Below are positions 1-64,000 of a stretch of DNA of 64,000 nt, piece after piece. Position 1 is the first letter of the stretch, and each line of letters begins with the position of its first letter. The stretch spans positions 62,001 to 126,000 of the forward strand of contig JACONG010000013.1 of NCBI GenBank assembly GCA_014323865.1, written 5' to 3'. Position numbers and translations under genes: made by a program. The notes below the pieces were generated by a model that worked only from the letters and a program-made list of their open reading frames with translations, made no database searches and was not told where the DNA came from. This DNA comes from Rhodospirillales bacterium. GTDB taxonomy: Bacteria > Pseudomonadota > Alphaproteobacteria > SP197.

Positions 1-1
1 C

Positions 2-496
2 GATCTGGTCCGCGCCTACACGCCCGTCTTCGATCGCGAAAACGAGAGCGTGACCTCACGCATGTTCCATCACTGCGTTCAGACCATTGGCGAGAGCCGG
101 GCCGCGTTCGGTCCCGAGATCGCACGGTTCGGCGCCTTCATCTGCTCCGCCATCGGCACGACGGAGATTCCCGCCGAGTGGCCGGATTGGGAGCAGCCCG
201 TCATAGTCAACGGCAGAGAGGTGGAGATCCACGACACCGTCATGACCGCACTTCTCAACAGCTTCAGCCGTTGCCAGGCCCTCGCCGTGCTGTCGGGCTT
301 CGCACCGAACGGCGTGCTCAACGGCGTTCAGCTCTTGGGCAATCCTTACGACGGCACGACGGTCTTTCGCGTGGCTGCTGCGCTTGAAAACACTCTGCCG
401 CTCTTTGGCCGGGCGCACCTCGAACGGAACTCTGACGTTCAGTTCGCCGATGCGACCAGCGTGTCCCCGAAGATGCCCGGGATGCGCCAGTACTGA
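2..496 (+). CDS. Amidase-family hydrolase, C-terminal part
   Basis: The reading frame is open at the left edge, so only the last ~164 residues are visible. The stretch around 'GFAPNGVLNGVQLLGNPYDG', followed by 'RVAAALE', is the usual C-terminal pattern of amidase-signature hydrolases (a glycine-proline turn, 'G(L/V)QL(I/L)G', then a helix ending in ALE). The catalytic Ser-Ser-Lys region would lie upstream and cannot be checked. After 'LENTLPLF' the protein continues for about 30 atypical residues, and the last 58 bases overlap a convergent gene. The natural end may therefore have been lost and read through. Such enzymes hydrolyse carboxamides. The substrate is unknown, though a peptide-type transporter lies next door. 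Confidence 0.7.
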   Translation, partial: DLVRAYTPVFDRENESVTSRMFHHCVQTIGESRAAFGPEIARFGAFICSAIGTTEIPAEWPDWEQPVIVNGREVEIHDTVMTALLNSFSRCQALAVLSGFAPNGVLNGVQLLGNPYDGTTVFRVAAALENTLPLFGRAHLERNSDVQFADATSVSPKMPGMRQY

Positions 497-864
497 CGCC
501 GAGCGCTGTCGACCGCCCCGTGGGAGGCGACAATCTCGGTGTAGCTGATCCTGTGAACGCATTCACCGTCCTGACCGACACCGAGAAACTCGACCAGCAT
601 CAGACCGTGGGCCGTGCCCAGGTCCATCGTGTTGCTGATTGCCATGTCGCCGGCGAGATCATCGTCGAGCGGAACGGCAGGGAACAGGTTCACACCGTTC
701 ATGTCCGCGCCCATCAACGCGCCCATTACCATCTGCTTGAGCTGCTCTTTGACCTGATCGTTCACGGGATCAAAGTCGCCATTGAACAGGATGTACGCAA
801 AATTGCGCCGGTGATTCCTGTCGAACAGCCGGAACTGGACACCATGGCGAACCTCCGTCAGCAA
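439..864 (-). CDS. Conserved-looking hypothetical protein, 141 aa
   Basis: I do not recognise the family. The protein is soluble and acidic with no signal peptide or membrane segment. Its middle contains 'LFNGDFDPVNDQVKEQLKQM' and its C-terminal part a 'EFLGVGQDGECVHRISYTE' block. Its start overlaps the stop of the upstream double-ATPase gene by 7 bases, so it is probably the last gene of the peptide-transporter operon and translated by coupling. Its 3' end overlaps the convergent amidase frame by 58 bases, so one of the two genes probably has an extended end. A real gene is favoured by the operon position and normal alphaproteobacterial codon use. Confidence 0.5.
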   Translation of the reverse strand: MLTEVRHGVQFRLFDRNHRRNFAYILFNGDFDPVNDQVKEQLKQMVMGALMGADMNGVNLFPAVPLDDDLAGDMAISNTMDLGTAHGLMLVEFLGVGQDGECVHRISYTEIVASHGAVDSARRQYWRIPGIFGDTLVASAN

Positions 865-2702
865 TCAGGCGTGCTCTGAGCCTTCAGGAGTTCTCGGTCG
901 TTATGCTGGCAATAGATGACGTGACCGCTGCCCATTTGCTGGCGCGGCGCGGGCTGCGTGTCGCAGGTGCCGGGAATCATCATCGGGCAGCGCATACGGA
1001 ACGGGCACGGCTCGTCGTGCAGCATCACATTGCTGCGCATACCGGCCTCGGCCTCCTGGGTGCCGATGATTTCTTCGAGCCAGCCCTGCCGCAGTGCCGG
1101 AACCGAGTTGATCAGCAGCTGCGTGTAGGGATGGTGCGGCGGCGCGAAGACCTCCTTGGTCAGACCCGCATCAATGATGCGGCCAGCGTACATCACCGCC
1201 ACACGGTCGGCCAGTGAGGCGACCGTCGAGAGGTCATGGCTGATGAAGACATAGGCGACCTTGTGCTCCTCACGCAGCTGCTTCATCAGATCGAGTACGC
1301 GCGCGGCGACGACCGTGTCGAGCGCCGACAGCACCTCGTCGCACAGGATCACGTCAGGCCGGGCGGCGAAGGCGCGCGCGATCGAGACACGCTGGCGCTG
1401 ACCGCCCGAGAGTTCGGACGGGAACCGGCCGGCGTAGTCGGGATCAAGACCGACCATCTCGAGCAGTTCGGCAACACGGTCATGCTTCTCGGATCCGCGC
1501 ATGCCAAAATAAAGCTCCAGCGGGCGGCCGATGGCATCGTCGATCCGCTTCTCCGGATTGATCGACTGGTCCGGGCTCTGGAAGATGATCTGGATGCGGC
1601 GAAGCTGCTCCTTGGTGCGGGTGCGGGCATGGGTCGGCAGCGTCTCGCCCGAGAGCGTCACCTCGCCGGCGAGCGATGGATGCAGGCCCGCCATCACACG
1701 CGCGAGCGTCGACTTGCCACTTCCGGACTCGCCGACCACCGCCAGCACCTCGCGCGGGTAGACGCCGATGTCAATGTCGTGCAGCACGTACTGCTCGCGC
1801 TCAATCGTCTGGAACATCTTCGGGCGCTCGTAGGTCGCATCGACCTGCTTCACGGTCATGATCGGCATCTCATCGACGGCCGGGTCCCAATCGGACACCG
1901 CCGTCTCACGTGTGGGCTTGGGCTTCACGGCGCCCAGCAGCGTGCGGGTGTACTCTTCCTTCGCGTTGTTCAGGATGTTGCCGGTGTCGTTCTCTTCAAC
2001 GACATAACCTTGGTTCATCACGAGGATGCGGTCAGACACCTGCGCCACAACGGAGAGATCGTGGCTGACATAGATGGCCGCGGTATTGTGCTCGCGAATG
2101 ACATCCTTGATCGCCTTGAGCACCTCGATTTGCGTCGTCACGTCGAGCGCGGTCGTCGGCTCGTCGAGCACCAGCAGCTTTGGTCGGCAGGCCATGGCCA
2201 TCGCCATCATAATGCGCTGCTGCTGCCCGCCTGACGTCTGATGTGGATAGCGGTGCGCGATGACCTCCGGATGCGGCAGGTCGAGCAGGTCAAGCAACTC
2301 CACGGCCCGCTTCTGCGCCGCGGCGCCTTCGGCGAAGCCGTGCAGCACCAGGCTTTCGACGATCTGATCGCCGATCGGAATCGCAGGGTTAAGCGCCGCC
2401 TGGGCACTCTGGGCGACATAGGCCACTTCCTTGCCGCGCAGATCGCGCTTGTCCTTGGCCGACATCTGGAGAACGTTGCGATCCTCCAGGAAGACACGGC
2501 CTTGCTTGAAGCGCGTGCCCGGCCGTGTGTAGCCGAGCGAGGCGAGCGCAACTGTGGTCTTTCCGGCCCCGGATTCGCCGATCAACGCGACGACCTCACC
2601 GGCGTTCACGTCGACGCTGCACTGGTGCACCGTCTCGATCCAGATACCGGAGGGAGGCCTGCCTTCGACGATCAGGTCCTCGATCCGCAACAGGGCCGTC
2701 AC
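858..2702 (-). CDS. Peptide/nickel-type ABC transporter, fused double ATPase (DppD-DppF type)
   Basis: The 614-residue protein carries two nucleotide-binding domains in one chain, supplying both cytoplasmic motors of an Opp/Dpp-type importer. Domain 1 has Walker A 'GESGAGKT' near residue 42, signature 'SGGQQQR' near 158 and Walker B 'LLVLDEP' near 177. Domain 2 has Walker A 'GESGSGKS' near 328, signature 'LSGGQRQR' near 433 and Walker B 'VILCDE'. A cysteine-containing tail ('CPFRMRCP') is typical of the oligopeptide-ATPase C-terminus. It starts at GTG, and the start overlaps the stop of the upstream permease by one base (TAGTG). Together with the two permeases it makes a complete membrane core, but no functional binding protein is adjacent. 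Confidence 0.9.
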   Translation of the reverse strand: MTALLRIEDLIVEGRPPSGIWIETVHQCSVDVNAGEVVALIGESGAGKTTVALASLGYTRPGTRFKQGRVFLEDRNVLQMSAKDKRDLRGKEVAYVAQSAQAALNPAIPIGDQIVESLVLHGFAEGAAAQKRAVELLDLLDLPHPEVIAHRYPHQTSGGQQQRIMMAMAMACRPKLLVLDEPTTALDVTTQIEVLKAIKDVIREHNTAAIYVSHDLSVVAQVSDRILVMNQGYVVEENDTGNILNNAKEEYTRTLLGAVKPKPTRETAVSDWDPAVDEMPIMTVKQVDATYERPKMFQTIEREQYVLHDIDIGVYPREVLAVVGESGSGKSTLARVMAGLHPSLAGEVTLSGETLPTHARTRTKEQLRRIQIIFQSPDQSINPEKRIDDAIGRPLELYFGMRGSEKHDRVAELLEMVGLDPDYAGRFPSELSGGQRQRVSIARAFAARPDVILCDEVLSALDTVVAARVLDLMKQLREEHKVAYVFISHDLSTVASLADRVAVMYAGRIIDAGLTKEVFAPPHHPYTQLLINSVPALRQGWLEEIIGTQEAEAGMRSNVMLHDEPCPFRMRCPMMIPGTCDTQPAPRQQMGSGHVIYCQHNDRELLKAQSTPDC

Positions 2703-3577
2703 TAGGTGAGTTCCTCGGAAATGGCTCGGCCGGACTGTGCGCCCAGCCAGTCAACGATGAGATTGACGCCGACGGTCAGGATAGCGATGGCGAAGGCCGG
2801 TGCGAGCACGGCAACGTAAGCGCCGGTCTGCAAGGCGTTGAGGTTTTCGCGTACCATCGAGCCCCAGTCGGCCTCGGGGGGCTGAATGCCGAGACCGAGG
2901 AAGCTCAGGCTCGACAGGAAGAGAATGGAGTAGGTCAGCCGCAGGCCGAACTCGACTGCAAGCGGGCGGATCGTGGACGGCCAGATTTCGCGGAACAGGA
3001 TCGAGAACAACGCCTCACCGCGGGCACGCGCCACCTCGACGAACTCCAGGGCCGCGATGTTCATCGCCACCGCCCGCCCGACACGCGCGACGCGTGACGC
3101 GTGCAGTACGGCAATCGTGCCGATCAGAACCGGCAGGCTGGATCCCAATGAAGCGATCACGATCAGCGCCAGAAGCAGCGGCGGGAACGACAGCATCATG
3201 TCAACCAGCCAGAGCGTGAAGTCGTCGTAGCGACCCTTGATCTCGGCGGCGGAGAAACCGACCACCATGCCCAGCAGAAAGCCGAGCACGGTTGCGGCGA
3301 GCGCCACACCGACCGTGAGTCGTGCACCGTAGAGCAGACGCGAGAACAGGTCACGACCGAGCGCGTCGGTACCCATTATGGTCTCGCCGGGCTCCTCGAA
3401 GGGCGAATCCGAGACGATCTCGCCGACACCGTAGGGTGCCAGCAAGGAGCCGATAATGGCCAGGACGAGGCCGACCACGACGATGATGATGCCCGCCCAA
3501 GCCCAACGATCGGGTTTCGGACGGGCGCGCTTGCTGCGCTTGCGCGGTGCGGCGACAGGAGCGACAGCATCGGTCAT
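2702..3577 (-). CDS. Peptide-type ABC transporter permease (DppC-like)
   Basis: This 291-residue inner-membrane permease has a basic, proline-rich N-terminus (~25 residues), then a first membrane helix, the 'GTDALGRDLFSRLLYGAR' block seen in almost all DppC/OppC proteins, and five further hydrophobic segments. The coupling-loop region 'EVARARGEALFSILFREIWP' (about residue 180) is the EAA motif that docks on the ATPase. Its ATG overlaps the stop of the upstream DppB-like gene by four bases (ATGA), which indicates translational coupling. Substrate class (peptide, nickel, opine or glutathione) cannot be read from the permease alone. Confidence 0.9.
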   Translation of the reverse strand: MTDAVAPVAAPRKRSKRARPKPDRWAWAGIIIVVVGLVLAIIGSLLAPYGVGEIVSDSPFEEPGETIMGTDALGRDLFSRLLYGARLTVGVALAATVLGFLLGMVVGFSAAEIKGRYDDFTLWLVDMMLSFPPLLLALIVIASLGSSLPVLIGTIAVLHASRVARVGRAVAMNIAALEFVEVARARGEALFSILFREIWPSTIRPLAVEFGLRLTYSILFLSSLSFLGLGIQPPEADWGSMVRENLNALQTGAYVAVLAPAFAIAILTVGVNLIVDWLGAQSGRAISEELT

Positions 3578-4521
3578 TTCGCATACCTCAAGCGCGGGTT
3601 GGCCATGATTGCGCCGATGTCGGCGCAGATGTTGAGCGCGATATAGAAGCCGCAGAAGATCAGGGCCACGGCCTGAATCTGCGGCAGATCGCGAAACACG
3701 ACGGAGTCGACCATCAGGCGGCCGAGGCCCGGATAGGTGAAGATCACTTCAATGATGACGACGCCGCTGACGAGGTAACCCAGGTTCAGGGCGACGACGT
3801 TGACGATCGGTCCCAGCGCATTGGGAATGGCGTGGCGCATGATGATCCGCCACTTCGACACGCCCTTGAGCAAAGCCATTTCGATGTAGGCCTGCTTGAG
3901 CACATCGAGCACGGCGGCGCGTGTCATGCGGATGATATGGGCCAGAATCGTCAGCACCAGCGTCAGCATCGGCAGGAAGGTGTCACCAAGCGTCTCGAAA
4001 AAGTTGCTCCAGCGCGGTCGATGGATCACCGACGGGAACCAGCCGAGCTCACGGGCGAAGATGATGATCAGCAGGATCGCGATCACGAAATCCGGGATTG
4101 AGATGAAGAACACCGTGGTCGACGAGGTCGTGCGGTCGAAGGTGCCTTCGGGCCATGCCGCGCACATCAGGCCAAGCATCAATGAGAGCGGCAGCGCCAC
4201 CACGGTGGCATAGAGCGCAAGATTGATCGTGTTCCAGATGCGCTGGCCGATGATACGGTCCACAGCCACCCCATTGGTGAGCGACGCACCGAGATCACCG
4301 GTCAAAACGCCGCCAAGCCAGCTGAAATAGCGCTCCCAGGACGGCGCGTTCAGCCCAAGTTTCTCACGCAGCGCGGCGACATTCTCCGGCGTCGCGGACT
4401 GGCCGAGGATCGCTTCGGCCACGTCGCCGGGCAGGATCTCGGTGCCCAGAAACACCATGATGGAAATCGCCCACAGCGTGAGCAGTCCCAACAGCAAGCG
4501 TCTGACGATCAGCTTGAACAC
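3574..4521 (-). CDS. Peptide-type ABC transporter permease (DppB-like)
   Basis: This 315-residue permease is the first gene of the transporter operon. It begins with the DppB/OppB pattern 'RRLLLGLLTLWAISIMVF', has the periplasmic 'LGLNAPSWERYFSWLGGVLTGDLG' type segment (residues ~75-100), and ends with the EAA-type loop 'KQAYIEMALLKGVSKWRI' and later membrane helices. The start is GTG, preceded at a good distance by an AGGAGG-type ribosome site on the minus strand (about 4528-4536). The 139 bases upstream, to the AI-2E permease gene, should contain the operon promoter. I saw no convincing -35/-10 pair there. Confidence 0.9.
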   Translation of the reverse strand: MFKLIVRRLLLGLLTLWAISIMVFLGTEILPGDVAEAILGQSATPENVAALREKLGLNAPSWERYFSWLGGVLTGDLGASLTNGVAVDRIIGQRIWNTINLALYATVVALPLSLMLGLMCAAWPEGTFDRTTSSTTVFFISIPDFVIAILLIIIFARELGWFPSVIHRPRWSNFFETLGDTFLPMLTLVLTILAHIIRMTRAAVLDVLKQAYIEMALLKGVSKWRIIMRHAIPNALGPIVNVVALNLGYLVSGVVIIEVIFTYPGLGRLMVDSVVFRDLPQIQAVALIFCGFYIALNICADIGAIMANPRLRYAK

Positions 4522-4660
4522 GCCAAGCGCCTCCTCCTAGCCCCCTGCCGGTTGTGCGTCGCATCAAGCGTTATCGTTTTTCGCGCGCCGACATTTTCAT
4601 CGTAGGGAAGCCAAACTGAAACGCAAGGAAGCTCATTTCAACGTCTGGACAAATTCGCTT

Positions 4661-5725
4661 TCAGATCGGTTTTCGCCATACCGATGAGCGCGGCCAGGCA
4701 CGCAGCACCGCCTGCACGACCGTCGCCAGAGGAATGGCGAAGAACACGCCCCAGAGTCCCCAGAGACCACCGAAAATCAGAATTGCCACGATGATGGCGA
4801 CGGGATGGAGGTCGACCACCTCGCTGAACAGCAGCGGCGCCAGCACATTGCCGTCAAGCGCCTGGATCACACCGTAGGCGATGACGACATAAGCGAACTC
4901 CCAGTTCGTACCGTGCTGAAGGAAGGCGACCACAGCGACCGGAACCGTCACCGCGGCCGCGCCGACGTATGGAATCAGAACCGAAAGGCCCGTGATCACG
5001 GCAAGGAGGATCGAGAAGTTCACCCCGAGCATGGCGAAGACGACATAGGTCACGCCACCGACAATCAGGATTTCCCAGAACTTGCCGCGCACGTAGTTGT
5101 AGATCTGCTCGTTGACCTCGTGCCAGACGGTGCTGGTCAGTTCGCGGTCCCGCGGTAAGAAGCTCACGACCCACGCGGTGATCTTCGTCTTGTCCTTGAT
5201 CATGAAGAAGACGAGCAGCAAAACCAGGATAAGATAGACGATCACCGTCAGCAGTCCGACGATCGATGCGCCGGCGAACGACGGCATCAGTGCGGCGACC
5301 TCGACGACACCCGATCCCATCTGCGCCATCAGGTCACGCACCTGCGATTCGGTGACGAGGTCAGGATACTCTTCGGGCAATGCCAGGAGATGGCCTTGCA
5401 ACTCCTGAGTCAGTTGCGGCAACTGCGCGACGAACTCACCGGTCTGGCTGAAGATGATCGGCATCAGCACCAGAAGAAACAGCAGGCTGGCAAGCAAGAA
5501 GCCGACAAAGACGGTGTTCACGGCGACAAGGTGTCCGATGCCGCGTTGCTTGAGCCACTGCACGAGGCCATCGAGCAGGAAAGCGATCACGATCGCCGCA
5601 ATCACCGGCGCGACCATGTCGGCAACGAAAATGATGCCGGCCACCGCGATCAGCAGCACGCAGGTCAGAATCAGGACCTGGGGATCGGAGAATGTCTGGT
5701 GGAACCAATCGCGGATGGGTTTCAT
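4661..5725 (-). CDS. AI-2E family (PerM/YdiK-type) transporter
   Basis: The 354-residue protein has the arrangement of the AI-2 exporter family: two N-terminal membrane segments (residues ~18-55), a further one near 65-90, a soluble region around 95-155, and five closely packed helices to the end. The stretches 'LPRDRELTSTVWHEVNEQIYNYVRG' in part and 'YGVIQALDGNVLAPLLFSE' match conserved family blocks. Known members export autoinducer-2, sodium or other small molecules, and specific assignment is unsafe. The gene is monocistronic, 139 bases from the peptide ABC operon and pointing the same way. Confidence 0.85.
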   Translation of the reverse strand: MKPIRDWFHQTFSDPQVLILTCVLLIAVAGIIFVADMVAPVIAAIVIAFLLDGLVQWLKQRGIGHLVAVNTVFVGFLLASLLFLLVLMPIIFSQTGEFVAQLPQLTQELQGHLLALPEEYPDLVTESQVRDLMAQMGSGVVEVAALMPSFAGASIVGLLTVIVYLILVLLLVFFMIKDKTKITAWVVSFLPRDRELTSTVWHEVNEQIYNYVRGKFWEILIVGGVTYVVFAMLGVNFSILLAVITGLSVLIPYVGAAAVTVPVAVVAFLQHGTNWEFAYVVIAYGVIQALDGNVLAPLLFSEVVDLHPVAIIVAILIFGGLWGLWGVFFAIPLATVVQAVLRAWPRSSVWRKPI

Positions 5726-5851
5726 CGGCGGCCTTGATGACAGGTAAGCCGAGTGACCATAGGGAGACGACCGCCGTCCGGCAATACGGCGGCTTTGCCC
5801 GGGCGACCCTCTGCAGTGTAGGTTTCATTCGAAGCTGCGTCGGAGAAGCAG

Positions 5852-7108
5852 GTGTCCAGTGACGTTGATGTCGTGATCGTTGGCGCCGGTTCGGCCGGCC
5901 TGTCCGCCGCCAAGGCCGCCCGGAACAAGGGGCTTTCGTTCGTTCTTCTCGAAGCCTCGCATCGCATCGGCGGACGCGCGTACACCGAGGAGTTCGCCCA
6001 AGGTCAACCCTACGATCTCGGCTGCCACTGGATGCACTCGGCGAGCCTGAATCCTTTTGTCGCCATCGCGGAGGAGCACAACTTCGCCTATCGCCGCGAC
6101 GGCCGCTGGCAGCGCGGCGTCTTCCAAAAGGGCGCGTTTCTGACCCCGGAGCAGGACGGGGAACTCAATCAAGCCTCCGAAGCATTTGAAGAAGCGATCG
6201 AGAAGGCCGTCGCCGACGGTAAGACCTGCTCGATCGCCGAGGTGGTCGATCTCGACAATCCCTGGGCACCCTACATGGCGTACTGGCACTCCCTGGGCCT
6301 CTCGCGCGACATTGATCAGACCGACGTGCGCGATGTCACGAACTACAACGATACCGACGAGAACTGGCCGCTCCCTGCCGGGTATGGCGCGCTTGTGGCC
6401 ACTTGGGCCGCCGATGTGCCGGTTACACTCAACGCCGCAGTCGAACAGGTTGCCATGACATCCGATGGCGTCGAGGTCACGACGGCGCAAGGCACGGTGC
6501 GCGGCAAGACAGCGCTGATCACGGTCTCGACCAACATGCTGTCGTCGGGTCGTATCGCGTTCGAGCCGGGCCTGCCCGAATGGAAACTGGATGCCGCGCG
6601 TGAGTTGCCACTCGGCGTTCACAACCGGATCGGCATCATGCTGCACGAGAACCCGCTCCCACCCGACGCGCAGAATCACGCGACCATCCTGCTGGACGGC
6701 AAGGCCGTTCCCTTCGCCGTCGATGTCTGCCCCTACGGCTTTTCCTATGTCACGGGCGTGACCGGCGGCCGTTTCGGATCCTGGCTCGAGCGCGCCGGCC
6801 AGGCCGCCTCGGTCGAGCATCTGGTCGAGTGCATGCGAGCGGTCTGGGGCAATGATCTCGTCAAGCAGGTCACCGACCGTGTGATCGTCACCGCCTGGGA
6901 AGGCGATCCCTGGACGCTGGGCTCCTACTCCGCCGCAACGCCGGGCAACGCCCACCAGCGCGCGGAACTCGCCCGGCCCGTCGACGACCACATCTTCTTC
7001 GCCGGCGAGGCGACATCCGGCGAGTTCTTCGCGACCTGTCACGGCGCCTACCTGACCGGCATTCGTGCAATCGACGAAGTCGCAGGGGCGCTCGGCACCG
7101 ACGGCTGA
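5852..7108 (+). CDS. Flavin-containing amine oxidase family protein
   Basis: The N-terminus 'VDVVIVGAGSAGLSAAKAA' (residues 4-22 in part) is an FAD-binding Rossmann fold. It is followed by 'LEASHRIGGRA', the usual GG-motif of monoamine-oxidase-like flavoproteins. Near the C-terminus 'IFFAGEATS' and 'HGAYLTGIRAID' form the second FAD contact typical of polyamine and monoamine oxidases. At 418 residues it has the usual length, with no signal peptide. GTG at 5852 was chosen because GGAGAAG lies six bases upstream. Likely role: oxidative deamination of an amine or polyamine. It stands alone between the AI-2E gene (divergent) and a dead binding-protein gene. Confidence 0.85.
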   Translation: MSSDVDVVIVGAGSAGLSAAKAARNKGLSFVLLEASHRIGGRAYTEEFAQGQPYDLGCHWMHSASLNPFVAIAEEHNFAYRRDGRWQRGVFQKGAFLTPEQDGELNQASEAFEEAIEKAVADGKTCSIAEVVDLDNPWAPYMAYWHSLGLSRDIDQTDVRDVTNYNDTDENWPLPAGYGALVATWAADVPVTLNAAVEQVAMTSDGVEVTTAQGTVRGKTALITVSTNMLSSGRIAFEPGLPEWKLDAARELPLGVHNRIGIMLHENPLPPDAQNHATILLDGKAVPFAVDVCPYGFSYVTGVTGGRFGSWLERAGQAASVEHLVECMRAVWGNDLVKQVTDRVIVTAWEGDPWTLGSYSAATPGNAHQRAELARPVDDHIFFAGEATSGEFFATCHGAYLTGIRAIDEVAGALGTDG

Positions 7109-7189
7109 TTCTGTTGGCCCCTTTGGGATCGGTCACGCTACTGTTCGGTTGTCTGCGATCCAGATAACAGAGATCGCGCCAACAATGGG

Positions 7190-8147
7190 ATGAAGACCAT
7201 AGACAATAGGCAAAAAAGACGTCCTCATCCGCGAGTTTCTGAAGGGCAAGGTCTCACGCCGCGACTTCCAGAACGGTCTTGTCGGCATGGCTCTGGCCGC
7301 GGTAGCGGTCGGCACCTGGTGGAGAGCACGATCAAGAAAGCACAGGCCGCGACGCTCCAGTCGGGCAGCAGCCTCGACTGACAGCAGCGCTGACGACACG
7401 TTCGATTCCGCGCTGATCACGGCCAGCGTGGACATCATGCGTTCGGGCCTGCTCTGCAATCGCCTGATCGACGACCTGCCGGACCAGGACCCGGTTGGCA
7501 ATCTTGCGACCGAATGGGGAGCGGCCGCCGACGCGATACAGTGGCGCATCACCCTTCTGGACGGCGTCGAGTTCCACAACGGCAAGACCATGACAGCGGC
7601 CGATGCGGCCTATTCGTTCAACCGTCATCTCGACCCCGAAGGCGGTTCGCCGGCAAACGCCTGTCTCGGTAACGTCGACAACATCGTCGCCGACGGCGAC
7701 AACGTGGTCGTCTTCAACATCAAGGCGCGGAGAGCCGACGTCCCCTATTTGCTGTCGGAGTATCACTTCACGGTGCAGCCCGAGGGCGCAGATGTGGCGA
7801 GCTGCGTCGAAGGCGAAGCGATCGGCACCGGCACCTGAAAGGCCGACGAGATCGAGACCTTCGACATTCCCGACAGCTCGGTCCGCGTGAATGCACTGCT
7901 GTGTCGAACGAGAGCTTCGACAACCTCGTTCTGGAAGCCCGCAAGACCTTCGATACGGACCTGCGCAGGGAGCTCTATCGTGAGATCCAGAACGTCATGC
8001 GCGACAAGAGCTTGTCGGTCATGCCGGTCTTCACCAATTGGCTCGACACCTACTCGACCCACGTGAAGGACCTCAATGGTCATCCGCATGGCTCTGCCCG
8101 CTGTATGTACCGGGTAAGACGTCTGGCTCGACGAAGGCACCGCCTGA
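7190..8147 (+). pseudogene. Broken family-5 (peptide) ABC binding protein
   Basis: Pieces of a Tat-exported peptide-binding protein are recognisable in order. They are a twin-arginine segment ('KVSRRDFQNG', about 7250-7280), the lobe-I region ending 'VEFHNGKTMTAADAAYSFNRH' in part (7560-7630), 'PDSSVRVNALL', and the C-terminal 'LVMPVFTNW'-like and 'DVWLDEG' ends (to TGA 8145). At least four lesions are visible: a frameshift in the A-run near 7210, an in-frame TGA at 7836 where a Trp is expected, and two internal deletions, with a further frame change near 8115. The remainder is about 60% of the usual ~530-residue length. It could once have served the SBP-less peptide transporter at 0.9-4.5 kb, but that is inference. 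Confidence 0.8.
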
Positions 8148-8205
8148 TCGGTGTTTCATGCCAAAGAAGAATGGCCATTCCCGCAACGGAGCGGCCCTTC
8201 GCCTT

Positions 8206-9598
8206 TCACATCAGGTCGCGCGGAATGGCTCGTTGGAAGGTCTGATCGAGGACGGCTTGGCCGGCGTCCTCCGCAACGATCCGGGTTTCGACATGGAACG
8301 ACACGGCGTCGCAGGTCACGACGGTCACCGCTTCAACCATGGTCTTCCAGTCATCCCGTTCCTGCACGATGCGCCAACCGACCTCACCCCGATAGGAGAG
8401 CGGATCACCATCGACGATTGATTGGCGTTCCCAGCCCAACTGGTCGACGGTCGTGCCGTGGCTTTCGATGCGATAGACGCCATCGTCCTCGTCGAGGACG
8501 AAGTCAGTTCGACCGCTGGCGAGATCGGTCACGACACTGCGGGACCGACCGAGCGGACGCAGCCGGGTCACATCCGTGGGCTGCGGGATCTCCGGCTCCT
8601 CGAACGCGGGGAGCATCGCATCAAGTTCGCCGTTCTCTCTGACCGGAAGGTCGAGAGCGCTCGCTCAGCAGTCGACAGTCAGACTCGCGCATTCCGGCGC
8701 CTGCCAGAGCAGCGGCCAGGCCTCATGGCATGCTCGCTCGCCGGCTTGACGGAATCATGGAGCCACAGACGAACCATCGGTTCCGCATCGATACTGTTTT
8801 CGACGCCCTTCAGCCAGCGATCCCATCAGCGCAGGCAATCATGCAGAAAGCCGATCGCGGGCCCGGGTGCGGCAAGGTGCGGATAGCCATGGGCTCAGGG
8901 GTCCGATCAGACATCGGCGCGGCACCTTCAGCCCGGCCATCAACTTCAGGGCCGTGTTGGTGTAACCATCAGCCCAGCCGGTCACCGCATAGACAGGGCA
9001 TTCGATGGCGTCCCAGTCCTCGCACACCGAGCCATGTTTCCAATAGTCGTCACGCCGCTGATGGCTCAGCCACGTGGCGGTCGGGAACGGCAGGTTTGTC
9101 AGGCGCTCCTGCCACAACGTGCGCCAGGCCTCGCAGACCACGTCCGGATCAGGCGGACGGGCGAAGTAGGCCTGGGCCTGTCCGCCCCAGGAGATGCCGA
9201 TCATGCCGCAGGCGCCGGTGCACCACGGCTGCTCCGCGATCCAGGCAAATGCTGCGAGCATGTTGTCCTGCTCCTGCCGGACGTACTCATCCATCGGTGC
9301 ACCTTCGTCATTACCGGAGCCACGAATGTCGAGCCGGATGGCGGCGTAGCCATGTCCAGCGAACCAGCTGATGGATCAGCTCATCCCGAGGCAGGGTGAA
9401 ATCACGCTGGCGATAGGGGGCATGTATTCGATGATCGCTGGAACCGGATCGTCCTCGGCGTCCCCGGGTAATCAGATTCTGGCGGCCAAACGTGTGCCAT
9501 CCGGCAGCGGTATCCACTGATGCTCGATCGTCCGGACCTTGCGCGGAAACGCGGTTCTGACCGCAAGCCCGCCCCCCGGCGGCAACAAGATTGACCAT
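8206..9598 (-). pseudogene. Broken CocE/NonD-type alpha/beta hydrolase
   Basis: Read right to left, three fragments in different frames make up an X-Pro-dipeptidyl-peptidase/CocE-like hydrolase. The first is a degenerate N-terminal part (about 9300-9598). The second is a middle part with the nucleophile elbow 'GISWGG' and 'CPVYAVTGWADGYTN' (8839-9294). The third is the C-terminal beta-sandwich part (8206-8616) with 'LRPLGRSRS' and 'YRIESHGTTVD'. Several frameshifts separate them and the usual start is lost. It follows the FadR-type regulator gene on the same strand and may have been in its operon before decay. Confidence 0.75.
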
Positions 9599-9648
9599 GG
9601 CAACGCCTCCCGGCGGCCACGATAGCCGCCGGGCATCGCCGAGGAGAG

Positions 9649-10389
9649 CTAACGCGAACCGACGATGCGGCGCTGGGCGTTCTGCAGGTGGGCGCGCATG
9701 GCGACCCGTGCGCGATCACTGTCATGATCGGCAATCGCCTCGAAGACGGCCTCGTGCTCGTCGCGGAGGATGCGCACGCGCGCGCGCTGCTCGTCCCTGC
9801 TCAGGCTGCGCGCCATATTCATGCCGTCCTGGATGTCGTCGTGCAAACTCTCCATGGTCTTGGCGAAGAGGTCGTTGCCCGCGGCCCGCGCGATCGCCAT
9901 GTGAAACGCGAGATCCTCCTGCTTGCCCAGCCGGCCGGCCTTGGCCACCTTGTTGCAGGCGTCGTTGGCGACACGGATCGCGCGCAGATCCTCGACCGAG
10001 CGGCGCAGGGCGGCCAACGCGGCAGCCTCGCACTCGAGCGCGATACGAAACTCGAAACAGCGGAGCAACTGCACCGCGTCCGATGCGGTGCCGTAGCGCA
10101 GCATATCACGAACCGGGCGATGCCGCACATAAGAGCCTGAGCCTTGGCGCGAATCGATGATGCCGTCGGCCCGCAAACGCGCGAGCGCCTCGCGCACCAC
10201 CGGTCGGGAGACCTCGAACATGCGACAGAAATCGTGCTCGCTGGGCAATCGCTCGCCCTCGGCAAGAGTGCTGTCGACAATTCGTTCGACGATCTGCTCG
10301 TAGACGCGATCGCCCAGTTTGGATGCACGCAACGGGGAACGCCGCGGCCAGGACACCTCTGCGGTGTCGGACTTGTCAGTCTTCGTCAT
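9649..10389 (-). CDS. GntR-family (FadR/FCD) transcriptional regulator
   Basis: The 246-residue protein has an N-terminal winged helix (residues ~25-90) with 'LPSEHDFCRMFEVSRPVVRE' and 'GIIDSRQGSGSYV', the standard GntR recognition helix and wing. An all-helical FCD ligand domain follows, with the metal-ligand pattern 'AFHMAIARAAGN' near residue 160. FCD regulators usually sense carboxylic acids or amino-acid derivatives. The gene starts six bases after the stop of the deacylase gene, so the two form an operon and the regulator probably controls it. A likely ligand is an N-acyl amino acid or the deacylated product (inference). Confidence 0.9.
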   Translation of the reverse strand: MTKTDKSDTAEVSWPRRSPLRASKLGDRVYEQIVERIVDSTLAEGERLPSEHDFCRMFEVSRPVVREALARLRADGIIDSRQGSGSYVRHRPVRDMLRYGTASDAVQLLRCFEFRIALECEAAALAALRRSVEDLRAIRVANDACNKVAKAGRLGKQEDLAFHMAIARAAGNDLFAKTMESLHDDIQDGMNMARSLSRDEQRARVRILRDEHEAVFEAIADHDSDRARVAMRAHLQNAQRRIVGSR

Positions 10390-10395
10390 GTCTCT

Positions 10396-11412
10396 TCAGA
10401 AATTGGGTTCGTCAGTGTCAATTGCCTGATGGAACAGGCAGTCGCCGGGTTCGACCCGGCCAATGGCGCGCATGCAGATCACCAGGCCATCAGCGCGAAA
10501 ATGGACAGGAATGGGATCCCGTTCCGGATGCTCAAGGTTGTGGACAGTGCCGGCGAGCTGGCCGGCCTGGGCCTCATCGCCCAGTTGGGCAGTCGGCACA
10601 AAGACGCCATAGTCTGGCGCAAACAGGTAGAGCTCATCGGGATCACTCGACATCAGTCGCATCGGCCCCGTGTCCTCAACCGCCACATCCGGCAGCACGT
10701 CGGCCGCTGCGAGCAGGTTGCGAACGCCACGCTCGACGAGCCCGAGACAGCGGGGGTCGACGATCCCGAAGCCGCCGAACTCCCCGCCGATATCGATCCG
10801 CCCTTGGCGCACGGCCGCCCCGCCTGCGGCGTTGGACGAGAAGGTGGCATTCCAAAGCTGACCATAGGGGCCGCCGAAAGCCCGCATCAGCGCGTAGGAC
10901 TTGCGGTCGAACGCCGGATCGCCAGAGAGGGTGACGCCAACAAACGGAATGTACGTCAGGGAGCCGCCACCGGAATGCAGGTCGACGTAGATATCGGCCA
11001 TCGGCATCAGCGTATGCTCAATGTAGTGCGCAATCTCATACGTCGGACCGAGCTTCGGGTCGGCCGGAAAGATGCGGTTTAGGTTGGCATCGTCGAAGGG
11101 CGAGGTTCGCTGGCCTGCGCGCGCGGCGGGCAGGTTCGCCGAAGGCAGGATGATCATACGACCTGCCACGTCGCCGGGCTCCAGCGAACGAATGAGGTTG
11201 CCAAGCGCGATCTGCCCTTCGTACTCGTCGCCGTGATTGCCAGCCATCAGCAGCACGGTCGGCCCCTCGCCGTTCTTCACGACACAGATCGGGATCGGAA
11301 TCACGCCATAGGCCGAGCGCGTCACGGAGTACGGCAGGTGGAGACGCCCGACCTGTTTTCCGTCGCGTTCGAAGTCGATTTCAGTGGTAATACTGGTGGC
11401 GAAGACCGACAC
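10396..11412 (-). CDS. Succinylglutamate desuccinylase/aspartoacylase-family deacylase (DoeB-like)
   Basis: This zinc carboxypeptidase-fold protein has 338 residues. The zinc-ligand pair is seen in 'GNHGDEYEGQ' (His and Glu, near residue 58) and the third ligand in 'DLHSGGG' (near 145). 'FDDANLNRIFP' supplies the Asn-Arg substrate-carboxylate site. The domain plan and the 'NHGDEYEG' form resemble DoeB, which removes acetyl from N2-acetyl-diaminobutyrate in ectoine breakdown, but other deacylases share them. No other ectoine gene (doeA, doeC, doeD) is in the window, so the substrate is left open. It is first in an operon with the FadR-type regulator. Confidence 0.8.
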   Translation of the reverse strand: MSVFATSITTEIDFERDGKQVGRLHLPYSVTRSAYGVIPIPICVVKNGEGPTVLLMAGNHGDEYEGQIALGNLIRSLEPGDVAGRMIILPSANLPAARAGQRTSPFDDANLNRIFPADPKLGPTYEIAHYIEHTLMPMADIYVDLHSGGGSLTYIPFVGVTLSGDPAFDRKSYALMRAFGGPYGQLWNATFSSNAAGGAAVRQGRIDIGGEFGGFGIVDPRCLGLVERGVRNLLAAADVLPDVAVEDTGPMRLMSSDPDELYLFAPDYGVFVPTAQLGDEAQAGQLAGTVHNLEHPERDPIPVHFRADGLVICMRAIGRVEPGDCLFHQAIDTDEPNF

Positions 11413-11470
11413 GGCGATCGGGCCTCCAGAGTTTCGATGGCGGACTAAAGTGGGCGCGCATACTACGCAG

Positions 11471-11993
11471 ATGAATCAGTCAAAACCGTCCAGGATCGCC
11501 ATAAGAACCTTTCAACTTGTCGTTCTCGTATCCATGTTGTCGTTTCCGGCATATGCGGACTGCGGTCTTCAGCGCGCCCTCGCGATGCATGGCGAGGCGG
11601 CTTTTCCCGACGGACCGCCCGCCTCGTTTCCTTGGACCAACCCCCGACGCACCCGTCGGCGGGACCCTGAATCTGGCCAAGGTCGGCACCTTCGACAGCG
11701 TGAACCCCTATATTGTTCTGGGTATCCCGGCGCGCGGCCTCGGGCTGGTCTATCAAACCCTGATGTACCGCTCGCCTGTGCTGATTCTGATCGGCGATGC
11801 CGACAACTGGACACCAGCCAATCTTTGCGTGGCGCTCACCGAACGCGTTTCCGAGAGTTCGGCCCCGGTCGAGCTGGTGGTCTACAAAGGCGCCACGGCA
11901 CCTACTACGGGCACAGACTGGTCTATGACGAGGCCGCCTATCTCGACAGCGTCGAACGCGTCAGGGCCTTTCCCGTCACTGCAACAGGCGTGA
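11471..11993 (+). pseudogene. Chimeric remnant: start of a YejA-like binding protein joined to the end of a dienelactone hydrolase
   Basis: The first part has a signal peptide ('LVVLVSMLSFPAYA') and the YejA-like sequence 'LAMHGEAAFPDGPPASFPW', then, after a frameshift in the C-run at 11641, 'PDAPVGGTLNLAKVGTFDS' and 'GLGLVYQTLM'. Directly after 'TLMYRS' (about 11772) the sequence becomes 'PVLILIGDADNWTPA', the catalytic-Asp region of a dienelactone-hydrolase-family protein. After one more frameshift (near 11897) it shows that family's end, 'YYGHRLVYDEAA'. A deletion has thus fused two unrelated genes. No function is expected. Confidence 0.75.
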
Positions 11994-12011
11994 ATTTAGG
12001 AGGAGGACGAC

Positions 12012-12423
12012 ATGGGCACAGGACAGTGAATTCTGAGAGGCCTCTTGTGTGCCTTCGTTCGCACCGCTGGATTGGGCCATACCGCCCACGCCGAGATGAC
12101 CGAGGCCGGCGAAACATTGAACGCCGAAACGATCGAAGCGGCGTTGACCGGGAGCGCATCAATGGGCGTCAACGAATACGGGCAAACCCTATACTGTCTG
12201 GTTCCTGCCCAGGGGCAGGCTGAACGGGATCGCCGGGCACGACGACGAGTACGCAGACACGAGCGAGTGATGGATGAAGGACGACTTCTTCTGCCGCCGT
12301 TGGAACATCTGGGTCGGCGGGGCGACTGGCTGTTTCCAGGTCGTGGTCAACAGGTCGATGATCTACTGGCTCGACCACAACAGCCAAGTCGTTCGTGAAG
12401 AGGAGTACGTCGCACCGGAGTAG
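12012..12423 (+). pseudogene. Broken small secreted protein, family not recognised
   Basis: A good ribosome site (AGGAGGACG) precedes ATG 12012. After five codons there is an in-frame TGA, then a signal-peptide-like stretch ending 'GHTAHA', 'TEAGETLNAETIEAALTGS' and 'NEYGQTLY'. A frameshift near 12200 leads into 'LNGIAGHDDEYADTSE', an in-frame TGA (12268) where a second Trp would fit, then 'CRRWNIWVGGATGCFQVVV' and the end at TAG 12421. The pattern of a short exported domain with a 'W..W..G..GCF' core recalls small secreted DUF proteins of alphaproteobacteria, but I cannot name it. Three lesions make it non-functional. Confidence 0.55.
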
Positions 12424-12490
12424 CTGGGTCTCCATCGTAGCACCGGGGGTCGGACTGGGCTAAACAGCGTCCGACTCACCAGTTTCTCCC

Positions 12491-13870
12491 ATGCCGCTTG
12501 TTCCACCCGATCTGGCGACACGTCCGCCGCCTGCCAACCTGCGCGACCATATCGTCCGCACGTTGATACTCGCGGTCCCTGTGATCGTCGCTCGCTGCGG
12601 CCTTCTGATCATGGTGACAGTCGATACCATCATGACCGGTCAGGCGGGCGGGCAGGAGCTTGCCTATCTGGGCATCGCCTTTGCCCCCCATCTCACCATG
12701 CTGGTGATCGGCATCGGCCTGCTTTCAGGCACCGTGATCCTGGTGTCGCAAGCCGACGGTGCCGGGCGTATCCGCGACTGCGGACGTGTGCTCTGGATCG
12801 CGCTGTTCGACGCGGCGGTCATGGGCCTGCTCTGGGCGGCGCTGCTGTTTGAGGGCGAACGTCTGCTTCTGCTGACAGGCCAGGACCCCTATCTCGCCCG
12901 TGGCGGCGGCCACGCGCTCACGATGTTCGCCTGGGGTATGCCGGCGATCTATCTCTTCACCGCCGCCTCGATGTTCCTGGAAGGCATCGGCCGGGTAAAA
13001 CCCGGCATGATCATCATGCTGCTGGCAAATGTCGCCAACGCCGGGCTCAACTGGGTTCTGATCTACGGCCATCTGGGCTTCGAACCCGGTGGCGCAGCCG
13101 GCGCCGTGCTGGCGACCAGCATCACCCGGTGGCTCATGTTCGGCTGCATCCTAGGTTACATTCTGCTCATGGCCGACCGGCATGCCTACGGTGTGCTCGC
13201 GCCGCTTCGCGGGTTCTGGATGCTGCAACGCCGTTTCCTGCGTCTGGGCGTGCCGATGTCGCTGTCCTACGCCTTCGAAACCACGGCCTTCCTGTCGATC
13301 ACCATCATGGCGGGATGGCTGGGCGCCACGCAGGTCGCCGCTTACCAGGCCTCGCTCAACGTCGTGGCGTTCTGTTTCATGATCGCGATCGGTATGTCGA
13401 CGGCCACCTCGGTGCGTGTCGGCAACGCTATCGGGCGGCGCGACCGGACCGGCATGGCGATGGCAGGCTGGACCGGCACCGGCCTGATCCTCACGGCCAT
13501 GATCCCGCTCGCGATCATCGTTGCGCTCTTCCCACAGACTCTTGCCGGCATCTACACCAGCGATGCCGAGGTCGCCGCCCTGATCGTGGCGACACTCACC
13601 GTCGCGGCGCTGCTCATCCCCGGTGACGGCCTTCAGGGCGTCCTGCTCGGCGCCCTGCGCGGTGCGGCCGATGTCTGGCCCACGACAGCGCTCGGCTTCC
13701 TCTCCTTCTGGATCATCATGGTGCCGTCTGCCTGGTACCTGGGGCATCAGGCAGGCCTCGGCCTTCCCGGTCTCCTCTGGGCCCAGCTGATCGGACTTTC
13801 GGCCGCAGCACTCTTCTTCGGCCTCCGGTTTCTGGTGATTTCACGACGCGACATCAGGCCCTTCGCCTGA
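12491..13870 (+). CDS. MATE-family multidrug/Na+ antiporter
   Basis: The 459-residue integral membrane protein has about 12 hydrophobic segments in two halves, the MatE repeat plan. Features are 'HIVRTLILAVPVIVARCGLLIMVTVDTIMTG' in part near the N-terminus, 'GAAGAVLATSITRWL' at the end of the first half, and 'RRFLRLGVPMSLSYAFE' opening the second half. 'AYQASLNVVAFCFMIAIGMSTATSVRVGNAIGR' in part is the conserved second-half block of MATE proteins. Such antiporters export cationic compounds in exchange for Na+ or H+. It stands alone among pseudogenes, and its ATG follows a short stretch with no clear promoter. Confidence 0.9.
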   Translation: MPLVPPDLATRPPPANLRDHIVRTLILAVPVIVARCGLLIMVTVDTIMTGQAGGQELAYLGIAFAPHLTMLVIGIGLLSGTVILVSQADGAGRIRDCGRVLWIALFDAAVMGLLWAALLFEGERLLLLTGQDPYLARGGGHALTMFAWGMPAIYLFTAASMFLEGIGRVKPGMIIMLLANVANAGLNWVLIYGHLGFEPGGAAGAVLATSITRWLMFGCILGYILLMADRHAYGVLAPLRGFWMLQRRFLRLGVPMSLSYAFETTAFLSITIMAGWLGATQVAAYQASLNVVAFCFMIAIGMSTATSVRVGNAIGRRDRTGMAMAGWTGTGLILTAMIPLAIIVALFPQTLAGIYTSDAEVAALIVATLTVAALLIPGDGLQGVLLGALRGAADVWPTTALGFLSFWIIMVPSAWYLGHQAGLGLPGLLWAQLIGLSAAALFFGLRFLVISRRDIRPFA

Positions 13871-13915
13871 GACGCCCCCACTACGCCGTCATGCTGGTGA
13901 GACATTTGCTTCATC

Positions 13916-14326
13916 GTGGCGTTGCCAGATCGATTCACATTCGCGGCCATGCTAAATCTCATGCTAACCGATTCCACCCTCGGACTTCCACTCACCGGCG
14001 CGATCGATCGCCTGCATCAGGCACGCGTCGTGCAGGATCTCACCTCAGTGACCGAACTCGTCGCCGCCAATCCCGATCTCAGCCATCCGGGTAAGCACGA
14101 CCGCGTCATACCGGAAACCGGCGCGCTGTTCGCCGCGGTCCGCTCCTGCGCACCCGATGCTCGAACCACCATCATCGACAAACCGGAGACCGACATCGCC
14201 GCCACCCGTGCACCCGGGATGGATGCCATCCTGCTCGGCACTGCGCCCGGTGCCGAGGTCGCGGCCGTCGCCAATCTCGTCCGCTCCAGCTCAAGGACCC
14301 AGTGCATTTTCACTCGTTCAGATTGA
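13916..14326 (+). pseudogene. Probable remnant of a HAD-IIA (NagD-like) phosphatase
   Basis: The frame codes for 136 residues. 'ELVAANPDLSHPG' followed by 'GALFAAVRS' resembles the middle of HAD-IIA hydrolases, where a TNPD-type motif precedes a GA-rich helix. 'IIDKPETDIAATRAPGMDAILLGT' in part resembles the closing DxxETDI..A..AGMD block. The segment that normally sits between them, with the catalytic lysine, is missing, and so is the N-terminal DxDG motif. This fits an in-frame internal deletion. The assignment rests on short motifs only. Confidence 0.4.
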
Positions 14327-14339
14327 TCCAATCTGAACG
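14315..14339. repeat. Perfect 10-bp palindrome, REP-like or bidirectional terminator
   Basis: CGTTCAGATT is followed after five bases (GATCC) by its exact reverse complement AATCTGAACG, and then by 'GGATATGCTCTAG'. It lies between convergent genes and covers the stop of the HAD remnant. Palindromes followed by a CTCTAG-type end occur as dispersed intergenic elements in alphaproteobacteria. The lack of a T-run on either side argues against a classical terminator. I saw no second copy in the window. Confidence 0.6.
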
Positions 14340-14348
14340 GGATATGCT

Positions 14349-15418
14349 CTAGGTCGGGCCCAGAAGCTCGAAATCGGCGCAGCCACAGGCCTGGCCGTTG
14401 ATCTGGATTTCGACCGCATGCCCACCCGGGTGGTGCCTTCTGGTCGTGCGCTCCTGAAGCGAGCGCTTCGTCGCAATTGATGTCCGCTCGCCAGCCTCCA
14501 GGGTGATCTCCTTCAGCTTGAAGACCTTGGGTGCGGTGCTGCCGTTGGCCGTGCGGTAATGGACAACATAGTCGACCATCAGGTTCTGGGCTTTCCTTGC
14601 GGTCGAGACGAGATCGAAGGCGATCGCCACCGTGCCTTCCCACGACACCGGGTCAGGCGTGACCGACACGTTCTCCAACCGGACGCGCGGCGTGTCACCG
14701 AATCCGAACATCGCCAGCGCCTTGGGATGACCGGCCTTGATCAGGCTTCGGCAGGCGTGGCGCATGATCCAGGTCGTGTGCTCATTGTCCCTGTCCCAGC
14801 CCTCGACCAGGTCGAGCATGGTCTCGGGATGATCCTTGCCGATGTCGTTGAGATGGTTGGCGACCGATTTGCGAACATAGGGTTCGGGATCGGCCCTGAG
14901 CGGCTCGAGGATGGGAAACGCCGGTGATGGATCGGCGACCAGGGCAGACGGGGCCGCGACCCCTCGCTCGCCAGCCGCCGGACATGGTGGTTTCGGTCTT
15001 TGGCCCAGGCCCGCATGTGCTTCAACGTGTCGTTGGGGTCGTCCAGGAAGAAGTGGCGCACCGCGAACTCGGCAGAGCCGTACCGGGTCAGACTCTTGAG
15101 CGCCTTCATCGAACGCTTGCGATCACCGCGTCCGTAACGCGCGACGAACTCCGGGCCGAACGACGCCCGGAAGTGCCCTTCATAACGCGGCGCGACCACC
15201 GAGACGACGGCGAGAGCCGTTGCATAGTCGTCCGGCAGATGCGCTGCGCAGAGGTCGGCTGTGCGCTGCAGGCGCTCCATGATGGAGAGCCGCCCCAGCC
15301 CCTCACATGCCGCGGCGACGAAGGAAGCACGGTCGAACCCCTTGTGCGCGTCGGCGAGCGCCGACGCGAGATCCTCGAAGAAGGCGGGATCGAACCAGTT
15401 CTTGAGTTCATAGGCCAA
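14349..15418 (-). pseudogene. DNA alkylation repair (HEAT-repeat) protein, frameshifted
   Basis: The N-terminal part (15418 down to about 14960) has the DNA-alkylation-repeat form: 'NWFDPAFFEDLA', 'RYGRGDRKRSMKALKSLTRYGSAEFAVRHFF' in part, and 'HVRRLASEGSRPRLPW'. The frame then changes near 14940 and the second part continues with 'ILEPLRADPEPYVRKSVANH' and 'LDLVEGW', ending at 14349. Both parts belong to one ~360-residue alkylpurine-glycosylase-like protein of the YhaZ/AlkD type. A small out-of-frame deletion or a sequencing error could explain the break. It starts three bases after the stop of the AlkA-like gene, so the two form an alkylation-repair operon. Confidence 0.75.
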
Positions 15419-15421
15419 CGT

Positions 15422-16054
15422 TCAGGCTCCGGTCGCGGGATGGCGGTAGTAGGCCCAGAGCATCCGGGCCGCTACCGCACGCCAGGGCCGCCATGCTTCG
15501 GCCATGGCCTCCAGTTCCTTCTGGGTCGGACGCGGGTCGAGGCCAAAGACGCGGCCTGCCGCGATCTGCAAGGCCACATCGCCGGCAGGCCAGGCATCAG
15601 CCCGCGCCAGACAGGCAAGCAGATAGATCTCCGCCGTCCAGGGGCCGATCCCCGGCAGAGCGATCAGCGCCTTGCGCACACTGTCGTCATCGTGGCTAGC
15701 GAGTTCCTTGAACAGGCCGTCATGGCAGGCACCGGCCACACCATGAAAAGCCCGGCCCTTGGCGCGGGTCAACCCGAGTTCGCGCAGGCGGTCGACGGAC
15801 ACGGCGGTGATCGTTGCGGGATCGTGCGGATCAAGCTCCGCGATCAGGCGCGACCAGATCGCCGCCGCGGCCTTGAGCGAGATCGACTGTTCGGTGATCA
15901 CGCGTAGCATGGTGGCAAGCCCGGGCTTCGAGAGCCGCAGCGGAGGATCGCCGATGGCGGCATGCACATCGCCGAAACGCGGTTCAAGCGCCACCAGTTC
16001 GTCGACACAATGGCTCAACGCCTTGCGTGTCCTGATCGTTGCGGGTCGGCCCAT
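15422..16054 (-). CDS. DNA-3-methyladenine glycosylase (AlkA/HhH-GPD type)
   Basis: Two motifs define this base-excision glycosylase: the helix-hairpin-helix 'ALPGIGPWTAE' and, about 20 residues on, the catalytic Asp in 'WPAGDVAL'. Taking ATG at 16054 gives 210 residues, the normal size of the short AlkA class. Longer forms starting upstream would run into the leader of the divergent gene. The enzyme would cut alkylated purines from DNA. It is co-transcribed with the frameshifted alkylation-repeat gene, which would do a related job. Confidence 0.85.
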   Translation of the reverse strand: MGRPATIRTRKALSHCVDELVALEPRFGDVHAAIGDPPLRLSKPGLATMLRVITEQSISLKAAAAIWSRLIAELDPHDPATITAVSVDRLRELGLTRAKGRAFHGVAGACHDGLFKELASHDDDSVRKALIALPGIGPWTAEIYLLACLARADAWPAGDVALQIAAGRVFGLDPRPTQKELEAMAEAWRPWRAVAARMLWAYYRHPATGA

Positions 16055-16142
16055 GCCGCTCCGTCCGGCCATTCTGTCGGCACCCAGGATGCCCACAATC
16101 CCGGGCGGTTTTGGGCGATCCGGCCGAATTGGGGAGAACAAC

Positions 16143-16533
16143 ATGGCAGAGCAGCAGACGGTTCGCAAGGCTGCTCACGTCAAGGTGGGCCGGCGCATCA
16201 AGATCATCAACACCCACGGCGAGGTGGTCGACACCGGGGCCTTCAATGCCGAGGACATCGCCGAATATATGGCGATGGACACCACACGCGCCTACAACCA
16301 GCGCATGTCGCCCTTGGTCGGCGACGATCTCGTCACGAACAAGCACCGACCCATCCTCAAGCTGGTGGAAGACACCTCGCCTGGCCGCCTGCGACCGCTG
16401 GCGCTGTCACCTGCTTGGAGCCGAGGACGATCACGACAACTGCGCCGACAATCTGACCTCGGGCCTGACCGGACTCGGTCTCAGTGAAACCCACACGCTG
16501 GCACCGCTGAATCTGTTCATGAACATCCTCTAG
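16143..16533 (+). pseudogene. Broken DUF1989 (urea-carboxylase-associated family) gene
   Basis: The first 80 residues ('VGRRIKIINTHGEVVDTGAF', 'RPILKLVEDTSPG') are typical of DUF1989 proteins, which accompany urea carboxylase or act in ureide and guanidine-related metabolism. A frameshift near 16385 moves the rest to another frame. There it reads 'HLLGAEDDHDNCADNL' and 'PLNLFMNI', the cysteine-containing metal-site region of the family, and then meets TAG at 16531. The final ~30 residues expected after 'NLFMNI' are gone, replaced by the DUF454 remnant. Confidence 0.75.
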
Positions 16534-16550
16534 CAGCCCGACGGCACTCT

Positions 16551-16820
16551 ATTCTGCTTGTCGCCGCCTTCACCTTTGCCAAGTCCTCGGACTGTGTGCA
16601 CGCCTGGTTTGTCGGCCATTGCGTCTTCGGCCCCCTGATCAGCGACTGGCACCGTCATGGTGCCATCGATCGCCGCGCGAATACGGTCGGGTTTCTCTCA
16701 ATGGTCGCCGTGTTCATCATTTCTCTGGCACTCGGCGGCGGCACCACCGTTTTGGTGATCCAGACCATCGCGCTGACATGCGCCGGAGCGTTCGTCTTGT
16801 CGCGTCCCGAGCCGCCATGA
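16551..16820 (+). pseudogene. N-terminally truncated DUF454 (YbaN-like) membrane protein
   Basis: The frame from 16551 reads 'LLVAAFTFAKSSD', 'WFVGHCVFGPLISDWHRHGA', 'IDRRANTVGFLSMV', then two hydrophobic segments and 'VLSRPEP'. That is the order and spacing of DUF454 inner-membrane proteins (small proteins like E. coli YbaN). The first ~35 residues with the first helix and start codon are missing. The truncation point is adjacent to the truncated DUF1989 gene, so one deletion probably removed the end of one gene and the start of the other. Confidence 0.55.
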
Positions 16821-16831
16821 CCATCTAAACG

Positions 16832-16860
16832 AAAAAGGGGCGGCCGAGGCCATACCCTTT
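16832..16860 (-). terminator. Rho-independent terminator of the bicupin gene
   Basis: On the minus strand AAAGGG, a GGCC-TC-GGCC inner stem and CCCTTT pair, followed by a run of T. It lies 25 bases beyond the bicupin stop codon at 16885, in the right orientation. Confidence 0.65.
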
Positions 16861-16884
16861 CCGTCACCACAACTGCGGTTGTTG

Positions 16885-17673
16885 CTACTGCGCTGCTTCC
16901 GGCTGGGCCGCTGCGGCCACTTCCTTGGGCTGGAAGATGCAGAAGATCTTGCGGACCGTGCCGACGCTGTCCCACTGGTAGATCATGCCCTTGGGCACCA
17001 TGAAGGTGTCGCCGGCCTTATAGGTCGTGGCCTGGCCGGTGCCGTCAGTGATCGTGACCTCGCCTTCCAGGATGTGCATCAGCTCGTTGCGGCCGAACGG
17101 CGCGGGTTTGGTGTGCATCTCGGTGGTGGTCCACAGGCCCACGGTCATCTGCTTGGTTGCATCCTCGAAGAAGATCTTGATGGTTTGCTCGGGCACATCG
17201 CCGATGTAGCGTGAGGTGTCCTGCTCGCCCACGGGATCAAGCGCCTGGTCGTGCGCGAAGGTGCGGACCTTCAGACCATCGGCATCCAGCGTCTCACCCG
17301 AGGGATCGTCGTGGATGACGTAGAACTTGCGGATGTCCTCGGTCTGCTCCCAGACGCACGGCGTGCCCTTGGGGATCACGAAGCTCTCGCCGGCGCACAC
17401 CGTGTCGCGGGTGCCGTCATCGTGGATCATGGTGACCGCGCCTTCGAGCACCAGCATGTACTCGTTTACGTCGTAGGGACCGGTCTTCGAGGTCATCGGC
17501 GTGCAGTGCCAGACACCACTGGTGAGCGTACCCGTCTCGTCGGTGAAGTAGTTGTGACCTGACTGTACGGGGTCGCCCGCGAGCAGCGCGTCGGCGGGGA
17601 TTTTCTCCCACTCCGGCATGCCGGTGTCGGCAGGCCCATGGGTGGAATAGGTGATGGGGGTCAGGGCGCCCAT
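16885..17673 (-). CDS. Bicupin protein ((S)-ureidoglycine aminohydrolase-like cupin)
   Basis: The protein has two cupin domains in tandem (residues ~45-125 and ~165-245). Each has the G(X)5E...G pattern: 'MLVLEGAVTMIHDDG' with 'GESFVIPKGTP', and 'MHILEGEVTITDG' with 'GDTFMVPKGM'. The cupin-3 form resembles ureidoglycine aminohydrolase and DUF861 proteins. ATG 17673 gives 262 residues and has AGAGGAAAG at the right distance; longer starts lack a ribosome site. The metal ligands are only partly conserved, so a binding or enzymatic role is open. The broken DUF1989 gene next to it would fit a former ureide-linked cluster. Confidence 0.75.
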   Translation of the reverse strand: MGALTPITYSTHGPADTGMPEWEKIPADALLAGDPVQSGHNYFTDETGTLTSGVWHCTPMTSKTGPYDVNEYMLVLEGAVTMIHDDGTRDTVCAGESFVIPKGTPCVWEQTEDIRKFYVIHDDPSGETLDADGLKVRTFAHDQALDPVGEQDTSRYIGDVPEQTIKIFFEDATKQMTVGLWTTTEMHTKPAPFGRNELMHILEGEVTITDGTGQATTYKAGDTFMVPKGMIYQWDSVGTVRKIFCIFQPKEVAAAAQPEAAQ

Positions 17674-17739
17674 GAATCTTTCCTCTTCAGTCCCGTTCTC
17701 GGTTACTCGTCCGCGGCCGCGACACGGGCCATATTGTAC

Positions 17740-18576
17740 TGACCTCCTGCTGCTTACCACGGCCACGACGATGGCGGACTTCAAAGGTCTGATCGTGCGC
17801 TCAATCAAGGCGGCCGCCCCCTACCAGATCGTGGTGATTCGCTACCTCTTTCTGGCGTTCGCGCTCTTCGCCTTCACCGCGTTGCGCAACCGCTCCGACT
17901 GCCGTATCGTCGCGACGCCTTGGGCCTGCCCGGCATCGGCAGCATCACGTTCATCCTGGCGCTGAGCCACACGACGGTCGCGCAGACCCTGCTCATCATC
18001 ACGGCGCTACCGGTGACCACGGCGATCATGGCCCGGATCGTCCTCAAGGAATCGGTCTGGCCCAGCGCCCAGTTCGCCATGGCAGGCTCCATGATCGGCA
18101 TCGTGATCATAGCCGGCAGCATCTTCGAGGGCGGCAGCCTCTAAGGATTTCTCATGGCGGTCGCGACGGTAGCGACCATGACCTACTTCGCGCTCGGACT
18201 GCGCTGGGGACGCGGCGGCGACATGACACCCGCCATAGCCTTCGCAAGCCTGGTGGCCACGTTTCTGGCGGCTTTGATCGGCACATTGCAGCCGTTCGAC
18301 GTCAACCTGCACGATTTCATCCTGCTCGTGGTCTGGGGCGCGGAACTCAGCACGGTGCTCACCGTGTTCTTCCTGCTTGCCTCATGCATCGTGCCAGGCG
18401 GCGAGATGATGCTCTTCGTCGCCATTGAGGCGGTTCCGGGGCCGCTCTGGGTCTGGCTCGCCCAAGACGAGGTCCCGACCGAGGTAACCTTCTACGGCGG
18501 CGCATTGGTGCTGGTGTCGATCATCGGCTTCGCGGTCACCGACATGCGTGCCGAACACCGGATGAACCCCGTCTGA
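17740..18576 (+). pseudogene. Broken EamA/DMT-superfamily transporter (copy 1)
   Basis: Membrane helices of a DMT permease can be followed through 'KAAAPYQIVVIRYLFLAFALF' in part, a frameshift near 17905, and 'LALSHTTVAQTLLIITALPV' with 'ARIVLKESVWPSAQFAMAG'. There is then an in-frame TAA at 18142 followed at once by the same frame resuming ('MAVATVATMTYFALGLRW'). The second EamA half continues to 18576. About ten helices would be made if the lesions were repaired. Confidence 0.75.
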
Positions 18577-19135
18577 TGCGCGACGGCACGGCCTTCGGCC
18601 TGGTTCTCATTGCGCGGTCGATGTCGAGCTTCAACGGGCTCTTTATGCGCTCCTTCAACGGACATGACCGACTGGCAGATCGTCTTCTGGCACCATCTGC
18701 TGCTCGGTATTGCGCTGTCGTTGGGCCTCGCCGTGCACTACCGCTCACGGCTGGGCGGCGTGCTCCGCCACATGGGCTGGGGCGGGATTCTGGGTGGTGT
18801 CGCCTTCGGTCCTCAGTACGTTCCTGGTGACGCTGGCGCTTCACAACGCGCCGGTCGCCGATGTCATGTTCGTGCTGATCCGTCGTGCCGTTCATGACCG
18901 CCGTTCTCGGCCGGGTCGTGCTGCGTGAGACGGTCTATCAGTTCACCTGGTTCGCCATGGCAGGTGCGCTCACGGGAATCGCCGTGATGGTCGTGGGCAA
19001 CTTGGGCGGCGGCAATCTCGTGGGCACGGCCATAGCGAGGTGCCGACAGACCATTCCCTCATCAGCAGCGTCATCGTGATCGCCTCGACCATCGCGCGCG
19101 CCTTCGCACGCATCCGACAGGAACGGAGAGCCTAG
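18576..19135 (+). pseudogene. Broken EamA/DMT-superfamily transporter (copy 2)
   Basis: This starts where copy 1 stops. 'FGLVLIARSMSSFNGLFMRS' in part, 'WQIVFWHHLLLGIALSLGL', 'TLALHNAPVADVMFVL' and 'LGRVVLRETVYQFTWFAMAG' are successive DMT helices but lie in three frames, with lesions near 18665, 18810 and 18890. The second EamA half is almost completely deleted. It is probably an ancient duplicate or partner of copy 1, and both are non-functional. Confidence 0.7.
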
Positions 19136-20259
19136 CCCGCGCTGTCGAAGGTCACGGTGGCTTCGGCCTCGACCGCATACCAGTCGATCGCGATGCCGAG
19201 ACCCGGTCCGTCCGGCGCCGCGACACAGCCATGGGCATCGATTGCGAGCGGGTTGGTGATGTGGACGTCGTAAGGTTCCGACGGTGCCGGCTGTTCGAAC
19301 CATGTCGCGCCGGGCATGCCAAGCATGACGTGCAGATTCGCGAACTGGGCCGGTGCGAAACCATAAGACTGGATTTCTACGGGCACCTCATAGGCGCGGG
19401 CGAGCCCCATGGCCTTGATCGCGTTGCTGATGCCGCCCGAGTTGCTGGCATCGAAGCGCAGGCGTGACCAGGCCTTGCATGCGAGCCCCTCGCGCCAGGC
19501 ATTGACTCCCATCAGGATGTTGCCGGCACAGAGGATGTCGACGTCAACCGCCTGGTTGAGCTCGACATAGGCGTCAAGGTCGGTGTCGGTCAGAGGCGCC
19601 TCGAACCAGTCGAAGGGTCCGCGGCTCATGGCTTCACCAATGCGCAGCGCCTCGTCGAAGGTACAGCACTGCTCGTGATCGGTCATGAAGCGGACACGGC
19701 CGTCGCCATAGATCTCGGTGATCAACGCGATCAGTTCGAGATCAACCCCGACATCGGTGTTCATGTGGAACTTGATCGCCGGATAGCCAATGGCGATGAA
19801 GCGCCTGGCCGCATCGAGATACTCCTCAATGGTCAGGAACGCCTCGGTGCTGGCGTAGGTCGGGATACGCTCGCGGTATCCTCCCAGAAGGCGCCAGAGC
19901 GGCGTTCCGACCGACTGCGCGTAGCCGTCCCACATCGCACAATCGAGGATCGAGAGGCTTTTCCACGGCCCGGGGCACGCTTCGTCCAGGAGTTCGTCGG
20001 TCAACACGGAACGGTTGGCCGTATCGAAACCCAGGACACGGTCGGCGATCGCCTCGATTTCGGCCGCGACGACCGGCTCCGTACCCAACCGCCCGCTCGT
20101 CGACGACCCGATCCCCTCGACGCCGTTGGCGAGTGTCAGGCGAAGGAACTCGATGGTGAGATGTTCTAGCGGATCGCGTCCCGTGAAGCGGATCGGGGGT
20201 GTCGCAGCGGGTTCGCAGGCATAGGCCCGGATGCGGGAAATGGTTGTGTCATGGGTCAC
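19132..20259 (-). CDS. Mandelate racemase/muconate lactonizing (enolase-superfamily) enzyme
   Basis: The 375-residue enzyme has an N-terminal capping domain (1-~125) and a TIM-barrel domain. Barrel motifs: 'YPAIKFHMNTD' (second strand, K-x-H instead of the usual K-x-K), 'FMTDHEQ' (first metal ligand Asp), 'WFEAPL' (second ligand Glu), and 'LCAGN' where the third ligand is Asn rather than Glu/Asp. The sixth strand reads 'RLRFDASNSGG'. Members dehydrate, epimerise or racemise carboxylates by alpha-proton abstraction. It is the second gene of an operon with a close paralogue (three bases apart). Context suggests a betaine, amino acid or sugar acid substrate, but the sequence does not decide. Confidence 0.85.
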   Translation of the reverse strand: MTHDTTISRIRAYACEPAATPPIRFTGRDPLEHLTIEFLRLTLANGVEGIGSSTSGRLGTEPVVAAEIEAIADRVLGFDTANRSVLTDELLDEACPGPWKSLSILDCAMWDGYAQSVGTPLWRLLGGYRERIPTYASTEAFLTIEEYLDAARRFIAIGYPAIKFHMNTDVGVDLELIALITEIYGDGRVRFMTDHEQCCTFDEALRIGEAMSRGPFDWFEAPLTDTDLDAYVELNQAVDVDILCAGNILMGVNAWREGLACKAWSRLRFDASNSGGISNAIKAMGLARAYEVPVEIQSYGFAPAQFANLHVMLGMPGATWFEQPAPSEPYDVHITNPLAIDAHGCVAAPDGPGLGIAIDWYAVEAEATVTFDSAG

Positions 20260-20262
20260 GGG

Positions 20263-21399
20263 TCAGTGCCCCGCATCGAAGTTGAGGAACGCGTCGGCTG
20301 CGATCCTGTCCCAGTCGGGAACGGCGCCAAGACCCGGTCCCAACGGCGCGTGAACCAGGCCCTCGGCATCGATCACCGGCAGGTCACCGAGTTCGTCGCT
20401 GTAGTCCTGCTCGGGTACCGGTTGCTCGAACCAGCCGCAGGTGCCAACGCCAAGCGCAAGGTGCAGCGCGGCAAGCTTGCGTCCCCCATAACCGTACGAC
20501 TGCAGTTCCACCGTGGTGCCATGAGCCCTGGCCAAGGCCATCGCGCGAACGGATGCGCCAATACCGCCGTTGTGGGTCGGACCCGTGCGGACCATGTCCC
20601 ACGAACCGGTCTCCAGACCGTCCCGCAGGGACGCAAGATCGGTCAACGTGTTGCCCGCCGGAATGATCGGCACGTTCACCGCGCGGCGCAGTTCGGCATA
20701 GGCCACCAGATCCTCATCGGGTAGCGGTGCCTCCAACCAGTGAAAGCCCAGTTCGGCCAGCCTGCGGCCCACCCGGACGGCCGTCCTGAGGTCGTAGCGC
20801 TGCTCGACATCCAGCATGAAGCCGATACGCTCGCCATGGGCCGCATGCACGGCCTCGACCATCGCAAGATCCCAGTCAGGATCGCAGCGTGTGTGAAGCT
20901 TCACGGCGCGGTAGCTGCGATCGGCGAGGTCACCAACAAAGGCGACATAGTCCTCAATCTCGGCCAGCACCGGTGTGCTGACGTAGGCCCGGATCGCCGC
21001 GTTCGCCCCCCCCAGAAGACGCCAGAGCGGTTCGCCGTTGGCGCGAGCCGCCAGATCCCACAGGGCGATGTCGATCAGGGATTCCGCCCGTTTGCGCGGA
21101 TCGTCGCAGCGCCGCAGCAGTCGTTCGTTCACCGCCTCCCGCTCCAGGGCCGAGGCTCCCAGGATCTGCGGGGCAATCTCATGCAGACGATCGGCGAGGT
21201 CACGCCCCGGAGCGTTATCCTCGGCAGGTGCATGCGACGTGTTCGAGGACCATCCCTCCAGTCCGTTCGCCGCGGTCAGGCGCAGGGTGTTGTCGGTGAC
21301 ACGCACGAAACCTTCCTGGCCGGTCCATCGGTAGGGCGGCGTGGTGGCGGGTGCAGTCGCATAGATGCGCACCCGAACGATGTCGAGATCACGGGACAA
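20263..21399 (-). CDS. Mandelate racemase/muconate lactonizing enzyme, paralogue of the neighbouring gene
   Basis: It has the same two-domain plan as the downstream gene: 'YRAVKLHTRCD' (K-x-H), 'FMLDVEQ', 'WLEAPLPDEDL', 'IPAGNT' (Asn in the third-ligand place) and 'THNGGI'. I take TTG at 21399 as the start (378 residues). From there the first 14 residues align without gaps with the start of the paralogue, and the alternative upstream ATG at 21471 would overlap the enoyl-CoA hydratase remnant by 65 bases. The paralogues are clearly diverged, so a two-step pathway or two substrates is more likely than simple redundancy. Confidence 0.8.
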   Translation of the reverse strand: MSRDLDIVRVRIYATAPATTPPYRWTGQEGFVRVTDNTLRLTAANGLEGWSSNTSHAPAEDNAPGRDLADRLHEIAPQILGASALEREAVNERLLRRCDDPRKRAESLIDIALWDLAARANGEPLWRLLGGANAAIRAYVSTPVLAEIEDYVAFVGDLADRSYRAVKLHTRCDPDWDLAMVEAVHAAHGERIGFMLDVEQRYDLRTAVRVGRRLAELGFHWLEAPLPDEDLVAYAELRRAVNVPIIPAGNTLTDLASLRDGLETGSWDMVRTGPTHNGGIGASVRAMALARAHGTTVELQSYGYGGRKLAALHLALGVGTCGWFEQPVPEQDYSDELGDLPVIDAEGLVHAPLGPGLGAVPDWDRIAADAFLNFDAGH

Positions 21400-21406
21400 G
21401 GTGGCG

Positions 21407-21783
21407 TTACTTGCCTTTGAAATTGGGCACGGGTTGATCGGCGAAGGCGCGAGCGTCCGCCATGAAGTCATCGGAGTAGAGCATCTTCTCGTAGATCGGC
21501 AAGACGCTGCAGCCGTCTCCCCCGCCTCGATGGCCCATCACGTAACATCGAAGGCCTCTTCCAGCGGCAAGTGCATCATCGCAACCAGCGCCTCCTTGAG
21601 GGGCCTGCAAGGCGAGTGGCGCACAATCTGCGATGGCATCGGCCAAGGCGCGTGCCTTGTCGACCAGCTGATCGGCCGGCACGACGGCGTGGACCAGTCC
21701 CCGGTGCTTGGCCTCCGCGGCACCCATGCGCCGGCCGGTCAGGAAAAGTTCCATCGCCACATTATAAGAAGCCATCCATCGGG
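21407..21783 (-). pseudogene. Remnant of an enoyl-CoA hydratase/isomerase gene
   Basis: The segment keeps the region after the active site: 'NVAMELFLTGRRMGAAEA', 'GLVHAVVPADQL', then, after a frame change, 'EALVAMMHLPLEEAFD'. Back in frame it reads 'LPIYEKMLYSDDFM' and a crotonase-type end 'PNFKGK'. The N-terminal ~110 residues with the oxyanion-hole loops are missing, and two frameshifts are visible (near 21600 and 21510). It ends eight bases before the TTG of the MR/MLE gene. Confidence 0.75.
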
Positions 21784-21814
21784 AAACGCCCGCGTCTGAC
21801 CGCTGGAGATAAAC

Positions 21815-21843
21815 TTGCGAACAGTTTGCATATGTCGTATAGA
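21815..21843 (+). promoter_or_regulatory. Probable sigma70-type promoter of the betaine-binding-protein gene
   Basis: TTGCGA (21815-21820) and TATAGA (21838-21843) are separated by exactly 17 bases in an AT-richer stretch, 73 bases upstream of the ATG at 21916. Both match the sigma70 consensus in four or five of six positions. Confidence 0.5.
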
Positions 21844-21915
21844 ATCTGTAGCGTAGGATTGGTTCTAAGTGCCGGAGAACGGCGTTTGAGGGCAAGAATC
21901 ACGGGAGACTCATCA

Positions 21916-22878
21916 ATGAGTTTGAAGAAGACGTTTCTGTCTGCGGTAGCGGTCGGTACGCTGGCTCTTGGCGCAGTTTCGGCGCAGAGCGCCGACAATG
22001 ACGAGCCGATCCGGCTCGCGATGAACGAATGGACCGGTCAGCACATCTCGACGATGGTTGCGGGCGAGGTTCTCAAGCGCATGGGCTACAACGTCGAGTA
22101 TGTGACCGCGGGTTACAATCCGCAGATTACGGCGATCGCCGACGGCGACCTTCACGCCACACTCGAAATCTGGAGTTCGAACATCGGCGAAGGCTGGGAC
22201 GAGCACTTCGATTCCGGTGCCGTTGAGATCGTGGCTCTGTCCGGTCTGAAGCCGCAGGAAACCTGGTATGTTCCGGCTTACGTCATGGATCAGTGCCCTG
22301 GCCTGAAAAACAGCTGGGAAGCGCTGAACGATTGCGCCGACATGTTCGCCACGCCTGAGACGCTGCCGTCGGGCCGCTTCCTCGACTATCCCGCCGACTG
22401 GGGCGACAAGAATGCGCCGCGCATCGCGGCCCTGGGCCTTGACTTCGTGAACGTCCGCTCCGGCGGCGAGGGTGCCATCATCGCCGAGATCAAGTCGGCC
22501 TATGAGCGTGAAGCCCCGCTGCTCGCCATGTTCTGGGAGCCGCATTGGATTCACGCCCAGTACGACCTGGTGCGCGTGATGCTGCCCGAGTACTTCGAAG
22601 GCTGCGAGACCGATGCGTCGCTCGGCATCAATCCCGACATGACCCATGACTGCGACTGGTCCGGTGCAGAGATCTGGAAGGTCGCCAATGCTGCGCTGAA
22701 GAACAGCCATCCGCAGGCCTGGGGCCTCATCAAGGCCTACTCGATCACCAACCTCGAGCAGGCCCAGATGATGTCGGAGATTGACGACAAGGGTCGTGAT
22801 CTCGTCGAGGTCGTGAACGAGTGGCTCGACAACAACCCTGACAAGGTTCAGGCGTGGATGGATCAGGCCACGATGTAA
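21916..22878 (+). CDS. Glycine betaine/proline-type ABC substrate-binding protein (OpuAC/ProX family)
   Basis: The 320-residue periplasmic protein has a clear signal peptide ('LSAVAVGTLALGAVSAQSA', cut near residue 25). OpuAC-domain features are 'LAMNEWTGQHISTMVAGEVL' in part, 'GYNVEYVTAGY', 'DLHATLEIWSSN', and 'LLAMFWEPHWIHAQYDL' in part, where conserved Trp residues would form the aromatic cage that holds a quaternary ammonium group. ATG 21916 has GGAG at 21904 and gives a proper signal peptide. No permease or ATPase gene adjoins, so it must work with a transporter encoded elsewhere. It has its own promoter and terminator. Confidence 0.9.
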   Translation: MSLKKTFLSAVAVGTLALGAVSAQSADNDEPIRLAMNEWTGQHISTMVAGEVLKRMGYNVEYVTAGYNPQITAIADGDLHATLEIWSSNIGEGWDEHFDSGAVEIVALSGLKPQETWYVPAYVMDQCPGLKNSWEALNDCADMFATPETLPSGRFLDYPADWGDKNAPRIAALGLDFVNVRSGGEGAIIAEIKSAYEREAPLLAMFWEPHWIHAQYDLVRVMLPEYFEGCETDASLGINPDMTHDCDWSGAEIWKVANAALKNSHPQAWGLIKAYSITNLEQAQMMSEIDDKGRDLVEVVNEWLDNNPDKVQAWMDQATM

Positions 22879-22899
22879 TCCCTTCCGGGATACGGTCCC

Positions 22900-22937
22900 G
22901 AAAGGCTGGGCGGCAACGTCTGGCCTTTCTTCTTCAA
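22900..22937 (+). terminator. Rho-independent terminator after the betaine-binding-protein gene
   Basis: GAAAGGC (22900-22906) pairs with GCCTTTC (22923-22929) across a 16-base loop and is followed by TTCTTCAATTCT. It begins 22 bases after the stop codon. Confidence 0.6.
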
Positions 22938-22940
22938 TTC

Positions 22941-23051
22941 TCATGCCGGACAAGGCTCGCAACGCGAGCCGCCGATCCGGGACCCCGAGAGACGTACGAT
23001 GACCTGTCGATGTCCCGGCTTTTCGCCCTGCGGGCTCCGGCCGGGATGACA
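22941..23051 (-). repeat. Dispersed intergenic repeat, copy A
   Basis: Read on the minus strand this starts TTGTCATCCCGGCCGGAGC, continues with AGCCGGGAC and CGACAGG, and ends with a CGGGGTCCCGGAT-like arm. A second related copy lies at 59841-59938 on the plus strand with the same order of blocks. Both copies lie between convergent or tail-to-tail genes. The element has internal self-complementary arms and no coding capacity. Confidence 0.65.
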
Positions 23052-23067
23052 AGACAGCTGGAGTGCC

Positions 23068-25143
23068 TCACGGCAGCGCGAACTCGGGCGATAGTTCGGT
23101 CAGTTCGCGCTTGTAGGGGATTTCCTTGGGCTCGGTGCCGAGCTCGCGGGCGAAGCGGTGGCCTTCGTAGACCGCCGCGGCGATCGTCGCCGGCCCGTGG
23201 CAGTCGCCGATGCGATGGATCGACGCCACGCCTGCGTCCGCAAGCTTTTCGGCATCACCTGCCAGCGCATCGTAGAGAGCGCTGACCGGAACACGCGACG
23301 TCACCATCACGATGGCAGCGGCATCGACCGTGCGCGTCCGCTCTGTGAAGGCGCAGGCCAGCGTCACCGTGTTGCCGTCGACCCGGCTGAGCTTGTGGCT
23401 CACGGCGAGCTCGACATCAAGATCGATCATGCGCGCCTGAATGCGCGCCTGTTCGAGCGTGTAGCTGGTCCAGGACGAGACCAGGGAGTCAGGCGTCACC
23501 AGCATCACATCAAGCCCGTCGCCGCGCAGCTTCTCGGCCAGCACGCCACCCATGTAGTAGTGGTCGTCGTCATAGATGACGACCGGGTCCTGCGGCACGA
23601 CACCGTCCATGATGTCATCGGGCGTCAGCACGTTTGCATCGGCCAGCCCGGGGATCGGAAACTGGTGCGCACGGCCATAGGCGTCGCCGCGCCAGCGCGC
23701 GCCCGTCGCGATCGCGATGCGCTTGGCGCCGAACTCCAAGACCTGTTCAGCCGTCAGGCGACTGGCCGGAAAGACCTCCACATTGCCCTTCTGCCGGATC
23801 TGGTGGACGCGGTAGTCGCGCACTCGGCCCCAGGCAGAGAGCCCCGGCAGACCTGCCTCGCGTGTCACACGGCCACCCAGTTCCTCTTCGGCTTCCGCCA
23901 GCGTGACGTTGTAGCCGCGTTCGGCGGCGGCCCGGGCGGCTTCGAGTCCTGCCGGGCCTGCGCCGACGATCAGCACGGAGTCGTCGTCCGCCTTCGGCGC
24001 AATCCGTTCGGGGTGCCAGCCCTTGCGCCACTCCTCGCCCTTGGTCGGGTTCTGGGTACAGCGCATCGGCGCCAGAAGGCCGTCCCAACCGACACAGATG
24101 TTGCAGCCGATGCACTCCCGGATGTCCTCGATCCGGCCTTCCTCAATCTTCCTGGGCAAGAACGGGTCGGCGATTGATGGGCGGGCCGCACCGATCATGT
24201 CGAGCACCCCGTTCTTGACCAGCGAGACCATGCGGTCCGGCGTGGTATAACGCCCGACAGCCACGACCGGTTTCGTCGTCACCTGTTTCACGAAGCTGAT
24301 GAACGGCTCCTGGAAACCCTCTTCGGCAAACCGACTTGTGACGCTGTCGTTCTCCCACTCGGCGACATTGACGTCCCAGAGATCGGGCAGTTCGGCCAGC
24401 ATCTCGACGATCTCTCGGCCTTCCTTGTCGAACTCCAGGCCCCCGGCGCCGCGCAGCTCATCGACCGCGAACCGCACCACCACGCCCATTGTGTCACCCA
24501 CCGCCTCCTTGGCGTCCTCGATCAATTCGCGGAACAGGCGAACGCGGTTCTCGAGGCTACCGCCATACTCGTCGGTCCGCTGATTGTAGCGCGGCAGCAT
24601 GAACTGGCCAGCGAGCGACAAATTGTGCGCGGCGTAACAGCAGACGATGTCGAACCCTGCCATCTTCGAACGCTTCACGGCATCGAGATGCCAGCGCCGA
24701 TAGTCGCGGATGTCCTGCTTGTCCATGGCACGGCACTGCAGCGGATTGTTGCCGACCACGGGCATGTGCGACGGGAAGATCGGCACCTCGCGACTGTAGG
24801 CGTTGGCGACGAACTTGCCGTTGTGGGTTGGTTCGATCAGGGCGAGCGCGCCGTGCTCATGAACGGCATCACACATACGAGCGAGATAAGGGATGTCCTG
24901 GTCAGACCACAGGCGGCCCTCAGTCGCGCCGGTGATATCGGAAGTGGGGTGGATGTCGATCTGCTCGGTCGACACCACCGCCCAGCCGCCCTCGGCCTTG
25001 ACGCCGCGCATCGCTGCCATGCTGGACGGGAAGGTGCGGCCCATTCCGTTGCAGTGGGGCACCTGGTAGAATCGGTTCTTCGCCGTGACGGGCCCGATCT
25101 GAACGGGCTCGAACAAGATGTCGTAGCGGGGGTCGCGGGCCAT
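23068..25143 (-). CDS. Trimethylamine-dehydrogenase-like 4Fe-4S flavoprotein (amine or N-methyl dehydrogenase/demethylase)
   Basis: The 691-residue enzyme follows the TMADH plan: an FMN-binding TIM barrel (1-~340), an iron-sulfur loop 'CIGCNIC' plus a fourth Cys in 'PMRC' (about 343-362), and a Rossmann domain starting 'VLIVGAGPAGLEAARAA'. The opening 'ARDPRYDILFEPVQIG' and 'NRFYQVPHC' match TMADH closely, and Cys31 is the residue that covalently holds FMN. The catalytic pair equivalent to Tyr169/His172 is kept ('CYAAH'), as are Trp264 and Asp267 ('EWENDS'). The Tyr60 of the trimethylammonium bowl is Gln ('STEQID'), so trimethylamine is unlikely to be the substrate. Electrons probably go to an ETF. 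Confidence 0.85.
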   Translation of the reverse strand: MARDPRYDILFEPVQIGPVTAKNRFYQVPHCNGMGRTFPSSMAAMRGVKAEGGWAVVSTEQIDIHPTSDITGATEGRLWSDQDIPYLARMCDAVHEHGALALIEPTHNGKFVANAYSREVPIFPSHMPVVGNNPLQCRAMDKQDIRDYRRWHLDAVKRSKMAGFDIVCCYAAHNLSLAGQFMLPRYNQRTDEYGGSLENRVRLFRELIEDAKEAVGDTMGVVVRFAVDELRGAGGLEFDKEGREIVEMLAELPDLWDVNVAEWENDSVTSRFAEEGFQEPFISFVKQVTTKPVVAVGRYTTPDRMVSLVKNGVLDMIGAARPSIADPFLPRKIEEGRIEDIRECIGCNICVGWDGLLAPMRCTQNPTKGEEWRKGWHPERIAPKADDDSVLIVGAGPAGLEAARAAAERGYNVTLAEAEEELGGRVTREAGLPGLSAWGRVRDYRVHQIRQKGNVEVFPASRLTAEQVLEFGAKRIAIATGARWRGDAYGRAHQFPIPGLADANVLTPDDIMDGVVPQDPVVIYDDDHYYMGGVLAEKLRGDGLDVMLVTPDSLVSSWTSYTLEQARIQARMIDLDVELAVSHKLSRVDGNTVTLACAFTERTRTVDAAAIVMVTSRVPVSALYDALAGDAEKLADAGVASIHRIGDCHGPATIAAAVYEGHRFARELGTEPKEIPYKRELTELSPEFALP

Positions 25144-25208
25144 GGAGCCCCTCTTGTCGTTGTTGCGCCAAGTCTAGGCTGGCGCGTCGCCCTTGCGCCA
25201 TCCCCCGT

Positions 25209-26102
25209 TCAGGCAACTTGGCACAACCAGTTACGGAATGCTGCCAGAGTCGGTTTGCCGATCCGATCATCGCGATAGACGAGGTAGTAGGAGAACGGGT
25301 GCCGGACGCTCGCGGCGAAGGGACGGACAAGACGGCCGTCGTCGAGGTCACGCGCGGCCAGTTCGAGATAACCCATCGCCAGCCCGACGCCGTCGATCGC
25401 CGCCTGAAAGGCGAGGTTCGGATCGCGGAACGACAGTCCGGGGAGGTCGGTGGGTACCGTGACCCCCTGTGCCTCCAGCCACCAGCGCCACTCTTCGCCC
25501 AGGTCGTGACCGGCGATGTCGGCATGGATCAGCGTCTGGCTGAGGAGATCACCGGCGTCGGGTTCAGACCCCAGGCGTTGGGCGACATCGAGCCGACACA
25601 CGGGGCTGAGCGTGATCGGCCGCACCAGCTCTGCTTCAAGGCCGGGCCAGGGCGGAATGCCGCTGCGGATTGCCACATCGGCGGCGAGCCCGGCGGGCTC
25701 GACAAAACTCAGGGTCGGGTCCAAGTGAACCGGTGCCGTGGGCTCCTGCCGCGACCAGTCGGCCAGGTGCGGGATCAACCACTTGGCCGCGAAAGTCGGC
25801 GTGGTCGTGACCTTGATCGCGGTGCCGTCGGGCGGCCCGGCGAGCCCGTCGAGCGTGGTGCCGATGCAGTCGAAGGCATCACCCAGAACCGGCAGGAGCG
25901 TCGCACCGGCCTCGGTCAAAGAAACCCCACGGTTGGTGCGCACAAACAGCGCGTGGCCCAGCGTCTCCTCAAGTCGCCGGATCTGATGGCTGATGGCGCT
26001 GTGCGTGACGTGCAGTTCCTCTGCAGCACGCGAGAAGCTGAGATGGCGTGCCGCGGCCTCGAAGGTGCGAAGGGCGTTGAGATGGAGGGCGCTGCGGTTC
26101 AT
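25209..26102 (-). CDS. LysR-family transcriptional regulator (GcvA-like)
   Basis: The 297-residue protein has an N-terminal winged helix, 'LHLNALRTFEAAARHLSFSRAAEELHVTHSAISHQIRRLE' in part, in the 'F.AAAR..S...AA..L..T..A.S.QI' form of GcvA/AmpR-like LysR proteins. A periplasmic-binding-like effector domain follows from residue ~95. It is divergent from the Rieske operon, with 84 bases between the starts that hold a LysR-type dyad, so it most likely controls that operon and perhaps the TMADH-like gene 65 bases downstream. The effector is unknown. Confidence 0.9.
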   Translation of the reverse strand: MNRSALHLNALRTFEAAARHLSFSRAAEELHVTHSAISHQIRRLEETLGHALFVRTNRGVSLTEAGATLLPVLGDAFDCIGTTLDGLAGPPDGTAIKVTTTPTFAAKWLIPHLADWSRQEPTAPVHLDPTLSFVEPAGLAADVAIRSGIPPWPGLEAELVRPITLSPVCRLDVAQRLGSEPDAGDLLSQTLIHADIAGHDLGEEWRWWLEAQGVTVPTDLPGLSFRDPNLAFQAAIDGVGLAMGYLELAARDLDDGRLVRPFAASVRHPFSYYLVYRDDRIGKPTLAAFRNWLCQVA

Positions 26103-26113
26103 GGCATGACTGG

Positions 26114-26130
26114 TGTGAGTTCAGTTCACA
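26114..26130. promoter_or_regulatory. LysR-type operator dyad
   Basis: TGTGAGTTCAGTTCACA has perfect 5-base half sites (TGTGA/TCACA) around a 7-base centre and contains the T-N11-A core of LysR boxes. It lies 12 bases upstream of the lysR start and 57 upstream of the Rieske gene start, in the shared intergenic region. Confidence 0.55.
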
Positions 26131-26186
26131 AGCATCGTGCAAAATGATCGCTTGCCGTCAATTCACCAGCGATTCCATCGTGCGCC

Positions 26187-27533
26187 ATGGCGACGCAAGC
26201 ATCCTCAGCCGCTGACTACGCGGGCTATCACCAGACCAGACCCGGCGGGCACGACGAACTCCTGGTCCGCGTCGGACCCGGCACACCGGCGGGCGAATAC
26301 CTACGTCGCTACTGGCAGCCGGTTAACATCGCCGACGAGCTCGGCGTCATGCCCAAGCTGATCCGGGTTCTGGGCGAACAACTCGTGCTGTTCCGCGACA
26401 AGAGCGGACGTATCGGCCTGGTCCACAAGAACTGCCCCCATCGTCGCGCTTCGATGGAGTTTGGCGTCTGCGAAACCCGTGGCATCCGCTGCTGCTATCA
26501 TGGCTGGCTGTTTGACGTGGACGGCACGATCCTCGAAGCGCCCGGCCAGCCCGACGATGTCGAGGAACGCCTGCGCGCCGCGACTCGGCTGGGGGCCTAT
26601 CCGGTCCGTGAGTACAAGGGCCTGATCTTCGCCTATCTCGGTCCGCCGGAGGGCGAGCCGGAGTTCCCGCTCTACGACACGCTCGACATGCCGGACCACA
26701 CGACGGTGCCCTACAAGGCGCCCTTCGGCTGCAACTGGATCCAGGTTCTCGACGCGATCCTCGATCCGCTCCACACCGCCTTCCTGCACTCGCGCATGAG
26801 CCGCGAGCAGTTCAGCCACGGCTTTGGCGAGATCGGCGAGTTCAAGTTCTACGAGCGCCCGACCGGATTCTTCGGCACGGCGACCAGGCGGGTCGATGAC
26901 AACGTCTGGATCCGGGTCAACGAGCTGGTCCTGCCGAACTACACCCAGGCCGGCGCGGCCTTCGCCGCCGACGGCACGCAGCAGCGTTACTTCGGCCGCA
27001 CCTCCTTTGCTCGCTGGGTCGTGCCGATCGACGATCACGAAACCATGTGCTTCGCTTGGGCGATCTTCGGCGAGCGCGGCGATCCCGAGAGCTACAATAC
27101 GCCCGAGGGCCCGGAACTGATCGAACAGGGCGAGGTCTTCGACCGGCCGTACGAAGAGCGCCAGCGCTATCCCGCCGATGTCGAGGCCTGCGAAGGTATG
27201 GGCACGATCTCCGAGCACACGCTCGAGAACCTCGTGCCCAGCGACAAGGGCATTCAGATGTACCGCCGCCGCCTGCGGGAGCTGATCCGCGCCTTGGAGA
27301 ACGGCGACGAACCGCTCGCGACGACCGCACACTTCGCCAACCCAGTGCCGACCTACGGTGGCGATACCGTGTTGCGGATGCCCTCCAACGGCGACGATCG
27401 CGCCCTCCTGCAGAAGGTCGGTATGGCCGTGATGGAGATCCAGTTCGCTGCCGAAGGCCTGCCAGAGGACGAACGCACGGCCCAGGTGATCGCCGGTCTC
27501 AAGGCACTGGAAGAGGAAGGTCTCCCCGCATGA
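26187..27533 (+). CDS. Rieske non-heme iron oxygenase, alpha subunit (phthalate-dioxygenase type)
   Basis: Rieske cluster ligands are seen as 'CPHRRASME' and 'CCYHGWLFD' (C-x-H ... C-x-x-H, residues ~86-108). The catalytic part has 'DAILDPLHTAFLHS' near residue 192, which supplies the Asp bridge and the His pair of the mononuclear iron site. The length of 448 residues and 'GTPAGEYLRRYWQPV' at the N-terminus are those of phthalate 4,5-dioxygenase-like and related O- or N-demethylating oxygenases. No reductase gene is in the operon, so electrons must come from elsewhere. It is the first gene of a four-gene operon. With the TMADH-like gene nearby, an N-demethylase role is plausible but unproven. 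Confidence 0.85.
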   Translation: MATQASSAADYAGYHQTRPGGHDELLVRVGPGTPAGEYLRRYWQPVNIADELGVMPKLIRVLGEQLVLFRDKSGRIGLVHKNCPHRRASMEFGVCETRGIRCCYHGWLFDVDGTILEAPGQPDDVEERLRAATRLGAYPVREYKGLIFAYLGPPEGEPEFPLYDTLDMPDHTTVPYKAPFGCNWIQVLDAILDPLHTAFLHSRMSREQFSHGFGEIGEFKFYERPTGFFGTATRRVDDNVWIRVNELVLPNYTQAGAAFAADGTQQRYFGRTSFARWVVPIDDHETMCFAWAIFGERGDPESYNTPEGPELIEQGEVFDRPYEERQRYPADVEACEGMGTISEHTLENLVPSDKGIQMYRRRLRELIRALENGDEPLATTAHFANPVPTYGGDTVLRMPSNGDDRALLQKVGMAVMEIQFAAEGLPEDERTAQVIAGLKALEEEGLPA

Positions 27534-28546
27534 CTGTCCGGGTTCACATCAAGAACAATCATGCCCATCCGGACACGTTTCCGCCGACCCCAGAGTCCGA
27601 ACCCGTCTTCACGACGACACAGGAACGCTACGACGCCGTGCTGGCCGACTATCCCGATCTCGCAGGCCAGCTAGACACCGTGATCGACTGGGACACCGAC
27701 AACTTCGCCGAATCCATGCAAACGGCCGAAGCGCTGATGTGCTGGGACCTGCCGACCGAGAACCTGTCGGAGGTGGCGCCGAACCTGCGCTGGATTCACA
27801 TCATCGGCGCGGGTGTCGAACACCTCTGCCCGATGGACTGGGTGCCCGAAGGCGTCGTGGTGACCAACAACAAGGGGGCGCAGGCGGCCAAGGCCGGCGA
27901 TTTCGGCCTGATGGCCGTGATGATGCTCCACAGCCACATCCCCGCGATCGCCACCAACCAGCGCAGCAACACCTGGAATTCGCTCTACTCGACGCCGATC
28001 AAGGGCCGCACAGTGCTGATCGTTGGCGTCGGCAGCTTGGGCGGCGGTGCAGCGAAACAACTTGGGAAGCTCGGCATCCACGTGCTGGGTGTCAGCCGCC
28101 ACGGCCGGCCTCACCCGAATGTCGATGAGATGGGTACCATGGCCGATCTCAATGCCTTTCTGCCGCGGGCCGACTATGTCTTTGCCTCGGTCCCGACGAC
28201 GCCGGAAACGGTCAACCTGTTGAACCGGGACCGGCTGGCTTCGATGAAGCCCGGTTCGGGAATCATCAACATCGGCCGCGCCGCTACCATGGACTACGAC
28301 GCGCTGGTGGACCTGCTGGAAAGCGGCCATCTCGACGGCGCCATCCTGGACGTCTTCGATCCCGAACCGCTGCCGCCGGAGTCACCGCTCTGGACGACAC
28401 CGAATCTCATGGTCATGCCACATATCTCAGCTGATGACGGTGACACCTATGTCGAGACCACGCTGACCATCTTCCTCAACAACATGCGCCGCTTCGTTGC
28501 CGGCGAGGAACTTCACAATCTGGTCCGGCCCGAGCTGGGATACTGA
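27530..28546 (+). CDS. D-isomer-specific 2-hydroxyacid dehydrogenase
   Basis: The protein is 338 residues. The NAD-binding motif 'IVGVGSLGGGAAKQLGKLG' lies at about 162-180. The catalytic Arg is in 'IINIGRAATMD', Glu in 'FDPEPLP' and His in 'VMPHIS', in the order and spacing of the family. ATG 27530 overlaps the stop of the Rieske gene (ATGA), showing translational coupling. The enzyme would interconvert a 2-oxoacid and a D-2-hydroxyacid with NAD(P)H, or reduce a glyoxylate-like product. The N-terminal domain is diverged ('TDNFAESMQTAEALMCWDLP'), so the substrate cannot be named. Confidence 0.85.
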   Translation: MTVRVHIKNNHAHPDTFPPTPESEPVFTTTQERYDAVLADYPDLAGQLDTVIDWDTDNFAESMQTAEALMCWDLPTENLSEVAPNLRWIHIIGAGVEHLCPMDWVPEGVVVTNNKGAQAAKAGDFGLMAVMMLHSHIPAIATNQRSNTWNSLYSTPIKGRTVLIVGVGSLGGGAAKQLGKLGIHVLGVSRHGRPHPNVDEMGTMADLNAFLPRADYVFASVPTTPETVNLLNRDRLASMKPGSGIINIGRAATMDYDALVDLLESGHLDGAILDVFDPEPLPPESPLWTTPNLMVMPHISADDGDTYVETTLTIFLNNMRRFVAGEELHNLVRPELGY

Positions 28547-28568
28547 CAGACAAACGGGGGCATTCGTC

Positions 28569-29993
28569 ATGACACTTCCTGATCCGCAGTCGCTGAGGGA
28601 GGCGATCGCGTCACCCGAGCGCATCCGCGAAACCGGCGAATGGCTTGTCGAAAAGGGCGTGAAGTACATCCTGTGCTGCTGGATCGACATGCTGGGCGTG
28701 CCAAAGACCAAGCCCGTGCCGGTTTCCGATTGGGGGCGTCTGTGTATCGGCAAGGGCCCGCAGTTCGCCGTGCATTCGGTCAGCTTCGTGCCTGAGCTCG
28801 GCCCGGCCGATCCCGACCAGATCATGGTGCCCGACCTCGACAGCCTGCTGATCTGTCCGTGGGACAAGAGCTGCGCCTGGGTCTTCGCCGACCTCTGGTG
28901 GTCGGACAAGCCCTACAATCTTTGCCCACGCTCGGCGATGAAGCGCATCGTGCGCGACTGCGAGTCCAAGGGTTACCATGTCTACGCCGGTGTCGAGCCA
29001 GAGTTCATCGTCATGCGCTGGAAGGACGGCCGGCCAGTGAAGGCGATGGACAACGACCCGCAGCCCGGCGAAGGCATCCGCCCGCGCCGCCAGGCGTTCG
29101 GTTATGACGTGGAGTTCTCGATCGACTCCATGGGCTTCCTCGGCGAGCTGATCGACATCCTCGACAACGAACTCGACTGGGACCTCCACGACGTCGTGGC
29201 CGAGGGTGCCTACAGCCAGTTCGAGCTCGATTTCGGCTACACCGACGTGCTCGCCATGGCTGATCGACTGGTCTTTCTGCGCATCCTGCTGAAGGAGATC
29301 GCCAAAAAGCACGGCATGTTCGTGACCTTCATGCCGAAGCCGACGATCGGCGACTGGCGTTCGGGCGCACACATGAACATCTCCATGCGTCACGTCGACG
29401 ACTCCGAGACCAACATCTTCGAGACAGCCAACGGCGAGTGGGACGACCGGGTCTACGGCGCAGTCGGCGGCCTGCTGCGCCATGGCGGCGCGCTGACGGC
29501 GGTCACCTGCTGCACGGTCAACTCCTACAACGGCCTGGTACCGCGCGTCGGCGGCTTCGAGGGCGGCACCGTCACCTGGGCGCCGACCCATATGACCTAT
29601 GGCTTCAACAACCGCTCGGCCATGCTGCGCCTGCCACAAGCCCGGTTCTGCATCGAGAACCGAGCCGCCGACATGTGCATGAACCCCTACCTCGGGCTCG
29701 GCATCTCGGCCGCCTGCATGACCGACGGTGTGGTCAACAAGCACGATCCCGGCCGTCCACTCAACCAGGACCTCTACGAGCTCTCCGAAGACGAGATCGT
29801 CGCCTCGGGCGCCCAGCGCCTACCGCGCAATCTGCTGGAGGCGATCGAGACCCTGCGCGACGACGACGACGTGAAGGGCGTTATGGGCGAGCAGATGGCC
29901 GCGAGCTTCATCGCCTACAAGGTCGACGAGTGGGAGCGCTATCACCAGGCGATCACCGACTGGGAGGTGCAGGAGTACCTGCGTCTCTACTGA
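28569..29993 (+). CDS. Glutamine-synthetase-family ligase (GlnT / gamma-glutamylmethylamide-synthetase-like)
   Basis: The 474-residue protein has the GS beta-grasp and catalytic domains. Motifs: 'VEPEFIVM' (metal ligand Glu), 'EGAYSQFELDF', 'SGAHMNISM' (nucleotide/metal His), 'NRSAMLRLP' (Arg for gamma-phosphate) and 'ENRAADMCMNPYL' (glutamate-binding Arg). It is distinct from housekeeping GlnA and lacks its 'Y' adenylylation loop. Relatives amidate glutamate with methylamine (GMAS) or polyamines. ATG 28569 has a G-rich ribosome site. Methylamine from N-demethylation nearby would be a natural partner, but ammonia or another amine is possible. Confidence 0.8.
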   Translation: MTLPDPQSLREAIASPERIRETGEWLVEKGVKYILCCWIDMLGVPKTKPVPVSDWGRLCIGKGPQFAVHSVSFVPELGPADPDQIMVPDLDSLLICPWDKSCAWVFADLWWSDKPYNLCPRSAMKRIVRDCESKGYHVYAGVEPEFIVMRWKDGRPVKAMDNDPQPGEGIRPRRQAFGYDVEFSIDSMGFLGELIDILDNELDWDLHDVVAEGAYSQFELDFGYTDVLAMADRLVFLRILLKEIAKKHGMFVTFMPKPTIGDWRSGAHMNISMRHVDDSETNIFETANGEWDDRVYGAVGGLLRHGGALTAVTCCTVNSYNGLVPRVGGFEGGTVTWAPTHMTYGFNNRSAMLRLPQARFCIENRAADMCMNPYLGLGISAACMTDGVVNKHDPGRPLNQDLYELSEDEIVASGAQRLPRNLLEAIETLRDDDDVKGVMGEQMAASFIAYKVDEWERYHQAITDWEVQEYLRLY

Positions 29994-31003
29994 TGGCCGA
30001 CCACGAGGTCTTCGCACTCGGCGACGTCACCCTGCAGTCGGGTGCGGTGCTGCAGGACGCAAGGCTCGCCTACAAGACCTGGGGCACGCTGAACGCGGCG
30101 CGCGACAACGTGGTGGTGATCCCGACCTTCTACACGGGCACACACACGCGCAACGAGGCCTACTTCGGTTCCGGCCGGGCGATCGATCCGGAGCGCCATT
30201 TCATCGTCACGCCGAACCTCTTCGGCAACGCGATCTCGTCGTCGCCGTCGAACACGGCCGCACCCCAGGACGGCCCACGCTTTCCCCGGACGTCGTTTTT
30301 CGACAATGTCGCCTGCCAGCACCGTCTGCTGACCGAACACCTGGGCATTGAGCACATCGCGCTGGTGACCGGCTGGTCCATGGCCGCCTGCCAGTCCTTC
30401 CAGTGGGGCGCGCAGTATCCCGACATGGTGACGGCGATCCTGCCGTTCTGCGGTTCGGCCAGGACCTCGCCGCATAACATCGTCTTCCTGGAAGGCGTGA
30501 AGGCGGCACTCTGCGCGGATGCCAACTGGAACGGCGGCGACTATCTCGCGAAGCCGGTGGAGGGGCTCAAGGCCTTCGGCCGCGTCTATGCCGGCTGGGC
30601 GTTCTCGCAGACCTGGTACCGCGAACACCGCTACCGCGAGCTTGGCTTCGAAACCTTCGAGGACCTGCTGCTCGACTGGGAGGCCGATCACGTCAACGGC
30701 TGGGATGCCAATAACCTGCTGCACAAGATCTGGACTTGGCAGAACAGCAATATCAGCGCCAACGACCGCTATGGCGGCGACTTCGCCGCGGCGCTCGGCG
30801 CGATCAGGGCGAAGGCCATCGTCATGCCCGCGGCCACCGACCTCTACTTCCCGCCTGAAGACAGCGAGATCGAGGTCTCTCACATGTCAAATGCTGAGAT
30901 CCGCGTGTTCGACACGGTGTGGGGTCATTGCTGCGCCAGCGGCACCAACGAGCCGGCGTTCCATACCTTCTTCGACGCGGCCGTGCGCGACCTGCTGCCC
31001 TAG
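29993..31003 (+). CDS. Alpha/beta-fold MetX-like acyltransferase or hydrolase
   Basis: The 336-residue protein starts 'LGDVTLQSGAVLQDARLAYKTWGTL' in part, the N-terminal strand pattern of homoserine O-acetyltransferases. It has the nucleophile elbow 'GWSMAA' (Ser near residue 127), a probable catalytic Asp in 'PAATDLYFPPED' and His in 'VWGHCCASG'. MetX proper has 'GGSMGG', so the oxyanion surroundings differ and a hydrolase role is equally likely. Its ATG overlaps the stop of the glutamine-synthetase-like gene by one base (TGATG), making it the last gene of the Rieske operon. Confidence 0.8.
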   Translation: MADHEVFALGDVTLQSGAVLQDARLAYKTWGTLNAARDNVVVIPTFYTGTHTRNEAYFGSGRAIDPERHFIVTPNLFGNAISSSPSNTAAPQDGPRFPRTSFFDNVACQHRLLTEHLGIEHIALVTGWSMAACQSFQWGAQYPDMVTAILPFCGSARTSPHNIVFLEGVKAALCADANWNGGDYLAKPVEGLKAFGRVYAGWAFSQTWYREHRYRELGFETFEDLLLDWEADHVNGWDANNLLHKIWTWQNSNISANDRYGGDFAAALGAIRAKAIVMPAATDLYFPPEDSEIEVSHMSNAEIRVFDTVWGHCCASGTNEPAFHTFFDAAVRDLLP

Positions 31004-31069
31004 TATCTCTGGAACTGGCGCCCGGTCGCGGGCAAGGTCCGGGCGCAAGCTGGAAGTTGCGGGTGCCGC

Positions 31070-31446
31070 ATGAATGTGCGGCTCGTCAATCAGGAGTTTT
31101 CGGTGAGCAGAGCGGCCCTGATGCCGTTCAGCCTGTGTGACGTCATGCGCAGCCAGGGTCATTCCGTGACGGTGGCCTGCCACGAGGTCGAGGAAACACC
31201 GATGCGCGCCGCCGATCGCAGCCGGGGTGTCGAAATCCGCAACGCCATGCCGGCCAACGGGTTTGACGTCGCCGTCGTCAACACGGTGGTGTGCGGTCCG
31301 ATGGTTCTGAAGATCGCGCCGCGCAGATCGTCATGCCGCGCCCCCACGCCCGCGACACGTTGTTCCTACGCGGTGATCGGATCCTCTGCACGCAATTCGA
31401 CAACGGTCAGGACGAAACCCGGAAGCAACGCATCGGTAATGCCTAG
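31070..31446 (+). pseudogene. Possible remnant of a glycosyltransferase N-terminal domain
   Basis: The frame reads 'VRLVNQEFSVSRAALMPFSL' in part, 'MRSQGHSVTVACHEVE' and 'FDVAVVNTVVCGPMVL', a first beta-alpha-beta unit like the start of GT4 glycosyltransferases (NQEF..SGA..., GH.V.V, D..VVNT). After 'LKIAP' a frame change near 31315 gives 'QIVMPRPHARDTLFLRGDR' and the gene ends by 31446. The remaining two thirds are absent. The family call rests on weak motifs. It fills the gap between the Rieske operon and the MaoC genes. Confidence 0.35.
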
Positions 31447-31465
31447 CGATCTCATGGCGCTCTCC

Positions 31466-32323
31466 TCATGCCACCTCGGCGAGGCCGTTGTTCAGGACCA
31501 CGGCATCACGGTCGGCAATGCGCGCGCGAAACGACACCGTGGTGCCGTCGACCCACATCTCCGTCCGAATGGTCTCGCCAGGGAAAACGGGTGCGGAGAA
31601 ACGGACGTCGAATCGCCTCAATCGCGACGGATCGTAGCCGCATAGCGTCTTGACCACCGCGTGGCCTGCCACGCCAAAAGTACAGAGACCGTGAAGGATC
31701 GGCCGGTCGAACCCGGCCTCCCTCGCGACATCGGGGTCGGCATGCAGCGGATTCAAATCGCCGCTCATGCGATAGATCAGGGCATGCTGCGGCAGAGTCG
31801 ACAGGTCGCAGACATGGTCGGGTTCGCGATCGGGCAACGTGTGAACCGGGCGTACCGGCCCATCGGGTCCCCCAAAGCCGCCGTCTCCGCGTGCGAAGGT
31901 CGTGCGCCGCACGGTAGCCATGAGGTCACCGCTCTTCGCATCGGAGACCTCGCGCGTGATGTAGATCAACGCGCCGCGACCCTCGCCCTTGTCGATGATC
32001 TCGTCAATGCGGCTGCGGGTCACGAACTGTCCCTCGGGCGGCAACGGCCTGTAAAGGATCAGACTCTCCTCGCCATGCACGACACGCTTCCAGTCAACGC
32101 CGGTGGCGGGATCGTGCAGCCAGAAGCCGGACGGCGACATGACCACCGCCATTGTCGGCAGCGCGAGCATGTTCTTCTCGCAGGTGAAGCGGAGCTGGTC
32201 GGGATCGAGCGGATCGTGACCCAGCCCGCAGCCGAGCGCATAGAGCGCCGAGTCCTGCCACATCCAGTCGACATGGTGTTCGCCGAAGTCCCAAGCCTTC
32301 AGGGCATCGTAGTCGATTGTCAT
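31466..32323 (-). CDS. MaoC-family (hotdog) enoyl-CoA hydratase, copy 1
   Basis: The 285-residue protein carries the hydratase-2 signature 'YRMSGDLNPLHADPDVA' near residue 190, with the catalytic Asp and His, and 'RPILHGLCTFGVAGHAV' after it. The N-terminal half is a second, degenerate hotdog fold, as in eukaryotic-type MFE-2 hydratase domains. ATG 32323 overlaps the TGA of the upstream MaoC gene (TGATG). The pair probably hydrates a 2-enoyl-CoA in beta-oxidation of an unusual acyl chain. The SDR that would act next is broken. Confidence 0.9.
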   Translation of the reverse strand: MTIDYDALKAWDFGEHHVDWMWQDSALYALGCGLGHDPLDPDQLRFTCEKNMLALPTMAVVMSPSGFWLHDPATGVDWKRVVHGEESLILYRPLPPEGQFVTRSRIDEIIDKGEGRGALIYITREVSDAKSGDLMATVRRTTFARGDGGFGGPDGPVRPVHTLPDREPDHVCDLSTLPQHALIYRMSGDLNPLHADPDVAREAGFDRPILHGLCTFGVAGHAVVKTLCGYDPSRLRRFDVRFSAPVFPGETIRTEMWVDGTTVSFRARIADRDAVVLNNGLAEVA

Positions 32324-33186
32324 CAGCACAGCTCCGCCTTGCCGTGATCGAGCACCACGACGTCACGCTCAATCGACCGGGTCCGATGCAGCACATCAGA
32401 ACCGTCCTGCCAGATCACCGTCTCGAGCGTCTCGCCGGGATAGACCGGTACGGTGAAACGACCGTGAAAACCTGCGAGGCCGTTGGGGTCATGGGCACAG
32501 CAGGAGGCAACCACCGCATAGCAGGCCATGCCATAGGTCGCGAGGCCGTGCAGGATCGGTCCGTCGAAACCGGAATCGCGCGCGAACGCCGGATCGGTGT
32601 GCAGCTCATAGGTGTCGCCACTCAGACGATAGAGCAGCGCGGCCTGCGGCATGACCGACCGGGTGACGATGTGGTCCGGCACCCGGTCGGGTGCTGTCGC
32701 TCTCTCGCGTCGCTTCGGCGGCTCGCCACCGAAGCCTCCGGCGCCAAGCAGCACACAGGTCTGCTTCAGTGTGACGAGGAGGTCTCCGCTCGCGGCATCG
32801 GCGACCGTGTCCTCCAAGGTCAGGATCGCGTGGCGGCCCTCGCCCCAGTCGTAAAGACCCGTGAAGCGCGACTGGCACATCACGGTGCCCTCTGAGGCCA
32901 GAGGCTTGTGAAACGTGATCGTCTCGTCGCCATGAACATTGGGGGCGTCGCCCACACCGGAATCATCGTCGAGAAACCAGGCGGTGTCGTGCCCGATGAT
33001 CGAGGCAAAACTCGGCACCACCTTCGGTCCCCACTCTTCGTAGACAAACGCCAGCTCGTCACGATTGACGGGATCCGCCCCGAGACCGAGACCCAACGCA
33101 TGGAGTACGGTTTCGCGTGCACCGTAGCTGACCGTGCGGGCGGGACTGCGGTAGGCAGCGATCTTCTGGGGATCGGGCTTGATCAT
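32323..33186 (-). CDS. MaoC-family (hotdog) enoyl-CoA hydratase, copy 2
   Basis: This 287-residue paralogue of the downstream gene has 'YRLSGDTYELHTDPAFA', where the usual N-x-x-H is replaced by 'YELH': Asp and His are kept but Asn is changed to Tyr. 'GPILHGLATYGMACYAV' follows. ATG 33186 is preferred over 33198 because it gives the paralogue's N-terminus. The substitution next to the catalytic His suggests a shifted substrate or a partner role in a heterodimer with copy 1. It overlaps the end of the SDR pseudogene by four bases, so all three were one operon. Confidence 0.85.
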   Translation of the reverse strand: MIKPDPQKIAAYRSPARTVSYGARETVLHALGLGLGADPVNRDELAFVYEEWGPKVVPSFASIIGHDTAWFLDDDSGVGDAPNVHGDETITFHKPLASEGTVMCQSRFTGLYDWGEGRHAILTLEDTVADAASGDLLVTLKQTCVLLGAGGFGGEPPKRRERATAPDRVPDHIVTRSVMPQAALLYRLSGDTYELHTDPAFARDSGFDGPILHGLATYGMACYAVVASCCAHDPNGLAGFHGRFTVPVYPGETLETVIWQDGSDVLHRTRSIERDVVVLDHGKAELC

Positions 33187-33763
33187 ACGGGACCCCACAG
33201 GAAGACATCGGCGGACACGGCGAGATCATAGAGATCGCTTGCAAAGGCAGGCACCATCTGATCGGCCAGCGCCCCGGGCGTCCAGCCGCCGTCGCGGTGC
33301 AGCGAGCACACTGGGCGCGGCTGGCTCATCAGGAACACCTTGCTGCCGCGCACGCAGAAGATCTGGCCCGTGACCTTGGCGGCGGCGGACGCCAGAACAT
33401 GACCATCGGTGCGATCTTGGCTGGCGTCAGAGACTTCCGCTTCTCGACACACGCCTGCTGATCCTCCGTCTCGGTCGGGATCAAGCCGATCATGCGCGAC
33501 CAGGCAAACAGCGCGATGCAGTTCGACCGGCCCCCGAAGCACGCCATGCCGATGCCGCGACTGAACTCGACGCCCCCCATTTTCGCTGCGGCATGGTTGA
33601 CTTGGCCCACATTGCCGATCAGGCCCGAGGTCGAGGTGAAGTACACGAAAGCGCCCGAACCCTGTTCCCGGAACAGGCTGGACGCCGCCTGGCTGGTGTT
33701 GAAGCTGCCGCGCAGATGAACATCGGGCACCGCACCGGTCACCAGCACCGCCTTGTCGGCCAT
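33183..33763 (-). pseudogene. Broken short-chain dehydrogenase/reductase
   Basis: The start 'MADKAVLVTGA' is followed at once by 'VPDVHLRGSFNTSQAA', so most of the Rossmann nucleotide-binding half (TGxxxGIG, DxND and the NAG motif) has been removed by an in-frame deletion near 33730. The rest keeps 'VYFTSTSGLIGNVGQVNHAAAK' in part, where His replaces the catalytic Tyr of Y-x-x-x-K (NHAAAK). A frameshift near 33390 puts the C-terminus ('KVFLMSQPRP' ... 'VFLWGPV') in another frame. The family is the fatty-acid or steroid MFE-2-like SDR that normally accompanies MaoC hydratases. Confidence 0.75.
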
Positions 33764-33845
33764 ACGGTCCTCCCCTGTTGCGCGATACTGTTCCGCCGCA
33801 CGGCGATAAGGTCAATGATGGCGATGCACCGACAAGGACCCAGCC

Positions 33846-34547
33846 ATGGCCGACGACCTCTACCGCCGCCTCGCACAGCTCTCCACCGCGACCGTCTCGA
33901 CCCAGCTTCTGAAGCGCGGTCTGCGTGCCGTCTTTATCGGTGGTATCGCTCCGGTCAGGCCGGACCAGCCGACCATCGCCGGGCCGGCCTACACCCTGCG
34001 CTGCCTGCCCTATCGCGAAGACCTCTACGACCCTGCCCGGTTCGGCGATCCCAGGAGCAGCCAGCGGCGCATGGTCGAGGAGGCACCGGAGGGCAGCGTC
34101 GTCGTGATTGAAACCGGCGGCAACCTCGCGGCTGCCGTACTGGGCGACATCCTGGCGACCCGGCTGCGCGTGCGCGGCGTAGCAGGCGTTGTTACCGACG
34201 GCGCGGTTCGTGACCATGCGGGTATCGCCGCATCGGGCCTGCCCGTCGTCTGCGCCGGTGCGGCAGCACCGGCCAACCCAGCTGCATTCAGCGACGGCGG
34301 TCTCGATCTCGATATCGCCTGCGGTGGCGTCACGGTCCGGCCTGGCGACGCCGTCATTGCCGACGGCGATGGCGCCATTGTCATTCCCGCCAACCTCGTC
34401 GCGGCCGTGGTGACCGATGGCGAGGAGCAGGAATGCCTCGAGGCCTGGGTGCTCAAACAGGCTGAGGCCGACACGCCCGTCCCAGGCCTCTATCCGCCCG
34501 ACGCGGAAACCCGCGCACGATACGAAGCCGAACGCAACGACGACTGA
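33846..34547 (+). CDS. RraA-like protein (4-hydroxy-4-methyl-2-oxoglutarate aldolase/RraA family)
   Basis: The 233-residue protein has the family core 'VLGDILATRLRVRGVAGVVTDGAVRD', given here in part as 'GDILATRL' and 'GVVTDGAVRD'. That is the G-D-x-x-x-x-A...R-G...DG-x-x-R-D pattern of class II HMG aldolases and RraA regulators. The Arg-Asp pair needed for aldolase activity is present, so an aldolase or decarboxylase of an oxoacid is more likely than ribonuclease regulation. It starts 82 bases from the divergent SDR remnant and ends two bases before the convergent TPR gene. Confidence 0.8.
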   Translation: MADDLYRRLAQLSTATVSTQLLKRGLRAVFIGGIAPVRPDQPTIAGPAYTLRCLPYREDLYDPARFGDPRSSQRRMVEEAPEGSVVVIETGGNLAAAVLGDILATRLRVRGVAGVVTDGAVRDHAGIAASGLPVVCAGAAAPANPAAFSDGGLDLDIACGGVTVRPGDAVIADGDGAIVIPANLVAAVVTDGEEQECLEAWVLKQAEADTPVPGLYPPDAETRARYEAERNDD

Positions 34548-34549
34548 TC

Positions 34550-36199
34550 CTACGCCGCGTGTTGCATGCGGCAGTAGCAGGAGGCGCGGACCGGGACGTC
34601 GCAGCGGGCCGCGGCGAGATCAAGGCGTTGCTTGATGATCCGGGCCTCGGCTTTCTCGCCGCGCCGTACCAGGCACTCGTGCAGGCCGTGCAGGCTCCAG
34701 ACGTTGTCCGGGTGCTGGCAGGGCCGCCGCAGTGTGTCGTCGAGCCCCAGGTCCGCGCGGTAGACCGCTTCGGCCTCCTCGTAATGGCCCTGCTCCATCA
34801 GGAGTGCGCCGAGCGCATGGCGTGTCGGCTGCATCCAGGCCCAAGGTTCGTCGTAGGGCAGGTGATCGTCGATCTCGACCGACTTGCGCAGGTGATCGAA
34901 GGCGACATCGTAGTTGCCCTTGCGATACTCCAGCTCGCCCAGCAGCATCTGCTCGGCGACCAACAGGATGTCGCGCGCGGTGTTGTTGAACAGCCGGCGG
35001 CTCTCCGGCACCCGCGCGAAGGCTTCGTAGAAGAGATCGCGTTCGGCTTCGGCCTCTGCCACGCGGTCCGTCGCCGCATAGGCCACTGCACGGGTGTAGC
35101 GGATCGTCGCGGTCGTGACGCAGTAGAGATCGGGATCGTCGGGAATCGGCTCGTCCAGGATCTCCTGCCACTTGCCGAAGCGGATCAGCACGTGCTGCTT
35201 GATCGGAATGTAGGCCTCGAGCCAGTCGGCATAGGGCGGATTGCCGACCTCAAGCAGCTCCCTTGGCGAGGTGGCGAGCAGCTCTTCGGCGGCCTCGATC
35301 GCGGGCTTGTACTGGCCCAGGAACATCGCGCCATAGGCCTTGAAGTGATAATCGTGCGCCCGATAGCCGGTGTAGAAGTTCATCACGCCTTCGCGCTCGA
35401 CGAACATCCGGTCAGCCACAACCGCCGCGTGATTACGCTCCACCACGGCGCGATAGTTCCCACACAGAACGTCGATATGGGTCGGCATGTGCCGCAGATG
35501 GCCCGAGTCCGGCATGGTGTCGTAGAGCGCATCACCGGTCTTGAGCGCCCGTTCGGGATGTGGCGACATCTCCATCACATGGACATGCATGTGCAGCAGG
35601 CCGGGATGCCGCCAGGCGTCCTCGTCGCGATCGAGCGCCCCCTCCAGCACGGCGATGATATCCGCTGTTGACGCGCCCTCCGCCATCTCACCGGTCTCCA
35701 GATCCCACAACGCCCAAGGCGTACGGTTCATCATGGCGTCCGCGAAGAAGGTGACGATGTCGAGGTGGTCGCCATGCGCAGCGTAGATCGGCCGCATGGC
35801 ATCGGCGAAGGCGTCGTTCCAGGTGCCATAGTCCTCGCCGTCGAGCGGGTAACGCTCGACCAGCGCGACGCACAACGCCTGCTCCATCGGCGACACATCG
35901 GCTGCCATCGCGAGGGCGCGTCGGCTTTCGGTCCGGCAGCGCTCCAGACAGGCTGGCCGTTCCTCCTCGCCGAAATCGATCCACTGCTTGTTGTAGTTGG
36001 GACCTGTGGCATAGGCGATGCCCCAGACCGCCATGACGCAACCGGGGTCGGCTGCCTCGGCCCGTTCGAAACACGCCACGGCCTCCTCATGATTGAAGCC
36101 GTAGCACCAAGCCAGCCCACGATCGAACCAAAGCTGGGCGTCAGCGGAGGACGTCGTGACAGGGCAGCTGTGCGTGCCGAGATCGAAGTAGTCGTCCAT
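34550..36199 (-). CDS. Tetratricopeptide-repeat protein (TTC38-like)
   Basis: The 549-residue protein has helical repeats, with 'LAWCYGFNHEEAVACFERAEAADPGC' in part near residue 35 as a clear TPR, then 'VWGIAYATGPNYNKQW', a hallmark of bacterial relatives of the TTC38 group. More repeats follow at ~100-180, 310-360 and 430-510. 'LLHMHVHVMEMSPHPERAL' in part is a His-rich conserved stretch of unknown role. ATG 36199 has GAGGAGG seven bases upstream. No signal peptide. It is co-transcribed with the MBL-fold gene (ten-base gap). Function unknown. Confidence 0.75.
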   Translation of the reverse strand: MDDYFDLGTHSCPVTTSSADAQLWFDRGLAWCYGFNHEEAVACFERAEAADPGCVMAVWGIAYATGPNYNKQWIDFGEEERPACLERCRTESRRALAMAADVSPMEQALCVALVERYPLDGEDYGTWNDAFADAMRPIYAAHGDHLDIVTFFADAMMNRTPWALWDLETGEMAEGASTADIIAVLEGALDRDEDAWRHPGLLHMHVHVMEMSPHPERALKTGDALYDTMPDSGHLRHMPTHIDVLCGNYRAVVERNHAAVVADRMFVEREGVMNFYTGYRAHDYHFKAYGAMFLGQYKPAIEAAEELLATSPRELLEVGNPPYADWLEAYIPIKQHVLIRFGKWQEILDEPIPDDPDLYCVTTATIRYTRAVAYAATDRVAEAEAERDLFYEAFARVPESRRLFNNTARDILLVAEQMLLGELEYRKGNYDVAFDHLRKSVEIDDHLPYDEPWAWMQPTRHALGALLMEQGHYEEAEAVYRADLGLDDTLRRPCQHPDNVWSLHGLHECLVRRGEKAEARIIKQRLDLAAARCDVPVRASCYCRMQHAA

Positions 36200-36209
36200 G
36201 GCGTCCTCC

Positions 36210-36983
36210 TCAGGCCGCATGCCGATCAAGATAGTCGCGACACATCTCACGCAGCCGCTCGCGGCCGAAACTTGGGTCGTGGCCGGCGTGGACGACGGTG
36301 ACAGGCAGCTCCATCAGCCGTTCCATCGTCTTGCAGTAAACCGCGATGTTGCTCTCGGGCAGCATGTCGAGCAGCGGACCGTCGTAGGCCGCATCACCGG
36401 AGAACAACGTTCCGGTCTCCGCCTCCCAGAGGCCGATACTGCCTGGCGAGTGCCCCGGCAGCTCCATCACCTCGAAGTAGCGGTTACCGATCGAGACCTC
36501 GTCGCCCTCGTCCACGAGCCGCGTCGCCTTGGCGGGCTCCACCCGATAGGCCCGCGCGTCATAGCCAGGCCACGGCAGAGCATCGATCAGACACTCCGAG
36601 AGCTCATAGCCCGAGTCCTCAATGCACTTGACGATATCGGGGTCCATATCCTCGCGATAGAGCGAAAAGCGCTGGTCGCCATCCTCCATGTTCGCGGCCT
36701 CATGACGCCCCACAATGCGATGCTCGAACTCGTGCAGGCTGCCGACGTGGTCGAAGTGGGTATGGGTCGCAAAGGCGATCACGCCATGACCGAACAGGTC
36801 CTCGATCGCAGGCTTCAACTCCGCCACGCCCATGCCGGTATCGACCAGGAGATCGGTCTCCGAGCCCCTCACATGCCAGATGTTGCAGCGCCCCAAGGGA
36901 TCGACATGCGGCTCCCAGATCAGCGTGATGTCATCATCAATCCGCTTCCGCTCGAACCACCGCTCGGCAATCTCGAAGGTCAT
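36210..36983 (-). CDS. MBL-fold metallo-hydrolase
   Basis: The 257-residue protein has the metal motif 'THTHFDHVGS' (H-x-H-x-D-H, residues ~75-84), 'ELPGHSPGSIGLW' with the third His, 'LFSGDAAYDG' with the bridging Asp, and 'VHAGHDPSFG' with the last His. All metallo-beta-lactamase-fold ligands are present, as in glyoxalase-II-like and lactonase-like hydrolases. ATG 36983 has GGGAGA at the right distance; a longer form starting at 37109 lacks one. It is first in an operon with the TPR gene. Substrate unknown. Confidence 0.85.
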   Translation of the reverse strand: MTFEIAERWFERKRIDDDITLIWEPHVDPLGRCNIWHVRGSETDLLVDTGMGVAELKPAIEDLFGHGVIAFATHTHFDHVGSLHEFEHRIVGRHEAANMEDGDQRFSLYREDMDPDIVKCIEDSGYELSECLIDALPWPGYDARAYRVEPAKATRLVDEGDEVSIGNRYFEVMELPGHSPGSIGLWEAETGTLFSGDAAYDGPLLDMLPESNIAVYCKTMERLMELPVTVVHAGHDPSFGRERLREMCRDYLDRHAA

Positions 36984-37111
36984 GGCCGTCTCCCCCGGCT
37001 TTATCGGCATGATCATGATAACGGGCGCATGTGCTCGAGGATAAGCCTTCATTCCGATAGGTTGACCGTTCGGAGCACCGTCTCGCGAGAGGTGAATGAG
37101 ACACCACAAAC

Positions 37112-37414
37112 CGCATTCTCCTCACATGTTTCGAGCGTGACGCCATGGCATCGGTCAACCCGGAGGAGCTGGTCGTACGTCGGCTTGATGGCGCGAATGT
37201 CCAGGGTATGGCCGTCGTCTCTCGAATCGTAACGAACACCTTCTTCACATGCATCGACGAGGCGAAGACAGCGATCGCCGAAGTCGAGCCCGAAGCGGTC
37301 GTCATGATGGGCGGGCTCAGCGGACGTGCCATGGTGACGGTCGAGCGCATCGCGCAGAACCTCAACGATGGCACACGCTACGGCGTCACCGACAATACGG
37401 GCTGGGCGGTCTGA
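37112..37414 (+). pseudogene. Truncated pyroglutamyl-peptidase (C15) gene
   Basis: The frame reads 'RILLTCFERDA', 'SVNPEELVVRRLDGA', 'VVSRIVTNTFF' and 'LSGRAMVTVERIAQNLND', which is the order of pyroglutamyl-peptidase I from its first strand to the catalytic Glu (in 'VER'). The start codon is lost (an in-frame TGA lies just upstream at about 37093). The second half with the catalytic Cys and His is missing: the frame stops after 'NTGWAV' at 37412. Only about 100 of ~210 residues remain. Confidence 0.65.
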
Positions 37415-37431
37415 AAGACATCCGCCGCCCC

Positions 37432-37599
37432 ATGATCCACGCCATGATCGGCTACTGGCTCGTCGGCCTCGCCATCGCATTTGGCCTCTTCACCGATCTC
37501 GCCGGCAACGGAATCCGGTGGGGCATCACGGCAGGCTTGTGCGCGACGGCCGTTCTGATGATAGACCGCGGGCGGCGGGTGATGCGGGCGGCGGCCTAA
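37432..37599 (+). CDS. Small membrane protein, 55 aa
   Basis: The frame codes for two hydrophobic helices ('YWLVGLAIAFGLFTDLAG' and 'WGITAGLCATAVLMI') and a basic end ('DRGRRVMRAAA'). This fits a two-pass inner-membrane protein with the C-terminus inside. There is no recognised family. It ends overlapping the last bases of the convergent ABC exporter gene by four bases. Support is modest: good amino-acid composition and length for a small membrane protein, but no strong ribosome site. Confidence 0.35.
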   Translation: MIHAMIGYWLVGLAIAFGLFTDLAGNGIRWGITAGLCATAVLMIDRGRRVMRAAA

Positions 37600-40500
37600 C
37601 GCACCGCCGCCACCGCCGCGGCCATCTGGTGCCGGACAAGCCGGGCGTAGAGCCCGCCGTGCGCGACCAGATCGTCATGCCTGCCCTGCTCCAGGATCCT
37701 GCCACCCTCCATGGCAACGATCAGATCGGCATTGCGCACGGTCGAAAGGCGGTGAGCGATGACGACCGTGGTGCGGTCGGCCATCAGCTCAGCGAGGGCC
37801 TGGCGCACGGCCATCTCGTTGACAGCGTCGAGGTGGCTGGTGGCTTCGTCGAGGATCAGGATCGGAGCATCCTTCAGGAAGGCGCGCGCGATGGCGACCC
37901 GCTGGCGCTGACCGCCTGACAACCGCATACCGCGCTCACCGACCGGCGTCTCGAGCCCGCCCGGCAGGCCCTCGACGACGACGTCGAGGGACGCGCGACG
38001 TATCGCGGCGGCGAGACCCTCGTCGCTGGCGTCCGGCCGGGCGATCATGATGTTGGACCGCAGGGTGTCGTTGAACAGGAAGGTGTCCTGGGCGACGAGT
38101 GCGGTGTGGCGGCGCAGGTCGTCGATCTTCTGGTCGCGGATATCGTGATCGTCGAGCACGATACGCCCGCTGTCGGGATCCCAGAAGCGCATCAGAAGGT
38201 GCGCCAGTGTTGTCTTGCCGGCACCCGAGGGACCGACCAAGGCCACGGTCACGCCGGCCGGAATCTCGAGATTGATCGCGTCGAGCGCCGGTTTGCGGCG
38301 GCCGCGATAGGTATAGGTCACCGCTTCCAGCGTAATCGCCGCACCGCCGGGATGGGGCCGTTCGGGCACGCCGGGTCCATCGTCGACCAGAACGGTTTCA
38401 ACGTTGACAGCATGGAGTCGCCGCGCCGCACCCAGTGTGTCGGCAAGCTGTCGGCCGATGTGGGCAATCTCGCTGACCGGCAGGAAGCTCGACATGGCGA
38501 GCAGGGTGAAGAGCGGCAACAGACCAACGTCGAGATCGCCTGACACCACCATCATGGCACCCGCCACGATGATCGCGAGGCCGCCCAGGCCCGTGGCGAT
38601 CTCGAGCAGCGCCATCTGGACCGTGAGATCGCGGAAAAACGGCAGGCGGACCTGCTGTACGGTCCGGGCGATCTTGAGGAATGCCGCACCGCGCCGCTCA
38701 ATCTGCCGAAAGGCGATGATCTCGGCGAGACCCTGGATCGAGTCGACGGTAAAGGCATTGAGTTCGCCCAGCGCCTCGCGCGCCCGGGATCCCAGCCGGT
38801 CGAGCCGCTTCCTGAGCAGAAACGGGGAGAGCGCCACGATGGCGAGGAACGGGATCAGCGCCACCGCCATGGGCCAGCCGAACCACAGCAGGACGGCGAT
38901 CACGATAGTCGGCACCAGCACGGCGACGAAGGCCGGCGCGATCGTGTGAGCATAGAAGTACTCGATCGTCTCGATGTCCTGGGTCGCCATGGCCGAGAGA
39001 TCGCCGGTGCGCCGGTGCAACAGATAGGCCGGCGCCAGGCGGTCAAGCTTGTCGAACAGCCGGCCGCGGATCTCGGCCAGGAGCTTGAATGCCATATCGT
39101 GGGCGAACCAGCTTTCGAGCCAGTGCAGGATGCCGGCGAGCGGGGCCGAGATGGCAAGCCAGACGATGAGATCGTCAAAGGGTTCACCCGCCTTCACGCG
39201 CGCCACGACCAGGGCCGAGAGCGCGCCGACACCGATGAAGGCCACGACCCGCGCGACACCGAAAACGAAGGTGAAGACAAGCTTCAGACGCTCAACGGTC
39301 ACGAAGGCCAGCAACACACGCGCCGCGCCGCTCCAGCCCAGGCCCTCGGCCCGCAGGATGGCGTCGGTCGGTTCCGCATCGGCTGCGGCTTGCGCCGCGA
39401 TATCCCGGTCGCGGGTCTCAGATACGCGGACCTCGTCATCGAACATGTCTGCCCGACGGTCGCCGGTTTCGCGTGCCTGCTCGTTCATCAGCGCCCAGTA
39501 GACGCCGCGCCGTGCCATGAGGTTGTCGTGGGTGCCCTCCTCGGCGATGTGGCCGTGGTCCAGGGCGAGAATGCGATCGGCATCGATCACACTGGAAAGG
39601 CGGTGAGCGAAGATCAGCGTCGTGCGGCCCTGCATCAGGCGGTCGAGCGCCTGCTGGATGACGGATTCGTTCTCCGCATCGACCGCCGAGAGCGCCTCGT
39701 CGAGCACCAGGATCGGCGCGTCGCGCAGCAGGGCCCGTGCGATCGCGATGCGCTGGCGCTGGCCGCCCGAGAGCCGGATGCCACGCTCGCCCACCACCGT
39801 GCCGTAGCCGCCGGGCAGGCTCATGATGAAGTCGTGGGCGTTGGCGGCGCGGCAGACCGCCTCCAGCTCCTCCTGCGTCGCCTCGGGCTTGCCGAAGCGC
39901 AGGTTGTCCTCGACCGTGCCGTGGAACAGGTAGGTGTCCTGGTTGACCACGGCGATCTTGCCGCGCAGGTCGTCGAACGAGAGGTCGCGCAGATCATGGC
40001 CGCTGATCCGGACCGCGCCCTCCTGTGGGTCGTAGAAGCGCAGCAGGAGCCGCACGATCGACGACTTGCCCGCCCCTGACGGGCCCACCACACCGACTCG
40101 CTCGCCCGGCTTGAGCGCGAAACTCAGACCCTCGTGCGCGCGATCCTCATTGCCGGGATAGGCAAAGCCGACGTTGTCGAACTGGATCGCCGGTGCGTCC
40201 TCCACGGCGTCGGCGCTCACAGGGTTGGTCGTTTCCTCGACCATGGGCTTGGCCTCGAGCACACGGAAGATCGATTCGGCCGCGGCCTGGCCCAACATCC
40301 CGGTGTGAAGCTGGGCGCGCAGTTCCCGCAACGGACGGAAGAGCTCGACGCCCATCATCAGGACAATCAGCAGCGTCGCCATTTCCATCTGGCCGGCCTC
40401 GACACGCCATGCGCCGAACACCAGGGCGGCGGCCGCACCAATCGCGATGGCGGTGTCGGTGATGCCGCGACCCAGCGCGTTGGTTGCATTCACCCACATG

Positions 40501-41195
40501 GTACCGTAGGCGAGCTTTGAGGCACGCGCGGCGAGCGAAGCCGCCTTGGCCGCGCTCTGACCGAACGCCTTGAGCGTCGCGAGCCCCTGCACCGCATCAA
40601 GGAACTCCGCACCGAAGTCGGCGTAGGTCTTCGAACGTTCGATGCTCGCCTTGCGATCCATGTGGTGAAACGCCATCGGCAGGATGAGCGCGATGAGCGC
40701 GGCACCGACCAGAACGGCCGCCAACGGCAGATCAAGGAAGGCGACGAAGCAGAAGATGCCGATCGGCGTCAGCACCGCAATCAGCAGCGTCGGCAGAAAC
40801 TCGCCGAAATAGGTCTCGAGCTGTTCGACACCGTCAACGACCGAGAGGATCACATCGCCCGTGCGCTCACGCCCGAACCAGGCCGGACCCAGGGCCACGG
40901 CCTTGTCGTAGATCGCCTTGCGGATCGCGACCTGCACCCGGGCCGCGGTCTCGTGCGCGACCATGACGCGCAGATACTCCAACCCGCCGCGCAGCACCAT
41001 GATGACCGCGACCAGAACAATGGGTCCGACCAGCTCGGCCATCAAGGCACCCTCGAAGACCAGAGCGATGAGCCAGCCCAGCAGAGCCAGGCGCGCGATA
41101 CCCACCACGGCAGCCGAGAGCCCGATGCCAACCGAGAGAGCGATGCGTCCACGAACACCTGCCGTGAACGCCCAGAGGCGTTTGTCGAGGTACAT
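37596..41195 (-). CDS. ABC exporter with two half-transporters fused (TMD-NBD-TMD-NBD), CydDC-like
   Basis: The 1199-residue protein is a complete type IV ABC exporter in one chain. Half 1: membrane domain (1-~310), Walker A 'GPSGAGKS' near 372, signature 'LSGGQRQR' near 482, Walker B 'ILVLDEALS'. Half 2: linker rich in charged residues (~585-620), membrane domain (~620-930), Walker A 'GPSGAGKT' near 988, signature 'LSGGQRQR' near 1098, Walker B 'ILILDEATS'. Half 1 resembles CydD ('VVDGVEQLETYFGEFLP'), half 2 CydC. The catalytic Glu follows both Walker B motifs, so both sites may hydrolyse ATP. Such proteins export thiols, lipids or drugs. The fused form is unusual in bacteria, where these are normally two genes. 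Confidence 0.9.
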   Translation of the reverse strand: MYLDKRLWAFTAGVRGRIALSVGIGLSAAVVGIARLALLGWLIALVFEGALMAELVGPIVLVAVIMVLRGGLEYLRVMVAHETAARVQVAIRKAIYDKAVALGPAWFGRERTGDVILSVVDGVEQLETYFGEFLPTLLIAVLTPIGIFCFVAFLDLPLAAVLVGAALIALILPMAFHHMDRKASIERSKTYADFGAEFLDAVQGLATLKAFGQSAAKAASLAARASKLAYGTMWVNATNALGRGITDTAIAIGAAAALVFGAWRVEAGQMEMATLLIVLMMGVELFRPLRELRAQLHTGMLGQAAAESIFRVLEAKPMVEETTNPVSADAVEDAPAIQFDNVGFAYPGNEDRAHEGLSFALKPGERVGVVGPSGAGKSSIVRLLLRFYDPQEGAVRISGHDLRDLSFDDLRGKIAVVNQDTYLFHGTVEDNLRFGKPEATQEELEAVCRAANAHDFIMSLPGGYGTVVGERGIRLSGGQRQRIAIARALLRDAPILVLDEALSAVDAENESVIQQALDRLMQGRTTLIFAHRLSSVIDADRILALDHGHIAEEGTHDNLMARRGVYWALMNEQARETGDRRADMFDDEVRVSETRDRDIAAQAAADAEPTDAILRAEGLGWSGAARVLLAFVTVERLKLVFTFVFGVARVVAFIGVGALSALVVARVKAGEPFDDLIVWLAISAPLAGILHWLESWFAHDMAFKLLAEIRGRLFDKLDRLAPAYLLHRRTGDLSAMATQDIETIEYFYAHTIAPAFVAVLVPTIVIAVLLWFGWPMAVALIPFLAIVALSPFLLRKRLDRLGSRAREALGELNAFTVDSIQGLAEIIAFRQIERRGAAFLKIARTVQQVRLPFFRDLTVQMALLEIATGLGGLAIIVAGAMMVVSGDLDVGLLPLFTLLAMSSFLPVSEIAHIGRQLADTLGAARRLHAVNVETVLVDDGPGVPERPHPGGAAITLEAVTYTYRGRRKPALDAINLEIPAGVTVALVGPSGAGKTTLAHLLMRFWDPDSGRIVLDDHDIRDQKIDDLRRHTALVAQDTFLFNDTLRSNIMIARPDASDEGLAAAIRRASLDVVVEGLPGGLETPVGERGMRLSGGQRQRVAIARAFLKDAPILILDEATSHLDAVNEMAVRQALAELMADRTTVVIAHRLSTVRNADLIVAMEGGRILEQGRHDDLVAHGGLYARLVRHQMAAAVAAVR

Positions 41196-41333
41196 GCGTG
41201 GAGACTATCGGCTGTCCCGGCGAAGTGCGATCGCGAACTTCTCGCGTTGCGTCATTTGAACTCGCGCAGACTGGCTTCGGCTGCAGACGAGCTTGGTCAC
41301 AAAGGTCGGCGTCCGCAGTCGACCAGGTGACGA

Positions 41334-41433
41334 TCTTCAAGTCCTGAACGAAGAAGGAATGGAACATCGGGACCAGCAGCAAGGTCACGACCGTCACCAC
41401 GGTGAGCCCGCCGATCGCATGGGCCAGCGGCTG
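41334..41433 (-). pseudogene. Remnant of the C-terminal end of an RND efflux pump
   Basis: The minus-strand frame reads 'PLAHAIGGLTVVTVVTLLLVP' in part and 'MFHSFFVQDLK', the last membrane helix pattern of RND/AcrB-type pumps ('PL..A..GGL...T.LTL..VP..Y'). Nothing else of the ~1000-residue pump is present. It abuts the left end of the IS630-like element at 41434, so the insertion or a later deletion removed the rest. Confidence 0.45.
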
Positions 41434-41583
41434 CTGGAGCGTTTTCATCTTGAGTTGAATCGCAAAAGGGGATTCCCATTCGTTCCACCACGTGATTCTG
41501 TGCCCGCAAGTGACACGGGAGGCAGATATGGCGCGTTGTTACGGATTGGACCTTCGCCGCCGGGCCGTTGATGCGATTGAGGT
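41434..41583 (+). mobile_element. IS630-like element remnant, copy 1 (left end and transposase start)
   Basis: This starts with CTGGAGCG and continues with GGGGATTCCC, 'CGTTCCACC' and GTGCCCGCA, then ATG 41528, which begins 'MARCYGLDLRRRAVDAIE', the start of an IS630-family transposase. The same ~125 bases occur at 50895-51045 with few changes. The element is cut off after about 18 transposase codons. The following bases belong to an enoyl-CoA hydratase remnant. Confidence 0.7.
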
Positions 41584-41599
41584 CATGCGCTCAGGTTCA

Positions 41600-41874
41600 T
41601 TGATCAACCTGTTCCAAGCCTCGCAACAGTTCGCCACGATATCGTCGCCGCTTGCGAAGACGCGATTTGAGAGACAGTGGCAGCGGCCAAGGCTCTGGCG
41701 CGGTCCCTCGGGCCGGCGATCGACGACGAAACCATCGACCGCACGGCCAATCTCCTGGCTGACACTTGGGAAACGCCCGATGCGCAGGAGGGCATTGCCG
41801 TGTTCTTTGACAAGTCCTGGACGTGCTGTGTTGTGTCCCGCAAGGGCGAAACGGGCCGAACACCATCTGATTGA
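41600..41874 (+). pseudogene. Remnant of the C-terminus of an enoyl-CoA hydratase
   Basis: 'HDIVAACEDAI', an in-frame TGA, then 'VAAAKALARSLGPAIDDETI' in part and 'WETPDAQEGIAVFFDKS' match the C-terminal helices of crotonase-type hydratases ('AKAL.R......REGI.AF..KR'). Only about 85 residues remain, without active-site loops. It is a different crotonase from the remnant at 21407-21783. Confidence 0.6.
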
Positions 41875-41916
41875 CGTACCTCAAAATGGTTCGTTAGGGT
41901 TGCGTCCGGAGGGCTC

Positions 41917-42948
41917 ATGGCGAGACCGACAGTCCATGATGTGGCGCATGAGGCTGGCGTGAGCTTGGCCACGGTCGACCGCGTTCTGAACGGCCGGACC
42001 GGGGTCCGGGCCAAGACGGCTGAGCGCGTCCAGGCCGCTGTTCGCAAGCTTGGGTTTGTGCGCGATACCTCGGCCGCAAACCTCGCCCGCCAGCGCGAGT
42101 ATCGCTTTGCCGTCCTGCTGCCGGAGGATTCCAGCCAGTTTGCCGAAACCCTGTGCCATGCGCTGCTTGAAGCCGGCAAGGCGCAACACACCGAACGGAC
42201 GTCGGTCAAGATCGTGCCGGTCCTGCCGGACGACCCCCACGCCATCGCGCGGGCCCTCCACAACTTGCGGACTTCGAAGCCAGACGGCGTCGCGATCATG
42301 GCACGAGAGACCCCGCAGGTGCGTGACGCGGTCGCCCGGCTCAAGGCCGACGGGATCGCGGTGGCGGCGCTGATCTCCGACCTGCCGAGCTCCGAGCGTG
42401 ACTTCTTCGTTGGTGTGAACAGCGAACAGGCGGGCCGCACGGCGGCATTGCTGATGGGGCGATTTGTCAAGGAAACCGAGGGAAAGGTCGTCGTTCTGAC
42501 CAACTCCATGATCTCCCGCGACAGCATCGACCGCCGTCTCGGATTCGACTCGGTCATGCTGCGGGAGTTTCCGAACATCAATGTTCTGCCCTCGATCGAG
42601 ACCCAAAACGACCCTGAGCGGGCGCATGCAATTCTTCAGCGGATCGTCGGGGGCCACGAGGATCTCGTCGGCGTCTATTCGATGGGTCCGGGCAACCGGT
42701 TCCTGCTCGAGGCGTTCCGGGCAACCGGCCGCGTGGACGACCTCGTCTACATCGGCCACGAGCTGACGCCGCATACGCGTGATGCGCTTCTGGCCGGCGA
42801 GGTCGATGCCATCATCGCCCAGAACGTTGGCCATCTGGCACGCAGCGCGCTGCGGGTTCTGCGCGCGAAATGCGATGGCGTTGCGATCTTCGAGGCGCAA
42901 GAACGCATCCGTATCGACATCGTCACACGAGAGAACCTGCCGGAGTAG
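41917..42948 (+). CDS. LacI-family transcriptional regulator
   Basis: The 343-residue protein has an N-terminal helix-turn-helix and hinge, 'VHDVAHEAGVSLATVDRVLNG' in part, then 'AERVQAAVRKLGF'. A ribose-binding-protein-like ligand domain runs from residue ~60 to the end. 'ATVDRVLNG' is the form seen in sugar- and polyol-responsive LacI regulators of alphaproteobacteria. GGAGG lies five bases before the ATG. The gene reads in the same direction as the ABC/MgsA/Dak operon, and the 189 bases between hold a palindromic operator, so it most likely represses that operon until a substrate or intermediate binds. Confidence 0.9.
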   Translation: MARPTVHDVAHEAGVSLATVDRVLNGRTGVRAKTAERVQAAVRKLGFVRDTSAANLARQREYRFAVLLPEDSSQFAETLCHALLEAGKAQHTERTSVKIVPVLPDDPHAIARALHNLRTSKPDGVAIMARETPQVRDAVARLKADGIAVAALISDLPSSERDFFVGVNSEQAGRTAALLMGRFVKETEGKVVVLTNSMISRDSIDRRLGFDSVMLREFPNINVLPSIETQNDPERAHAILQRIVGGHEDLVGVYSMGPGNRFLLEAFRATGRVDDLVYIGHELTPHTRDALLAGEVDAIIAQNVGHLARSALRVLRAKCDGVAIFEAQERIRIDIVTRENLPE

Positions 42949-42990
42949 ACGGTCTCCGGTCGCGCCGCGAAGGACTTGTGGCGCAATGTT

Positions 42991-43008
42991 CTGACGTACG
43001 TACATCAG
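42991..43008. promoter_or_regulatory. Palindromic operator candidate for the LacI-type regulator
   Basis: CTGACGTACGTACATCAG is self-complementary at 16 of 18 positions with a central CG, the form bound by LacI-family dimers. It lies 147 bases upstream of the binding-protein ATG, just before a possible -35 box (TTTACA, 43016-43021). A second, looser inverted repeat (AGGCG-N10-CGCCT, 43021-43040) overlaps the expected promoter. No strong -10 box is seen. Confidence 0.5.
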
Positions 43009-43137
43009 AAAAGTGTTTACAGGCGTCAGGTACATCGCCTAGCGTTCGATTCTGCGCTTCACGATGGGCTGAAACCGACGCGTCGGCGCAGGCAGTGAGG
43101 TTCGGGACAATCCGGTCTGGACAGGAGGAGACACCCA

Positions 43138-44460
43138 ATGAAGTTGAGAACCCTAGCGGCGACCCTATCGGTCGCCACGGCAGCCGTAATGCACAGCACA
43201 TCGGCCCAGGCAGACGATCTGACGCTCTGCTGGGCAGCATGGGATCCGGCGAATGCCCTGATTGAGCTCTCGAAGGATTTCGAGGAGAAATCAGGCCACA
43301 ACATGAGCTTCGAGTTCGTGCCCTGGCCGAATTTCGCCGACCGCATGCTCAACGAGCTCAATTCGGGTGGTCAGCTGTGCGATCTGATGATCGGTGACAG
43401 CCAGTGGATCGGTTTGGGTGCCGAAGCCGGCCACTACATCAAAATGAACGACTTCTTCGATGCTCAGGGCATCACGATGGACGATTTCATTCCGGCGACC
43501 GTCACCGGTTACGCCGAATGGCCGAAGGGCACGCCGAACTACTGGGCGCTGCCGGCATTCGGCGACGTGGTCGGCTGGACCTACCGCAAGGACTGGTTCG
43601 AGCGTCCGGAACTGCAGGCCGAGTTCAAGGAGACCTACGGTCGCGCCCTCGACGTCCCAGCGACGCTTGAGGAGCTCAAGGACATCGCCGAGTTCTTCCA
43701 GAGCCGCGAGATCGACGGCACCACGGTCTACGGTGCGGCGATCTACACCGAGCGTGGTTCCGAAGGCATCACGATGGGCGTGACCAACGCGCTCTACAAC
43801 TACGGCTTCCTCTACGAGAACCCCGACAATCCCTATGAGCTCGAGGGTTACGTGAACTCGCCCGGTGCCGTGGCTGGTCTCGAGTTCTACAAGGAGCTCT
43901 ATGACTGCTGCACGCCTCCGGGATCGTCGGACTGGTACATGTCGCAGAACATTGATGCCTACAAGTCGGGCCAGGTCGCGCTGCAGATGAACTTCGCCTT
44001 CATCTGGCCAGGCGTGCACAACGACCCGAACGTCGGTGGTGACAAGTCGGGCTACTTCCCGAACCCCGCGGGTCCGGGCGGTCACTTCGCCCAGCTTGGC
44101 GGCCAGGGCATTTCGGTCGTTGCCTACTCCGACAGCCAGGATGCAGCGCTGGAGTACATCCAGTGGTTCGCGCAGCCCCGGATCCAGAAGAAGTGGTGGG
44201 AGCTTGGCGGCTACTCGGCCCTTCGTGCCGTGGTCGAGGATCCCGGCTTCGCGTCGAGCCAGCCCTATGCTCAGACCTTCCTTGACTCCATGGCGATCGT
44301 GAAGGACTTCTGGGCCGAACCGGCTTACGCCTCGCTGCTGCTGCCGATGCAGGACCGCGTCCACAAGTATGTGGTTGCCGGTGAAGGCACGGCGCAGGAA
44401 GCGCTCGATGGCCTGGTCGAAGACTGGACCGAGGTTTTCGAGGACGAAGGCAAGCTCTGA
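43138..44460 (+). CDS. Sugar-type ABC transporter substrate-binding protein
   Basis: The 440-residue periplasmic protein has a signal peptide ('TLAATLSVATAAVMHSTSAQA', cut near residue 24) and the family-1 binding-protein fold: 'DLTLCWAAWDPANALIELSKDFEEKSG' in part, 'DLMIGDSQWIG', and 'NYWALPAFGDVVGWTYRKDWFE' in part. The many Trp and Tyr residues and the CUT1-type permeases next to it indicate a carbohydrate or polyol ligand. A strong AGGAGGAG ribosome site precedes the ATG. The hairpin after the gene would let it be made in excess over the membrane parts. Confidence 0.9.
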   Translation: MKLRTLAATLSVATAAVMHSTSAQADDLTLCWAAWDPANALIELSKDFEEKSGHNMSFEFVPWPNFADRMLNELNSGGQLCDLMIGDSQWIGLGAEAGHYIKMNDFFDAQGITMDDFIPATVTGYAEWPKGTPNYWALPAFGDVVGWTYRKDWFERPELQAEFKETYGRALDVPATLEELKDIAEFFQSREIDGTTVYGAAIYTERGSEGITMGVTNALYNYGFLYENPDNPYELEGYVNSPGAVAGLEFYKELYDCCTPPGSSDWYMSQNIDAYKSGQVALQMNFAFIWPGVHNDPNVGGDKSGYFPNPAGPGGHFAQLGGQGISVVAYSDSQDAALEYIQWFAQPRIQKKWWELGGYSALRAVVEDPGFASSQPYAQTFLDSMAIVKDFWAEPAYASLLLPMQDRVHKYVVAGEGTAQEALDGLVEDWTEVFEDEGKL

Positions 44461-44507
44461 GCAGAGCTCCTTGAGCCCGCCCAGGATGATGGGCAGGTGG
44501 TGATGGA

Positions 44508-44536
44508 GCGGGGCCGCAGCCTCCCCGCGGCCCCGC
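44508..44536 (+). terminator. Strong hairpin between binding-protein and permease genes
   Basis: GCGGGGCCGC and GCGGCCCCGC form a perfect 10-bp stem with a 9-base loop, followed by TTCTTC. It begins 47 bases after the binding-protein stop and 36 bases before the permease ATG. It probably acts as a partial terminator or mRNA stabiliser giving extra binding protein. Confidence 0.65.
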
Positions 44537-44572
44537 TTCTTCACCGAAACGTGCCTCTGGGATTGACGGGTT

Positions 44573-45520
44573 ATGTCCGACAACGCGATGGATCGTATCG
44601 CCAAGGCGACGCCGCCGCATCTGGCGAGGCAGATCAGGGGGTTATCCGACCGCACGACCGCCTGGCTCTTCGTAGCCCCGACGATCGCCCTGCTTCTCGC
44701 GATCAACATCTTTCCGCTGGTCTGGACGATCCAGCTCAGCTTTACCAATTACCGCGCCAACAGGCCCAACGCCGAGGTCGACTGGATCGGGCTTCGCAAC
44801 TACGAGCGGATCCTCACCGACAGCGACATCTGGCTCACGATGCAGGCCACGGCGCACTTCCTGATCTGGACGATCATCCTGCAGGTACTGATCGGCTTCA
44901 CGCTGGCCTGGCTGATCAACCGCAAGTTCCGCGGCAACGATCTGTGGACGACGATCATCGTGCTGCCGATGATGTTGTCACCCGCCGTGGTCGGCAACTT
45001 CTGGACCTTCCTCTACCAGCCCCAGATCGGCCTCTTCAACTACGTCGTCGCCTTCTTCACTGGCGGCGATCCCACAAGCTTCTCCATGATCGGCGATGTC
45101 GGCCTCGCACCCTGGGCGATCGTCATCGTCGACACCTGGATGTGGACACCCTTCGTGATGCTGATCTGCCTCGCGGGCCTGCGTTCGATCCCCGACTACA
45201 TCTACGAAGCGGCCGAATGCGACCGCGCCTCGAAGTGGCGGCAGTTCTGGACGATTACGGTCCCGATGGTGCTGCCCTTCCTGATGCTCGCGGTGCTCTT
45301 CCGAGGCATCGAGAACTTCAAGATGTTCGACCTAGTTGTGCAGTTGACCGGCGGCGGTCCCGGCTCCGTCACCGAGCTCACCTCGATCAACCTCAAGCGC
45401 GAGGCCTTTGAGAAATGGCGCACGGGCTACTCCTCAGCCTACGCCATCATCCTCTTCGTCACCGTGTTCGGCCTTGCCTCGATTTATGTGAAGGCGCTCA
45501 ACAAGGTTAAGGACCGATGA
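44573..45520 (+). CDS. Sugar-type ABC permease (MalF/UgpA-like)
   Basis: The 315-residue inner-membrane protein has six hydrophobic segments, starting 'TTAWLFVAPTIALLLAINIF' in part, and the ATPase-docking loop 'YEAAECDRASKWRQFWTITV' (near residue 208). 'QLTGGGPGSVTELTSINL' in part is the conserved final periplasmic loop of MalF-type permeases. Its stop overlaps the start of the MalG-like gene by four bases. ATG 44573 was taken; the leader shows no strong Shine-Dalgarno sequence. Confidence 0.9.
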   Translation: MSDNAMDRIAKATPPHLARQIRGLSDRTTAWLFVAPTIALLLAINIFPLVWTIQLSFTNYRANRPNAEVDWIGLRNYERILTDSDIWLTMQATAHFLIWTIILQVLIGFTLAWLINRKFRGNDLWTTIIVLPMMLSPAVVGNFWTFLYQPQIGLFNYVVAFFTGGDPTSFSMIGDVGLAPWAIVIVDTWMWTPFVMLICLAGLRSIPDYIYEAAECDRASKWRQFWTITVPMVLPFLMLAVLFRGIENFKMFDLVVQLTGGGPGSVTELTSINLKREAFEKWRTGYSSAYAIILFVTVFGLASIYVKALNKVKDR

Positions 45521-46455
45521 GCAACTATTCCATCACCGAGCCGTCGAGCCGGCAGAAGCGGTTCGCAGGCGCACTCGTGGTCATCTACGCGCTGGTCACG
45601 CTGATGCCGCTGCTGTGGATCTTCACCACAGGCTTCAAGACCTCGTCGGATGCGATCGCCTATCCGCCGGAGATCACCTTCGAGCCGAGCCTGGAAGGTT
45701 ACATCAATCTCTTTACTACCCAAACCCGGCAGACCGAGGAGTACCTCGCCGAGAACCCGCCGCAGACCTGGTACGAGGAGATCGTGCACGAGAAGGGCAT
45801 GGTTATCGCCGGCCCGTCGCGCTTCGGCGAGCGCTTCCTGAACTCCACGATCATCGGCTTCGGTTCGACCTTCCTGTCGGTTTTCCTCGGGACGCTCGCG
45901 GCCTACGCCTTCTCGCGCTACCGGGTGCCACTGAAGGACGACCTGCTCTTCTTCATCCTGTCGACACGCATGATGCCGCCGATCGCGGTCGCCATTCCGA
46001 TCTTCCTGATGTTTCGCGAGGTCGGCCTGTCGGACACGCACCTCGGCATGATCATGCTCTACACTGCGGTGAACCTGTCGCTGTCGGTCTGGCTGCTGAA
46101 GGGCTTCATCGACGAGATCCCGCGCGAGTACGAAGAGGCCGCGCTGATCGACGGCTACACACGCTTCCAGGCGTTCTACAAGGTCGTTCTGCCGCAAGCG
46201 GCGACCGGTATCGCCGCGACCGCCGTGTTCTGCCTGATCTTCTCCTGGAACGAATACGCCTTTGCGGTCCTGCTGACCTCCGGCACGGCACAGACCGCAC
46301 CACCGTTCATCCCGACCATCATCGGGGTCGCCGGCCAGGACTGGCCCGCCGTGGCCGCCGGTGCCACGCTCTTCCTGCTGCCGGTCATGGTCTTCACGAT
46401 CCTGCTTCGCAAGCACCTGCTGCGCGGCATCACCTTCGGGGCGGTGCGCAAATGA
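45517..46455 (+). CDS. Sugar-type ABC permease (MalG/UgpE-like)
   Basis: The 312-residue partner permease has 'YALVTLMPLLWIFTTGFKTS' near the N-terminus and a larger than usual periplasmic insert at residues ~60-105 with 'QTRQTEEYLAENPPQTWYEE'. The EAA loop 'YEEAALIDGYTRFQAFYKVV' lies near 204. The insert distinguishes it from plain MalG. ATG overlaps the upstream stop (ATGA), and its own stop overlaps the next small gene in the same way. Confidence 0.9.
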   Translation: MSNYSITEPSSRQKRFAGALVVIYALVTLMPLLWIFTTGFKTSSDAIAYPPEITFEPSLEGYINLFTTQTRQTEEYLAENPPQTWYEEIVHEKGMVIAGPSRFGERFLNSTIIGFGSTFLSVFLGTLAAYAFSRYRVPLKDDLLFFILSTRMMPPIAVAIPIFLMFREVGLSDTHLGMIMLYTAVNLSLSVWLLKGFIDEIPREYEEAALIDGYTRFQAFYKVVLPQAATGIAATAVFCLIFSWNEYAFAVLLTSGTAQTAPPFIPTIIGVAGQDWPAVAAGATLFLLPVMVFTILLRKHLLRGITFGAVRK

Positions 46456-46640
46456 GCGGCTTCTTCAACGACATCCTGCGCCTCAGGCGCGGGCCATGGG
46501 AGATGGTGGCTTCCATCTTGATCGCGGTCGGCGTGATCATGCTGATGCAGCCCTTCTTCCTGGTCGCCTTCACCTATTCGTTCATCGTCACGCTGGTCGG
46601 CACGGTGATGTTCATCGTGGTCAGCCACTTCCCGGAATGA
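46452..46640 (+). CDS. Small membrane protein of the transporter operon, 62 aa
   Basis: The short protein starts 'MSGFFNDILRLRRGPWEM' and has two hydrophobic segments: 'ASILIAVGVIMLMQPFFLVA' in part and 'YSFIVTLVGTVMFIVVSHF'. It overlaps the stop of the MalG-like gene by four bases and so is surely translated with it. A comparable small membrane protein (GlpU, DUF2160 type) accompanies the two-ATPase glycerol ABC transporter of rhizobia. I cannot show homology, only similar position and size. It may be an accessory subunit. Confidence 0.75.
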   Translation: MSGFFNDILRLRRGPWEMVASILIAVGVIMLMQPFFLVAFTYSFIVTLVGTVMFIVVSHFPE

Positions 46641-46671
46641 GGTGGTTACAGCGGTGAACGAGATATCTGCC

Positions 46672-47085
46672 ATGACGCCGAAGCGGATCGCCCTTGTCGC
46701 GCACGACGCGCAAAAGGACGAAATAGTCGCTTGGGCGCGCGACAATATGGAGGCCCTGCGCCACCACGCTATCTGGGCGACCGGCACGACCGGACAGCTC
46801 GTTGCCGATGAGACGGGCCTCGAGATCAAGCTTCTGAAGAGCGGTCCCCTTGGCGGCGATCAGCAACTCGGCGCGATGATCGCCGAGGGACAGCTCGACA
46901 TCCTTGTCTTCTTCTCCGATCCACTGACCTCAATGCCGCACGATGTCGACGTCAAGGCCCTGCTGCGTATCTCGACGCTCATGCAGACTGTCGTCGCCTG
47001 CAACCGCGCGACGGCAGACTTCATCTTCAACTCGAGCCTGATGGACGCACCGTCGGGCGAAGCGGAAGTCAGGGTCGTTGGCTGA
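46672..47085 (+). CDS. mgsA: Methylglyoxal synthase
   Basis: The 137-residue protein matches MgsA along its whole length: 'RIALVAHDAQKDEI' (His/Asp), 'HAIWATGTTGQLV' (phosphate-binding loop), 'SGPLGGDQQLGAMIAEG' with the catalytic Asp, 'DILVFFSDPL', and 'PHDVDVKALLR', followed by 'CNRATADFI'. It converts dihydroxyacetone phosphate to methylglyoxal and phosphate in the cytoplasm. ATG 46672 gives the E. coli-like N-terminus; GTG codons a little upstream are alternatives. It lies between permease and ATPase genes and overlaps the ATPase start by eight bases, so it is a true operon member. Confidence 0.9.
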   Translation: MTPKRIALVAHDAQKDEIVAWARDNMEALRHHAIWATGTTGQLVADETGLEIKLLKSGPLGGDQQLGAMIAEGQLDILVFFSDPLTSMPHDVDVKALLRISTLMQTVVACNRATADFIFNSSLMDAPSGEAEVRVVG

Positions 47086-48175
47086 TATCCGCATCCAGAA
47101 CCTGTGCAAGGCGTTCGGCGATTTCGTCGCCGTGCAGTCCTCCTCGTTCAAGATCGAGGACGGCGAGTTCTTCATGCTGCTGGGCCCGTCGGGCTGCGGC
47201 AAGACGACCACGCTGCGCATGATCGCCGGTCTCGAGTTGCCGACCTCGGGCGAGATCTTCATCAATGACGAGGAGGTCGGGCAGAAACCCGCGAGCCACC
47301 GCGACATCGCCTTCGTGTTCCAGATGTTTGCACTCTACCCGCACATGAATGTGCGCAAGAACATCAGCTACCCGCTCGCAAGCCAGGGCATGCCGCGCGA
47401 CCAGATCAAGCAAAAGGTGGCCGAAGTCGCTGGTATCCTGGGCATCGAAGACATTCTGGATTCGCCGGTCAGCGGGCTCTCCGGCGGCGATCGACAGCGC
47501 GTCGCGCTGGGGCGTGCGATCGTGCGCAATCCGAAATGTTTCCTGATGGATGAACCGTTGGGTGCGCTTGATGCCGAGTTCCGGGAGCACATGGCCGAGG
47601 AGCTGCGCGCCCTTCATGACCGCATGGGCGCGACGACCGTCTATGTCACCCACGACCAGCTCGAAGCCATGCAGATGGGCGACAAGATCGTGGTGATGAA
47701 CCACGGCGTGATCGAGCAGTTCGGCACGCCTCAGGACATCTACGACAAGCCCGCCACCATGTTCGTCGCAGACTTTGTGGGGTCGCCGTCGATGAACTTC
47801 CTGAAGTTCCACGGCAGCGTGGCTCCCGATGCGACAAGCGTCGAATTCAACCACCAGATCTTCGGTGTGCCTGCTCTGCGCGAAGCCTTTACCGGAGACA
47901 TGGTCTTTGGCGTACGCCCCGAGCATGTCCGCCTCACCGACGTGGCCGGCTATCGCGCGGAGATTGTCGCATCGGAGTATCTGGGGACGACACAGATCGT
48001 GTCGCTGAAGACCCACAACGGTGACGTCAAGGCACGTGTGCCGTCCGATCGGGCGGTGCGTGTCGGCGACACGGTCGGCCTCAGCTTCGACGTATCGACC
48101 GTGACCCTGTTCGACAACCAGTCCGGCCGCGCTATTCGCTCCGCGCTCAACGAAGGAGTGCTGTCCGATGGCTGA
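47078..48175 (+). CDS. ABC transporter ATPase (MalK/UgpC type), first
   Basis: The 365-residue protein has Walker A 'GPSGCGKTT' (36-44), signature 'LSGGDRQRVALGRAI', Walker B 'CFLMDEPLGALD', the H-loop 'VYVTHDQLEAM', and a C-terminal regulatory OB/TOBE domain from ~240 ('GVRPEHVRL'). The start is TTG 47078, eight bases inside mgsA; the next in-frame start would remove the first strand. 'Gly-Asp' replaces the usual Gly-Gln/Glu in the signature. It is one of two different ATPases in the operon, which probably form a heterodimer. Confidence 0.9.
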   Translation: MADIRIQNLCKAFGDFVAVQSSSFKIEDGEFFMLLGPSGCGKTTTLRMIAGLELPTSGEIFINDEEVGQKPASHRDIAFVFQMFALYPHMNVRKNISYPLASQGMPRDQIKQKVAEVAGILGIEDILDSPVSGLSGGDRQRVALGRAIVRNPKCFLMDEPLGALDAEFREHMAEELRALHDRMGATTVYVTHDQLEAMQMGDKIVVMNHGVIEQFGTPQDIYDKPATMFVADFVGSPSMNFLKFHGSVAPDATSVEFNHQIFGVPALREAFTGDMVFGVRPEHVRLTDVAGYRAEIVASEYLGTTQIVSLKTHNGDVKARVPSDRAVRVGDTVGLSFDVSTVTLFDNQSGRAIRSALNEGVLSDG

Positions 48176-49163
48176 CGTGGTGCTCCGGAATGTCTCCAAG
48201 GCCTTCGGGTCGACAGGCGCGGTCGAAGGCCTCGATATGGAGATTACCGATGGCGCCTTTGTGGTTCTGCTCGGACCGACCGGTGCCGGCAAGACCACGA
48301 CCCTGCGCCTGATCGCCGGCCTGGAAAAGCCGGACGGCGGCGACATCATGATCGACGGCCGGTCCGTGGTGAGCGACACGCCGGCGCAGCGCAACGTGGC
48401 GATGGTCTTCCAGCAGTATTCGCTCTACCCTCACATGAGTGTGCGCGAGAACCTCGCTTTCCCGCTCAAGTCGCCGATCCTCAGGACGCCCGCCGAGGAG
48501 ATCGAGCGTCGGGTACAGGAGGTTGCGGATGTGCTGCACATCTCCGGCAAGCTCGACAACAAGGGGACGGCGCTTTCGGGCGGCGAGATGCAGCGTGTCT
48601 CCATCGGTCGTGCCCTGGTCCGGGACCCCTCGATCTTTCTGATGGATGAACCGCTGAGCTCGCTCGACGCCAAGCTTCGGGCGACGCTTCGAGTCGAACT
48701 CAAGCGCATTCACGCCAATCTCGGCGCGACGCTGCTCTACGTCACGCACGACCAGATAGAGGCGATGACGATGGCCGACAGTGTTGGCGTGCTCGATCAG
48801 GGACGCCTGGTGCAGTTCGGCGCACCGCGTGAGATCTACGAGGATCCGGTCAGCCTCTATGTCGCGGGACGGCTCGGCATCCCGCGTGTCAATGCCTTGC
48901 CGGCCGATCTGTTCGGTGGCGCACCGACGGGTGCCACAACGATCGGCCTGCGGCCCGAGCATGTCCGGCAGGGCGAGGGCAAACCGGCCCAGGTGATCCG
49001 GCGCGAACACCTGGGTGACCAGACCCGGCTGCACCTTCAGCTCGAAGGCCACGACATCGTCACGCTAACCGATGTCCAAACGAACCTGGAGGCGGGCGAC
49101 ACCGTCCAGATCGAACCGCGCGGCGCGCTCTACTTCGACGCCGCCGGAAACCGCATTCGTTGA
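48168..49163 (+). CDS. ABC transporter ATPase (MalK/UgpC type), second
   Basis: The 331-residue protein has Walker A 'GPTGAGKTT' (36-44), signature 'LSGGEMQRVSIGRALV', Walker B 'IFLMDEPLSSLDAKLR', 'LYVTHDQIEAMTMADS' and a shorter TOBE domain ('GLRPEHVRQG'). It overlaps the first ATPase by eight bases. The two ATPases differ enough (signature, C-terminal length) to be a non-equivalent pair, as in the rhizobial glycerol transporter GlpS/GlpT. Each half-site is complete. Confidence 0.9.
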   Translation: MADVVLRNVSKAFGSTGAVEGLDMEITDGAFVVLLGPTGAGKTTTLRLIAGLEKPDGGDIMIDGRSVVSDTPAQRNVAMVFQQYSLYPHMSVRENLAFPLKSPILRTPAEEIERRVQEVADVLHISGKLDNKGTALSGGEMQRVSIGRALVRDPSIFLMDEPLSSLDAKLRATLRVELKRIHANLGATLLYVTHDQIEAMTMADSVGVLDQGRLVQFGAPREIYEDPVSLYVAGRLGIPRVNALPADLFGGAPTGATTIGLRPEHVRQGEGKPAQVIRREHLGDQTRLHLQLEGHDIVTLTDVQTNLEAGDTVQIEPRGALYFDAAGNRIR

Positions 49164-49174
49164 GGAGAGACACG

Positions 49175-50803
49175 ATGAGCCAGTTCATCAATTCCAGGGA
49201 AACGCTTGTCACCGAGGCCGTCGACGGGGCGCTTCGACACGCAGGCGGCAGGCTCGCGCGTCTGGACGGCTACCCGCACATCAAGGTGGTCGTCCGCAAC
49301 GATTGGGATCGCTCCAGGGTGGCGCTGGTCTCGGGTGGTGGATCGGGTCACGAGCCGAGCCACGCCGGCTTTGTCGGCCAGGGCATGCTGACGGCCGCGG
49401 TGTGTGGCGAGGTCTTCGCCTCTCCCTCGGTCGACGCCGTGCTCGCTGGCATTCTCACGGTCACGGGCAAGTCAGGCTGCCTGCTGATCGTCAAGAACTA
49501 CACTGGTGACCGGCTCAACTTCGGCCTCGCCGCCGAACGGGCACGCGCCTTCGGGCTGAACGTGAACATGGTGATCGTCGATGACGACATCGCCTTGCCC
49601 GATTTGCCCCAGGCGCGTGGTGTGGCGGGCACGCTCTTCGTCCACAAGATCGCCGGAGCGCTCGCCGATCAGGGTGCCGACCTGGAGACCGTGACAGGGG
49701 CCGCGCGCAAGGTGATCGACGGCGTCTCGTCGATCGGCATGTCGCTCGATTCCTGCACCGTGCCCGGCAATGCCAAGGGCAACCGCATTCCCGAGGGCAA
49801 GGCCGAGCTCGGCCTCGGCATTCACGGGGAGCCCGGTGTCGAACAAGTCAACTTCTCGACCGCCGGGGCCGCGATCGACATGGTCGTGGATCGCCTTGCT
49901 GCCGACATGGCACCGGGACCGCATGTTGCGCTCATCAACAATCTCGGCAGCGCGACACCGCTCGAGATGTCAGTGCTCACCGAGGAGCTTCTGTCATCCC
50001 GGATCGCCGACCGCATTCGCTGGGTTATCGGGCCGGCGCCGTTGATGACCTCGCTCGACATGCGGGGGTTCTCGGTGTCGTTGCTGCCCGTTGGCAATGC
50101 CGAGGAAACCGCGCTGATGGCCCCGGTGGCCTGCGAGGCCTGGCCGGGCTGCCACGCCGTCGGCAACATCGAGGTTCTCCCGCTGCCTGACGGTTTGGCG
50201 CCGATTGCACCGATGCCGTCCAGCCATGCCGACAACCGCGCCTTCATCGAGACCTGCTGCCGGCTCTTTATCAAGGCCGAGGATGATCTTAACGCGCTCG
50301 ACCTGAAGTCGGGCGACGGCGACACCGGCAGCACGCTGGCCACGGCGGCGCGAGCGCTGATCGACGCGCTCGATCGCTTGCCACAGGCCGACATCACCCA
50401 GCTCTACCGTGCCGTCGGGCTCGAGCTCAGTCAGACAATGGGCGGCTCGTCAGGCGTCCTGCTGGCGATCTTCTTCACTGCGGCGGGCGACGCCTCGGCC
50501 AGCGGCGAGGACACGATCGGTTCGCTCAAGGCTGCTCTCGAACGGGTTCAGGAGGTCGGTGGCGCACGGCCCGGTGACCGCACCATGATCGATGCGCTGG
50601 CGCCTGCGCTCGACAGTCTTGACGCTGGGCTGGCCGCAGCGGCGCGCGCCGCCCGCAATGGCGCAGACGCCACGTCCCGAATCGAGAAGGCCCGCGCCGG
50701 ACGCGCAAGCTACATCGCCTCGGAGAACCTGATCGGCCATAACGACCCTGGCGCTGAGGCGGTCGCTCTCCTGTTCGAGCACCTGTCGGCAAAGACGAAC
50801 TGA
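49175..50803 (+). CDS. ATP-dependent dihydroxyacetone kinase (DhaK-DhaL fusion)
   Basis: The 542-residue protein joins a DhaK domain (1-~325) and a DhaL domain (~345-540). In DhaK 'VSGGGSGHEPSHAGFVG' and 'GLGIHGEPG' are present, the latter carrying the His that binds dihydroxyacetone covalently. In DhaL 'LKSGDGDTGSTLA' supplies the Asp residues that hold Mg-ATP, and 'MGGSSGVLLAIFF' the nucleotide loop. This is the one-chain ATP-using type, not the PTS-dependent one. ATG 49175 has GAGGAGAG upstream. As last gene of the operon it would make dihydroxyacetone phosphate, the substrate of MgsA. Confidence 0.9.
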   Translation: MSQFINSRETLVTEAVDGALRHAGGRLARLDGYPHIKVVVRNDWDRSRVALVSGGGSGHEPSHAGFVGQGMLTAAVCGEVFASPSVDAVLAGILTVTGKSGCLLIVKNYTGDRLNFGLAAERARAFGLNVNMVIVDDDIALPDLPQARGVAGTLFVHKIAGALADQGADLETVTGAARKVIDGVSSIGMSLDSCTVPGNAKGNRIPEGKAELGLGIHGEPGVEQVNFSTAGAAIDMVVDRLAADMAPGPHVALINNLGSATPLEMSVLTEELLSSRIADRIRWVIGPAPLMTSLDMRGFSVSLLPVGNAEETALMAPVACEAWPGCHAVGNIEVLPLPDGLAPIAPMPSSHADNRAFIETCCRLFIKAEDDLNALDLKSGDGDTGSTLATAARALIDALDRLPQADITQLYRAVGLELSQTMGGSSGVLLAIFFTAAGDASASGEDTIGSLKAALERVQEVGGARPGDRTMIDALAPALDSLDAGLAAAARAARNGADATSRIEKARAGRASYIASENLIGHNDPGAEAVALLFEHLSAKTN

Positions 50804-50894
50804 GCCCGGATCGTTCCAGCCGCCCTGTTTCCAGCCGGCGCGTGGACACACGTGTTCACGCCTCATGGATTGCACGCTATGGGTTATCTTGATG

Positions 50895-51305
50895 CTGGAG
50901 CGTCTTCCTCATCAATCTGAATCGAACAAGGGGATTCCCCTTCGTTCCACCCCATGGTTCTGTGCCCGCAGGGGATTCGGGAGGGAGATATGGGGCGTTG
51001 CTGTTGCTAAGGATTGGACCTTCGCCGCTGGGTCGTCGATGCGATCGAGGGCGGCATGTCGGCGTCTGCGGCGGTGGTGCGAGACAGGCTCGCCGGTGCC
51101 CGAACGGCAGGGCCGGGATGGCGTTCTGCAGTCTCAAGGCCCTGCTCCGGATGAGCGCCGCCGGGACCGTCGATGACTTCGACCTCATGGGTCGATGACC
51201 TCCGGGAGGCCATCGCAACGATCATCGACAGCTTCACGCCACAGCACGGCAAGAACGCCTTCGCCGCCGCAGAATATGACCCCGATTGAACTGATTTCGC
51301 TCCAG
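50895..51305 (+). mobile_element. IS630-like element remnant, copy 2 (internally deleted, both ends present)
   Basis: The terminal inverted repeats are CTGGAGCG at 50895-50902 and CGCTCCAG at 51298-51305, with weaker complementarity further in. The transposase start (ATG 50990) is frameshifted after three codons ('GLRRW...DAIEGG' follows), most of the gene is deleted, and the last ~30 codons reappear as '[19 protein letters not shown]' and 'AAEYDPD' before TGA 51287. At 411 bp it is about a third of a full IS630 element. It directly precedes the restriction-modification genes. Confidence 0.7.
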
Positions 51306-51398
51306 GAAATTCCGTTCCGCTACAGGGCGACATTCGTGCGCACCTTTGCTAAAAGAAAGAAGGATGTTCCATCAATGCTTGATTCTCCGAAGGTCTCA

Positions 51399-53123
51399 AT
51401 GGCGCAACCGCTATCCGTTCAACCATCCTTTCAGGGCTTTTGCCAAATCACAGAAGCCGTAGAGCTGCTAGCGAACGAAAGCGGTATCGAGCAGCGTGGA
51501 GCCATCTACACCAAGCGAGAGGTCGTCGACTTCATTCTTGATCTGGTTGGGTACACAGCTGATCAACCTCTCCCGGAGTTCCGCCTTCTCGAGCCATCTT
51601 TTGGAAATGGCGATTTCATGATTCCTGCGATCGAGCGGTTATTGACGGCAGCGCAGCGAGAACCTTACTGCTTTACCTTGGAACAACTTGCTCCCGCGAT
51701 CCGGGGTGTCGAGCTCCATCGAGAGACTTTCGAAAGAAGCCGAAAGACTATGCGTGGGCTTATGATTGATCACGGCGTGACCGAGGAAACTATAGAGGCC
51801 CTTCTGGATACTTGGCTCATACAAGGTGACTTCCTCCTATGTGACTTTGATCAGGAATTTACGCACACAGTTGGCAACCCACCGTATGTGCGCCAGGAAG
51901 TGATCCCCGATGTACTGATGTGCGAATACCGGAAGCGATACAGCACGATCTACGACCGCGCCGATATCTATGTGCCATTTATCGAACAATCCCTTCGTCT
52001 TTTGGTCGCAGGAGGTAAGCTCAGCTTCATTTGTGCTGATCGGTGGATGAAGAACCGCTACGGCAAAAAGCTCCGCGAGCTCGTCAGTAAGGCCTACCAC
52101 CTTGTGACGTACATTGACATGGTCGGAACGGATGCCTTTCATTCAGAGGTCAGTGCTTATCCGGCTATCACAGTCATAGAACATCGGACGTCTGGTCAGA
52201 GCGTAAACACTACGCGCATGATTACTCGCCCCGAGATTGAGAAGAGCGCATTGGATAAACTCGCGTGCGAACTCAAATCGCCCAAGCTGAAGACCTCGAG
52301 TGCTGTTCGAGAGGTCGATAACGTCGCATCGGGTGGAGAACCTTGGATTCTCGAGAACTTTGACGCGGTAACGCTAGTACGACGTCTCGAGGCGAGGTTT
52401 CCTAAGCTCGAAGAAGCCGGATGCAAGGTCGGCATCGGTGTAGCGACTGGTGCGGACAAGGCCTTCATTGGGGAATTCGCAGAGCTTGATGTTGAGCCAT
52501 CACGAAAACTTCCCCTCGTTATGACGAAGGACATCCTGGAGGGGCATGTTGAGTGGCGAGGAAGGGGAGTGATTAATCCGTTCGGCGACGACGGTAAGCT
52601 AGTCAGCCTCGAGGATTTTCCAAAGCTCAAGCGATACCTGGACGAGCGGTATGAGCAAATCGCAAGACGCCATATTGCCACCAAAGCCCCGCGAAACTGG
52701 TATCGCACAATCGACCGCATCTATCCCGAGCTGGTGTGTCGTAAAAAGCTCCTGATCCCCGATATCAAAGGCGATGCATCCATCGTCTATGAGGGTGGAA
52801 AGCTCTACCCGCACCACAATCTCTATTTTATCACGTCTGACGAATGGGACGTTCGCGCGCTGCAAGCTGTCATGCGATCTGGTATCGCCCGCCTGTTTGT
52901 CTCGCTCTACTCGACCAGGATGCGAGGTGGATATTTGCGGTTTCAGGCGCAATACTTAAGGCGAATAAGACTTCCACTTTGGGAAAGCGTCAGCGAAGCC
53001 AACCGCGAACAAATGAAGCGCTACGCGGGAACCACCGATCGCCATCAGATCAACGAGATCGTAGCAAACCTTTACAGCCTTTCGACTGACGAAATGGTCT
53101 TGATCGAAGGAGCGCACGCTTAA
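51399..53123 (+). CDS. Type II DNA adenine methyltransferase, PaeR7I/XhoI-like (N6-A)
   Basis: The 574-residue protein has the amino-methylase motif IV 'GNPPYVRQE' (near residue 162), motif I-like '[12 protein letters not shown]' (near 66), '[13 protein letters not shown]', and '[19 protein letters not shown]', all in the order seen in M.PaeR7I and M.XhoI. A target-recognition part follows (~350-550). ATG 51399 places 'PSFQGF' near the N-terminus as in relatives; 51375 is an alternative. The codons are richer in A/T than in neighbouring genes, so it is probably imported. It likely protects CTCGAG by adenine methylation. Stop and start overlap with the endonuclease gene. Confidence 0.85.
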
Positions 53124-53859
53124 TGACCCTTGATCTCGCCAATTATGAGACCCAAGCCCGCGAAGCGGTGAAGCTCTTCCGGGGCAACCGTGAGGCGGCA
53201 CTTGCCAAGCAGATTCAATCCGGCAACCAAGATGCAGGATCACGGGGTGCGGTGACGGCTGGCAAGAACATGGATGGTTTTCTCGCCATTGCCCAATCGC
53301 TGATCAAAACCAATGGACTCGCCTTGGCCGACATTTGCGTGCAACAGCGCGTCTTGACCCTGCCAGGTTTTTCCGTCCGACGAAGGTTTGGGACATGCCA
53401 GTGATGCATCGTGGCGAGCTTGTCGCGGCGCTCGAGTTCAAGTCCCAGGTTGGACCGTCCTTCGGCAACAACTTCAACAACCGCTCCGAAGAGGCCATCG
53501 GCACTGCACACGACCTTTGGACGGCTTATCGGGAAGGAGCGTTCGGAGAAGACGCACCGCGCCCTTTCCTGGGTTGGGTCATGCTGCTCGAAGATTGCGA
53601 CAAGTCCAATTCGCCTGTGAAGGACAAGGAACCTCACTTCCCTGTGGATAGCGCCTTCAAGAGCACTTCTTACGCGCAGCGCTACGACTTACTATGCAAG
53701 CGCCTTATGCAAGAGGGGCTCTATTCGAGTGCTACGTTCCTGGTCTCATCGAAAGAAGCAGCGACCGATGGCAACTATCGCCATCTTAGCGACCTTACAT
53801 CGCTCAAGGTCTTTGTAACCGAGTTTGCAGGGCATATCGCGGCCGTATCGGCGAGGTAA
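53123..53859 (+). pseudogene. PaeR7I/XhoI-like restriction endonuclease, frameshifted
   Basis: Frame 1 reads '[15 protein letters not shown]', '[10 protein letters not shown]' and 'VLTLPGF' and then stops at 53402. Frame 2 resumes with '[11 protein letters not shown]', '[20 protein letters not shown]' and '[17 protein letters not shown]'. The two join at the run of five T (53368-53372): six T would restore '[11 protein letters not shown]' and a 245-residue protein, the normal PaeR7I size. The catalytic 'E-x-K' in 'ALEFKSQ' lies after the shift. The nuclease is thus probably inactive unless there is a sequencing error or slippage. Its ATG overlaps the methylase stop. Confidence 0.85.
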
Positions 53860-54032
53860 GGGGGTAGAAGACAAGAATGTCGCGGCACAGTGTCCGCGCG
53901 TCGGGCCGCATATGCGTTCGATGGTCATGCGATCTTCTCCTTGTTGCTGGTGTCGACGACGTCTGCAGTTTGCGGTACCCGGCGGCCGTCTCACCGGGCT
54001 AAACAGTCTGTCACCGAACCGAACGTCCTCCC

Positions 54033-54686
54033 ATGACCGCAACCGACAACGACGACCTGATCCCCGGCGTCGGCCGCCTGCTGTTTGCGCAAGCGTGCAG
54101 CTTCGTCGCGGCTGCGCCGACGCCGCGGGCCCTGCCGGCTCCGACCCTGCCGGAGGTCGCCTTCGCCGGTCGCTCGAACGTGGGCAAATCGTCGCTGATC
54201 AATGCGCTGACCAACCGCAAGGACCTGGCACACGCATCAAAGACGCCGGGCCGGACCCGTTCGGTCAACATCTTCAACCTTGGCGGACGCCTGCATCTGA
54301 TCGATCTGCCGGGCTACGGCTACGCCAAGGCGGGTCGGGTCGAGGTGGCGAGCTGGTCGCGCACCGTGGATGCCTACCTGGCCGATCGCAGCACCCTGCG
54401 CCGCGTCTGCCTGCTGCTCGACGCCCGTCGCGGCCCGACCGACAACGACCGTGAAGCCTGCGAGCATCTCGACATCATCAGCACGACCTATCAGCTCATA
54501 CTGACCAAAGCCGACAAGGTGAAGAAGGATGAGCTGGATTCGGTTATCGAGAAGGCCCGCACCGATCTCGGGGCCCGCCCGGCGGCTTTTCCGAGGATGG
54601 TGACGACCAGCAGCCGAACCGGCCTGGGCATGGCTGATCTTCGCGACGAACTGGCCACTTTGGCCGAGCCTGAGGCTGTGACATAA
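54033..54686 (+). CDS. engB: Ribosome-biogenesis GTP-binding protein EngB/YsxC
   Basis: The 217-residue GTPase has G1 'GRSNVGKSSLINALT' (residues ~46-60), G2 Thr in 'KTPGRTRSVN', G3 'DLPGYGYAKAG' and G4 'LTKADKV'. These are the TrmE-Era-EngA-EngB forms with the EngB-specific 'PGYGYA'. It is needed for assembly of the large ribosomal subunit. It begins the housekeeping block and is followed one base later by argB. The 173 bases between the restriction endonuclease and engB contain no recognisable gene. Confidence 0.95.
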   Translation: MTATDNDDLIPGVGRLLFAQACSFVAAAPTPRALPAPTLPEVAFAGRSNVGKSSLINALTNRKDLAHASKTPGRTRSVNIFNLGGRLHLIDLPGYGYAKAGRVEVASWSRTVDAYLADRSTLRRVCLLLDARRGPTDNDREACEHLDIISTTYQLILTKADKVKKDELDSVIEKARTDLGARPAAFPRMVTTSSRTGLGMADLRDELATLAEPEAVT

Positions 54687-54696
54687 AGTGCCCCCC

Positions 54697-55617
54697 ATGG
54701 ATAGGCGCGACATCGCCGACAAGAACATCGGCGTCACCAAACACTGGCTCAGGACCGCTCAGACCCTGGCAGAGGCCCTGCCCTATCTGCGCCAGTTCTC
54801 GGGCCACACCTTCGTCATCAAGTACGGCGGACATGCCATGGGTGACGACGAGCTTGCGCGCGACTTCGCCCGCGACATCGTCCTGATCAAACAGGTCGGC
54901 ATCAACCCGATCGTCGTGCACGGCGGCGGCCCCCAGATCGGCGCCATGCTCAAGCGCATGAACATCCAGTCGGAGTTCGTCGACGGCCTGCGCGTGACCG
55001 ACCGGGAATCGGTCGACGTCGTCGAGATGGTTCTGGCGGGATCGATCAACAAACAGATTGTTACGGCGATCAATGAGGAAGGCGGCCGCGCCATCGGTAT
55101 CTCCGGCAAGGACGGCCGGCTGATCGAGGCGCGCAAGCTGCGCCGGACCCGGCGCGATACCGACTCCAACATCGAGAAGATTCTTGATCTCGGGTTCGTC
55201 GGCGAGCCGCGCAAGGTGAACGCCGAGGTCTTTCGCATGTTCGAGAACTCGGATGCGATCCCCGTGATCGCACCGATCGGGATAGGCAACGACGGTGACA
55301 CCTACAATATCAACGCCGATACGGCCGCAGGCGCGATCGCGGAGGCGGTCAATGCCTCCAAGCTCCTGATGCTGACCGATATCGCCGGCGTGCTCGACAG
55401 CGAAGGCTCGCTGATCTCGGAGATGACCAGGCCCGAGGCCAGGGAGCTGTTCCAGACCGGTGCGATCACCGACGGCATGATCCCCAAGCTCGAGACCTGC
55501 CTGAAGGCGCTCGACAACGGCGTCGAAGCGGCCCACGTGCTCGACGGGCGCATACCCCACGTCCTGCTGCTCGAACTCTTCACCGCCGACGGCACCGGCA
55601 CCAAGATCAACGCGTGA
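54697..55617 (+). CDS. argB: Acetylglutamate kinase
   Basis: The 306-residue protein has the amino-acid-kinase fold: 'FVIKYGGHAM' (phosphate lysine and glycine loop), 'IVVHGGGPQIGAML', 'DGLRVTD', 'NINADTAAGAIAEAVNASKL' in part, and 'LMLTDIAGVLD'. It phosphorylates N-acetyl-L-glutamate in arginine synthesis. The N-terminal helix ('AQTLAEALPYL') is the arginine-sensing form seen in hexameric, feedback-inhibited enzymes. ATG 54697 was chosen; GTG 54688 would add three residues. The downstream HAD gene overlaps its stop by four bases. Confidence 0.95.
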   Translation: MDRRDIADKNIGVTKHWLRTAQTLAEALPYLRQFSGHTFVIKYGGHAMGDDELARDFARDIVLIKQVGINPIVVHGGGPQIGAMLKRMNIQSEFVDGLRVTDRESVDVVEMVLAGSINKQIVTAINEEGGRAIGISGKDGRLIEARKLRRTRRDTDSNIEKILDLGFVGEPRKVNAEVFRMFENSDAIPVIAPIGIGNDGDTYNINADTAAGAIAEAVNASKLLMLTDIAGVLDSEGSLISEMTRPEARELFQTGAITDGMIPKLETCLKALDNGVEAAHVLDGRIPHVLLLELFTADGTGTKINA

Positions 55618-56312
55618 CCGACGACGACCTCGAGAGACTGGCTTCGGTCGAAACCTGGATCTTCGATCTCGACAACACGCTCTATGCCGCACGGCACAAC
55701 CTGTTCGACCAGGTCGAGGGCCGGATCACGGACTACGTTGTCGAACTGCTCGACCTGCCGCGTGACGAGGCGCGCACGGTGCAGAAGCAGTACTTCCGCG
55801 ATCACGGTACCACGCTGAACGGCCTGGTGAAGCTGCACGACTGCAAGCCCGAAGCCTTCCTGGCCTACGTCCACGACATCGACTACTCGCCGATCCCCGC
55901 CGATCCCGACCTCGACCGCGCGCTCCACGCCCTGCCCGGCCGCAAGCTTGTCTTCACCAACGGCGACGCACCGCATGCCGAGCGCGCCATGGAGCGGCTC
56001 GGCGTGGCGCACCATTTCGACGGCGTCTTCGATATCGTGGCATCCGACTACATCCCGAAGCCTGAACCGGTCGTCTACGACGTGTTGGTCGCAGAACACG
56101 ACATCGATCCCCGTCGCGCCGTCTTCTTCGAGGACATCGCGCGCAACCTGAAGCCTGCCAAGAACCTCGGCATGATAACGGTCTGGATCGAGGGCGAGAG
56201 CGTCTATGCCAGGGCCGGCGCCGACGACGGCCATATCGACCATCGCGCCGAAGAACTGACACCCTGGCTGATCGCACTGAGCAGGTCGCTACAGGGTGAG
56301 CTGAACCGATGA
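55614..56312 (+). CDS. HAD-superfamily pyrimidine 5'-nucleotidase-like hydrolase
   Basis: The 232-residue protein has motif I 'IFDLDNTLY' (residues ~14-22), motif II 'VFTNGD', and the catalytic Lys in 'YIPKPEP'. Motif IV is 'FFEDIARNL'. The cap sequence 'YFRDHGTTLNGL' is typical of the Sdt1/PynA group that dephosphorylates pyrimidine nucleotides. In many alphaproteobacteria this gene sits between argB and dapD, as here. It overlaps argB by four bases. Confidence 0.9.
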   Translation: MTDDDLERLASVETWIFDLDNTLYAARHNLFDQVEGRITDYVVELLDLPRDEARTVQKQYFRDHGTTLNGLVKLHDCKPEAFLAYVHDIDYSPIPADPDLDRALHALPGRKLVFTNGDAPHAERAMERLGVAHHFDGVFDIVASDYIPKPEPVVYDVLVAEHDIDPRRAVFFEDIARNLKPAKNLGMITVWIEGESVYARAGADDGHIDHRAEELTPWLIALSRSLQGELNR

Positions 56313-56415
56313 AGCTCTACACGCGCTATCAGAACCCGGCCGGCGCTGTACCGCGCTCGACGCCTTCATCCGCGCACGGCCCGACCGGCAACCGGACCAT
56401 CCGAGCGACGGTTGA
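56309..56415 (+). pseudogene. Tiny remnant of a glutathione S-transferase/maleylacetoacetate isomerase gene
   Basis: The ATG overlaps the HAD stop (ATGA) and codes 'MKLYTRYQNPAG', the start of a maleylacetoacetate-isomerase-like GST. Directly after it, in a shifted frame, comes 'ALDAFIRARPDRQPDHPSD' and a TGA, the C-terminal end of the same family. About 170 codons of the middle are missing. Only some 35 codons survive, and the coupled start shows that the intact gene was part of this operon. Confidence 0.55.
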
Positions 56416-56465
56416 CAGCCCGGTCCGCGGCATGATCAGTGCGCGCCGCACACCGGAGAGCAGCC

Positions 56466-57293
56466 ATGTCCGACGATCTTCAAGCCGCCATCGACACCGC
56501 CTGGGAGAACCGGGCAGCCATCGACACCGCCACGCAGGGCGAGGTCCGTGACGCCGTGTTCGAGTCGCTCAATCTGCTCGACAGCGGTCAACGGCGCGTG
56601 GCCGAGCCGGGAATCGACGGCTGGGTCGTCAACGAATGGCTCAAGAAGGCGGTGCTGCTCAGCTTCCGCCTGACCGACATGAAGCTCGTGCCGGGCGCGC
56701 CCGGCCACAACGCCAGCTGGTGGGACAAGGTCGACAACAAGTTCGAGGGCTGGGACGCCGTGCGCTTCAGCGAAGCCGGCTTCCGCGCGGTGCCACATGC
56801 CATCGTGCGACACGGCGCCCACATTGCGCCGAGCGTGGTCCTGATGCCATGTTTCGTGAACATCGGCGGTTTTGTCGATTCCGGGACCATGATCGACACT
56901 TGGGCCACCGTCGGCAGCTGTGCCCAGGTCGGCAAGAACTGCCACATCTCCGGTGGCGCCGGTCTCGGCGGCGTGCTGGAGCCGCTCCAGGCTGCCCCCG
57001 TCATCATTGAGGACAACTGCTTCGTCGGCGCCCGCAGCGAGGTCGTCGAGGGTGTCATCGTCGAAACCGGATCGGTCCTCTCCATGGGTGTCTTCATCGG
57101 TGCCTCGACCAAGATCGTCGATCGCGAGAGCGGCGAGGTCTTCCGCGGCCGCGTGCCGGCCTATTCGGTCGTCGTGCCAGGTTCGATGCCGGGCAAGGAC
57201 GGCGGACCGTTACTCTATTGCGCGGTGATCATCAAGCGCGTCGACGAACAGACCCGTTCCAAGACCTCGATCAACGACCTCCTGCGCGACTGA
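56466..57293 (+). CDS. dapD: 2,3,4,5-tetrahydropyridine-2,6-dicarboxylate N-succinyltransferase
   Basis: The 275-residue protein has an N-terminal helical part and a left-handed beta-helix with hexapeptide repeats from ~100 ('[20 protein letters not shown]' in part), then '[19 protein letters not shown]', 'GGVLEPLQA' and '[17 protein letters not shown]'. These blocks are diagnostic of DapD of the lysine/diaminopimelate pathway (succinylase branch). dapE follows with a one-base overlap (TGATG), giving two consecutive pathway steps in one operon. Confidence 0.95.
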
Positions 57294-58441
57294 TGGCGGG
57301 TTCCATCGATCCGGTCGAGCTGGCCGCTGCAATGATGCGGCGGCCGAGTGTCACGCCGGTCGACGCCGGTGCGCTCGATATCCTGCAGGAGGCTTTGGAA
57401 GGCCTTGGCTTCACTTGCCATCGCCTGCCGTTCGCGGAAGACGGCACCGAAGAGGTCGACAATCTCTACGCCCGTCGCGGTACAAACGGCCGTAACTTCT
57501 GCTTTGCCGGGCACACCGACGTCGTCCCCCCCGGCAATACGGACGAGTGGTCGGTCGATCCCTTCGAGGCGGCGCAGCTGGACGGCGTCCTGATCGGGCG
57601 GGGTGCGGTCGACATGAAGGGGGCGATCGCCTGTTTCGTGGCCGCAGCCGAACGGTTCACCGCAACGTTCGACGGCGAGAACAGCATCAGCCTGCTGATC
57701 ACCGGCGACGAGGAAGGCCCGGCCGTCAACGGCACGAAGAAGGTGCTCGGCTGGCTCACCGAACGCGGTGAGACCCTGGATGCCTGTCTGGTGGGCGAAC
57801 CGACCAACCCGACGGTCCTGGGCGAGATGATCAAGATCGGCCGGCGCGGCTCGCTGAACGCCCGCATCACGGTCAACGGCACTCAGGGACACTCGGCCTA
57901 CCCGCATCTTGCGGACAATCCGATCGACCGGCTCGTCACCATCCTGCACGCGCTGACGTCGCGGCCTCTCGACAACGGCAGCGAACATTTCCAGCCTTCG
58001 ACCCTGGCTGTCACCACAGTCGATGTCGGCAATCCGGTGACCAACGTGATTCCCGCCAGGGCCACGGCCGGCCTCAACATTCGCTTCAACGACCGGCATT
58101 CCGGAGCGTCGCTCACCGAACACCTGCGCGGTGTCTGCGACAGCGTCGGCGGTGACGTCGATCTTGATGTCTCGGTTTCCGGCGAGGCCTTCCTCAGGGA
58201 ACCCGACGAGTTCGCCGTGGTAGTCGCCGATGCGGCCGAACAGGTGCTCGGCAGACGACCGGAATACAGCACCACGGGCGGCACATCCGATGCGCGTTTC
58301 ATCAAGGATCACTGCCCCGTCGCGGAGTTCGGCCTGATCGGCCAGACCATGCACAAGGTCGACGAGCAGATCGCCGTGAACGAACTCTACCGCCTCACCG
58401 CCGTCTACCGGGCGGTGCTGGATCGGTACTTCACCGCGTGA
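57293..58441 (+). CDS. dapE: Succinyl-diaminopimelate desuccinylase
   Basis: The 382-residue M20-family enzyme has zinc ligands in '[13 protein letters not shown]' (His), 'GRGAVDMKG' (Asp), 'TGDEEGPA' (Glu-Glu: catalytic base and ligand) and, near the C-terminus, '[10 protein letters not shown]' (His). The dimerisation lid covers about 180-290. It removes succinate from N-succinyl-L,L-diaminopimelate. ATG 57293 shares one base with the dapD stop. The stop is overlapped by the GTG of the next gene. Confidence 0.95.
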
Positions 58442-59007
58442 TCGCAGGCGCCGCAGAGACCACAATGTCGCTCTACGGGGCTTGGCGGCTCGTTCGCCTT
58501 GATCCCGAGGCAATGCACTACTTCAACATCACGATCGAGGGCTTTTTTCGCTCGTTTTTCGCGGTGTTCCTGGCGCTGCCCTACTTTCTGTCGTTGCTGC
58601 TGTGGCCATCCCATGCGACCCAGGAAGCGATGACATGGGCGTACGATCCGGTCCTGGCCCTTGTCGGCTATGGCCTGAGCTGGGTCGTCTTCCCGGTGGT
58701 CGCGGCCCTGCTCGCCCGCCTGTTCGCGTTAACCCATAGCTACGTCGGCTACATCGTCGCCTGGAACTGGGCCAGTGCCCTGCTGGCGCAACCGCTGCTG
58801 GTCCTGCAACTCCTCTTTCAGGTCGGCATGATGCCGATGGAGCTCCACGAGCTGATCCAACCACCACTGTTCTTCTTCGTCATGTGGTACAGCTGGGCCA
58901 TCGCCCGCATCGCGCTGGGCACCGGACCCTGGTTGGCGGCGGGTTTCGCGGTCGTTGCCGAACTGGTCGATCTCGTGATCTTCTCGGCTTTCATCCAGCC
59001 TGTCTGA
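58438..59007 (+). CDS. Integral membrane protein of unknown function, 189 aa
   Basis: This hydrophobic protein has about five membrane segments (residues ~35-60, 70-95, 98-125, 130-150, 160-185) and a short N-terminal part '[20 protein letters not shown]' (in part). The GTG start overlaps the dapE stop by four bases, and an ATG at 58465 is an alternative. The family name is not known to me, though comparable membrane proteins follow dapE in other alphaproteobacteria. Lack of charged residues in the helices argues against a transporter. It may be an uncharacterised membrane partner. Confidence 0.65.
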
Positions 59008-59070
59008 ACGCTTGCAAGCGCGACGCACGATGCGCAGGTTGAAGAAAGACCACCTTGTCGGAGGCCCGCC

Positions 59071-59829
59071 ATGGCCGTCAGCACCCTCGCCGCCGCGCAC
59101 GCCGGCATCGAGCATCGCGACGAACGTATCGACCTTGCCTGCGCCTTCCGCTGGGCCGCGCGCTGGAACATGCACGAGAGCGTCGCCAACCATTTCAGCT
59201 ATGCCGTGAGCGAGGACGGGTCCCGGTTCCTGGTCAATCCGCGCGGCCGCCATTTCAGCCGCGTCCGGGCCAGCGAACTGCTGCTGACCGACGCCAACGA
59301 CCCGTCCGTCATGGACCGTCCGGACGCACCGGATCCCTCGGCCTGGGCGCTGCACGGCGGAATCCACCGGCGTGTTCCCCATGCGCGTGCGATTCTTCAC
59401 GTACACTCGAAGTACGCCACGGCGCTGGCATCGCTGAAGGACCCGATGATGCTGCCGATCGAGAACAACACGATGCGGTTCCACGAACGTATCGCCTACG
59501 ACCTCATGTTCGACGGCATGGGTGTGGGCGACGAGGCCGAACGGGTCGCCGCGATCGCCGGCGACAAGCCGATCCTGCTTCTGGGCAACCACGGTGTCAT
59601 GGTCCTGGGGCAAGACATGGCCCAGGCGCTCGACGACCTCTATTACTTCGAGCGCGCCTGCGAGACCCTGATCATCGCCATGCAGACCGGTCGTGAGTTG
59701 AGCGTTGTCAGCCACGCCGTCGCTTCGAAGATGGCGCGCCAGTGGGCGGAGTATCCCGATCTCACCGAGAATCACTTCAAGGCGCTCAAGGAAATCCTCG
59801 ACGAGGAAGAGCCCGACTACCGGAACTAG
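59071..59829 (+). CDS. Class II aldolase/adducin family protein
   Basis: The 252-residue protein has the zinc-site pattern of class II aldolases: 'ILHVHSKYATALAS' (H-x-H, near residue 108), 'NHGVMVLGQDMAQALDDLYY' in part with the third His, and a front Ser/Asn region 'NHFSYAVSEDG'. The catalytic Glu/Asp is less clear, as in many adducin-like members of bacteria. Likely activity: aldol cleavage or decarboxylation of a hydroxyacid or sugar phosphate. It is the last plus-strand gene before a repeat element and the convergent truA. Confidence 0.85.
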   Translation: MAVSTLAAAHAGIEHRDERIDLACAFRWAARWNMHESVANHFSYAVSEDGSRFLVNPRGRHFSRVRASELLLTDANDPSVMDRPDAPDPSAWALHGGIHRRVPHARAILHVHSKYATALASLKDPMMLPIENNTMRFHERIAYDLMFDGMGVGDEAERVAAIAGDKPILLLGNHGVMVLGQDMAQALDDLYYFERACETLIIAMQTGRELSVVSHAVASKMARQWAEYPDLTENHFKALKEILDEEEPDYRN

Positions 59830-59840
59830 ACGCGAAACGC

Positions 59841-59938
59841 TGTCATCCCGGCCGGAGCGAAGCGACGAGCCGGGACCGCGACAGGCCGGCGCGTGTGTCT
59901 CCGGTCCCGAGTCTCCTTGCGGGCGCCCGGGATGACAA
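59841..59938 (+). repeat. Dispersed intergenic repeat, copy B
   Basis: This starts TGTCATCCCGGCCGGAGCG, continues with GAGCCGGGACCGCGACAGG and a GGTCCCGAG arm, and ends GGGATGACA. Its first and last bases are inverted repeats (TGTCATCCC/GGGATGACA). The same block order is found in copy A (22941-23051, minus strand). It lies between the convergent aldolase and truA genes and may act as a terminator for both. Confidence 0.7.
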
Positions 59939-60682
59939 TCAGAGAGGGTAACGCACAGCGGCCAGATAGAGACCGCAGGCCGGTGCGATGACACCGCAGG
60001 CCTTGCGGTCGCAGGCATCGAGGGACGCCTTGAGGTCGTCTGCACGCCACTTGCCTTCGCCGACATGACCAAGGGACCCGACCATGCTGCGGACCTGACG
60101 GTGCAGAAACGAGCGGGCGCGGGCCGTCACGACGACCAGATCGCCGTCTCGGCTGACGGAAAGTTCATCGAGCGTCCTGACCGGTGACCTGGCCTGGCAC
60201 CGGGCGTCACGGAAGGTCGAGAAATCGTGGTGGCCGACAAGCACCTGCGCGGCGTCATGCATCGCTTCGGCATCGAGGTCACGCGACAGGTGCCAGGCCC
60301 TGTTCTGCTCCAGGGCGAGCGGCGCACGGCGCGCGATAATGCGATAGCGATAGAGCCGTTCCGTGGCGTCAAAGCGGGCACCGAAGTCGTCGGCAACGAG
60401 GGCGGCATCAAGGACGGCGATCGGCTGCGGCCGCAGATGCTGGTTGATGGCGTTGCGCACCGTCTCTTCAGGCCAGTCTTTCGCCAGGTCGACATGGGCG
60501 ACCTGACCGAGTGCATGCACCCCGGAATCGGTCCGGCCGGCCGCCGTGAGCGTGACGCTCTCGCCGCAGAAACTGTGAATCGCCTCCTCCAGAGCCTGCT
60601 GGACCGAAGGTCCGTTGTCCTGACGCTGCCAACCGACATAGTCGGTGCCGTCGTACTCCAGGATCAGGCGGTAGCGCGGCAT
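59939..60682 (-). CDS. truA: tRNA pseudouridine(38-40) synthase
   Basis: The 247-residue enzyme has 'RYRLILEYDGTDYVGWQRQ' at the N-terminus and the catalytic Asp in 'AAGRTDSGVHALGQVAH' (near residue 52). The C-terminal part has 'FLHRQVRSMVGSLGHVGEG'. ATG 60682 is preferred over a longer form because it gives the conserved N-terminus. It isomerises uridines in the anticodon arm of many tRNAs. It is last in the def-fmt-truA operon, four bases after fmt. Confidence 0.95.
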   Translation of the reverse strand: MPRYRLILEYDGTDYVGWQRQDNGPSVQQALEEAIHSFCGESVTLTAAGRTDSGVHALGQVAHVDLAKDWPEETVRNAINQHLRPQPIAVLDAALVADDFGARFDATERLYRYRIIARRAPLALEQNRAWHLSRDLDAEAMHDAAQVLVGHHDFSTFRDARCQARSPVRTLDELSVSRDGDLVVVTARARSFLHRQVRSMVGSLGHVGEGKWRADDLKASLDACDRKACGVIAPACGLYLAAVRYPL

Positions 60683-60686
60683 GGCA

Positions 60687-61610
60687 TCAGCCCAGCGATG
60701 CGCCGGGATCGAGACGCAGGCCACGCAGGAGGGCCGCACCGTCCGTGGTGGGCTTGCCGGCCCGCTGCACCTTCACCAGTCGCAGGGCACCCCGACCGCA
60801 GGCCACGGTCATGTCCCGGTCGAGCAGCGTACCGGGCGCGCCCGAACCATCGACCGGCTCAGCCTCGAGCACCTTCACCGTCGTATCGTCCAGGCCGGAG
60901 AACGCTCCCGGCCAGGGCGAAAGCGCGCGGACGATACGATCGAGATCGGCAGCCGGTCGGGACCAGTCGAGACGCCCGTCTTCCTTGGCGAACCTGGACG
61001 CGTAGGTGGCGCCCTCGGCAGCCTGGGGCACGGCTGTCGACACGCCGGAGGCCAGCTCGGACAAGACGTCGAGCAGCATTAAGGCACCAAGATCGGAGAG
61101 CTCCGCCTCAAGGCTTGCCGTGGTCGCGCGCGGCGGCACCGGAACACGGCGCTGGGCCAGGATCGGACCCGTGTCGAGACCTTCGTCCATCAGCATGATG
61201 GTCATACCGGTTTCGGTATCGCCGGAGAGAATTGCGTGGGCCGCCGGTGCGGCACCGCGCCAGCGCGGCAAGAGAGACGGGTGAATGTTGACGCAACCCA
61301 GGCGCGGCGCGTCTAGGATCGTCCGCGGCAGGAGCAGGCCATAGGCCGCCACGACAGCGACATCGAGGTTCAGCGCGGCGAAGGCTGCCTGCTTCTCCTC
61401 GCCCTTGAGGGAACGCGGTGTCGCCACGGTGATGCCGAGTTCGTCGGCCCGGGCATGAACCGGTGTCGGCCGCTCCTTGCGGCCGCGCCCGGCGGGTCTC
61501 GGCGGTTGGCTGTAGACGGCAGCAATCCTGTGTCCGGCGCCATGAACGGCATTGAGCGCGGGCACGGCAAAAGCCGCCGCCCCCATGAACGCCAGGCGCA
61601 ACCGGGTCAC
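60687..61610 (-). CDS. fmt: Methionyl-tRNA formyltransferase
   Basis: The 307-residue protein has a formyl-transferase N-terminal domain with Asn and His in 'CVNIHPSLLPRWRGAAP' and Asp in 'MDEGLDTGPIL', the catalytic set of the family. The C-terminal tRNA-binding domain begins near residue 205 ('KEDGRLDWSRPAADL'). It formylates initiator Met-tRNA. The GTG start overlaps the def stop by four bases (GTGA). Confidence 0.95.
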   Translation of the reverse strand: MTRLRLAFMGAAAFAVPALNAVHGAGHRIAAVYSQPPRPAGRGRKERPTPVHARADELGITVATPRSLKGEEKQAAFAALNLDVAVVAAYGLLLPRTILDAPRLGCVNIHPSLLPRWRGAAPAAHAILSGDTETGMTIMLMDEGLDTGPILAQRRVPVPPRATTASLEAELSDLGALMLLDVLSELASGVSTAVPQAAEGATYASRFAKEDGRLDWSRPAADLDRIVRALSPWPGAFSGLDDTTVKVLEAEPVDGSGAPGTLLDRDMTVACGRGALRLVKVQRAGKPTTDGAALLRGLRLDPGASLG

Positions 61611-62131
61611 GCGCTGTCGCGCAGCCGCGCCTTCTTCTGCTTGGAGAGTTTGCGCAGGATGATGCCACGCTTCAGCGCCGAGAGATGATCGACGAAGAGG
61701 ATCCCGTCGAGGTGGTCCAGCTCATGCTGGATGCAGCGGGCCAGAAGGCCGTTGGCATGCAGCGTCTGCTCCTCGCCGTTCTCGTCGAGAAAGCGAACAT
61801 CGCACTCCGCCGGACGCTCGACCTCCGCAAAATGCTCGGGCAGCGACAGACAGCCCTCGTCAAACACGGCGATCTCCTCAGACTCAGCGGTGATCTCCGG
61901 ATTCACCATCCGGATCGGCTGTCGTGGTTCGTCCTTGCGCGAAACGTCGACCACCACGATGCGTTTCGGCACACCTACCTGGATCGCCGAGAGCCCCACA
62001 CCGGGCTCGTCGTACATGGTCTGCAGCATGCCGGCCATCAGCTTGCGCATCTCGTCGTCCACTTCCGCAACGGGTTCGGAGACGACCTTGAGACGCGGGT
62101 CCGGAGCCCGGATGATCGGCAGGATAGCCAT
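61607..62131 (-). CDS. def: Peptide deformylase
   Basis: The 174-residue metalloenzyme has motif 1 'GVGLSAIQVG' (Ser in place of the usual Ala), motif 2 'EGCLSLP' with the Cys ligand and motif 3 'QHELDHLDG' with both His ligands and the catalytic Glu. ATG 62131 gives the usual start 'ILPIIRAPDPRL'. It removes the formyl group from new proteins. First gene of def-fmt-truA; the promoter must be in the 111 bases shared with the divergent rmuC. Confidence 0.95.
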   Translation of the reverse strand: MAILPIIRAPDPRLKVVSEPVAEVDDEMRKLMAGMLQTMYDEPGVGLSAIQVGVPKRIVVVDVSRKDEPRQPIRMVNPEITAESEEIAVFDEGCLSLPEHFAEVERPAECDVRFLDENGEEQTLHANGLLARCIQHELDHLDGILFVDHLSALKRGIILRKLSKQKKARLRDSA

Positions 62132-62242
62132 GGGGATGGTTCGCTTCGTGGCGTCGGGCAAACGCACTATACTGAGCACGCAAAGACTTAGGTAAGGCCG
62201 CCATCGGGGCGGTTCAAGCCTGCCGAAGGAGCCGAACGACCC

Positions 62243-63397
62243 GTGGAACCCGTCGATATCATCGTTCTTGCAGCCTTGGCCGGTGTGGCCACTCTTCTTG
62301 TCATCAACATGCGCCGACGCGACGACCCGGCCCAGGCCGAACTGGCCCGGCGCGTGACCGATATGGCGACCCTGATGACCTCCAGCCAGGCCGTGCTGAC
62401 CGACCGCCTCGGTCAGATCGAACAAACGAGCCAGTCGGCCCAGGACGTCCTGGCAACCCGTCTCAACGAGCAGGAAAAGAAGCTCACGGCAGAGCTTAAC
62501 CAGCGTCTCGACGCAATCCAGCAGCGGGTTGGCAACTCCCTGCAGGAATCCACGAAACAGACGCTTGAGACGATGGGCAAGGTGCAGGAGCGCCTTGCCG
62601 TGATCGACGAAGCGCAACGCAACATTGCAACACTCGGCAGTCAGATCGTGGGGCTGCAGGACATTCTCTCCAACAAGCAGAGTCGCGGCGCCTTCGGCGA
62701 ACTCCAACTCAACGATCTCGTCAGAACGATCCTGCCGCCCAGCGCCTACCGCTTCCAGGCCACGCTGTCGAACGGCAACCGGGCCGATTGCCTCCTCGAC
62801 CTGCCCAATCCGCCCGGCAGTATCGTGGTCGACGCCAAGTTCCCGCTCGACGGCTATCGCGCCCTGCGCGACGCGACCACGCACGACGACACGCTGAAGG
62901 CCCAGCGGCAGTTCCGCGACGACATCACCAAACACATCCGGGATATTGCCGAGAAGTACATCCTCGCAGGCGAGACGGCCGAATCGGCGATCATGTTCCT
63001 GCCCAGCGAGGCGGTCTACGCCGAGCTTCACGCCAACTTCGAAGCCGTGGTCGAGGATTCCTATCGCCACAGGGTGTTCATCGTCTCACCGACCACGCTC
63101 ATGGCGACCCTCAACACCATCCGTGCCGTCCTGAAGGATGCCCGCATGCGCGAACAGGCCGGCGTGATCCAACACGAGCTGACCCGCATGCTCGACGACG
63201 TGCGCCGCCTGGGCGAGCGCGTCGAAAAGCTCGACCGCCACTTCAACCAGGCCGGCGAAGACGTCCGCCAGATCCGCATCTCCACCGACAAGATCGCCGG
63301 AAAGGCCGAGAAGATCGCCGAACTGGAGATGGAGGAGGAGAGCGACGAGGCCGTTGTGGCCGGACCGCGCCTTGTGGGACAATCGGATGGTGACTAG
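62243..63397 (+). CDS. rmuC: DNA recombination protein RmuC
   Basis: The 384-residue protein has an N-terminal membrane helix (residues ~4-22), a long coiled coil (~35-140, rich in Gln, Glu and Leu) and the RmuC nuclease-like domain (~150-340). That domain includes 'GAFGELQLNDLV', 'DCLLDLPNPPGSIVVDAKFPLDGY' in part, and 'ESAIMFLPSEAVYAEL'. RmuC limits inversion of short repeats. The start is GTG 62243 with a 'CGAAGGAG' ribosome site some ten bases upstream. Divergent from def. Confidence 0.9.
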   Translation: MEPVDIIVLAALAGVATLLVINMRRRDDPAQAELARRVTDMATLMTSSQAVLTDRLGQIEQTSQSAQDVLATRLNEQEKKLTAELNQRLDAIQQRVGNSLQESTKQTLETMGKVQERLAVIDEAQRNIATLGSQIVGLQDILSNKQSRGAFGELQLNDLVRTILPPSAYRFQATLSNGNRADCLLDLPNPPGSIVVDAKFPLDGYRALRDATTHDDTLKAQRQFRDDITKHIRDIAEKYILAGETAESAIMFLPSEAVYAELHANFEAVVEDSYRHRVFIVSPTTLMATLNTIRAVLKDARMREQAGVIQHELTRMLDDVRRLGERVEKLDRHFNQAGEDVRQIRISTDKIAGKAEKIAELEMEEESDEAVVAGPRLVGQSDGD

Positions 63398-63401
63398 GGG
63401 T

Positions 63402-63437
63402 GGATGGCGACGAGGGGCGGATGGCGACGAGGGGTCG
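63402..63437. repeat. Short tandem duplication between rmuC and the SPFH gene
   Basis: GGATGGCGACGAGGGG occurs twice in a row (about 63402 and 63419) with one extra base between copies. The rest of the 180-base gap holds no recognisable gene. Confidence 0.6.
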
Positions 63438-63577
63438 GCCAAAGTTTGTCGGGAATGGCAATCCGATGTCCGGTCCCCACGCCGTTCCATTGAGGGTGAT
63501 GATCGCGGATTGGACCCGGTCGGGCCGAGTCCGCCGCCATTTCTTGACCGCGTCGGGAGCGACGGGGAGGAGTTGAC

Positions 63578-64000
63578 TTGGATCCTGCAGTAGCGATCGG
63601 CGGCGCAGCCGTCTTCGTGATCGTCCTGGCCATCATGGCCATGATTGTCGTTTACATGTCCGTGGTGACCGTGCGCCAAGGCTACGAGCACACCCTCGTG
63701 CGCTTCGGTCGTTACACACGCACGCTGCGGCCCGGCCTCAATGTCATCGTGCCGTTCATCGACCGCATCGGGCGGCGCATGAATATGATGGAGACGGTCA
63801 TCAACGTGCCCGAACAGGAGGTCATCACCCGCGACAATGCGATGGTTACGGTCGATGGCGTGATGTTCTTCCAGGTTCTGGAAGCGGCCAAGGCGGCCTA
63901 CGAGGTCACCGACCTCGAAGGGGCGATCATCAACCTCTCGATGACCAACATCCGGACGGTCATGGGCTCGATGGATCTCGACGAGCTGCTGAGCCACCGC
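63578..64000 (+). CDS. SPFH/band-7 (stomatin-like) membrane protein, N-terminal part
   Basis: The gene runs off the right edge; 141 codons are visible. One membrane helix near the start ('AAVFVIVLAIMAMIVVYMSV' in part) is followed by the band-7 domain: 'VRQGYEHTLVRFGRYTRTL', 'GLNVIVPFIDRIG', 'VPEQEVITRDNAMVTVDGV' and 'VMGSMDLDELL'. This matches the stomatin/QmcA group, which scaffolds membrane proteases. The start is TTG 63578, with GGGGAGGAG six bases upstream. Confidence 0.9.
   Translation, partial: MDPAVAIGGAAVFVIVLAIMAMIVVYMSVVTVRQGYEHTLVRFGRYTRTLRPGLNVIVPFIDRIGRRMNMMETVINVPEQEVITRDNAMVTVDGVMFFQVLEAAKAAYEVTDLEGAIINLSMTNIRTVMGSMDLDELLSHR

Follow-up and report, generated by a model that had tools for sequence, protein, structure and literature searches.

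Twin enolase-superfamily enzymes at a Rhodospirillales locus belong to a clade without the third acidic metal ligand and the strand-7 histidine

We analysed a 64,000-nucleotide stretch of a Rhodospirillales bacterium genome (contig JACONG010000013.1, positions 62,001 to 126,000 of the forward strand; hereafter the window), in which two adjacent minus-strand genes lie nearly end to end:

19132-20259, minus strand: protein A, an MR/MLE-type enolase-superfamily enzyme of 375 amino acids with a GTG start (open reading frame, Pfam, AF2 model)
20263-21399, minus strand: protein B, a paralogue of A, 378 amino acids from the TTG at 21399 (open reading frame, Pfam, AF2 model)

The two proteins are 39% identical (BLASTP). 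The longest open reading frame of B opens at 21471, within an upstream crotonase remnant, and residues of B are numbered from 21402, one codon ahead of the TTG. Both proteins matched MR_MLE_N (PF02746) and MR_MLE_C (PF13378) above the Pfam cut-offs, and both have the N-terminal capping and C-terminal barrel domains of the enolase superfamily. No NCBIfam equivalog of the superfamily was reached (best score 101 bits for A and 93 for B, against a cut-off of 500), and the best matches, far under the cut-off, were talarate/galactarate and arabinonate dehydratases. The residues on which the analysis centred are encoded as follows:

19765-19773, minus strand: K163-F164-H165 of A, end of barrel strand 2 (sequence, AF2 model)
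19519-19524, minus strand: G246-N247 of A, past barrel strand 5, at the place of the expected Glu ligand (alignments, AF2 model)
19366-19371, minus strand: Q297-S298 of A; position 297 is His in 24 of 24 rows of the sister clade (column counts)
20893-20901, minus strand: K168-L169-H170 of B (sequence)
20650-20655, minus strand: G250-N251 of B (sequence)

An initial annotation of this DNA had described K-F-H and K-L-H at the end of barrel strand 2, and A-G-N after strand 5, in the two proteins. Both motifs are there, at K163-H165 and K168-H170, with the A-G-N ending at N247 in A (19519-19521) and at N251 in B (20650-20652). The further motif residues of A are D194, E196, E220, R268, D270, E295, Q297-S298 and E322, and those of B are D198, E200, E224, R272, G274, E299, Q301-S302 and E326, so that all are common to the twins apart from Asp270 of A, which is Gly in B. 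Of the acidic metal ligands expected on strands 3, 4 and 5, D194 and E220 are present, while positions 246 and 247 are non-acidic in both proteins. The strand-2 Lys of the mandelate racemase subgroup is likewise present (K163 in A, K168 in B), with His in place of the second Lys of K-x-K. At the strand-7 His and strand-6 Asp of that subgroup, the His is replaced by Gln in both twins (Q297 and Q301) and the Asp is found in A only. Neither the Gln for His nor the Asp270/Gly difference had featured in the initial annotation.

The AF2 models had a mean pLDDT of 95.9 for A and 95.7 for B (379 residues, from 21402), based on folding alignments of 40 of 61 GN-clade and sister-clade rows. In the model of A, H165 ends strand 2, and D194 and E220 end strands 3 and 4. 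The best solved match of A was 4jhm, a Pseudovibrio sp. protein titled as putative MR/MLE (Z 53.0, with an rmsd of 1.7 across 372 residues; next Z 44.7), and 4jhm was also the first match of a GN-clade profile searched with hmmsearch (E 6e-151, followed by 1rvk at 4.1e-62). Along the fold alignment it has 32% identity to A. It shows the motifs of the clade as K-L-H, H-G-N, E-I-Q-S and E-A-P, and differs from the twins in having D-T-A rather than D-x-E; its entry title gives no function. Its place in the clade comes from the profile, 4jhm being absent from the rows of the tree. The features of the 4jhm clade (K-x-H, E-A-P, G-N, a Ser past the lost His, and a single branch) are all found in the twins.

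The Agrobacterium tumefaciens group of 1rvk, 4hcd, 4hch, 4hcl and 4mmw has a K-x-H on strand 2 (K-L-H), as the twins do, and aligns with them by HMM without a gap between strands 4 and 6, but has a Glu (in G-P-E-S) opposite their Gly and keeps the strand-7 His. Mandelate racemase (1mns, 1mdl) has a similar fold (Z 41.3 between A and 1mns) and has K-x-K, a third Glu ligand and a His/Asp dyad. The twins resemble it in the Asp and Glu ligands, the strand-2 Lys and the strand-8 Glu, and lack its second Lys, third Glu and His. The hydroxyproline-betaine 2-epimerase HpbD carries a strand-2 K-x-K as well as a strand-6 Lys; the twins have K-x-H, and the strand-6 segments of A and B are without Lys.

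We placed the twins in a tree of 79 rows, all of which passed a 320-residue length filter, with 13 rows outside the two clades of interest, including six E. coli yardsticks. Rows came from wider sampling of genome samples and from a scan of genome contigs with a single protein as query, which found 4 loci; identical cores were merged in the alignments, and in one set matches below 60 bits or spanning fewer than 250 residues were dropped. A and B fell within the GN clade, which comprises 42 rows and has an SH-aLRT of 99. Its sister clade, with 24 rows and Glu where the GN clade has Gly, received support of 86, which is only moderate because this was a quick tree without bootstrap; the two clades together received 99. 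Within the family of the window, the A group is sister to the B group (jointly 99). The changes shared by the two paralogues were therefore inherited from one ancestor and do not amount to independent evidence. Tree, profile and fold match together show that A and B arose by duplication within an old clade on the mandelate racemase side of the superfamily.

Column counts separated the two clades clearly. Column 246 is Gly in 42/42 GN rows, with Glu in 0/42 compared to 24/24 sister rows; column 247 is Asn in 41/42 compared to 0/24; and column 297 is His in 0/42 compared to 24/24, with Gln in 36/42 GN rows. D194 (41/42), E220 (42/42) and E322 (42/42) are retained in the GN clade, and the strand-2 residues are common to both clades, with K163 in 42/42 and 24/24 rows and H165 in 40/42 and 23/24 rows, respectively. 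The hallmark of the clade to which the twins belong is thus the loss of the third acidic ligand together with the loss of the strand-7 His. No acid occurs at 246 or 247 in the GN clade except for one Asp, in a B copy (G008) that has also lost D194 and H165. We considered E196 (38/42) as a substitute third ligand; it is not general, because the position is Ala in the Vibrio rows, the G636 rows and 4jhm.

The initial annotation had placed the Asn at the third-ligand position itself. The usual acid is indeed gone, while the register of the Asn depends on the comparison. A distance of 48 residues separates the strand-4 Glu and the strand-6 Arg in 41/41 GN rows and 24/24 sister rows, and along this ungapped segment the sister Glu falls on Gly246, not Asn247. 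The same pairing was obtained when the GN clade was compared to the sister clade with hhalign, and in the HMMER alignment with 1rvk. Canonical members gave a different result. Their Glu pairs with the Glu of the sister clade in the profile comparison, whereas against the GN clade, relative to which they are one residue shorter, a gap is opened and Asn247 pairs with the Glu, as it also does in the MAFFT alignment; the profiles compared held 27 of the 42 GN, 15 of the 24 sister and 7 of the 13 other rows. The spacing is likewise 48 residues in E. coli RhmD, where a Glu is found two columns past 246, so the strand-5 Glu has no fixed position and readings from spacing alone are weakened. In glucarate dehydratase the third metal ligand is an Asn, Asn289 of E. 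coli GudD. Together with the shift in RhmD, this means that the strand-5 ligand can move, and Asn247, which is almost invariant, may still reach the metal.

These observations bear directly on whether the twins are ordinary acid-sugar dehydratases in which Asn247 serves as the third metal ligand, as in glucarate dehydratase, a reading we consider unlikely. GudD has an Asn rather than a Glu near the end of strand 5, as the twins do, the alignment to the canonical profile pairs N247 with the ligand Glu, the best NCBIfam matches below cut-off are dehydratases of this kind, and the structural neighbours of A include 4hch, whose title gives it as a D-glucarate dehydratase of A. tumefaciens. GudD, however, keeps K-x-K and the strand-7 His, both of which are missing from the twins, and its spacing differs from theirs. 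Furthermore, in alignments with the sister clade and with 1rvk it is Gly rather than Asn that stands opposite the Glu, and the strand-7 His, which dehydratases of the mandelate racemase subgroup use, is absent in 42/42 GN rows. In an unsystematic look at annotated neighbours, only a class II aldolase-like gene at locus L070 suggested a sugar-acid pathway.

We then considered how well the pair has persisted. In 11 of 16 genomes of the same family, its own included, two matches (E up to 1e-50) were found, while one genome had a single copy and four had no match, three of these four being congeners. Compared to congeners, dN/dS was about 0.19-0.27 in the 4 pairs analysed for A and 0.14-0.22 in the 5 for B, with dS close to saturation, and the clade evolves under purifying selection. 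The initial view of a distinct subgroup rather than random decay therefore holds, given a 42-row clade with an SH-aLRT of 99, its presence as a pair in 11/16 genomes and dN/dS of about 0.14-0.27. Individual copies depart from this pattern: the two copies of G014 lie on separate contigs and one is partial, the A frame of G002 ends early at 352 amino acids, and the G008 B copy has K-x-R, Ala for D194 and G-D in place of G-N. Gly at Asp270 was seen in 12 rows, 11 of them B copies.

The genes around the twins include the following:

16885-17673, minus strand: EutQ-like double cupin, conserved in the cluster
21407-21766, minus strand: remnant of a crotonobetainyl-CoA-hydratase-like crotonase, with residues 1-157 of the L061 homologue unmatched
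21922-22878, plus strand: OpuAC-type (betaine/TMAO-like) substrate-binding protein (family and PDB match from the L061 homologue)
23068-25143, minus strand: trimethylamine/histamine-dehydrogenase-like FMN enzyme (PDB match from the L061 homologue)
25209-26102, minus strand: LysR-type regulator (GcvA-like)

One trimethylamine-dehydrogenase (TMADH)-like gene was found in the window compared to two in relatives such as L061, the EamA genes are truncated or broken, and the DUF1989 gene is frame-shifted. At 2.8 Mb, this genome is smaller than those of congeners (3.5-4.5 Mb); the cluster is eroding here, with A and B remaining open. It could accordingly be asked whether one or both twins are non-catalytic, with A as the enzyme and B as a partner or regulator, or with the pair heading for loss here. 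The concentration of Gly270 in B copies, the aberrant G008 B copy, the shortened G002 A frame and the decayed crotonase, EamA and DUF1989 genes would all fit such a view. Against it, A and B of the window are open and keep the strand-2 K and H, D194, E220, G-N and E322, and the low dN/dS is that of constrained proteins, making this distinctly unlikely.

The K-x-H motif, which had been regarded as special to the twins, was rejected as their hallmark. It is carried by 23/24 sister rows, by 1rvk and 4hcd, which keep the Glu and the His, and, again with a retained Glu, by 6 of 7 further plasmid proteins (Streptomyces, Embleya, Paenibacillus, Neorhizobium, Polaromonas, Salipiger; the survey added 6 of 13 further plasmid records, leaving out other Streptomyces and Embleya records). 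Since K-x-H is common to this wider group, it cannot by itself explain the twins. It is highly improbable that the subgroup and its chemistry are defined by K-x-H and a ligand-position Asn as such, for although both motifs occur in both proteins, the first is shared with these relatives and the second is off by one compared to the nearest of them.

We also compared gene neighbourhoods across the clade. The usual neighbours in the same family are a crotonobetainyl-CoA-hydratase-like crotonase, an OpuAC-type protein and two TMADH/histamine-dehydrogenase-like enzymes, in a cluster that also holds double cupins, EamA transporters and a LysR regulator. The best PDB match of the OpuAC-type binding protein is 4xz6, the TMAO-binding protein TmoX, and the dehydrogenase-like enzymes match 6de6 (E 1.3e-239). 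Onium-related genes (OpuAC, TMADH, TauD, BCCT) were found near 22 of 31 GN loci compared to 0 of 20 sister loci, a comparison that is biased because the probes were drawn from GN loci, many loci are close kin and the stretches were of unequal length (4.7-21 kb for GN, 9-17 kb for sister loci), and one TauD match (L105) is fragmentary. By probe, the GN loci comprised 10 with OpuAC and the same 10 with TMADH, 8 with TauD (gamma-butyrobetaine-dioxygenase/TmpA-like) and 4 with BCCT. The count covers loci other than L115 (a GN locus with a TauD neighbour), those with short flanks, and L008 and L009, which judging by length are the contigs of L061 and L060. By lineage, using our own division, onium neighbours were present in 5 of 9, or 6 of 9 when a choline-dehydrogenase-like gene is counted; this gene, at L072, scores above the NCBIfam cut-off for the choline dehydrogenase subfamily but below the one for the betA equivalog. 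Lineages L070, L071, L072 and L106-L110 gave no match to any of the four onium probes, and neither did the same-genus locus L063, where the pair is present. At L106-L110 there are an SDR and an ABC transporter of another kind, with no OpuAC-type protein. The crotonase probe also matched 3/20 sister loci weakly (30-35% identity).

Outside the family, other onium-related neighbours recur. At nine loci (group f31) in alphaproteobacterial genomes of 0.9-1.4 Mb, whose hosts are probably Pelagibacterales judging by size and content, the gene follows a TauD-type dioxygenase (a mere fragment at one of the nine) with TmpA as its best match (E 3.6e-52), followed by gamma-butyrobetaine dioxygenase (1.7e-40). 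Farther upstream at L073 lies a protein above the NCBIfam cut-off for DMSP demethylase. In Vibrio and G636 the gene sits between an FAD oxidoreductase and a BCCT transporter, the Vibrio transporter being closest to the DMSP transporter DddT (E 1.3e-96) and then to CaiT (1.2e-63). On Psychrobacter and Pseudomonas plasmids it accompanies a BCCT gene and a second MR/MLE gene with canonical ligands.

Since onium-compound neighbours recur, a trimethylammonium or sulfonium carboxylate, for example of the carnitine or gamma-butyrobetaine type, is the most likely substrate class, although no neighbour gene proves the substrate. Our preferred, still tentative reading is that the twins are duplicated enzymes of the 4jhm clade with a two-carboxylate metal site, which would abstract the alpha proton of such a carboxylate with one base and then expel a group at the beta position. 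The metal would be held by D194 and E220, with Asn247, water or the substrate probably filling the place of the acidic third ligand at strand 5. K163, tuned by H165, would most likely remove the alpha proton of the bound carboxylate, and the intermediate would then shed the beta leaving group. A and B may act as two separate enzymes or together as a heteromer. With no strand-7 His, and only K163 and H165 on strand 2, two-base racemization of the mandelate racemase type is unlikely; abstraction by one base and loss of a beta group would fit the residues that remain. The altered acid/base chemistry suggested by the initial annotation is thus likely, on account of the lost strand-7 His and third acidic ligand rather than of K-x-H. 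In the small genomes, the gamma-butyrobetaine-type hydroxylase encoded immediately upstream could be the source of a beta-hydroxy acid, which is the kind of substrate that dehydratases of the superfamily normally use.

A more specific version of the preferred reading, which we regard as very unlikely as it stands, would make the clade a CoA-independent eliminase of onium carboxylates. Here K163 would take the alpha proton, and the group expelled would be the beta-hydroxyl, in the case of a carnitine-type acid, or else the onium group itself, as trimethylamine or dimethyl sulfide; the lower charge of a two-carboxylate metal site would suit a cationic substrate.

The fold and the superfamily are known, while the clade is little studied and has a solved member, 4jhm, with no function in its title. 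In the open-access literature, to which the search was confined (subscription journals lay outside its scope), none of the matches listed was a paper on the GN clade or 4jhm, and the single match to the code 4JHM was a chemistry paper. In the passages available, PMC6946804 describes enolase-superfamily expansions in SAR202 and PMC12421898 a gamma-butyrobetaine dioxygenase in an Arctic SAR11 island; the motif of the clade is not named in those passages or in the corresponding ones of PMC11353897 and PMC12636525.

The enolase superfamily is a standard model of the evolution of many reactions from a single active-site plan, with three acidic metal ligands regarded as the core of that plan. A clade in which one of these ligands and the strand-7 His have both been lost, and which is nevertheless conserved, would put the flexibility of this core to the test, and the crystal structure of 4jhm is already public. 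The clade would also contribute an unassigned step to the breakdown of osmolytes if it acts on a betaine- or sulfonium-type carboxylate. Should elimination from onium carboxylates prove to be its reaction, betaine-, carnitine- or DMSP-like compounds would be opened by a new route, one found in small-genome alphaproteobacteria (probably Pelagibacterales) beside DMSP demethylase and gamma-butyrobetaine-dioxygenase-like genes.

The gene cluster around the twin MR/MLE genes is undergoing erosion in the window's small genome, where the twins' neighbours include:

16143-16551 and 17917-18989, a DUF1989 gene and two EamA transporter genes
21407-21766, a crotonase remnant, crotonobetainyl-CoA-hydratase-like
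21922-25143, a TMADH/histamine-dehydrogenase-like enzyme and an OpuAC-type binding protein

The DUF1989 gene carries a frameshift, and neither EamA transporter gene is intact, each being truncated or broken. When searched with the crotonase probe, eight other loci of the family matched 272-276 of its 276 residues, while the window copy is a remnant.

Elsewhere, the B copy of G008, a genome of the twins' family, displays K-x-R, G-D and Ala in place of the strand-3 ligand D194 (L064:10246-11361); it may be a pseudoenzyme. In the Psychrobacter and Pseudomonas plasmid pairs (L119:7902-9017 and L120:6851-7972), the G-N enzyme gene is adjoined by a second MR/MLE gene that keeps the canonical ligands and whose product is a relative of PDB 3sjn, which the Pseudomonas protein matches at E 2.3e-142; a BCCT transporter gene accompanies these pairs too. 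In two genomes (L067:11080-13017 and L069) the twins are directly followed by genes for an M24 enzyme of creatinase/ectoine-hydrolase-like type and for a protein of the CN-hydrolase type. One of the small genomes has just a fragment of the TauD-type neighbour (L105:7752-8063) beside an open G-N gene.

The window's TMADH/histamine-dehydrogenase-like and OpuAC-type genes suggest that the window organism uses methylated amines.
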